The notes under the pieces were generated by a model. The model worked only from the letters and a program-made list of their open reading frames with translations. It was not told the origin of the DNA and ran no database searches. From the NCBI GenBank assembly GCA_011051755.1, contig DRKN01000014.1, positions 1 to 39,752 on the forward strand: DNA of 39,752 bases, read 5' to 3'. Each line of letters begins with the position of its first letter. Position 1 is the stretch's first letter. The translations under genes and the position numbers were made by a program. The stretch is from Gammaproteobacteria bacterium (GTDB lineage: Bacteria > Pseudomonadota > Gammaproteobacteria > SZUA-152). Shown piece after piece: positions 1 through 39,752 of this stretch.

Positions 1-62
1 TCTGCGGCGTTGCGTCTCTTGAAAAGGGCACGCCATTCCCGGCGAGACGCGCCTTGCAGCTA
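1..62. repeat. Family-1 dispersed element, copy 1 (partial, at window edge)
   Basis: GGCGTTGCGTCTCTTGAAAAGGGCACGCCATTCCCGGCGAGACGCGCCTTGC aligns to GGCGTTCCGCCTCTTGCAAAGGAC..CCATTTACTGCGAGGCGCGCCTCGC at about 35990-36045. Confidence 0.6.
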
Positions 63-155
63 ACGGCTTCCCACCACGCTGATAGGTACACTTTATACGT
101 TACACCACACTAGTTGGTCACTATTGCTGGCCATGTGGGATTTGCCGAATGCGTC

Positions 156-305
156 TCAAAGCTTTACGAGCTTCTCGTGATCCAAGCTCGCAGCTTCACC
201 GCGCGTGCGTGTCTTTGGCATCTCAGGCATATCTTCCTTGAAGATCAACCACCTTATTATATGCATAGTACGCAGCCAGCGGCCTGTGCGCCGAAAGTCT
301 TGCAT
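156..305 (-). CDS. Possible small 49-aa ORF of unknown function
   Basis: MQDFRRTGRWLRTMHIIRWLIFKEDMPEMPKTRTRGEAASLDHEKLVKL*; below the ORF-track cutoff; no strong SD seen. Confidence 0.2.
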   Translation of the reverse strand: MQDFRRTGRWLRTMHIIRWLIFKEDMPEMPKTRTRGEAASLDHEKLVKL

Positions 306-598
306 TCATCACCATCGGTAAAACGCATAGAAAACGGTGGCGGGTAGGGTTTGCAAGAGAGGGGTGCGTTTTTTAACCATTTTTCGGCCCCCCCATTGAT
401 TGACGGTCAGAAATGCTGTTACAATCCGCCGCCTTGGAAGTGCGGACTCCCTCTAGGCTGGATAGTAACGCGCTAGTTGGCGGTGGCTTTGAGGTAATAT
501 CATAGGCTGTAATTAGCGATAGATAGATACCGTTGGCAGCCAGCCCCGCTATCAACCGAATGCTGGAAGGCACTGCCTTTCAATTGAGAAAAAAGAAT

Positions 599-622
599 GC
601 CTCGGTTACGAGGCTTTTTTTT
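599..622 (+). terminator. Rho-independent terminator upstream of rimP
   Basis: GCCTCG-gtta-CGAGGC stem followed by TTTTTTTT. Confidence 0.8.
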
Positions 623-659
623 AGGTTTTTTTTAGCGTTGCCGGTTTTTGGTGTGTTGC

Positions 660-688
660 TTGGCTGAAAGGCTGCGGGGCGTTATAAT
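660..688 (+). promoter_or_regulatory. Candidate sigma70 promoter for the rimP-nusA-infB operon
   Basis: TTGGCT, 17-nt spacer, TATAAT (683-688), located between the terminator and rimP. Confidence 0.5.
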
Positions 689-794
689 TCACGCCTTACA
701 GGATGTGGTGGATCGTGTGGGCCTTGGGCCCATTTTTTGTTTTTGCGGCAGGGGCTTTTACATCTCTGCTACGCGCGAAAAGTGGATTGTGGAT

Positions 795-1250
795 ATGCGC
801 CAGGCGCCGGCAAACGTGCTGAATGTGGTTGAACCCGTCGTGGAATCACTGGGTTATGAGCTGGTGGGTGTGGAATATCTGGCCCAGGGCCATGGTGATC
901 TGTTGCGCGTCTATATCGATGCCGAAGATGGCATCAAGGTTGAGGACTGCCAGCGCGTCAGCCATCAACTGAGTGGCGTGCTGGACGTGGAAGATGTCAT
1001 CAAGGGACATTACAGCCTGGAGATTTCTTCGCCGGGGCTGGACAGGCCATTGTTTAACGCCGCGCATTTCGAGCGTTTTGCCGGTGCCGAGATCAAGCTG
1101 CGGCTGGACGCGCCACTCGATGGCCGCCGTAAGTTCCGCGGTGTGCTGGTGGGGGTGCTGGACGGTGATGTCCGGCTGCTGGTGGATGGTGAAGAAATAC
1201 GAGTGCCACTGGCTTCAGTCGACAAGGCGAGCCTGGTCGCGCAATTTTAG
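795..1250 (+). CDS. rimP: Ribosome maturation factor RimP
   Basis: MRQAPANVLNVVEPVVESLGYELVGVEYL...; start chosen at internal ATG 795; first gene of the nusA-infB operon. Confidence 0.93.
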   Translation: MRQAPANVLNVVEPVVESLGYELVGVEYLAQGHGDLLRVYIDAEDGIKVEDCQRVSHQLSGVLDVEDVIKGHYSLEISSPGLDRPLFNAAHFERFAGAEIKLRLDAPLDGRRKFRGVLVGVLDGDVRLLVDGEEIRVPLASVDKASLVAQF

Positions 1251-1370
1251 ATTTTTATTCAGGGCGCCTGGATTTTCGGGGTGCGCACTGAAAACAAGGT
1301 GGGGCGCGCAAGCGTTTGAGGCGAGGGGCCGCTGACGATTCGGCTCTTTACGTATTTAAGGCAGAGTGCA

Positions 1371-2903
1371 ATGAACAACAAAGAGATTTTGCTCGTTGTA
1401 GACGCAGTGTCCAATGAAAAGGGCATCGACCGTGAAGTCATTTTCGCTGCCATCGAGGCGGCCCTGGCGACTGCCAGTAAGAAGCTGATCCCGGAGGATG
1501 TCGACGTCCGCGTGGCGATTGATCGTGATACCGGTGATTACGACACCTTTCGTCGCTGGGAGGTGGTCGAGGATGTGACCGAAGAGGGTGACGAGGAACT
1601 CGAGTTTCCTGATCGTCAGATCAAGGTCAGTGAAGCGCGCAGGCAGAATCCGCATATTCAGCTCGGTGACTTTATCGAGGAACCGGTGGAATCCGCCAAG
1701 TTTGGCCGTATCGCCGCGCAGGCCGCCAAGCAGGTTATCGTGCAGAAGGTGCGTGAGGCTGAGCGTGAGCGCATCGTCGAGGCCTTCAGAGATCGCAAGG
1801 GCGAGCTGGTGATGGGCGTCGTCAAGCGCCTGGACAAGGGCAATGTGATCCTGGATCTGGGTGAAAACGTCGAGGCGCTGATTCCGCGCGAGGATATGAT
1901 TTCCCGCGAGGCCATCCGTCCCGGTGATCGCCTGCGTGGTTACTTGAAAGATGTACGCCTGGAGCCGCGCGGCCCACAGCTGTTTGTCAGCCGCACTGCG
2001 CCGGAGCTGCTGGTGGCCCTGTTCCAGTTGGAAGTGCCGGAGGTGGGTGAGGGCTTGATCGAGATTCTCGGCGCCGCCCGTGACCCGGGTTTCCGCGCTA
2101 AAATTGCTGTAAAGAGCAATGATTCACGTATCGATCCCGTCGGGGCCTGCGTCGGCATGCGCGGTTCACGTGTGCGTGCGGTCTCCAATGAGTTGGCCGA
2201 CGAACGTGTGGATATTATCCTGTGGGATGAAAATCCGGCTCAGTTCGTGATCAACGCCATGTCGCCGGCGGAGGTGGTTTCCATTATCGTGGATGAAGAC
2301 AGTCACTCCATGGATATCGCGGTGGAAGAGGATCAGTTGTCGCAGGCCATCGGCCGTGGCGGCCAGAATGTGCGCCTTGCCAGCGAGCTGACCGGATGGA
2401 ACATCAATGTGATGTCCGAGCAGCAGGCCCAGGAAAAGAGTGAGACCGAGGGCCAGGCCGCGTTGCAGCTGTTTATGGAGCAGCTGGATGTGGATGAGGA
2501 AGTGGCCAATATCCTGGTGCAGGAAGGTTTTACCAGTATTGAAGAGGTGGCCTACGTGCCGCTTGAAGAAATGTTGCGGATTGAAGAATTTGATGAAGAC
2601 ATGGTGCAAGAACTACGCAATCGTTCCAAAGATGTGTTGTTGACCCGCGCCCTGATGCAGGAAGAAGTGCTGGAAGAGGCCAAGCCGGACGACGATCTGC
2701 TGAATATGGAGGGTATGGATCAGCATCTGGCCTATGTACTGGCCAGTCGCGGTGTTATCAGCATGGAAGATCTGGCCGAACTGTCGGTGGATGATCTGCT
2801 GGACATTGAAGGTTTGGACGAGGTGCGGGCGGGCGAGTTGATTATGACTGCACGGGCACCATGGTTTGCAGAAGAGTCGCCTGCTGACGATCAGCAGGGT
2901 TAA
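1371..2903 (+). CDS. nusA: Transcription termination/antitermination factor NusA
   Basis: 510 aa; [38 protein letters not shown]..., S1/KH regions and C-terminal acidic repeats; syntenic. Confidence 0.97.
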
Positions 2904-2920
2904 GGTTTCCGGGGGAAAGT

Positions 2921-5446
2921 ATGGCGGGTGTGACCGTAAAACAACTCGCGGATGTTCTGGGCGTATCGCCCGAACGTCTGCTCAGCCAACTGGACAAGGC
3001 CGGCATGACTTTCGAGTCCCCGGATCAGACCGTTAGCGACGAAGAAAAGCAGAAGCTGCTGGAGTTCCTGCGCAGTGCGCATGGTTCAATGGAAGGTGCG
3101 AGCACGGAACCGCGCAAGGTGACGCTGCGGCGCAAGACGGTCAGCGAGCTGAAAGTGCCGAGCAGCAGCCAGGGGCGCACCGTCGGCCGCAATAAGACGG
3201 TGAACGTGGAAGTGCGCAAAAAGCGCACCTACGTGAAGCGCAGCGAAGTGGTGACCGAGGACGCCGAACGCATCAAGGCCGAGAAGGCCAAGATGGATGA
3301 GGAGCGCCTCGAGGAGCAGCGCAAGGCCAGTGAGGTCGATGAACAGCGCCGTCAGCGTGAAGCCGAAGAGACCCGGGCGCGTGAAGCGGAAGCCGAGCGC
3401 AAGGCCGCCGAAGAGGCGCGCCGTGAACAGGAAGAACGCGAGAAGGTCGTGCAGCTGCAAAAAGAGGTTGCGGTATCCGCCGCTGCTGTTGCACCCTCCG
3501 CGCCTGCGGCGACAGACAACAAACGCCCCAAACGTGGCGCCAGCAAGGACAAGGCCACCAAGTATGGCCGCAAGGAATTGCATGTCGACGCCAGCAAGTC
3601 GGGGCGTCGTAAGAAAAAAGGGCGTGGTGCCCGCCGTACCGCCGTTACCGCCAGCTCGGGTGAGCACGGGTTCGAGAAGCCAACAGCGCCCATCGTGCGC
3701 GAAGTGGCGATTCCCGAAAGTATGACCGTCGCCGAACTGGCGCAGAAGATGGCGATAAAGGCTGCTGAAGTCATCAAGGTCATGATGAACATGGGTACCA
3801 TGGCGACCATCAACCAGGTTCTGGATCAGGAAACGGCCGGTATCGTGGTCGAAGAAATGGGCCACACGGTCAAGCTGGTGAAGGACAATGCCATCGAAGA
3901 GGCGTTGGCCTTTGTGGATGAGAGCGGGGCCGGAGAGGTTTCCCGTGCCCCGGCCGTCACTATTATGGGTCATGTCGACCATGGTAAGACGTCGTTGCTG
4001 GATTACATTCGCAAGGCCAGGGTGGCGGCAGGCGAGGCGGGTGGTATCACCCAGCACATCGGCGCCTATCATGTGAATACACCGCATGGCCAGATCACCT
4101 TCCTCGACACGCCGGGACACGCGGCCTTTACCGCCATGCGTGCGCGTGGCGCCAAGGCCACCGATATCGTGGTGCTGGTGGTGGCCGCCGATGACGGCGT
4201 AATGCCGCAGACCCGTGAGGCGATCCAGCATGCCAAGGCGGCTGGGGTACCGATGATCGTTGCGGTGAACAAAATCGATAAAGAGGATGCGCAGCCGGAT
4301 CGCGTCAAACAGGAATTGGTGGCCGAGGAAGTGGTGCCGGAGGATTGGGGTGGGGACACCCAGTTCGTGTCCGTTTCAGCGCTCACCGGTGAAGGCGTCA
4401 GCGAATTGCTGGAGGCCATTTCCATGCAGGCCGAACTGCTGGAATTGAAGGCCGTCGAGGAAGGCCCGGCGCGTGGCGTTGTTATCGAGGCGCGCCTCGA
4501 TAAGGGCCGCGGCCCGGTCGCCACCGTGCTGGTGCAAAGTGGCGCCCTGGAAAAGGGTGACGTGGTGCTGGCCGGCCATGAATATGGCCGTGTGCGTGCG
4601 TTACTGGATGAGAATGGCAAGCCGATCAAAGTGGCCGGCCCGTCGACGCCGGTGGAGGTGCTGGGTCTGTCTGGGACACCCAGTGCCGGTGACGAGGTGG
4701 TGGTGGTGGCCGATGAACGCAAGGCGCGTGAAGTGGCGCTGTTCCGCCAGGGCAAGTACCGTGACATCAAGCTGGCCCGTCAGCAGAAGGCCAAGCTGGA
4801 GAGCATGTTCTCGCAGATGGAAGCGGGCAAGGTCAGCACCCTCAATCTGGTTATCAAGGCCGATGTACAGGGCTCTGCCGAGGCGCTCAGCGAGTCACTG
4901 ACCAAGCTGTCCACCGAAGAGGTGCGAGTGAACATCGTCTCCTCCGGCGTTGGTGGCATCAACGAATCCGACGTCAATCTGGCAGTCGCCTCCGAGGCCA
5001 TTATCATCGGTTTCAATGTACGTGCCGATGCCTCTGCCAAACGCCTGATCGAGGAAGAGGGCGTGGATCTGCATTATTACAGTGTGATCTACGACGTCAT
5101 CGAAGAGATCAAGTCGTCCATGACCGGCATGCTGGCGCCGGAGTTCAAGGAGCAGATCGTGGGTTTGGCCGAGGTGCGTGACGTGTTCCGTTCACCCAAG
5201 CTGGGCGCCATCGCCGGCTGCATGGTGGTCGAAGGCACGGTCAAACGCAACAACCCCATCCGCGTGCTGCGTGACAATGTGGTGATCTATGAGGGCGAGC
5301 TGGAATCCCTGCGTCGCTTCAAGGATGACGTACAGGAAGTACGCGCCGGCACCGAATGTGGTATCGGTGTGAAGAACTACAACGACGTCAAGGCCGGCGA
5401 TCAGATCGAGGTGTTCGAGCAGGTCAAGGTGGAGCGCACGCTGTAA
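2921..5446 (+). CDS. infB: Translation initiation factor IF-2
   Basis: 841 aa; GTPase motifs [28 protein letters not shown]; syntenic. Confidence 0.98.
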
Positions 5447-5460
5447 GCGGCGTAGTACCC

Positions 5461-5829
5461 ATGGCCAAAGAATACAGTCGGGGGCAACGCGTCGGGGATG
5501 AGATCCAGCGCCAGCTGGCAGAGCTGATCCAGACGGAAATCCGCGACCCGCGCGTGGGTATGGTGACGATTACTGCGGTAGAAGTCAGTCATGAGTTCGA
5601 ACATGCCAAGGTGCATTTCACCGTGCTGGGTGATGAGGCCCAGGCGGATGTCACCGCCAAAGTGCTGAACAAGGCGGCGGGTTTTTTGCGCAGCGCACTG
5701 GCCCGTCGACTCAAGCTGCGTACCACCCCCGCGCTGCACTTCCAGCGTGATCTCAGTATGGAACGGGGCAACCGCTTGACAGCGCTGATCAATGAAGCCG
5801 TGCGCGGACAGAAGCCTTCCGACGACTGA
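5461..5829 (+). CDS. rbfA: Ribosome-binding factor A
   Basis: [43 protein letters not shown]; start at 5461 after infB. Confidence 0.95.
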
Positions 5830-5865
5830 GAGAATATTTCCTGTGGAATCAAAAGCTACCGCGTC

Positions 5866-5948
5866 CTCGGCAACTGCTCCTGCGTCGCCTACCCAAAGTA
5901 GGTTCTTTAAGAAAAGCGTCTACTTTTGGTGCCTGCGTCCATGCAGGC
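5866..5948. repeat. Family-1 dispersed element, copy 2 (shorter/diverged)
   Basis: CTGCGTCGCCTACCCAAAGTAGG...AAAAGCGTCTACTTTTGGTGCCTG matches AAAAGCGCCTACTGTTGGCGCCCTG of the 35973-36081 copy. Confidence 0.5.
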
Positions 5949-5994
5949 AATGAACAAGCGGAAATTTATGAAATATCCGGGCGAAGTAAGCGCC

Positions 5995-6043
5995 ACCGTG
6001 CGCACAGCGCATACGTCGGACAGGTGTAGTGTGCGCTGCGCGC
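5995..6043. repeat. ACCGTGCGCACAGCGC inverted-repeat element
   Basis: ACCGTGCGCACAGCGCATAC...GTAGTGTGCGCTGCGCGC; a second copy in opposite orientation at 22946-22987. Confidence 0.65.
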
Positions 6044-6146
6044 GCAAAATAGATATTCCATTCCTCTCGGGGGTGTTCTCAATCCTGGTGGTGAGCTGAA
6101 TAGCCGTCCTTTTTTCAATTTTCAAACAGATTTTCGGAGTAGCAAG

Positions 6147-7067
6147 TTGGCACGACGGCGAAATCGCGGACGCAATGTCCATGGCATCCTGTTGCTGGAC
6201 AAGCCTATCGGGCTGACCTCCAACCGTGCCCTGCAAAGAGTCAAACGTCTGTTCAATGCCAACAAGGCGGGACATACGGGCAGTCTCGATCCACTGGCTA
6301 CCGGCATGCTGCCGATCTGCCTCGGTGAGGCCACCAAGGTCTCCGGTTTTCTGCTCGACGCCGACAAACAGTACCGTGCCGTGTGCAAACTGGGGGTGAA
6401 GACCCGCAGTGGCGATGCTGAAGGCGAGGTGATCGAGGAGCGGTCGGTCGGCCCGCTCACGCGCACACAGGTCAGCGAAGTGCTGGAAGGTTTCCTCGGT
6501 ACACAAATGCAGACCCCGCCCATGCACTCGGCCATCAAACAGCAGGGGGTGCCGTTGTACAAACTGGCGCACCAGGGCATCGAGGTGGAGCGCAAGGCGC
6601 GCGAGGTGACCATTCACAGCATCGAGTTGTTGCGTCTTGACGGCGATGAGCTGGAGATCGACGTGTGCTGTTCCAAGGGTACCTACATCCGTACGCTGGC
6701 CGAGGATGTCGGCGAGACGCTGGGCTGTGGCGCACATATCGCCGCGCTATGTCGCACCGCGGTCGGTGGTCTGGAAATCGTGCGCATGGTGGATTTCGAG
6801 ACGCTGGAGTCGCTGGCCGAACAGGGCTGCGAGGCGCTGGATGCCCTGTTGCTGCCCACTGGCGACGCGCTGCCGGAATGGCCGGCGGTTCATCTTTCCG
6901 AAGACGCCAGTTTTTATCTGCGCCAGGGACAGCCGGTATTCGTACCGAAACTCAAGGATCGCGGTTGGGTGCGCCTGTATCGCGGTGACAAAGAATTTCT
7001 GGGCCTGGGTACGGTGCTCGATGATGGCCGCGTAGCGCCCAAGCGGCTGTTGGTGCCGTCGACCTGA
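6147..7067 (+). CDS. truB: tRNA pseudouridine(55) synthase TruB
   Basis: TTG start; GILLLDKPIGLTSNRALQRVKRLFNANKAGHTGSLDPLATGMLPICLGEATK is the TruB signature. Confidence 0.96.
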   Translation: MARRRNRGRNVHGILLLDKPIGLTSNRALQRVKRLFNANKAGHTGSLDPLATGMLPICLGEATKVSGFLLDADKQYRAVCKLGVKTRSGDAEGEVIEERSVGPLTRTQVSEVLEGFLGTQMQTPPMHSAIKQQGVPLYKLAHQGIEVERKAREVTIHSIELLRLDGDELEIDVCCSKGTYIRTLAEDVGETLGCGAHIAALCRTAVGGLEIVRMVDFETLESLAEQGCEALDALLLPTGDALPEWPAVHLSEDASFYLRQGQPVFVPKLKDRGWVRLYRGDKEFLGLGTVLDDGRVAPKRLLVPST

Positions 7068-7212
7068 TCGACGTTGACCGCACAAATACCCGGATTTCCG
7101 ACAATCCCCTGTGGTTGCGCAAGCGGAAATGGGGTAAACTCGCGCACTCTCTGGCGGGGCTGGACCTAGTAACCGGCTTCGCTCATTCAATTATCGAATA
7201 CTAGGAGTATGT

Positions 7213-7485
7213 ATGTCTTCATTGTCTGCCGAGCAGAAAGAACAAATCGTCAAGGATTATGCGCGCGCCGCAACTGACACCGGTTCCCCCGAGGTTCAGG
7301 TGGCCCTGCTGACCGCTCGTATCAATCACCTTTCCGGACACTTCAAGTCCCACATCCATGATCACCATTCCCGTCAGGGTCTGTTGCGCATGGTCAGTCG
7401 TCGTCGCAAGCTGTTGGACTATCTCAAGGGCAAGAACGTCGAGCGCTACCGCGAGCTGATTTCACGTCTTGGCCTGCGTCGTTAA
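7213..7485 (+). CDS. rpsO: 30S ribosomal protein S15
   Basis: [47 protein letters not shown]...; 90 aa. Confidence 0.98.
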
Positions 7486-7648
7486 GGAACCTCTGATTCA
7501 TTCCGGGTGAGCTGACATGAGAGTCGAAATCGTCCAGACCAAGGTGCTGATTGCTGCCAATAGCAGGGACTATTGGCAAAATCAGCAACGTGGGGATTGG
7601 CGATTTTGCACTCATGGCAGTCAGTCATGAATTGATCAGCGGTTCCTT
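7484..7648. mobile_element. MITE-like full-length imperfect hairpin element, about 165 bp
   Basis: Ends AAGGAACCTCTGATTCATTCC / reverse complement AAGGAACCGCTGATCAATTCA; inner arms GACATGAGAGTCGAAATCG / GCCATGAGTGCAAAATCG and core GCCAATAG-caggga-CTATTGGC. Confidence 0.65.
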
Positions 7649-7740
7649 GAACCCGTTATCCGACAATCTTTTGCGTGTTATGCAAGAGATGAGATGTAAA
7701 ATCTCCCGCCGCAGAGTGTGGCGAGGGGGCTGCCTGCAGG

Positions 7741-7772
7741 AAGGCCCGGCACATGCGTGTGACCGGGCCTTT
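7741..7772 (+). terminator. Terminator-like hairpin in the rpsO-pnp spacer
   Basis: AAGGCCCGG-cacatgcgtgtga-CCGGGCCTTT. Confidence 0.6.
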
Positions 7773-7857
7773 GCAGGTCTGCATGCAAAACTGCATTGAC
7801 GAGTCAGTTGTTCAACCAACCTTGTTTAACCGGTGTAATTTTAAGGAATCCCACAAA

Positions 7858-9945
7858 ATGTCTATCAAGAAAGTCATACAGTATGGCGACCAGACCCTGA
7901 CGATGGAAACGGGCGAGATTGCCCGTCAGGCCGATGGCGCTGTCATGATCCGTCTGGGCGACACCGCGTTGCTGGTGACCTGTGTTGCCCGCAAGGAAGC
8001 TGATCCGGGTCGGGACTTTTTCCCGCTGACCGTCAATTACCAGGAACGTACCTATTCCGCTGGCAAGATTCCCGGTGGTTTTTTCAAACGGGAAGGACGC
8101 CCGAGCGAGAAGGAAACCCTCACCAGCCGTCTGATTGATCGCCCGCTGCGTCCGCTGTTTCCCAAGGGTTTTGTCAATGAGGTGCAGGTGATCGCCACGG
8201 TCATTTCCCTGGATTCCGCTATCGATCCCGATATCCCCGCCATGATCGGCGCCTCCGCTGCCGTGTCTCTCGCCGGTGTGCCGTTCAGTGGTCCCATCGG
8301 TGGTGCGCGCGTGGGTTACAAGGACGGTGCATACCTGCTCAACCCGACCAATGAACAGTTGCAAGACTCAGAACTGGACTTGGTCGTTGCCGGCACCGAG
8401 GACGCCGTGTTGATGGTGGAATCCGAGGCCAAGGAGCTGTCGGAGCAGGTCATGCTGGACGCTGTGATGTTCGGCCATGAGCAGATGCAGGTCGTTATTC
8501 AGGCCATTCGTGAGCTGGTTGCCGAGGCTGGCGTCACCCCCTGGGACTGGACTGCGCCCGAGGCCGATACTGCGTTGGCCGACCGTGTTGCAGAACTGGC
8601 CGAGGCCGATCTGAATACGGCCTATCAGATCAGTGACAAACAGGATCGCTATGCACGTCTGAGTGAGATTCGCAGTGTCGTGGTCGAAAAATTGTGCGCG
8701 GAAGGCGATGAGTCCGCCTTTGCCGACGGCGACGTGAAAGAGGCCATCGGCAAGCTGGAAAAGAAAATTGTACGTCGCCGTATTATCGCCGGTGAGCTGC
8801 GCATCGATGGGCGAGATAAGAGCACCGTGCGGCCCATCAATGTACGTGTCGGTCTGTTGCCGCGTACCCATGGCTCGGCGTTGTTCACCCGCGGCGAGAC
8901 ACAGGCCCTGGTGGTCACCACCCTGGGCACCGCGCGCGATGCACAGATCATCGATGCCATCGAAGGTGAGCGTAAAGAACCCTTCATGCTGCATTACAAC
9001 TTCCCACCCTTCTGTGTCGGTGAGACCGGTTTCGTCGGTAGCCCCAAGCGCCGCGAAATTGGTCACGGTCGCCTGGCCAAACGTGGTGTGCTGGCGGTGA
9101 TGCCCAATGTCGATGATTTCCCGTATTCCATCCGTGTGGTGTCGGAAATCACCGAGTCCAATGGTTCCAGCTCCATGGCCTCCGTCTGTGGCACCAGTCT
9201 GGCGCTGATGGACGCCGGCGTGCCCATCAAGTCACCCGTGGCGGGTATTGCCATGGGTCTGATCAAGGATGAAAATGATTTTGTCGTGCTGTCCGACATC
9301 CTCGGTGACGAGGATCATCTCGGCGATATGGATTTCAAGGTTGCCGGTACCGAAGAGGGCGTGACCGCCCTGCAGATGGATATCAAGATCACCGGCATTA
9401 CCCGCGATATCATGGCGCAGGCGTTGGGTCAGGCTAAAGAAGGTTATCTGCATATCCTCGCTAAAATGAACGAGGCGATCACCTCGCCGCGTGAAGAGAT
9501 GTCCGAGTTTGCACCGCGCTATCTGACCATCAAGATCCATCCGGACAAGATCCGTGACGTGATCGGCAAGGGCGGCGCCACCATTCGTTCGATTACCGAG
9601 CAGACCGGTGCCAGCATCGATATTGAAGACGATGGCAGCATCAAGATTGCCTCCGTGGACAGTGCCGCCGGCGAAGAGGCACTGCGTTTGATCGAGCAGA
9701 TCACCGCCGATGTCGAAGTGGGTAAGATCTATGAAGGCAAGGTCGCCAAATTGATGGATTTTGGCGCCTTCGTCACCATCCTGCCGGGCAAGGACGGACT
9801 GGTGCACATTTCGCAGATCTCCGACGAGCGTGTCGAAAATGTCAGTGACAAGTTGTCAGAAGGCGATGTGATCAAGGTCAAGGTGCTGGAGATCGACAAA
9901 CAGGGCCGCATTCGACTCAGTATGAAGGCGGTGGGCGCCGAATAA
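7858..9945 (+). CDS. pnp: Polyribonucleotide nucleotidyltransferase (PNPase)
   Basis: [41 protein letters not shown]...; C-terminal KH and S1 domains; start chosen at 7858 after AAGGAA. Confidence 0.97.
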
Positions 9946-9962
9946 GGCCTCCGTTGTGCGAT

Positions 9963-9989
9963 AAAAAGGGGCCGGATGGCCCCTTTTTT
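9963..9989 (+). terminator. Terminator after pnp
   Basis: AAAAAGGGGCC-gga-TGGCCCCTTTTTT. Confidence 0.85.
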
Positions 9990-10069
9990 GCGTAGGTAAA
10001 GGTGTATTGTCTATTTCAGATTGTTTTACAAATTGTTTTAACCAACAGGATAATGAAGGGTAAAGAGTA

Positions 10070-10954
10070 ATGACACAGGGAATTCGCAAGGCTGTCTTTC
10101 CCGTTGCGGGTATGGGCACACGCTTTTTGCCGGCCACCAAGGCAAATCCCAAGGAAATGTTGCCTATCGTCGACAAGCCGCTGATTCAGTACGCGGTGGA
10201 GGAGGCGGTGGCCGCCGGCGTGACCGAGCTGATCTTTGTCACCAGCAGCAGCAAGCGCGCCATCGAGGATCACTTTGACCGCAATTTTGAATTGGAATAT
10301 GAGCTTGAACAGCGTGGTAAACAATCCTTGCTGGATATCGTGCATGACATTCTTCCATCCGGGGTGAACTGTGTCTATATCCGTCAACCGGAGGCGTTGG
10401 GCTTGGGTCATGCCGTGCTGTGTGCGAAGAGTGTTGTCGGTGATGATCCGTTTGCGGTCATCCTGGCCGATGACCTGATCGATGGTGGCCGGCACGGCTG
10501 TCTTTCACAGATGACCGAATTGTTTACCCGGCAGCAGTGTAGCCTGTTGGGTGTGGAAGAAATCGATGCGCAGGAGACGGACAAGTACGGCATCGTACGA
10601 CTGGAGAAAAAGAGTCAGCGGCTTGGGCGCGTTGAACAAATCATCGAAAAGCCGCGAATCGACGAGGCGCCATCGAACCTGGCCGTCGTCGGCCGCTATA
10701 TTCTGACGCCGCGGATCTTTGCCCTGCTCGAAAATACCCACAAAGGCGCAGGTGGTGAGATCCAGCTGACGGATGCCATTGCCGACCTGCTTGAGGAAGA
10801 GGCGGTCATGGCCTATCAGTTTGACGGCCAGCGCTACGACTGCGGCAGCAAGCTCGGTTACCTCAAGGCCACCGTGGAATATGCCTTAAAACATCCGCAA
10901 CTCAAGAGTGAGTTTCTGCAGTACCTGAGAGGTTTTTGCTTGCCGGCGGAGTGA
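10070..10954 (+). CDS. galU: UTP-glucose-1-phosphate uridylyltransferase
   Basis: [45 protein letters not shown]. Confidence 0.96.
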
Positions 10955-10964
10955 TGGTATACCG

Positions 10965-13685
10965 TCATGTACGATCATTTTTGTGTGCTGCGAGCAGTCT
11001 GTCCATTTCCATAAAGACATCCGCGAGTGTGCCGGCGATGGTGCTGTGCTCTCTTGATATCAAACAGCGGTGGAGGCGGCTGGCCGCTGCCCGTAATTCC
11101 TTGGCATCGCAATAGCCCAGGCCGCCGAAGAATTTGTGCGAAACCTCCTGGAGTTGTTGCCAGTCTTCCGCAGTGCTGATTGTTTGCATTTTGGCTCGGA
11201 CATCCGGTATTTCCTTGATCAGCATGGATGTCAATGATGTTTGTATAGGCGGGGGAGTGTCTGTACCGGCATCCACTGAAGGTGGGGTCATTATACAAGT
11301 CATTGCTGACGATTCAGGCTGAGTACAGAGTTTTCTTATCAGTGCGATCAAATGCTCGTTGTCGGCGGGCTTGACCAGCATGGCATCAATTCCCGCCTGG
11401 AAATAACGTTCCCGATCCGTATCCAGAAGGCTGGCGGTGAGGCCAATGATAGGGATATGTTCATCGTCCGCTTCCTGGCTCCTGATCCACTGGGCGGCCT
11501 GAATGCCATTCATTACCGGCATATGTATATCCATGAGAATGGCGTCAAAAGGCGTATTCCTGTAGCTGTCAATGGCCTCCTGGCCATTCTCGGTCAGAGA
11601 TACCGATGCGCCAGCCTGGCTGAGTATGTGTGCGACGAGCTTGGCGTTTATTTCATTGTCTTCCACAACCAGTATCTTATAGCCGGATAAACTGTCAATG
11701 GCATTATTGTCCGCTAATGTTTCCGCTGTTTGCTGAGGGCTGTGCGGGGAAAGCAGTGACTCCAGTGCAGAAATGATTTCTTGCTTGCGCAGGGGTTTGG
11801 GTATACAGAGACATCCGTATTGCTGGTGCACGAAAAGAAGGGTGACAGGGTCGACACTGTTGACCAGCAGGATAATGTTGAAGTCGCTCTTGTGTTGCCG
11901 TTTACTGAGCAACGATTGCAGAAATTCCGTATCCTGGCTGTCAAGGCTGGTCGCCATGATGACAATGTCGATCTTTGGGCCTGAGGCAATCTGTCGCAAC
12001 AGGGTTTCTGGATGCTGGTGCGGGTAAACGTTTAAATTTGATGTTTTCAGCATATGCATGAGAGAAAGGCTGGATGTCTCATTGGGGTCATAAATGCCGA
12101 CAGAATAGCCGCTAAACTGCGGCATAGGTGTCTGGTCGTCTTGTTTGCGTTGCAGTTTATGGCAGCGAATAGTGAACCAGAAGGTCGCACCATCACCCTC
12201 GCGACTGTCAACGCCGATGACGCCACCGAGTAATTCCGCCAATGAGCGGGAAATGGCCAGACCCAGCCCGGCCCCCTTATACTGACGCGCCATTGAATCA
12301 TCGAGCTGTTCAAAACTATGAAACAGCCTTTTCTGGTTTTCTGCTGAAATGCCGATGCCCTGATCGGTGACGGAAATTCTTATCAGGACACTTTCATCGG
12401 TTTCTTCTTCCAGCATGGTGCGAATGACAATGAAACCTGCTGGAGAAAATTTGATGGCATTGCCAATAAGATTCAGCATGATCTGGCGAATGCGATCCGC
12501 TGCCGTGAAAAGGGTTTCAGGAACGTCTTGATAGAAAAGTGATATCAGTTCGATTCCTTTGTCCTGTGCGGCCGGGGCGAGCAGCGACAGTGCATCATCG
12601 ATGGTGCTTCTCAGGTTGCAGAAGGATTTCTGTAGAGTCAGCTTTCCAGCTTCAATCTTTGAAATATCGAGAATGTCATTGAGCAGATGAAGGAGGTTGT
12701 CTGCGGATTTTTCGATGGTTTCAATATAGTCTTGTTGCTCGCTGCTGAGATGGGTTTTTTGAATGAGCCTTGTGAAGCCGAGAATGCCATTCAGCGGTGT
12801 ACGCAATTCATGGCTCATGTTGGCGAGAAAGACAGATTTTGCCTCGCTGGCGGCCAGGGCTTTCTGGCGTGCCTGCTTTAGCTCGGTATTTTGTTGTTCG
12901 ACGGTCTGAATGGATTCATGTAATCCTGCGGTGGCCCTGTCAATCTGTTGTTGGAGATTTTTGCGTGATTTACGCAGGGCTGTTGCCATGGATTGGAAGC
13001 CTTCTTCCAAGGTGCGCATTTCACCCGTTGATTCCTGTTTGATATGAACATCCAGATTGCCGCGCTGTATTTCTTCTGCGGCACGGTGAAGTTTCAGCAG
13101 GGGGCGTGTTAGTCCACGGCCAAGCCGGGTGGCCAATAGCAGGCTGAGGACGATACCCAGAAAGGTGATCAGTACGGAATTGATAATGCTTTCATTTTTT
13201 TCTGTCTGTAGCGCCTCAAGGGACAGTTTGACCGCCACCCAGCCCAGTATCTCTTGTGTGGGGTTCGCGCTGTCTTTCTTCGTATAGAAGGCCTCATCCT
13301 CATCCAGGTTGGTAATGATCTGTTGGATGATCGGTTGACTGAAGATGCGTACTTTCTGCCTTTCATCGTTATCTGTCTCTGCCAGCTTGTTGTGAAAATC
13401 CAGTAGCGTGGCTCCCCGTTTGTCCGTGATGATGATGGTTACGACATCACCTTCTGACAGGGCCTGCTTTGCCAGTGCTTCGAGGATTTCCCGGTTTCCG
13501 GAAAATACGGCGTACTCACTGGCGCTGGCGAGGTGGCGGGCCAGCGCCTGTCCGTGATTGTTGAGTGCATAGTCCAGGCTTTGCAGCTGGGAGTGAATGA
13601 AATAGGTCGACAGTACAAGTGCAATACCCGTAACGGGTATCAGTGCCAATAGCAGAATACGGCCCTTGATGCCTAAATTGATCAT
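10965..13685 (-). CDS. BarA/GacS-like hybrid sensor histidine kinase (HAMP-HisKA-HATPase-pseudo-REC-REC-Hpt)
   Basis: HisKA ANMSHELRTPLNGILGFTRL; ATPase GAGLGLAISRSLAELLGG; REC ILVVEDNEINAK..DAILMDIHMPVMNG; C-terminal Hpt-like SHKFFGGLGYC. The N-terminal TM and periplasmic region resembles BarA. Confidence 0.88.
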   Translation of the reverse strand: MINLGIKGRILLLALIPVTGIALVLSTYFIHSQLQSLDYALNNHGQALARHLASASEYAVFSGNREILEALAKQALSEGDVVTIIITDKRGATLLDFHNKLAETDNDERQKVRIFSQPIIQQIITNLDEDEAFYTKKDSANPTQEILGWVAVKLSLEALQTEKNESIINSVLITFLGIVLSLLLATRLGRGLTRPLLKLHRAAEEIQRGNLDVHIKQESTGEMRTLEEGFQSMATALRKSRKNLQQQIDRATAGLHESIQTVEQQNTELKQARQKALAASEAKSVFLANMSHELRTPLNGILGFTRLIQKTHLSSEQQDYIETIEKSADNLLHLLNDILDISKIEAGKLTLQKSFCNLRSTIDDALSLLAPAAQDKGIELISLFYQDVPETLFTAADRIRQIMLNLIGNAIKFSPAGFIVIRTMLEEETDESVLIRISVTDQGIGISAENQKRLFHSFEQLDDSMARQYKGAGLGLAISRSLAELLGGVIGVDSREGDGATFWFTIRCHKLQRKQDDQTPMPQFSGYSVGIYDPNETSSLSLMHMLKTSNLNVYPHQHPETLLRQIASGPKIDIVIMATSLDSQDTEFLQSLLSKRQHKSDFNIILLVNSVDPVTLLFVHQQYGCLCIPKPLRKQEIISALESLLSPHSPQQTAETLADNNAIDSLSGYKILVVEDNEINAKLVAHILSQAGASVSLTENGQEAIDSYRNTPFDAILMDIHMPVMNGIQAAQWIRSQEADDEHIPIIGLTASLLDTDRERYFQAGIDAMLVKPADNEHLIALIRKLCTQPESSAMTCIMTPPSVDAGTDTPPPIQTSLTSMLIKEIPDVRAKMQTISTAEDWQQLQEVSHKFFGGLGYCDAKELRAAASRLHRCLISREHSTIAGTLADVFMEMDRLLAAHKNDRT

Positions 13686-14671
13686 TGGTCTTTACGCTCA
13701 AGCCGGTTGATTTGCCGCGCCAGCCGTTGTGCAGAGAGATCGGTGTAGCCGAATGAACGCGCGACTTGTTTATTGATAGCGACGGAAAAATAGCGAGGCG
13801 GGGCCTCGCCGGGCAGGTGGTGATCTCCGTGCCGGGCCAGGGCAAGGAGGGCCTCACCGGTTTGCTGGCCGATCTGCCCGGGGGTCGAATAGGCGGCGGC
13901 CAGGGCGCCGGCCCGGACATAGGCGTGTGAGAAACCAATGACTGGGATACGTCGCCGATAGGTGCTGAGGAGGATGTTGCGCAGCGTGCGGCGGTTGAAT
14001 ATCAGCGAGTCGGGCAGGGCCAGCAGCACATCGCTTTGATCCAGCAGACGGGACAGTTCGCGCATCAGCTTGTCCGGACTGTTGATGTCCGTGGTGATGA
14101 GGGGGAGGCTGAGGGCCTCTGCGGCCTGTTGCAGGTTGCTGTCAATGGCCCGGCTGCCGGGTCCCAGCAGTACGCCGATGCGTTGCGAGCTGCCCAGCAG
14201 CAGGCGGGTGAGGAGCAGTTGCCGGCGTATCGGCTGGTCGAGCAGGATGGCGCTGATCTTCCGTTCCGGGTCGGTGCTGGCCCGCCGGCTGGCGACGTAG
14301 CTGGCGCGGGGCACCAGGGTGGCCAGAATCGGCGTGCGGCCCGGCAGGCGGATGACGCTGTCCGTGGCGTGGATGCCGATGGGTACCAGCAGGTCGCTGT
14401 TGGCATCGATGGCAGCACTGCGCTGCCGGAACCGGGCCAGACTGACGGTCTCCAGATGCAGCTGTGGCAGATCGTCGAGACTGGCGTTGATGCCGTTGAT
14501 GACATCCTGGTAGAGAGGCTTGTCGTGGCTGGGGATGAGGGTTACGCGCAGGCTTCCGGCAGCGGCGGGCTGCACCCACCACAGCAGCGTCAGAAGCAGC
14601 AGGGCGGAGCGCCATGACAAACCAAACCGGCAGATGCCAGGGCTTCGTCTGCCCGGTATCCCTGATGACAT
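13682..14671 (-). CDS. Periplasmic ABC substrate-binding-like protein (ABC_sub_bind/PF04392 type)
   Basis: MSSGIPGRRS..LLLLTLLWWVQPAAAGSLRVTLIPSHDKPLYQDVINGINASL; signal peptide; internal start preferred so as not to overlap the upstream gene; 4-nt ATGA overlap with the kinase start. Confidence 0.75.
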   Translation of the reverse strand: MSSGIPGRRSPGICRFGLSWRSALLLLTLLWWVQPAAAGSLRVTLIPSHDKPLYQDVINGINASLDDLPQLHLETVSLARFRQRSAAIDANSDLLVPIGIHATDSVIRLPGRTPILATLVPRASYVASRRASTDPERKISAILLDQPIRRQLLLTRLLLGSSQRIGVLLGPGSRAIDSNLQQAAEALSLPLITTDINSPDKLMRELSRLLDQSDVLLALPDSLIFNRRTLRNILLSTYRRRIPVIGFSHAYVRAGALAAAYSTPGQIGQQTGEALLALARHGDHHLPGEAPPRYFSVAINKQVARSFGYTDLSAQRLARQINRLERKDQ

Positions 14672-14696
14672 CTTTTGCTGCCGGGTTTTCACTGCA

Positions 14697-16724
14697 TCAG
14701 TCGAGTTGCAGGGATACGGAGATATACTGCCGCCGTCCTGAGAGGTTGTCGGGCCGCCAGTCGGCGTATTCCTCATTCAGCAGATTTTGCACCACGGCGG
14801 CGACTTCTCCCCGGGTGCGCTGGTTGCCGAATGCCATGCCGGCGCGCAGGTCGATCCGTTTATGCGCGGGAACGGCCCCGCCTGAGCCGAAGCCGTCGCT
14901 GGCACTGACGAAGTAATAGGCCAGACTGCCATTAAGCCTTCCCGGCAGGCTCTGCATGGCAATGAGAGAGGAGATCTGACGGGGGGCGGTGTCGTCGCCT
15001 TCTCCGCGGGAGAGATTGGGAAAGTCGCTGTCGAGCCGGGTTATGGAATGGGACAGGCGGAGGCGCGTGGCGCGCCGGGGCCGGTATTCGAAGGCCAGTT
15101 CCGCGCCCTTGACGGTGGCGTTGCCGGCGTTTTCGAAGATATCGTGGAGTCCATCGAAGTAATCGCTGCTGTCTATTACCTTGGTCTTATCGATATTGAT
15201 GAGGTTTTTGAACTCTTCACGGAAGAGCTTGATATCCAGGCTGATCCCCCAACGCAACAGACTGGCCATATAACCCAGCTCAAAGGAGGTAATGGTCTCG
15301 GATTCCAGGTCTGGGTTGCCGACCCACTGGGTGCTGACGAAGTCCGTGGGGGTGGAGACGCTGGGGGGAAGTTGGTACCAGTAACTGTCGTACACGGCGA
15401 TACGGAAATTGGATCTCGCCTCGTTCAGGGTCGGGGTGCGTCGTGCACGGCTGGCAGTGAGGCGGATGCTGTGTTCGGGGCTGAAGAGGTAGTTGATGCC
15501 GATGCGCGGCGACAGGTCGGTACCGGCAAGATCCGTCTTTTCCCACATGGCCCCGGCATTGAATAACAATGTTTCCGTCAGGTGCCATTCCAGATTACCG
15601 AACAGGCGGTATTGATCATTCTTAAGCACGTCCTCATCGCCACGGTAGCCCGTCGCCGGGCTGGTGCCGAAAAAGCCTGGCGCCTCGATAGCGTCGCGGC
15701 GGATGCCTGCACCCCATACCAGGCGCCTGTCGTAACCGAAATGGCGTGTGTGTTGCGCCTCCGCCTCCAGACGGCGGGCAAATATGGATCCGTCCACCAC
15801 CACACGCCCCAGCCCACCGAAGGGAACCACCACGTCATAGCGCTGAGAGCGGCGCTCCGACTGATAATAGATTTGCAGGCTGACATTTTCCTCCCGCGAT
15901 ACATCGCGCCGCCAGCGCAGCTGGGCAAAGTGGTTGCCGATACGGCGTGTAGTGGAGGTCTGTAGGGTTTTTGAGTCTACTTCCCGCGTGCCGCCGTTAT
16001 AGCCCAGCTGAAATTCCAGGCTGTTGGTAGGTGATAGCTGATAGTCGCTGCGGAAGTTGGCCAGACGCACATGCCGCGTGTCGGTCCGATCAGGGAAACC
16101 TTTATCGTGATTGTAGCCCACGGTGAGACGGTAGCCCAGGTCGCCGTTGCTGGCGCCGTAACGCAGATAGCCATCGTGGATGCCGTCGGAGCCGGTATTG
16201 GCACGCGTGAACAGGCCGCCGGTCGCCGAGGAATGACGAGTAATGATATTGATGGTGCTGAGAAAGGCATTGGCGCCATAGGTGGCGGCGTTGGGGCCGC
16301 GGATTACCTCGATGCGTTCGATATCGTCGATGGCCAGGGGCAGGTCGGCCCAGTTTACCCCGCCGAAGGCGCTGGAATAGACCGAGCGCCCATCGATCAG
16401 TACCTGCATGCGCCGTGCATTTTCGTTACTCAGGCCGTGGTAGGTGACGATGGGGGTGTAGCCGTTATCGTGGCTGACCATGAAACCTGGCACGAGACGA
16501 AACAGTTCGGCGATTTCACGCGCGCCGGAGGCCTTGATGATATCCCTGTCGATGATGGTGGTTGCCGCAGGTGCTTCCCGGGCTGGCTGTGATAGTCGTG
16601 TTGCCGTCAATACGACGGGCAGCTCGCTGAGAAAATCCTCTTCCGAGAACAGGAATTCAGTGGCGAAAATATTGCAGGGTGTGGCCAATAGCAGGACGGG
16701 AAGGCATTGGTAAAAATATTTCAT
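14697..16724 (-). CDS. TonB-dependent outer membrane receptor
   Basis: Signal peptide MKYFYQCLPVLLLATPCNIFA; plug ELPVVLTATRLSQPAREAPAATTIIDRDII..IERIEVIRGPNAATYGANAFLSTINIITR; beta-barrel C-terminus. Confidence 0.92.
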   Translation of the reverse strand: MKYFYQCLPVLLLATPCNIFATEFLFSEEDFLSELPVVLTATRLSQPAREAPAATTIIDRDIIKASGAREIAELFRLVPGFMVSHDNGYTPIVTYHGLSNENARRMQVLIDGRSVYSSAFGGVNWADLPLAIDDIERIEVIRGPNAATYGANAFLSTINIITRHSSATGGLFTRANTGSDGIHDGYLRYGASNGDLGYRLTVGYNHDKGFPDRTDTRHVRLANFRSDYQLSPTNSLEFQLGYNGGTREVDSKTLQTSTTRRIGNHFAQLRWRRDVSREENVSLQIYYQSERRSQRYDVVVPFGGLGRVVVDGSIFARRLEAEAQHTRHFGYDRRLVWGAGIRRDAIEAPGFFGTSPATGYRGDEDVLKNDQYRLFGNLEWHLTETLLFNAGAMWEKTDLAGTDLSPRIGINYLFSPEHSIRLTASRARRTPTLNEARSNFRIAVYDSYWYQLPPSVSTPTDFVSTQWVGNPDLESETITSFELGYMASLLRWGISLDIKLFREEFKNLINIDKTKVIDSSDYFDGLHDIFENAGNATVKGAELAFEYRPRRATRLRLSHSITRLDSDFPNLSRGEGDDTAPRQISSLIAMQSLPGRLNGSLAYYFVSASDGFGSGGAVPAHKRIDLRAGMAFGNQRTRGEVAAVVQNLLNEEYADWRPDNLSGRRQYISVSLQLD

Positions 16725-16947
16725 GTGCTGCATATCGACCTCAAATGACGTCCATAAAAGTGGCAGTTTCGCTGTTTGTCTTATTTTAACAGGCGGGGCG
16801 CCGATGTCTCTCACCGATGATTTTCGGGTATTTTCACCATCGATGCTGATGCATCGTTACTTTTCGCTGTTACCGTCAACGCGACTTTGCAAAGTACGGA
16901 CGATGGATTAAATTAGGTCTCCTTTCGTCAGATTCCGGGTACCGGCC

Positions 16948-17838
16948 ATGACCTATCCAACCATTGAATCCTTTGTCGGCAATACGCCGCTGGTGCGTCT
17001 GCAGCGCCTGCCGGTGGGTAATGGTAATACGATGCTCGTCAAGCTGGAGGGCGACAACCCGGCTGGTTCGGTGAAGGATCGTCCGGCCCTGAGTATGATC
17101 CAGCATGCCGAGGCGCGTGGTGAGATCAAGCCCGGTGACGCCCTTATCGAGGCCACCAGCGGCAATACCGGCATTGCCCTGGCGATGGCTGCCGCCATCA
17201 AGGGTTATCGTATGGTGTTGATTATGCCCGAGCATATGAGTGTGGAGCGCCGCGGCGCCATGAAGGCCTTTGGTGCCGAGATCATTCTGGTGAGCCGGGA
17301 GGCCAGCATGGAGGGCGCGCGCGATCTGGCCAAACAAATGGAGGTCGAGGGCAAGGGACGAGTGTTGGATCAGTTCTCCAATCCGGACAATCCGCTGGCC
17401 CACTACGAGAGTACCGGCCCGGAGATCTGGCGTGATACCCAGGGTGCCATCACTCATTTTGTCAGCGCCATGGGCACCACTGGTACGATTATGGGTTGTT
17501 CACGTTTTTTTAAACAACAAAATCCGGCTATCGAGATCGTCGGGGTGCAGCCCTCCGAGGGCGCCTCCATCCCTGGCATCCGCCGCTGGCCGAAGGAATA
17601 TCTGCCGGTGATCTTTGAGGCCTCGCGGGTGGATCGGGTCATCGACGTCAGCCAGGACGACGCCGAAGACACCACCCGCGCCCTGGCGGCGCGCGAGGGC
17701 ATTTTTGCCGGCGTCTCCTCCGGTGGTGCGGTGGCTGCGGCCCTGCAATTGTCGCGGCAGGTGGAGAAGGCCACCATCGTCGCCATCATCTGCGATCGCG
17801 GTGACCGCTACCTGTCAACCGATGTGTTTCCTGCCTGA
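16948..17838 (+). CDS. cysM: Cysteine synthase B (O-acetylserine sulfhydrylase B)
   Basis: FVGNTPLVRLQRLP, GSVKDRPALSMIQHAE, EATSGNTGIALAMAAAIKGYRM, MPEHMSVERRGAMKAFGAEI (CysM type). Confidence 0.94.
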   Translation: MTYPTIESFVGNTPLVRLQRLPVGNGNTMLVKLEGDNPAGSVKDRPALSMIQHAEARGEIKPGDALIEATSGNTGIALAMAAAIKGYRMVLIMPEHMSVERRGAMKAFGAEIILVSREASMEGARDLAKQMEVEGKGRVLDQFSNPDNPLAHYESTGPEIWRDTQGAITHFVSAMGTTGTIMGCSRFFKQQNPAIEIVGVQPSEGASIPGIRRWPKEYLPVIFEASRVDRVIDVSQDDAEDTTRALAAREGIFAGVSSGGAVAAALQLSRQVEKATIVAIICDRGDRYLSTDVFPA

Positions 17839-17843
17839 ATTCT

Positions 17844-18028
17844 TTTCACCACAGAGACACAGAGGGCACGGAGAATCAAACGTCGTTCGCCATTCCGGGC
17901 GACGCGTAGTGGAGACCCGGAACCCAGCAACACGCTTGGGGTAAGCGCTGGATTCCGGTTTTCACTGGAATGGCGTGATACTTGCTGAAAATAGTTTTCT
18001 CCGTGTTCCCTGTGCCTCTGTGGCAAAA
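17844..18028. repeat. CACAGAG-type inverted-repeat element with a second inverted repeat nested inside
   Basis: Outer arms TTCACCACAGAGACACAGAGGGCACGGAGAA / TTCTCCGTGTTCCCTGTGCCTCTGTGGCAAAA; inner arms GCCATTCCGGGCG...CTGGATTCC...GGAATGGCG (17889-17975). Confidence 0.75.
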
Positions 18029-18034
18029 AATCCT

Positions 18035-18067
18035 GATGTAAAAGCGATGTAAAAGCGATGTAAAACC
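18035..18067 (+). repeat. Three tandem 11-bp direct repeats (GATGTAAAAGC) abutting the rlmD start codon
   Basis: GATGTAAAAGC GATGTAAAAGC GATGTAAAACC then ATG at 18068. Confidence 0.85.
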
Positions 18068-19411
18068 ATGCCCAAACGCCGTAAGAAACTTCCTGAACCG
18101 CGTATTGCGACCATCGATGACATGGCCCACGATGGTCGTGGCATCGCCCATGTCGAGGGCAAGACCGTATTCATCCATCGCGCTCTGCCTGGTGAGGAAG
18201 TCCTGTTCCGCTATTGCCGCACGCGCGGCAAGTTCGATGAGGGCGATGTGTTGGAGGTGATCCGGCCCTCGCCGCAACGGGTCGAGCCGCGCTGCGCCCA
18301 TTTTGGCATCTGCGGTGGCTGTAGTCTGCAGCACCTGGGGGCGGAGGATCAGATCGTGGCCAAGCAACAGCGTTTGCTGGACAACCTGCGCAAGATCGGC
18401 CGTGTCGAGCCGGGGATGGTGTTGCCGCCATTGACCGCCGGCAGCTGGGGCTACCGTCGCAAGGCGCGCCTGGGAGTGAAGTACATGCGCCGTGACCGGG
18501 TGGTGCGGGTCGGATTCCGTGAGCGCAGCAGCGCCTTTCTCGCCAATTTACAGCGCTGTGAGGTGCTGCATCCACGCATCGGTGAGCATATCGATGCACT
18601 GTCCGCGCTGGTGGGCCGGCTCAGTATCAAGGATCAGGTTCCGCAGATCGAGGTGGCCGTGGGCGACGACGCACAGGGATGTGCCAGTGCCGCGCTGGTC
18701 TTTCGTCATCTCGCCGATCTTAGCGAGGCGGATCTCGATCTGTTGCGCGATTACGGCCGTGAGCGTCGGTTGTTGATTTTTCTGCAATCGGGCGGGCCAC
18801 AGACCATTGCTCGCCTGTGGCCGGAGGAGGACGCTGTACTCAGCTACTATCTGCCTGACTATGACGTGAAAATGCAGTTCCGCCCCACCGATTTCACCCA
18901 GGTCAACGCCGAACTGAACCAAAAAATGCTTGCCCGTGCCATCGACCTGCTCGACCCGCAGTCGGGCGAGCGCATCCTCGACCTGTTTTGCGGCCTGGGC
19001 AATTTTTCTCTGCCGTTGGCGCGTCGGGCCGGTCATGTGGTCGGTGTCGAAGGTGACGCCGGGCTGGTGCAGCGTGCACGGGATAATGCGTTGCGCAACG
19101 GCATCGATAACGTGGCATTCCACACCGCCGATCTCACTGGGGATCTTGGTCTCGAACCCTGGTATGGCGAGGGTTTCGACAAGATGTTGCTGGATCCGCC
19201 GCGCAGCGGTGCGCCGGTGGTGGTGGCGAATCCGCCGGGACCGCTGCCGAAACGCATTGTCTATGTCTCCTGCGACCCCGCCACCCTGGCCCGCGATGCC
19301 GGCACCCTGGTGCACGAGCAGGGCTATCGCCTCGTCAGTGCCGGCGTGATGGACATGTTCCCGCACACCGGACATGTCGAATCCATCGCCTTGTTCGAAC
19401 TCGGCAGGTAA
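18068..19411 (+). CDS. rlmD: 23S rRNA (uracil(1939)-C(5))-methyltransferase RlmD
   Basis: CAHFGICGGCSLQHL Fe-S motif; DLFCGLGNFSLPLAR; VSCDPATLARD catalytic region. Confidence 0.95.
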   Translation: MPKRRKKLPEPRIATIDDMAHDGRGIAHVEGKTVFIHRALPGEEVLFRYCRTRGKFDEGDVLEVIRPSPQRVEPRCAHFGICGGCSLQHLGAEDQIVAKQQRLLDNLRKIGRVEPGMVLPPLTAGSWGYRRKARLGVKYMRRDRVVRVGFRERSSAFLANLQRCEVLHPRIGEHIDALSALVGRLSIKDQVPQIEVAVGDDAQGCASAALVFRHLADLSEADLDLLRDYGRERRLLIFLQSGGPQTIARLWPEEDAVLSYYLPDYDVKMQFRPTDFTQVNAELNQKMLARAIDLLDPQSGERILDLFCGLGNFSLPLARRAGHVVGVEGDAGLVQRARDNALRNGIDNVAFHTADLTGDLGLEPWYGEGFDKMLLDPPRSGAPVVVANPPGPLPKRIVYVSCDPATLARDAGTLVHEQGYRLVSAGVMDMFPHTGHVESIALFELGR

Positions 19412-19520
19412 TAGTTTCCTGGGGGGGCAGGAGGAAATTTGCCCCGCCCCGCTTATTCACATCCTCTGAATCGGTGCTATCTTGAGACTATGCACCGGCA
19501 TATCGACCGAGGAGAAACAC

Positions 19521-19814
19521 ATGGCCCAAAGCCCAGATCCGGAGATAGGCAATTGGTACCGTGGTCTCAGTGGCCTGATATTCCGTGTCGTTGCCATTGA
19601 TGACAATGAAGCCACCGTCGAGATCCAGCATTTCGAAGGTGAAGTGGATGAACTGGATTTGGAGGCCTGGGATGAGTTGGCCTTGGAGTCCGTTCCACCG
19701 CCGGAGGACTGGTCCGGGGCCTTCGACGATCTTGAGCGCGATGACCTGGGCTATACGGACATGAATCATCGCCCGGAAGGGCGGGCCTTTTCGGTGGATG
19801 ATTTCGAGGACTGA
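19521..19814 (+). CDS. DUF6763-like small acidic protein
   Basis: MAQSPDPEIGNWYRGLSGLIFRVVAIDDNEATVEIQHFEGEVDELDLEAWDEL; preceded by GGAG. Confidence 0.7.
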   Translation: MAQSPDPEIGNWYRGLSGLIFRVVAIDDNEATVEIQHFEGEVDELDLEAWDELALESVPPPEDWSGAFDDLERDDLGYTDMNHRPEGRAFSVDDFED

Positions 19815-19878
19815 ACCAGCGGAGCGTTCGGGGCACTGCTGCTTGCGACCTCTGGCGTAAAGCCCCGCAGGGCGCAGT

Positions 19879-19987
19879 CTGAAGGCTGCACTGCTGCGTT
19901 GTGATTCTTGCAAAGGGAAGAACCACCCTTCTCGGCGAATCACGCCTCGCCTAAAGCGCCTGTTATTGGTGCAGCTACAGCTTTCAG
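19879..19987. repeat. Family-1 dispersed palindromic element, copy 3 (109 bp)
   Basis: CTGAAGGCTGCA...CTTGCAAAGGG...CGCCTCGCCTAAAGCGCCTGTTATTGGTGC...CAGCTTTCAG; same layout and length as 35973-36081. Confidence 0.7.
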
Positions 19988-20024
19988 GCCACGCAGAGGT
20001 CGTCATCTATTATGAGAAGCGCCC

Positions 20025-20579
20025 TTAAGCCTGTGGCTTGCGGGCGTGCTTGGGCCGAAAGGCTTTGAGTACCGCGTCGTTGGTCTCCAGATACGGCCCC
20101 TCGATGAGATCAATGCAGTAGGGCACCGCAGGAAACACCGCATCCAGACAATCGGCGATGGCCGAGGGTTTGCCGGGCAGGTTGATCAGCAGAGAGCGAG
20201 CGCGGATACCGGCGATCTGCCGCGAGAGGATGGCGGTGGGGACGAACTGCAGGGAGACCGTGCGCATCTGCTCGCCGAAGCCGTCGAGGATTTTTTCACA
20301 CACTGCCGCCGTGGCCTCAGGGGTGATGTCGCGGGGCGCCGGGCCGGTGCCGCCGGTGGTGACCACCAGGCAGCAGCCTTCTTCATCGCACAGGGCCTTC
20401 AGCGCCGCCTCCACCTGATCCTGCTCGTCGGGCACCACCCGGGCCACTGCCTGCCAGGGGGTGGTGAGGGCCTTTTCCAGCCACTCGCGGATGGCCGGGC
20501 CACCCAGGTCTTCATATTCACCGCGGCTGGCGCGGTCGGATACGGTGACGATGCCGATACGAACGTCTTGTTGACTCAT
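20025..20579 (-). CDS. mog: Molybdenum cofactor biosynthesis protein MogA/MoaB family
   Basis: VRIGIVTVSDRASRGEYEDLGGPAI..TTGGTGPAPRDITPEAT..LPGKPSAI. Confidence 0.9.
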   Translation of the reverse strand: MSQQDVRIGIVTVSDRASRGEYEDLGGPAIREWLEKALTTPWQAVARVVPDEQDQVEAALKALCDEEGCCLVVTTGGTGPAPRDITPEATAAVCEKILDGFGEQMRTVSLQFVPTAILSRQIAGIRARSLLINLPGKPSAIADCLDAVFPAVPYCIDLIEGPYLETNDAVLKAFRPKHARKPQA

Positions 20580-20619
20580 GATGCCTCTGTCTATTGGTGT
20601 ATGGGGTGATTGTCTGGAC

Positions 20620-20673
20620 TCAACGGGTCAGCTTGTTGTCTTTCATCCGCTGTGGCGGGTTGGCCTCGGTGCT
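20620..20673 (-). pseudogene. Decayed partial copy of the ettA 3' end
   Basis: Minus-strand translation STEANPPQRMKDNKLTR* matches the EttA terminus [17 protein letters not shown] at 21063 onward. Confidence 0.6.
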
Positions 20674-20743
20674 GGTGCAGTCGCCCGCGAATCTATCTGT
20701 AGGATGCCGGTGAGCTGGTGAACCACGGTATTTTCAACGCAAA

Positions 20744-20828
20744 GTAGCAGGGTGGGCACGTTTTCTGTGCCCACGTGCAATCCGAATATCTCGCTCTGCG
20801 TGGGCACAAAAAACGTGCCCACCCTACC
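20744..20828. repeat. GTAGGGTGGGCA-type inverted-repeat element, copy 1
   Basis: GTAGCAGGGTGGGCACG...CGTGCCCACCCTAC. Confidence 0.75.
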
Positions 20829-20975
20829 AGACTTCTGTACTCATTTTCTATATTGCCTAACAGTTGTATTGAACGGACGTCCGTATAAGTCAATATCCTT
20901 GACGATGTGTGACAAGCGTATACATGAATACCCTCCAGCTGCAAGGGAGAAATGCGCATGGGGCGGTGCATAAAA

Positions 20976-21010
20976 AACCGGAACACCCTTTTGCAGAGGG
21001 TGTTCCGGTT
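20976..21010 (-). terminator. Terminator downstream of ettA
   Basis: AACCGGAACACCCT-loop-AGGGTGTTCCGGTT; minus-strand T-run after the stem. Confidence 0.8.
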
Positions 21011-21062
21011 TGTCATTTCAGGGGGGCTCTCCGTGTCCTCCGTGCCTCTGTGGCGAACCCAA

Positions 21063-22730
<1,668 letters not shown>

Positions 22731-22945
22731 GGCGGATTATTTGCTCGATCTGCGGATGAAAAAAAGATCGCCCACGTTAAGCAATGGGCGAGGGGATGTA
22801 AAGATATTGTGCTGCTGTTTTGTACCGCGTGTCGGTCAAAGGACTGCTTGAAACCGGTTATTTTTTGTGGAGGACTATGTTTGTGTTCTGATAACTATTC
22901 AGCTCACCACAGGGATACGGAGAGTACAGAGACATTGGATATCCT

Positions 22946-22987
22946 CGCACACTACACCTGCTTGTAGCGTGCGCTGTGCGCACGGTG
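22946..22987. repeat. ACCGTGCGCACAGCGC element, second copy in opposite orientation
   Basis: CGCACACTACACCTG..GTAGCGTGCGCTGTGCGCACGGTG matches the reverse complement of 5994-6040. Confidence 0.65.
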
Positions 22988-23071
22988 ATACTGAAGTCGC
23001 TTCCACGAGCAATTAACTGATTTTGCCGGTTTGATACGGACAGGGAAACGCCGTGAATCTATCAGATTGAC

Positions 23072-23539
23072 TCAGACCGGTGATATCTGCTCCGGGCGCA
23101 GTGTAGTGGTCATTATTTCATCGGCGTCGTCGGCATCAACGGGCTGACCGTTGCCGTCCACCAGCGGCTGGTCGTAATCGTTCCAGCCACGCAGACCGGT
23201 CTTCAGCGAACGCACGTTGCTGAAGCCCATTTGTTGCAGGGTGTCGGCGGCCAGGGCGCTGCGCTTGCCGGAGCGGCAGATGACGATGATGGCGGTGTCG
23301 CGGTTGCGCGCCAGTGCCGGTACGGTCTCGTCATAGTCCCAGTCGCAGGCGGCCTCGAGGATGCCGCGCGGCACGTTGATGGAATCAGGAATGTGATAAC
23401 GCGTGTACTCCTGGGTCTCACTGACGTCCACCAGCAGCAGTTTTTTACCGTTGGCCCGTTCCTCCACGAGATCCCAGGGAAACAGCTCGTGGATGTGGGG
23501 CAGGCATTCGTTGACCAGATCGGTGTAGGTTTTTCGCAT
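23072..23539 (-). CDS. Rhodanese-like sulfurtransferase
   Basis: Single rhodanese domain with active-site loop CRSGKRS and LKTGLRGWNDYDQPL. Confidence 0.88.
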   Translation of the reverse strand: MRKTYTDLVNECLPHIHELFPWDLVEERANGKKLLLVDVSETQEYTRYHIPDSINVPRGILEAACDWDYDETVPALARNRDTAIIVICRSGKRSALAADTLQQMGFSNVRSLKTGLRGWNDYDQPLVDGNGQPVDADDADEIMTTTLRPEQISPV

Positions 23540-23598
23540 GTCGTGTCCCGTTTGACTGGGTACGGAAAATTGTTTTCGCCTCGGGCGAACTTAAAGCT

Positions 23599-24276
23599 TC
23601 AGCGTCCGGGCGGCGGCCGTCGGCGTCCGAGGCCCTGTTCCACGGCGATGACGGCGGCTTCCACGCGTGAACTGATGTTGAGTTTACGCAGGATGGCCTT
23701 GACGTGCAGTTTTACGGTGCCATCGGTAATGCCGAGTTCGCGGGCGATGACCTTGTTGCTTTGACCTTCGGCGAGGTGTTCGATGATTTCGGTTTCGCGT
23801 GGGGTCAGTCCGGATAACGGTGTTTTTTCTTCCTTGGTTTTCCCGCTATTGCCGCTAAGCGCGCGCGCGAGAGTACCGGCCAACTGCGGAGTGACCACGG
23901 TTTCGCCATCAACGATGCGCTGCAGCGCGGCGACCAGGTCTTCCGGTTCCATGTCTTTGAGCAGGTAGCCCTGCGCGCCGTTGCGCAGGGATTCCACCAA
24001 GTCGTGTTCTTCACTGCTGGTGGTGAGCATGGCAATGGGCACCTTGACGCCGTTTTCACGTAACTTTTTCAGCACACTGAGACCGTCCATGTCGGGCATG
24101 CGCATGTCCAGCAATACGACGTCCGGTTTGGTTTCGTGGACGATGTCGAGGCCTTCGTGACCGGTACTGGCGGCGCCGACGACGTCGATGCCGCTGCGTT
24201 CCAGCAGGTTTTTCAGCCCGAGCCGGAACAGGGTATGGTCGTCGATGAGTAATACCTGCATTGAATGCTCCGTCAA
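23599..24276 (-). CDS. NarL/FixJ-family response regulator
   Basis: REC VLLIDDHTLFRLGLKNLLERSGIDVVG..DVVLLDMRMPDMDG; LuxR HTH LTPRETEIIEHLAEGQSNKVIARELGITDGTVKLHVKAILRKL. Confidence 0.92.
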   Translation of the reverse strand: MTEHSMQVLLIDDHTLFRLGLKNLLERSGIDVVGAASTGHEGLDIVHETKPDVVLLDMRMPDMDGLSVLKKLRENGVKVPIAMLTTSSEEHDLVESLRNGAQGYLLKDMEPEDLVAALQRIVDGETVVTPQLAGTLARALSGNSGKTKEEKTPLSGLTPRETEIIEHLAEGQSNKVIARELGITDGTVKLHVKAILRKLNISSRVEAAVIAVEQGLGRRRPPPGR

Positions 24277-24318
24277 TGTGACCTGTACACACAGGCGACA
24301 GGATGTCAGTAGTGGCCA

Positions 24319-25962
24319 TTATCCGTTGGAGGGGCGAGTATCCTGTCGCTTGAATGTGTCATGCATGCCGCTGCTATTATCCTGACCGTAGTGCAGTTTC
24401 AATTCAACCCGTGTGCCTTCGCCAACGTCGCTTTCGATATTCAGTACGGCGCCGATGCGTCCGGCGCGCTCCTGCATGATGGTCAGGCCGATGTGTTCAC
24501 CCGGCTGGCCGCCGCAGATTTTGTCGGCGATACCCTGGCCGTCGTCCTCGATGAGGACATGAAAGATTGGCTCGGGCTGACAGCGAATCATCACACGCAC
24601 ATTTTCTGCTGCGCTATGTTTACGGATGTTGGCCAGCGATTCCTGGATGATATGCAGCAGGTGTACCTCCTGTACCGGTGGCAGATTGAGATCCTGGCAT
24701 TCGTTCTGGAAGAAGATGTGGATGCTGCACTCCTTCTTGAAACGCTCGACGAGGCTTTCGATGGCTGGGATCAGGCCGCGTTCATCCATGCGGATACGGA
24801 AGTGAGTGAGTAGTTCACGCAGCTCGATGTTGGCCTCGTCCAGGCTGCCCCTGAGTTGGTCGATTTCCATCTTGGCGTTGCTGATCTCGCCGGCGTGGCA
24901 GGCCTGCTGAATCACGCTGACGCGGAAACGCAGGCTGGCCAGGGTCTGTGCCAGGGAATCGTGCAGCTCGTGGGCCAGCATGGTGCGTTCCTGCATGATA
25001 GACATGCGTTTGGAGTCTTCGTCCCAGCGTGATTTGGCGATGGCCATGCTGAGATGCTGGCCGATGTTGGTGAGAATGTCCTTGATGTCGTCGCGGTCGG
25101 CGAGGCCGAGTTTTTCCACGAACAGGTTATAGATGCCAAGGGTGCGGTTCTGGTAACGCAGAGGGATGGCGATGTTTTCCAGCTTGTCGCCGGCGAACAG
25201 AAGATTCTTGATCACGTTGGGACATTGGCTGTGATTGTTGCGGCAGACGAGCATGTTACGGTCGAATTCCTGCGCGCATAGGCAGCGCTCGATGGGTGTC
25301 AGATGAGTTTTCTCAACAATAGCGTCGTCGAGGCCGGCGCTGCTGACCAGACGCATCTGATTGTCGTCGGTGAGCAGGCGCACGGTGCCGGCGTGGGCGT
25401 AGACGATTTCGGTGAGGGTGTGCAGAAAGACCGTCAGCAGTTCATCCAGGTTCTGCGCGGCATTACTGCGCGCGGCCACGTCGTAGAGGATTTCCAGTGA
25501 GCGGGTCTTGCGCTGCAGGCGCAGGGTTTGTCGATTGACGCGATCATCCATTTCCCGGGTCAGGGAGCGCAGCGATTCGCCAAGCTCGTTGATATCTCGG
25601 GCGAGGGCGGCGAACTCGCCGTGACGGGGTTGTGGTACGCGTGCCGACAGGTTGCCGCTGCGCATTTTCTGCGCCCAGTCGCGCAGTTGTTCCAGTGGCT
25701 GCAGCAGATGGCGCTTGATGCGTTGCCGGATGAGGGCGATCAGAGCCAGACCGCTGGCGGTGGCCAGTATCTGCAATACCAGCAGGGTCTCCGCCAGCGC
25801 TGGCCAGTGCTGGCTGGCAAACCCGAACAGGGTGATGGACATCAGTACCAGCACCAGTCCGGTCAGCGGTGCGAACAGCTCGCTGTTGACCGTCGAGCGC
25901 TTGTGGCGGCGGCGCTCTTTATCGCCCCGGCGTTCAGTGCCCGGTTGTGGTTTTTTTGGCAC
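24319..25962 (-). CDS. NarX-like sensor histidine kinase (TM-HAMP-GAF/Cys cluster-HisKA_3-HATPase)
   Basis: ERTMLAHELHDSLAQTLASLRF HisKA_3; ATPase HIGLTIMQERAGRIGAVLNIES; Cys cluster CLCAQEFDRNMLVCRNNHSQC; GTG start at 25962, 11 nt after the dsrR stop, fits better than the ORF-track start. Confidence 0.85.
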   Translation of the reverse strand: MPKKPQPGTERRGDKERRRHKRSTVNSELFAPLTGLVLVLMSITLFGFASQHWPALAETLLVLQILATASGLALIALIRQRIKRHLLQPLEQLRDWAQKMRSGNLSARVPQPRHGEFAALARDINELGESLRSLTREMDDRVNRQTLRLQRKTRSLEILYDVAARSNAAQNLDELLTVFLHTLTEIVYAHAGTVRLLTDDNQMRLVSSAGLDDAIVEKTHLTPIERCLCAQEFDRNMLVCRNNHSQCPNVIKNLLFAGDKLENIAIPLRYQNRTLGIYNLFVEKLGLADRDDIKDILTNIGQHLSMAIAKSRWDEDSKRMSIMQERTMLAHELHDSLAQTLASLRFRVSVIQQACHAGEISNAKMEIDQLRGSLDEANIELRELLTHFRIRMDERGLIPAIESLVERFKKECSIHIFFQNECQDLNLPPVQEVHLLHIIQESLANIRKHSAAENVRVMIRCQPEPIFHVLIEDDGQGIADKICGGQPGEHIGLTIMQERAGRIGAVLNIESDVGEGTRVELKLHYGQDNSSGMHDTFKRQDTRPSNG

Positions 25963-25973
25963 TGATTTTGTAC

Positions 25974-26315
25974 TCAGGAAGATTGCTCGAACACATCGTC
26001 TTCGGTGGGTGGTTTGTAGTTGGGGTCGTTGGGGTTGAGAAAAATGAAATGATGTTGGCCGGGTTCCAGTTCGACATAGTCCATGTGCGTGCCGTTGAGC
26101 AGTTCCACACAATCGGGAGCGATGACAATATGGATGCCGTCGATGGTTTCCTGGGCATCGTTGTCCCTGGCCTCATCGAAGCCCATGCCGTATTCGATGT
26201 TTTCGTCGGCGTTTATTTTCGCGGCGAGACGCAGCGCCATGCCTTGTGCGTCGCTTTGCGGGCTGGATTGTTTGATCTGCTCAATGGCGCTGGCGGATAG
26301 CGTGATCAGGCTCAT
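25974..26315 (-). CDS. dsrR: DsrR, IscA-like A-type fold protein lacking the Cys ligand set
   Basis: MSLITLSASAIEQIKQSSPQSDAQGMALRLAAKINADENIEYGMGFDEAR; only one Cys; position after dsrN. Confidence 0.82.
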   Translation of the reverse strand: MSLITLSASAIEQIKQSSPQSDAQGMALRLAAKINADENIEYGMGFDEARDNDAQETIDGIHIVIAPDCVELLNGTHMDYVELEPGQHHFIFLNPNDPNYKPPTEDDVFEQSS

Positions 26316-26358
26316 GGTGTCTACTCTAGGTTATATTTTTCGATAAGCAGTGGCATTT

Positions 26359-26424
26359 GTAGGGTGGGCATCGCCCATCATTATTAACGCACCCCAATAT
26401 TCTGGTGGGCAGTGCCCACCCTAC
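26359..26424. repeat. GTAGGGTGGGCA-type inverted-repeat element, copy 2 (overlaps the dsrN 3' end)
   Basis: GTAGGGTGGGCATCGCCCA...TGGTGGGCAGTGCCCACCCTAC. Confidence 0.8.
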
Positions 26425-27793
26425 ATAACTTCTGTTGGCGCACGAAATCGACAAAGCGTGCGACCCAGCGGTTGCCTTCCATATTGCGCAGATGCGCATA
26501 GCAGGCCAGCACGTTGCGGTGAATGAGACCATCGTGGTGGCCATCGATACCGCTGCCGCGTTTTACTGCATAGGCGAACTGGAGTTTGTCGGAGAGGTTT
26601 TCCAGGGCCGAATAGTGAAATTCATGCGCCTCGATGTCCCGCGGTGTCGATGGGGTGGCCCAGGGCATGTGCCCGGTTTCCTGTAATTGTACATAACCAC
26701 GGCCCTGCGGGCGCTCGTGCATGACACTGTCGGCGGGCAGGGCACCGACCATCTCACAGCGGTGACCCTTCCATTTTATGCTGCGGGTCAGATACATCAG
26801 GCCGCCGCATTCGGCATAGGTGGGCAGGCCGGCGTTGATGGCGCAGCGGATCTCCTGCCGCAGGGCGGTGTTGGCCTCCAGTGCCGGCATCTGCGTCTCG
26901 GGAAAGCCGCCGCCGATGAACAGGCCGTCGATGTCGGCGGGCAGCTTGCTGTCGTGCAGGGTATTGAAGGGCAGCAGTTCGGCGCCGGCCTGGGCGAAGG
27001 CATCGAGATCACCCGGATAATAAAAGCCGAAGGCGGCGTCCCGGGCGATGGCGATACGCAGGTCGGTGGTGGGCCGGCGGGGTTTCGTGAGCAGTGCGGC
27101 GGTGGGCAGGGGGGCGGTGTCGGCGATGGTTAGCAGTCTGTGCAGATCGACCTGGGCCTCGATGGCCTGTGCCATGGCATCTATTTGTCGTTTGACGGCC
27201 TGGGCCTCGTTGCTGGGCACCAGGCCCAGGTGACGTTCGCGGATCCGTAGGGCGGGATTGCGGTGCACGGCGCCGATTACCGGCACGTCGGTGTAATGCT
27301 CGATGACCGCGCGCAGCTTGGTTTCGTGACGATGGCCACCGAGCTGGTTGAGGATCACGCCGGCGATGTTCACCTCCGGGGCGAAGGCCTGATAGCCGAG
27401 GATCAGTGGTGCGATGCCGCGCGTCATGCCCTGGGCGTCGATGACCAGGATCACCGGCGAACGCAGCAGGGTGGCGAGGGCGGCATTGCTGTTGCTGCCG
27501 TCCAGGTCGAGGCCGTCGTAGAGACCTTTGTTGCCCTCGATGAGGCAGAGATCGGCATCGCCGCCGTGGCTCTGTGCGGTGCGTAGGATCTCCGCCCGGC
27601 TCATGGTATGGAAGTCGAGGTTGTGGCAGTCGCGGCCGGCGGCACGCGACAACCACAGGGGATCGATGTAGTCCGGTCCTTTTTTGAACGGCTGCACGTC
27701 CCGGCCGCGCAGGCGGAAGGCGGCGCAGAGACCGATACTGAGGGTGGTTTTTCCCGAGGACTTGTGGGTGGCGGTGATGAAGAGCTGTGACAT
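26384..27793 (-). CDS. dsrN: DsrN, cobyrinate a,c-diamide synthase-like siroheme amidase
   Basis: MSQLFITATHKSSGKTTLSIGLCAAFRLRGRDVQPFKKGPDYIDP; GATase GGGFPETQ..YAECGGLMYL; within the dsr cluster; internal ATG start chosen. Confidence 0.9.
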   Translation of the reverse strand: MSQLFITATHKSSGKTTLSIGLCAAFRLRGRDVQPFKKGPDYIDPLWLSRAAGRDCHNLDFHTMSRAEILRTAQSHGGDADLCLIEGNKGLYDGLDLDGSNSNAALATLLRSPVILVIDAQGMTRGIAPLILGYQAFAPEVNIAGVILNQLGGHRHETKLRAVIEHYTDVPVIGAVHRNPALRIRERHLGLVPSNEAQAVKRQIDAMAQAIEAQVDLHRLLTIADTAPLPTAALLTKPRRPTTDLRIAIARDAAFGFYYPGDLDAFAQAGAELLPFNTLHDSKLPADIDGLFIGGGFPETQMPALEANTALRQEIRCAINAGLPTYAECGGLMYLTRSIKWKGHRCEMVGALPADSVMHERPQGRGYVQLQETGHMPWATPSTPRDIEAHEFHYSALENLSDKLQFAYAVKRGSGIDGHHDGLIHRNVLACYAHLRNMEGNRWVARFVDFVRQQKLCRVGTAHQNIGVR

Positions 27794-27816
27794 GGCAGGT
27801 GTTGGCTCTGCGCCGA

Positions 27817-28818
27817 TCAGGCCGCGGCGCCGAAGCGTTCCCTGGCGCGTGCCTGCCACAGGTCACCGGCCTGGCGTTCGGCATCACTGATGCTGTCTGC
27901 GCGGCCCAGCAGCTTGAGGGCGATGGCGGTGGTGCCGATCACCGCAGCGTTGCCGTATTCATCGTCCTCCGTACCTTCCCACACGCCGCGCAGGCGCTGC
28001 ACGTTCAGTTCGTCGTCTTTCATGTGACGCGTCTTGAACAGGGCCGGCCATTCCTCGTTGCTCATCTCGCCGTCATGCACGCTCTGCACCAGACAGGCGA
28101 TATCCGGGTTGCGCTCGATCTCGCCACCGTCGCCCTTGATCACCGCCAGGTGCGGCATGCCGAGCAGCAGGGCGGCCTCTTGGTGCATGGGGCGATAACC
28201 CGGGTGAAAAATACCCTGCATTACGTAGTCGGCGTCGAAGGGATTGAGCATGCGGGCGATGGTATGCACCGGCGAGCGCAGGCCGAGGAGGGGACGCATT
28301 TCGATGATTTCATGCAGCTTGGGCGAGAGAAATTCGAGATCGAGATAGGCGAAGTTGGTGTCTTCGATGCGCTGCGCGGCCTCGGCCATGGTGGTGCAGG
28401 GGGCGATGCCCAATTCGCCCAGCACGTCCCGGGTATAGAGCCGCCCGGCGGTGTGGCCGCTGGCGCCGTGCATGAAGATTTTTGTGCCATTCTGCGCCAG
28501 CAGCAGGGTGCTGAGAATAAACCAGGGTAGCTGGCGGCGTTTGCCGGCGTAGGACGACCAGTCCAGATCTACCTTGGGCGCATCGGTGGGCCGTTGAATG
28601 GTCTCGCGCACGGCGCGGATGAAGCCGGCCAATTCTTCCGGTTCTTCTTCCTTCACGCGCAGCAGCATCAGGTAGGCGCCCAGCTGTTCGGGCAGCACCT
28701 CGTTTTGCATCACCATGCGAAAAGAGACCAGGGCCTCTTCCCGGGTGAGGGCGCGGGAGCCGTTCTTGCCCTTGCCGAGGATGCGAACGTATTGGGCGAA
28801 TGGATGTTCGGTTTGCAT
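27817..28818 (-). CDS. TrpD2/YbiB-like protein (anthranilate phosphoribosyltransferase-fold family)
   Basis: LTREEALVSFRMVMQNEVLPEQLGAYLMLLRVKEEEPEELAGFIRAVRE; GASGHTAGRLYTRDVLGELG. Confidence 0.8.
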   Translation of the reverse strand: MQTEHPFAQYVRILGKGKNGSRALTREEALVSFRMVMQNEVLPEQLGAYLMLLRVKEEEPEELAGFIRAVRETIQRPTDAPKVDLDWSSYAGKRRQLPWFILSTLLLAQNGTKIFMHGASGHTAGRLYTRDVLGELGIAPCTTMAEAAQRIEDTNFAYLDLEFLSPKLHEIIEMRPLLGLRSPVHTIARMLNPFDADYVMQGIFHPGYRPMHQEAALLLGMPHLAVIKGDGGEIERNPDIACLVQSVHDGEMSNEEWPALFKTRHMKDDELNVQRLRGVWEGTEDDEYGNAAVIGTTAIALKLLGRADSISDAERQAGDLWQARARERFGAAA

Positions 28819-28891
28819 GCTATGTCCAGAGTTTGGGAGTTGTGTTTGGTCGTAGATTCTAGCCTATTCTGCCAAATGACCCACGCAGTAC

Positions 28892-29040
28892 TGTAGGAGC
28901 GGGTCATGCCCGCGATCAGTCTTGCCGAAAACGGAATGAAACGCAGAGATGCAAAGAAAACCTGTTCAATAATCTTTGCGTTCTTTGCGTGAATTCTCAC
29001 TGTCGAAAAAGACTCATCGCGGGCATGGCCCGCTCCTACA
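28892..29040. repeat. REP-like inverted pair (TGTAGGAGCGGGTCATGCCCGCGA) enclosing a second inverted repeat
   Basis: TGTAGGAGCGGGTCATGCCCGCGA / TCGCGGGCATGGCCCGCTCCTACA; interior AAACGCAGAGATGCAAAG...CTTTGCGTTCTTTGCGTGA. Confidence 0.8.
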
Positions 29041-29061
29041 AACCGTGGCTTGGGCTACACC

Positions 29062-30273
29062 TTATTCCGCTTTGTCGTGTGCATCGACCCGGGCATCTTC
29101 CAGGCTCAGGGGCAGAAATTTGAACAGGCGGATACCGACCACCACGATGGCCAGAGCGATGCCGACACCGCCAATGCCCAGCAGGGTTTCCGCCAGGGTG
29201 GGTGAATAGGGGCTGATCACGCCGTCGAAAAAGCTGCTGCTGACCGCCTTGCCCGGAAACAATTGCAAGGGGTAGGCCTGACCGCCAATGATGATGACGT
29301 AGATCATGGCCATGCCGCCACCCACCACCAGCACGGCGGCGGTGGTGACCCAGCCGATGGCGGCGCGGAAGGGACTGAACCAGGCGATGGCCATGGGAAC
29401 CAGACTGCCGAGCAGGATGTATCCCACCCAGAACAGGCCACTGTAGACGTTGTTGCCGTCGAGGATGAACTGCTCCACGTCACGGTGTTCCGCCGCGTAC
29501 AGGTTGGTGAGGTGGTAGATGGCGACGAAGAGCAGCGCAGTGACCACGAACAGGCCGAGCAGGCGTTGCAGGCGGTGGATCATGTCATCACCGAGCGGGC
29601 GGCCACTCCAGCGGTAGCTGGCGAACAGCACCAGCATGAAGATGGCGAGGCCGAAGGAGAAGGACAGGGCGATGAACAGGGGCGCCATGATGGCGGCATC
29701 GTAGGCCTGACGGGCCACCAGAAAGCCAAAAATAGAACCGGTACCCAGGGTGAGAATCAGGCGCCAGAGGAAGGCAAACAGACCGGCGCCCCGGGTGAAA
29801 CGGTTTCCACGACGCTCCATCAGGGTCCACAGATAGACCGCGACGATGACGAAGAAACCGTTATAGAGAATGATGTTCCAGGCGAAGATGGACATGAAAT
29901 TGAGATTCATCATGGCCATGATCAGGCGGTCGGGACGTCCCAGGTCGAGCACCAGCACCAGCAGACCGCCGGCCAGCAGGGCGATGGCCAGCAGGCCGGA
30001 GAGGCGCGACAGGGGTTTGAATGCCGTGCGCCCGAATATCGAGGCCATGGTGGCAACATTGAGCGCGCCAGAGGCGGCGACGATGAGAAACACGGCGAAC
30101 ACGTGCGGCATGCCCCAGACGATCTGGTTGTTCATGCCCGTGACCCAGTGACCATTGTGCTCCATGTACCAGGCGGCGCCCAGACCGACGGCGATCAACA
30201 GTCCCAAAAAAACCAGCAACGCCCAGTAGCCGCCGCTGTTTCCGGAAATCTCACGAAAGGTGCTGGGTTTCAT
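29062..30273 (-). CDS. dsrP: DsrP, NrfD-like integral membrane protein
   Basis: 403 aa multi-TM protein directly downstream of dsrO; NrfD/PsrC-like. Confidence 0.9.
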   Translation of the reverse strand: MKPSTFREISGNSGGYWALLVFLGLLIAVGLGAAWYMEHNGHWVTGMNNQIVWGMPHVFAVFLIVAASGALNVATMASIFGRTAFKPLSRLSGLLAIALLAGGLLVLVLDLGRPDRLIMAMMNLNFMSIFAWNIILYNGFFVIVAVYLWTLMERRGNRFTRGAGLFAFLWRLILTLGTGSIFGFLVARQAYDAAIMAPLFIALSFSFGLAIFMLVLFASYRWSGRPLGDDMIHRLQRLLGLFVVTALLFVAIYHLTNLYAAEHRDVEQFILDGNNVYSGLFWVGYILLGSLVPMAIAWFSPFRAAIGWVTTAAVLVVGGGMAMIYVIIIGGQAYPLQLFPGKAVSSSFFDGVISPYSPTLAETLLGIGGVGIALAIVVVGIRLFKFLPLSLEDARVDAHDKAE

Positions 30274-30285
30274 GTGTCAAGCCTG

Positions 30286-31071
30286 TTAGATATTCTGATA
30301 GCGCACGCCAAGGTCGAGGCGCAGATCGCCACGGATCTCGGTACTCGGCTCGCTGGCCAGGCGTCTTGCAATCTCGCTGTCGGCATCCTTGAGGTCGCCG
30401 AACAGGATGGCCTTTTCCGGGCAGGCCTCGGCGCAGGCGGGGATTTTTCCCTGGTCGACACGATGCACGCACAGGTTGCAGCTCTCCACCGTGCCCTTGC
30501 CACGCGGCGATGCGGTTTTTTGCCCGTGCAAATCCTCGTGAATGAAGGAGCGCGCCTTGTAGGGGCAAGCCATCATGCAGTAGCGGCAGCCGATGCAGCG
30601 GTGTTTGTCCACGAGCACGATGCCGTCGTCGCGCTTCATGGAGGCGCCGGTGGGGCAGACGTCCACGCAGGGTGGATGGGCGCAGTGCTGGCACATCATG
30701 GGCAGCGAGGTTTCGTGGCCGGTGGTGCGGTCACGCAGCGTGACCTTGCGTATCCACTGGGCCTTCTGTGCGGGGGATGAGCGTTGTTCGTCGCTACTGC
30801 CGCGGCCCCAGCCATGTTCCATCTCGCAGGCCTGGACGCATGCGTCGCAGTCGTTGGCGCATTTGCGGGTGTCGATGAGCAGGCCCCAGCGGTTTTTGCT
30901 GCTGACGGCCTGACTGGCGGGGCGTGCCTGTACCACGCGGGTGAGTACGAGGCCGCCGCCCAATGCCGCAGCGCCGGTGATGACGGCGCTCTGAGCGAGA
31001 AAACGGCGTTTGTAGCTGTCGATCTTGTTGTTCATGACTTTTTCGCCACTCAGGGCCTTTTCGTCGCTCAT
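30286..31071 (-). CDS. dsrO: DsrO, Tat-exported periplasmic Fe-S protein
   Basis: Tat-like YKRRFLAQSAVITGAAALGGG; multiple 4Fe-4S motifs (CQHCAHPPCVDVCPTGA, CIGCRYCMMACPYKAR); start overlaps the dsrJ stop by 4 nt. Confidence 0.92.
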   Translation of the reverse strand: MSDEKALSGEKVMNNKIDSYKRRFLAQSAVITGAAALGGGLVLTRVVQARPASQAVSSKNRWGLLIDTRKCANDCDACVQACEMEHGWGRGSSDEQRSSPAQKAQWIRKVTLRDRTTGHETSLPMMCQHCAHPPCVDVCPTGASMKRDDGIVLVDKHRCIGCRYCMMACPYKARSFIHEDLHGQKTASPRGKGTVESCNLCVHRVDQGKIPACAEACPEKAILFGDLKDADSEIARRLASEPSTEIRGDLRLDLGVRYQNI

Positions 31072-31508
31072 GGCTGTCCTCCCCTTAGCGACGTTGCTGA
31101 GGGTTCGGGGATGGAAACATGGCACTGCCAGCAGTCCACCTGCACGGCCGCATAGTCGTGGCATACGCGGCAGAAGTGGCGTGGGTCAGCGGCCGTGACT
31201 GGTTGGCTATGGTCATCCTGCACCACATGGCAGGTAAAACAGTGTTTTAGGCTGTGCTGCCTGGTGCGAATGCCGCGTTGCACGGTGTCGTCACGCTGGT
31301 GTTCGAGCAGCGCCATGTGATTGCGGCGCATGAACCCGGTGTCTTCCACGCACTGCTCACCCTTGATCGCTTTGGGGATGTCCGGCAGCGGGGCAGCGGC
31401 GAGTGCCGGTGTGCCTGCCGCCAGCAGCAGGGCCAGCAAAAGGGGGAATCCATAGCGTTTCACCACCAGGGCTCCCGGTTTCGCGCTCGGTTGTGGTCTG
31501 TGTGTCAT
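31068..31508 (-). CDS. dsrJ: DsrJ, periplasmic triheme cytochrome c
   Basis: Signal peptide plus three CxxCH motifs (CFTCH, CRVCH, CWQCH) and conserved GEQCVEDTGFMRRNHM. Confidence 0.92.
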   Translation of the reverse strand: MTHRPQPSAKPGALVVKRYGFPLLLALLLAAGTPALAAAPLPDIPKAIKGEQCVEDTGFMRRNHMALLEHQRDDTVQRGIRTRQHSLKHCFTCHVVQDDHSQPVTAADPRHFCRVCHDYAAVQVDCWQCHVSIPEPSATSLRGGQP

Positions 31509-31522
31509 CCGTGGCCGCCAGT

Positions 31523-33499
31523 TTATTCGCCCAAGCCCATCTTGATGTAACCGGTGGGGCAGACGTCGGCGCAGATATGGCAACCGATGCAGCGGGTGTA
31601 GTCGGTTTCCACGTAACGGCCGGTGGTGTACTTGTCCTTTTTTACCTTGTGCACGGCATCTTGTGGACAATAGATGACGCAGTTGTCGCATTCGAAGCAC
31701 ACACCGCAGCTCATACAGCGACCGGCCTCGGCCACCACCTTCTCTTCCGCCAGGGCCTGCACGCGCTCTTCGAAGTGACCCAGCACCTCACTGGCGTCCG
31801 GCACGTCTTCCTTGCGCCGGTGGCGTGGTTCGTACTCGAAATGGCCGAGGAACAGTTCGTCGGCGGAGATAATGGCGTGGGCCGAGCGATCCTCGAAGTT
31901 GTGGATGGCAAAATCGGCTTCGGCGGTGCCGCGGCGGCCACGGTCGATGCCACGGGTATGCTGGTCGCCTTCCGGCTGGAATTTTTCCGGCGCCAGCTGG
32001 ACTTCCTGCAATTTTTTCAACAGGTCGAAGTGGTGCACGTCGACCTTGGGCCGCTTGCCCTGCGCCTGATGTTTCAGGTAGTGATCGATGCTTTCGGCGA
32101 CGACGGAGGCCTGGCCGATGACGGTGGTCAGCAGGTGTGGCTGGACGATATCGCCGGCGACGAAATAGCCCTCCCTGCCGGGCATCTGGAAGTTTTTGTC
32201 GGCGTCGATGAGGCCGCGTTCGTTGGCGAATTCGTCCATGCCGTCAAAACGGCCGGCCTGACCGATAGCGGCGACGATAATGTCGGCCTCGATATCGTAT
32301 GCGGAGCCTTCGACGACTTCCATCTTGCCGTTTTCCCGCTTTAGCTCGCGCACGCGCAGGGCCCTGGCGCGGCCGTCGTCGCCCATGATGATTTCCAGTG
32401 GATCCACCGCAGCGATGATCTCGATGCCTTCGCGGGTGGCGTCGTCCACTTCGTGCTGCGAGGCGGTCATGTCGGCGATGGGGCGGCGGGACAGCAGGGT
32501 GACGTCGACGCTGAGGCGTTTGGCATCGGCCGGCAGGCGCTGTTCCTTGCCGCTGGCGATGACGTTTTCGACCCGGGCATCGTCGCTCAGACCTTCGACC
32601 CTGCCGAGACGGCGGGCCACGGAGGCGACGTCGATGGAGGTGTCGCCCCCACCGATCACCAGTACCTTGCCGGCTACGGCCTTGAGATGGCCACGGTTGA
32701 AGGCTTCGAGGAAGGCGATGCCGGACAGACAGTTGCTGGCCTCCTTGAAATTGGCGATGGGCAGGTCACGGCCGTTCTGCGCACCGATGGCGAAGAGGAT
32801 GGCGTCGAAGTCCTTCTCCAGTTCTTCCAGCGTCACGTCACGGCCGACGCGGGTATTGAGACGGGTCTCGACGCCCATGTCGATGATACGGTTCATCTCG
32901 CCATGCAGTACGTCACGCGGGGTGCGGTAGCCGGGGATGCCGTACATCATCATGCCGCCGAGGTTTTCGTGATCGTCGAACACAGTGCAGGCATGGCCCA
33001 TGCGGCGCAACTGGTAGGCCGCGGACAAACCACAGGGGCCGCCACCGATGATGGCGACCTTCTTGCCGGTATCCAGGCCGGCTGTGAAGCTGTAGCCATT
33101 TTTCAGTGCGGTGTCGCCGATGAACTGTTCGACGGCATTGATGCCAACAAAGTCTTCCACTTCATTTCGGTTGCAGCCCTCTTCGCAGGGGGCGGGGCAG
33201 ACGCGGCCCATTACCGAGGGGAAGGGGTTGGCATCGGTGGAGCGGCGGAAGGCATATTCGCGCCAGTCCATGTCAGCGGCGGGTTTTTCTATACCGCGCA
33301 CGATATCGAGCCAGCCGCGGATGTCCTCGCCGGCCGGGCAGCTGCCCTGGCAGGGTGGGGTTTGCAGCAGGTAGGTGGGGCACTTGTGGCTGGTATCGGC
33401 CGAAAAGATCTGCTGAGCCCAGGGAATATGCTGGTTGTCGCCATCCTTGAACTTGCGGAAGGTATGTGCTTGTTTCACTTTATCGGCCGGTGTTGCCAT
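31523..33499 (-). CDS. dsrL: DsrL, iron-sulfur flavoprotein NAD(P)H oxidoreductase
   Basis: 658 aa; CQGSCPAGEDIRGWL, GGGPCGLSAAYQLRRMGHACTVFDDHENLGGMMMYGIPGYR, C-terminal ferredoxin domain CIGCHICADVCPTGYI. Confidence 0.94.
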   Translation of the reverse strand: MATPADKVKQAHTFRKFKDGDNQHIPWAQQIFSADTSHKCPTYLLQTPPCQGSCPAGEDIRGWLDIVRGIEKPAADMDWREYAFRRSTDANPFPSVMGRVCPAPCEEGCNRNEVEDFVGINAVEQFIGDTALKNGYSFTAGLDTGKKVAIIGGGPCGLSAAYQLRRMGHACTVFDDHENLGGMMMYGIPGYRTPRDVLHGEMNRIIDMGVETRLNTRVGRDVTLEELEKDFDAILFAIGAQNGRDLPIANFKEASNCLSGIAFLEAFNRGHLKAVAGKVLVIGGGDTSIDVASVARRLGRVEGLSDDARVENVIASGKEQRLPADAKRLSVDVTLLSRRPIADMTASQHEVDDATREGIEIIAAVDPLEIIMGDDGRARALRVRELKRENGKMEVVEGSAYDIEADIIVAAIGQAGRFDGMDEFANERGLIDADKNFQMPGREGYFVAGDIVQPHLLTTVIGQASVVAESIDHYLKHQAQGKRPKVDVHHFDLLKKLQEVQLAPEKFQPEGDQHTRGIDRGRRGTAEADFAIHNFEDRSAHAIISADELFLGHFEYEPRHRRKEDVPDASEVLGHFEERVQALAEEKVVAEAGRCMSCGVCFECDNCVIYCPQDAVHKVKKDKYTTGRYVETDYTRCIGCHICADVCPTGYIKMGLGE

Positions 33500-33546
33500 G
33501 GTGTCTGTCTCCTAATCCACGGGTGTTAGGTCGTGGGTTGTTTTCA

Positions 33547-33624
33547 CAGACCGTAGGGTGGGCATTGCCCACCAGGGGTGAACCCGCGATGTCGATTGGT
33601 GGGCAATGCCCACCCTACGGTCTG
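33547..33624. repeat. GTAGGGTGGGCA-type inverted-repeat element, copy 3, between dsrK and dsrL
   Basis: CAGACCGTAGGGTGGGCATTGCCCACC...GGTGGGCAATGCCCACCCTACGGTCTG; almost perfect arms. Confidence 0.88.
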
Positions 33625-33644
33625 GTGTGTTCATGTTATTATCG

Positions 33645-35150
33645 TTATTCCTTTGCACCCAACTGGATGGCGTCGCCAACCACTTCGTGCAGGCTGGTGA
33701 TCATGTCGCCCTGGAACTGGTAGTGGGGCAGGGTCTTGGCAAACTGCGTCTTGCAGATGGCACAGATGGCCACCAAGGTGTTGACACCATTTTCTTCCAC
33801 GACCTGTTGCAGGGCCTGCATGCGGGGCATCGCGCCCTTGACCCGCAGTTCCATCAGGTCATCGGTGAGCAGACCACCCCCCCCACCGCAGCAAAAGGTT
33901 TTTTCGTGGATGGTGTCGGGGGCCATGTCGAAAAAGTGGTTGGCCGCGGCCTTGATCACCTCGCGTGGCAGGATGAACTGCCCGCCGGGTATATTGCCCA
34001 TGCGTGAGGCGCGCGCCACGTTGCAGGAATCGTGAAAGGTGATGCGGCGATGGTCGTTGGCTTCCTTGTCCAGCGTGAGGGCGCCACGCTGGATCAGGTC
34101 GTAAGTGAATTCAACGATGTGCTGTGGTGCCGGATACTTGGGATCGAGGAAGTCGAACGGACCGATCAAGGTATTCCAGAAGCTGTAGGCGACGCGCCAG
34201 GCATGGCCGCATTCGCCGACGATGATGCGTTTGACGCCCAGTTCGAGGGCGGCCTCGCGGATGCGCATGGCAGCCTTTTTCAGGTTATCGCCACTGCCGA
34301 TGAACAGGGAGAAATTGGCGGCCTCGGAGGCGTGGGAACTCAACGTCCAGCGGATACCGGCCTGGTGAAATACCTTGGCATAGCCGATCAGGCCATCGAT
34401 ATGGGGCTCGGCGAAGAAATCGGCCGACGGCGTGATCAGCAGTACGTCGGCACCCTTTTGATCCACAGGAAAACGCACCAGGACGCCGGTATCCTCTTCG
34501 ACGTCTTCTTCCAGGCCTTCCAGGGTGTCGACCAGCGCGGGCTCCGGCAGGCCGAGGTTGTTGCCTATCTTATGCACCTTGGCGAGGATTTCATTGCAGT
34601 ATTTCTGGCCCACACCGATGGAATCCATGACCTCGCGCGCGGCCATGGAAATCTCCGCGGTATCGATGCCGTAGGGGCAGAACACAGAGCAGCGGCGGCA
34701 TTGGGAACACTGGTGAAAATAGTTGTACCAGTCGTCCAACATTTCCTTGTCGAAATCCTTGGCGCCGACCAGCTTGGGACAGTGTTTGCCGGCAAAGGTG
34801 TAATAACGGCGATAGACGCTGCGCAGCAGATCCTGACGGGCAACGGGCATGTTTAACGGGTCTTCCGTGCCGAGAAAATAATGGCACTTGTCGGTACAGG
34901 CGCCACACTTGACGCAGGTATCCAAAAACACGCGCAGAGCCTGTGAGCCGTCGACCAGTTCGCCGAGGCGTTTGACGGCCTTATCCTGCCAGCCATCGAC
35001 TAGTTCGCCGGGGTAGCCGATGTTTTCGTTGTGCAGCGGTTTGGCCGGGAAGGTTTTGAGGTGCTGCATCGCCCCGGGTTTAACGCTCGGCAGATCCGGG
35101 GTTTCCTGGTGTGGTTGCAGTGCCGGGGTATCGAAGTTTGCCTTTGCCAC
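33645..35150 (-). CDS. dsrK: DsrK, cytoplasmic Fe-S HdrD-like subunit
   Basis: CVKCGACTDKCHYF; CSQCRRCSVFCPYGID; CCG-type motifs FHDSCNVARASRMG and CCGGGGGLLTDD. Confidence 0.94.
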   Translation of the reverse strand: MAKANFDTPALQPHQETPDLPSVKPGAMQHLKTFPAKPLHNENIGYPGELVDGWQDKAVKRLGELVDGSQALRVFLDTCVKCGACTDKCHYFLGTEDPLNMPVARQDLLRSVYRRYYTFAGKHCPKLVGAKDFDKEMLDDWYNYFHQCSQCRRCSVFCPYGIDTAEISMAAREVMDSIGVGQKYCNEILAKVHKIGNNLGLPEPALVDTLEGLEEDVEEDTGVLVRFPVDQKGADVLLITPSADFFAEPHIDGLIGYAKVFHQAGIRWTLSSHASEAANFSLFIGSGDNLKKAAMRIREAALELGVKRIIVGECGHAWRVAYSFWNTLIGPFDFLDPKYPAPQHIVEFTYDLIQRGALTLDKEANDHRRITFHDSCNVARASRMGNIPGGQFILPREVIKAAANHFFDMAPDTIHEKTFCCGGGGGLLTDDLMELRVKGAMPRMQALQQVVEENGVNTLVAICAICKTQFAKTLPHYQFQGDMITSLHEVVGDAIQLGAKE

Positions 35151-35167
35151 GTTGTACGACCTCGTTG

Positions 35168-35884
35168 TTATTCGGCAGTCCAGCCCGCGGTGTGACGACG
35201 CTCACGCGCATCGTCGACCTGGGTGCGGGTGGGGGCGAAGAACATACCGGGTGCATGCAGCAGCTTGCTGATCGGAAAAACCACCATCAGGACAATGATC
35301 AGCGCGAAATGCAGCAGCACGAAAGCGTCGGCGGGCAGTGGCTGCCAGTCGAAATACATCAGGCCCAGCATGTAGGCCTTGATATGGACGATATCCGTGT
35401 GTGACAGATACTTGATCGCCAGTCCGCTAAGGGCGATGGCCATCAGCAGGGCCAGCATCAGGTGGTCGGAAAGGCTGCTGATGTAACGCACGCGATCAAC
35501 CAGGAAACGGCGTGCCCAGAGGCCGGCGAGACCGGCGATCATGGCGAATGCGGCATATTTGCCAAATGGCTGAATGAGGACGACCCAGCCCCACACGGGC
35601 TCGGTGAAATAGCGCAGATGACGGGCCAGCACCAGGGCCAGCGCGACATGAAACATCCAGCCAAACAGCCAGATCCACTTGTTGGAAAAGAACAAACTGC
35701 GGAAGACGGTGACTTCTTTCGTCATCTGCCAAACCACGCCGGCACGGGTCAGGGGGGCCGGCGTGACCGGGATTTTCAGCGGCGCCGGGGTACGCGCATA
35801 GAGCGCAATCTTGCGCGCCACCCCCACTATCAGCAGCAGGGTGGCGGCATAGAACAAGATGGCGAAAATCACGGAAAGAATCAT
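35168..35884 (-). CDS. dsrM: DsrM, NarI-like membrane cytochrome b subunit
   Basis: 238 aa multi-TM protein adjacent to dsrK; FGWMFHVALALVLARHLRYF. Confidence 0.9.
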   Translation of the reverse strand: MILSVIFAILFYAATLLLIVGVARKIALYARTPAPLKIPVTPAPLTRAGVVWQMTKEVTVFRSLFFSNKWIWLFGWMFHVALALVLARHLRYFTEPVWGWVVLIQPFGKYAAFAMIAGLAGLWARRFLVDRVRYISSLSDHLMLALLMAIALSGLAIKYLSHTDIVHIKAYMLGLMYFDWQPLPADAFVLLHFALIIVLMVVFPISKLLHAPGMFFAPTRTQVDDARERRHTAGWTAE

Positions 35885-35972
35885 GCATGAACCTTAAGCG
35901 TAAAATTGAACGGCTTGCCCGATGCCCGTACTCCGCCGAGGTTATGTTGACGGGAGCGCCCGACGGGTTGGC

Positions 35973-36081
35973 CTGTCAGCATCCAGGACGGCGTTCCGCC
36001 TCTTGCAAAGGACTAAGGCCATTTACTGCGAGGCGCGCCTCGCCTAAAAGCGCCTACTGTTGGCGCCCTGAATGCTGACAG
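35973..36081. repeat. Family-1 dispersed palindromic element, copy 4 (109 bp), between dsrC and dsrM
   Basis: CTGTCAGCATCCAGG...CTTGCAAAGGAC..CCATT..GCGAGGCGCGCCTCGCCTAAAAGCGCCTACTGTTGGCG...CCCTGAATGCTGACAG. Confidence 0.85.
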
Positions 36082-36173
36082 ACCCACTGAACCCGTCAAT
36101 ATCACCTGGGTGGGGTATTTGGCTGACGACCGGTCAGTCACAAACGACACGTTTCCTTAAATCCGGAAAAGCA

Positions 36174-36248
36174 CCGTCATTTCCGCGTAGGCGGGAATCC
36201 AGGGTGTATCTCGCGGCTCTGGATTACTGACCTGCGTGAGAATGACGG
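36174..36248. repeat. CCGTCATT...AATGACGG inverted-repeat element between dsrC and dsrM
   Basis: CCGTCATTTCCGCGTAGGCGGGAATCCAG...CTGGATTACTGACCTGCGTGAGAATGACGG. Confidence 0.8.
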
Positions 36249-36290
36249 TATTCCGGGTCTTTCAAGCCTGTCGTCCCGCTCAGCGATAAA

Positions 36291-36623
36291 TCAGACGCAA
36301 CCGGTCGGCTTGGGCAGGCCGGCGATTTTGCAGGCCTGCTTGGCCGGGCCATAGGGGAACAGTTCGTACAGATACTTGCTGTTACCCTTGTCCTTGCCCA
36401 GTTTTTTGCCGATGGACTTGGTCAACACGCGCACGGCAGGGGCGATCTGGTATTCGTCATAGTATTCGCGCAGGAAATTGACCACTTCCCAGTGACTGTC
36501 GCTCATGTCCAGGCCTTCTTCCTGGGCGATTGCCTTGGCGATATCCGTGTTCCAGTCATCGCGATTTTCGAGATAGCCTTCTTCATCGACGGCAATGCTC
36601 TTTCCATTTACTTCCAGAGCCAT
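36291..36623 (-). CDS. dsrC: DsrC, sulfur carrier protein
   Basis: C-terminus KQACKIAGLPKPTGCV retains both conserved Cys. Confidence 0.97.
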   Translation of the reverse strand: MALEVNGKSIAVDEEGYLENRDDWNTDIAKAIAQEEGLDMSDSHWEVVNFLREYYDEYQIAPAVRVLTKSIGKKLGKDKGNSKYLYELFPYGPAKQACKIAGLPKPTGCV

Positions 36624-36672
36624 ATCGGTCTCTCCTATATCTAACGGTTAAGTAATGTGCTGGCTGAAAAAA

Positions 36673-36975
36673 TCAGAGCCAGGATTGGGTCTTGTCGTAT
36701 TTTGCCACTAAATCCACGAAGCCGCTGTAATCGATAATATCGATGCCGTCGATGACACGGCTTGCGTCGATACCTCGCGCCTTGAGGTCGGGTCCGATCA
36801 CATAGAAAGAAACTTCCTTCATGGCACTTTCCACCATGGGGGATTTCTGTGTGCCCTGCATGGCGCCATAAACACCGTCTTCAATGAGAAGCACGGCGCT
36901 GCCTTTCAGTGCATGCTGGATGCAGGACTCCAGCGTATTGCGATCCAGGGGTGATTTATTGACGGTATGTAACAT
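36673..36975 (-). CDS. dsrH: DsrH sulfurtransferase subunit
   Basis: MLHTVNKSPLDRNTLESCIQHALKGSAVLLIEDGVYGAMQGT; position. Confidence 0.94.
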   Translation of the reverse strand: MLHTVNKSPLDRNTLESCIQHALKGSAVLLIEDGVYGAMQGTQKSPMVESAMKEVSFYVIGPDLKARGIDASRVIDGIDIIDYSGFVDLVAKYDKTQSWL

Positions 36976-36988
36976 CGATTGTTTCTCC

Positions 36989-37390
36989 CTAAAAACTCAG
37001 CACCACGTCCTGGGCCTGCATGATCTCGGCAAGCTCGGCCGCGCTGACGAGCTTGATGGAGTCCTTTTCCGCCCAATCATCGTCTTCGTCCTCGTAGGTG
37101 AGGGGGAGCAGGTCGTCCAGGCTCAGGCCACGGGCCTCCAGGGATTCCCTTTCGACGTAGATCTTGTTGACGTCGTAGTCGCCCAGGGCCTTGTAGGTCG
37201 GGGAAAAATTCTTCACACCCAGCTCATCGGTCTGCTGGCCCCGGGTGAGCTGAAACACGCCGTCATCGAGAAAGGCGAGACTGACGTCCTGTTCGAAGGC
37301 GGCGCCGATCAATACCACTTCCAGTGACTCCAGGGCATAGATGGTGCCGTAGGGCGCCTTGCGGTTGACATATAAAAAACGCTTGGACAT
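36989..37390 (-). CDS. dsrF: DsrF sulfurtransferase subunit
   Basis: MSKRFLYVNRKAPYGTIYALESLEVVLIGAAFEQDVSLAFLDDGVFQL; position. Confidence 0.94.
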   Translation of the reverse strand: MSKRFLYVNRKAPYGTIYALESLEVVLIGAAFEQDVSLAFLDDGVFQLTRGQQTDELGVKNFSPTYKALGDYDVNKIYVERESLEARGLSLDDLLPLTYEDEDDDWAEKDSIKLVSAAELAEIMQAQDVVLSF

Positions 37391-37400
37391 AAGACTCCCC

Positions 37401-37793
37401 TCAATCGCCGAAGGTAATGAGACGGTCGGACTCGATGCCGGCGTCAATCAGTTGGCCAAGACCGGAAATACGGAACCCCGCGGCAATATTATCGGCATCC
37501 TTGCCATTGCGTCTGGCCTCGTCGGCATCGGCGATACCGCGGCGCTGGGCCGCGGCCACACACAGTACGAGATCAATCTCGTGTTCCAGCGCCAGTGCCG
37601 ACCAGCGATTGACGATGTTGCGATCATCCTGTGGCGGGGTGGTCAGACGCGTGCCGTTGTTGACGCCGTCATGGTAGAAAAAGATGCGATAGATCTCGTG
37701 CCCCTTCTCCAGCGCGGCCTGGGTGAAGTTGTAGGCCGTATCCGCCGCTTGGTGCGTATAAGGCCCTTCACTGACCAGGATTGAAAATTTCAT
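37401..37793 (-). CDS. dsrE: DsrE sulfurtransferase subunit
   Basis: MKFSILVSEGPYTHQAADTAYNFTQAALEKGHEIYRIFFYHDGV; catalytic-type Cys in LVLCVAAAQRRG. Confidence 0.95.
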   Translation of the reverse strand: MKFSILVSEGPYTHQAADTAYNFTQAALEKGHEIYRIFFYHDGVNNGTRLTTPPQDDRNIVNRWSALALEHEIDLVLCVAAAQRRGIADADEARRNGKDADNIAAGFRISGLGQLIDAGIESDRLITFGD

Positions 37794-37807
37794 GGCATCC
37801 TCCGGCC

Positions 37808-38881
37808 TTAGAAGCGAATGTGTGCCGAGGCGTTGAGGGTGTTACGGCCACTGCGCCAGTTTTCGACATGGAACTTGGTGAACGGCAGCTCGGTCAGCTC
37901 GAAGAAACGCGGCCAGCCGATGCGTTCGACCCAGTCACCGATACGTTCCCAATCCTTGGCGTCATCCTTGTAGACGGAGAGGATGTTCTTGACGATGTCG
38001 GAGACTTCGGGCCAGCGTGGTGGATTGTTGGGAATGCCGGCGGCGACCAGCTTATGGAACATGGGCTTGCTGCGCGCATTGGAGTGTTTGCCGCCGATCC
38101 AGATGGCCAGCTTGGAGTGCTCGGGATCGTTGATCTGCATGGGCGGACAGGGCGGGAAACAGGCGCCGCAGCAGATGCATTTCTTTTCGTCCACTTCCAG
38201 TGAAGGCTTGCCGTTGACGATGGCCGGACGGATGGCGGCGACCGGGCAGCGGGCGACCACGGAGGGGCGTTCGCAGACGTTGGCCACCAGGTCGTGATTG
38301 ATTTTTGGTGGTTTGGTGTGCTGAATATTGATGGCGATGTCGCCCTGGCCGCCGCAGTTGATCTGGCAGCAGGAGGTGGTCATGTGTACGCGATTGGGCA
38401 TTTTCTCTGCGCTGAACTCGTCGTGCAGTTCATCCATCAGCGCCTTCACCACGCCGGAGGCGTCAGTGCCGGGGATGTCGCAGTGCAACCAGCCCTGGGT
38501 GTGGGAGATCATGGTCACGGATGGGCCGGTGCCGCCCACCGGGTAGCCGGCGTCTTCGAAGGCCTGGATCAGCGGCCCGACCTTGGCTTCGTCGGTGACG
38601 CTGACTTCCATGTTGGAGCGGATGGTGAAGCGCACATAACCATCGGCATATTTGTCGATGATGTCGCACAGCAGGTTGATCTCGTAGGGTCCGAGCTGAC
38701 GCTGGGTGCCGACACGCACGGTCCATACTTCGTCACCGCTGTTGGCGACGTGACGCAGCACGCCGGGGCGTGGGCGTTCATGATACTTCCAGTGACCGAA
38801 GTTCTTGATGTAGGCCGGGTGCATGTATTGAAAGGGGTCGGGTACGCCGCTTTCAATCGGAAAACTCGGTTTGTCGCTCAT
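37808..38881 (-). CDS. dsrB: Reverse-type dissimilatory sulfite reductase beta subunit
   Basis: MSDKPSFPIESGVPDPFQYMHPAYIKNFGHWKYHERPRPGVLRHVANSG; TTSCCQINCGGQGD; ferredoxin CICCGACFPPCPPM. Confidence 0.97.
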   Translation of the reverse strand: MSDKPSFPIESGVPDPFQYMHPAYIKNFGHWKYHERPRPGVLRHVANSGDEVWTVRVGTQRQLGPYEINLLCDIIDKYADGYVRFTIRSNMEVSVTDEAKVGPLIQAFEDAGYPVGGTGPSVTMISHTQGWLHCDIPGTDASGVVKALMDELHDEFSAEKMPNRVHMTTSCCQINCGGQGDIAINIQHTKPPKINHDLVANVCERPSVVARCPVAAIRPAIVNGKPSLEVDEKKCICCGACFPPCPPMQINDPEHSKLAIWIGGKHSNARSKPMFHKLVAAGIPNNPPRWPEVSDIVKNILSVYKDDAKDWERIGDWVERIGWPRFFELTELPFTKFHVENWRSGRNTLNASAHIRF

Positions 38882-38939
38882 CGGGTCAACCTCCAAAAAT
38901 GTCTATCGATTTCTTGTGCTGTTCGATTCTGAGCGCCGC

Positions 38940-39752
38940 TTAACCCGCTGCCTGCCGCTCTTTCCACTTTTCGGCTTCTTCGTTCCAGGTATCCATGCGC
39001 ACGTAGCTGCTCTGGCGTGTTTCGCTGATCATGTGCGGGTCGACATCGCGTTCGATGCCCTCGAGGAAATTGGTCAGGCCGATGCGGTCGATGGTCTCGC
39101 CGACGCGTTCGTGCTCCAGGGCGTTCTCGGCCCAGAAATCGATGATTTCTTCGGCCAGCTCGACGATGCGTTCGTAGTCCTCTTCGGTCTCCAGCTTCAT
39201 GAAGGGCACCAGGACAGTGCCCATCAGATCGCCAATCTTCAGCGTGCGTTTACCGCCGAGGAGGATGGTGACGCCCTTGTCATTGCCGGGAGAGAGGGCC
39301 TTGGTCATCACGTTGATGCAGTGCATGCAGCGCACGCAGTTGCGGTTATCGACCTTGAGGGTGTCGTCGTTGTTGAGACCCAGGGCATTGGTGGGGCAGA
39401 GGTTGACGACATTCTCGACCACGTAGTCACGGCCCTTGTCGGCGACGAATCTCTTTACTTCTTCCTGATCGACCTGCATGTCGTCACGCCAGGTGCCGAT
39501 GACGGCGAAGTCGGAGCGCTGAATGGAGTTCATGCAGTCGTTGGGACAACCGGAGACCTTGAATTTGAATTTGTAGGGCAGGGCCGGGCGGTGCATGTCG
39601 TCGAGGAAATTGTTCACCAGCAGACGGTGAATCTTCTGCTCGTTGGCGCAGGACTGCTCACAACGGGCGGCGCCGACGCAGGACATGCCGGTACGCACGC
39701 AGGGGCCGGCGCCACCGAGATCCCAGCCGTAGCTGTTGATTTCGTCGAAGAA
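38940..39752 (-). CDS. dsrA: Reverse-type dissimilatory sulfite reductase alpha subunit (5' end outside the window)
   Basis: Frame stays open to the window edge (FFDEINSYGWDLGGAGPCVRTGMSCVGAARCEQSCANEQ...); siroheme-binding Cys motifs; ferredoxin insert. Confidence 0.96.
   Translation of the reverse strand, partial: FFDEINSYGWDLGGAGPCVRTGMSCVGAARCEQSCANEQKIHRLLVNNFLDDMHRPALPYKFKFKVSGCPNDCMNSIQRSDFAVIGTWRDDMQVDQEEVKRFVADKGRDYVVENVVNLCPTNALGLNNDDTLKVDNRNCVRCMHCINVMTKALSPGNDKGVTILLGGKRTLKIGDLMGTVLVPFMKLETEEDYERIVELAEEIIDFWAENALEHERVGETIDRIGLTNFLEGIERDVDPHMISETRQSSYVRMDTWNEEAEKWKERQAAG

Follow-up and report, generated by a model that had tools for sequence, protein, structure and literature searches.

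A probable non-autonomous mobile element between dsrC and dsrM of a gammaproteobacterium and its putative cargo, a conserved pair of inverted hairpins

The element at the dsr locus and its relatives in the window

The window, i.e. the whole stretch of 39,752 nucleotides that was analysed, harbors an element of 189 bp (35929-36117; whole elements and the linker are given without strand) in the gap between dsrC and dsrM. It is framed by the terminal inverted repeats (TIRs) TACTCCGCCGAGGTTATGTTGACGGG (35929-35954, plus strand) and CCCGTCAATATCACCTGGGTGGGGTA (36092-36117, minus strand), each being the complement of the other, and the left repeat is homologous to the CTAGTACTCTTTCAAGGTAATA ends of intact copies in genomes G006 and G011. 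The left TIR is followed by a linker mini-hairpin, CCCGACGGG (35959-35967), corresponding to the CCC-N3-GGG found between both hairpins in relatives across the class, and by a 109-bp palindrome on the minus strand (35973-36081), denoted hairpin 2. Hairpin 2 contains a conserved core with a polarity of its own (35978-36057, minus strand), which matches R1, a covariance model of the core, with E = 9e-14, and a nested 22/23-bp unit CCAACAGTAGGCGCTTTTAGGCG (36041-36063, minus strand) is inserted at GCA^A in the internal loop of this core. Compared with intact relatives, the element is a deletion derivative from which hairpin 1 is missing. On either strand, the DNA fold of the palindrome at 35973 is better than that of 199 of 200 shuffles, and as RNA the entire 197-nt stretch at this copy folds with z = -5.9.

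The orthologous site in genome G001 is 97% identical around the insertion and lacks the element. This empty dsr site (L183) carries a 12-bp palindromic stretch (GCC TGCCCGGCGGCA GGC), which might represent the footprint of an excision or else the site in its original state. In the sister species G005 the dsrC-dsrM gap (L186) is occupied by another subfamily of the element; by their sequences, this copy and that of the window are evidently independent insertions between the same pair of genes. A separate repeat with the arms CGTCATTTCCGCG...GGAATCCAGG adjoins the element in the window at 36178-36270.

Three further copies are found in the window. The right half of a second-subfamily element is cut by the contig start (1-113; core 1-70, minus strand, E = 1e-13) and its TIR ends with CTAG at 110-113. 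Contig C201 ends in the remaining half (L163), and a complete relative is the one in the dsr locus of G005. Between rpsO and pnp (gene names by position and sequence) a single-hairpin copy with the TIR AAGGAACCTCTGATTCA... spans 7484-7648 (core 7526-7604, plus strand, E = 2e-12). The palindrome at 19879-19987 (minus strand) is also a full single hairpin, with different arms, and its core at 19885-19960 (minus strand) matches R1 with E = 4e-7. Conversely, the repeat at 5866-5948 (minus strand), located between rbfA and truB, is a palindromic repeat of a different kind, which shares only the nested unit of about 22 bp and gives no R1 match at E <= 0.1. A tandem palindromic repeat of about 70 bp with the 22-bp unit, seen elsewhere in the assembly (L010, G000:C6:29150-29600), is of the same type.

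The original prediction of a 109-bp palindromic family with four copies thus holds in part. Both palindromes, 35973-36081 and 19879-19987, are confirmed, sharing an inner block and differing in their self-complementary arms, and both match R1; the 109 bp are, however, only the inner hairpin of an element with TIRs of its own rather than its full extent. Likewise, the partial copy placed at 1-62 is a genuine copy but reaches to the CTAG at 110-113, and its TIRs and arms are different ones. Three of the four proposed copies stand, while 5866-5948, regarded as a diverged copy, has to be removed and the core at 7526-7604 had been overlooked.

Intact elements, their distribution and their ends

Intact relatives are about 268 bp long and read CTAG, TIR of about 33 bp, hairpin 1, CCC-N3-GGG, hairpin 2, TIR complement and CTAG; in related genomes intact copies measure about 260-270 bp and the linker between the hairpins is CCCGAAGGG. 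The two hairpins have homologous cores that are mutually inverted and located on opposite strands, each following the pattern CAAGGCG-stem-GCNG-stem-AATGG...CCTT-stem'-CAAG-stem'-CAACGC. When an intact copy is folded as RNA with no structure supplied, the minimum-energy fold (z = -12) recovers the core. Among close pairs of cores, 74 of 75 are inverted, at a spacing of 29-51 nt. Whole elements are mostly 264-289 bp long, with TIRs of 19-40 bp, despite unrelated arms and TIRs. Arm and TIR sequences are unrelated between lineages, while the core loops, the geometry and the CTAG-type site are retained; the loops CAAGGCG, GC.G, AATGG, CCTT, CAAG and AACGC are conserved class-wide as their surroundings change. 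Reading frames from four Pseudomonas/Azotobacter-type elements matched no Pfam or NCBIfam family, and no recognisable gene lies within the element.

At E <= 0.01 the genome of the window contains at least 97 core matches to R1. Of these matches, 40 lie within 200 bp of the first base of a contig. The element therefore coincides with many contig breaks in the assembly, and a single covariance model suffices for its annotation. R1 matches occur in 109 of the 369 genomes that were sampled from the class. In the sample of 399 genomes from the phylum, 69 have matches, some of them outside the class; as only the top-scoring candidates per genome were scored, copy numbers are minimum values. Carriers identified by name are Azotobacter chroococcum, Pseudomonas aeruginosa (on a plasmid), a Halomonas megaplasmid, a Salinisphaera MAG and a Pseudomonadales MAG. 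A plasmid search with the G006 copy and a phage search with a Pseudomonas-type copy gave no match. Placement relative to genes shows no strong bias: with crude ORF calls, 60 copies are flanked by co-directional (29), divergent (17) or convergent (14) genes, compared with 62, 16 and 20, respectively, for the other intergenic gaps of the same loci.

Occupied sites have CTAG on both sides, whereas in related species the unoccupied orthologous sites are GTAT, GTAC, ATAG or TTAG. Since the empty sites follow N-TA-N and not CTAG, the duplication may comprise either TA or 4 bp. These pairs of occupied and empty orthologous sites indicate that insertion is real. At L232 (G000:C200:10291-10561) a solo right end, a decayed insertion, remains where G002 has a full copy.

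With a length below 500 bp, no coding capacity, TIRs and many copies, the element fits the definition of a miniature inverted-repeat transposable element (MITE) in these respects; as far as tested, it belongs neither to REP/RAYT nor to attC or IS630, and no Rfam family was found at gathering score. TIRs shared with an IS5 element are found for one subfamily only, namely that with the terminal CTAGGGCCTGTTGACGTTTC of about 20 bp, which bounds elements in Azotobacter, Halomonas and Pseudomonas. On the plasmids pHA020_1 of Halomonas and pAcX50f of Azotobacter the same ends, with CTAG flanks, enclose an IS5-family (DUF4096 + DDE_Tnp_1) transposase gene; unlike the element described here, these IS5-family elements encode the transposase and lack the two hairpins. 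Furthermore, an IS5 transposase of G011 carries CTAGGGAGCGTTCTCAATTA as its left end, a sequence close to the one that terminates the element at L319 (CTAGGGGGCGTTCTCAATTAG). For the TIRs of the subfamilies present in the window (CTAGTACTC..., CTAGTGTGG...) no matching transposase was found; PF13340, the IS5 subgroup that was searched for, went undetected in several genomes rich in the element, e.g. G006, G383, G290 and G589. An autonomous copy with CTAGTACTCTTTCAAGG ends was found neither in plasmids nor in G011, where the TIR pairs listed are all about 239-306 bp apart, with no longer one among them. An origin as an IS630 (Tc1/mariner-like) MITE was rejected, as PF13358 was not found in 10 of the 15 genomes searched, including the element-rich G006, G383, G290, G106 and G048.

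Among known elements, MITEPsy1 of Pseudomonas syringae is similar in being non-autonomous, TIR-bounded and IS5-type with a CTAG or YTAA duplication, and it transposes in vivo; by its description it differs in its length of 100 nt, its 18-nt TIRs and its restricted distribution, and the passages compared mention no inner double-hairpin cassette (PMC3189936). The R200 intergenic repeat of P. fluorescens, 320 bp long with 47 copies in SBW25, is possibly a repeat of the same kind, judged by size and copy number, and such single-genome repeats could be members (PMC2718517). REP/REPIN sequences with their RAYTs resemble the element as high-copy, extragenic, strand-polarised palindromes in two inverted copies, but the element has TIRs and no RAYT linkage, and in these genomes GTAG-type REPs constitute a repeat of their own. 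At L163, L175, L162 and L168, RAYT-type genes are flanked by such ordinary GTAG REPs, e.g. GTAGGTTGGGCAAAGCG and GTAGGGTGGGCA, separate from the element. At gathering score neither the window nor seven copy-bearing loci matched an Rfam family, a permissive Rfam scan yielded chance-level matches only, and a literature word search with the TIR sequences found none. Nor did the literature library searched yield a description of an inner cassette common to several TIR types.

Conservation of the fold and its interpretation

In a first set of 35 cores, gathered without using pairing, 93.7% of the cells are paired and two-sided changes are present in 20 of 24 pairs; none of 500 shuffles gives covariation as strong and no slid control comes near. 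For 82 matches from many, mostly other, families of the phylum, in an alignment that was fitted to model R1 and thus leans towards it, 92.1% of the cells are paired and the covariation score is 0.77, versus 0.19 for shuffled data. The arms covary strongly, and the covariation supports a conserved fold as expected for a structured RNA. Read on the core's own strand, G·T pairs outnumber A·C mismatches by 88 to 7 in the set collected without pairing, with hairpins 1 and 2 behaving alike; wider sets split by strand give ratios of 92:6, 72:7, 85:9 and 80:8, i.e. about ten to one on both strands. Because one transcript strand could not produce the G·T bias in both halves, each half appears to be constrained as its own strand. 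From these sequence comparisons the fold, more than the arm sequence, appears to be what evolution keeps. The covariation, together with the distribution of R1 matches, lends good support to the original prediction of a non-autonomous element whose folding is selected and whose arms covary.

We consider it probable, at roughly 0.7, that the element is a non-autonomous MITE moved in trans by IS5-type transposases, and that its cargo is a conserved strand-polarised hairpin pair with a putative function. The transposases would act through the TIRs, by extension in all subfamilies. That the inner cassette outlasts repeated TIR replacement suggests that both hairpins may act as a folded single strand. 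With one core on each strand, either orientation would present one core, and only one, of the correct polarity on each transcript or single strand, and a function would thus be orientation-independent, including an RNA-level effect in operons. The role we prefer lies at the RNA level in read-through transcripts, where the hairpins might serve the protection or processing of operon mRNA; alternatively, they may fold as single-stranded DNA during replication or transposition.

MITEs of bacteria are commonly seen as deletion remnants of a single insertion sequence that are specific to one lineage. In the present case a single folded cassette persists across many genera while its arms and transposase-recognition ends are exchanged, and its retention implies either that the structure is under selection or that some mechanism supplies the cassette with new ends. 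More tentatively, and with greater doubt than belief, we suggest that a single ancient cassette of two oppositely polarised hairpins with conserved loop bases, built to work in either orientation, has travelled through Proteobacteria within many unrelated TIR types for a common RNA or single-stranded-DNA function. If true, the cargo of a transposon would be defined by its fold, not by gene or sequence.

The main competing explanation is an ordinary IS5-type MITE without selected function, in which extruded or templated palindromes are corrected until their arms are perfectly complementary and the core is merely inherited. Inverted-repeat correction is a known mutational process that would yield self-complementary, fast-changing arms and TIRs; it explains the matching arms, part of whose covariation could arise in this way, and the rough context count without strong placement bias agrees with such an element. 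It leaves unexplained, however, why core loops are conserved class-wide while their surroundings change, why G·T prevails over A·C in both halves, and why length and inverted spacing are nearly constant, and we consider it unlikely. About equally unlikely is a structured RNA of benefit to the host, be it a cis element or a small RNA, that spreads only incidentally by transposition. Window copies 35929 and 7484 do lie between co-directional genes (dsrC-dsrM and rpsO-pnp, respectively), the RNA fold of an intact copy has z = -12, and the G·T bias fits an RNA strand, but copies are not bound to particular genes, there is no Rfam family at the gathering threshold, and the empty sites show gain without a conserved place.

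Much less probable is an element akin to REP/REPIN that is mobilised by a Y1 RAYT transposase through recognition of its hairpins. Two inverted strand-polarised hairpins do resemble a REPIN, the nested unit contains GTAG, and such a unit lies some 250 bp from the RAYT at L175; nevertheless, the RAYT linkage proposed in the original prediction was not borne out, as 50 Y1-transposase loci in relatives are mostly devoid of modules, with only a few near any, ordinary REPs flank those RAYTs that were inspected closely, and TIRs with CTAG-type flanks on both sides do not suit RAYT elements. Integron recombination sites of the attC type, raised in the same prediction and reminiscent of the hairpins with unpaired conserved bases on one strand, can hardly be entertained: RYYYAAC at the 5' and GTTRRRY at the 3' side are missing on both strands (core alignment A1), two inverted hairpins are enclosed by TIRs, and there are no cassette arrays.

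The nested 22-bp unit

The 22-bp unit CCAACAGTAGGCGCTTTAGGCG occurs as insertions at GCA^A in either internal loop. At one exact site it is present in L144, L153, L154 and L156 and absent from the otherwise similar L145, L157 and L158. L144 has two copies of the unit, and by their sequences L143 and L146 look like the product of a deletion between two such copies. The 22/23-bp unit is possibly a very small mobile unit targeting unpaired bulges. It also recurs in other palindromic repeats, including matches in G008.
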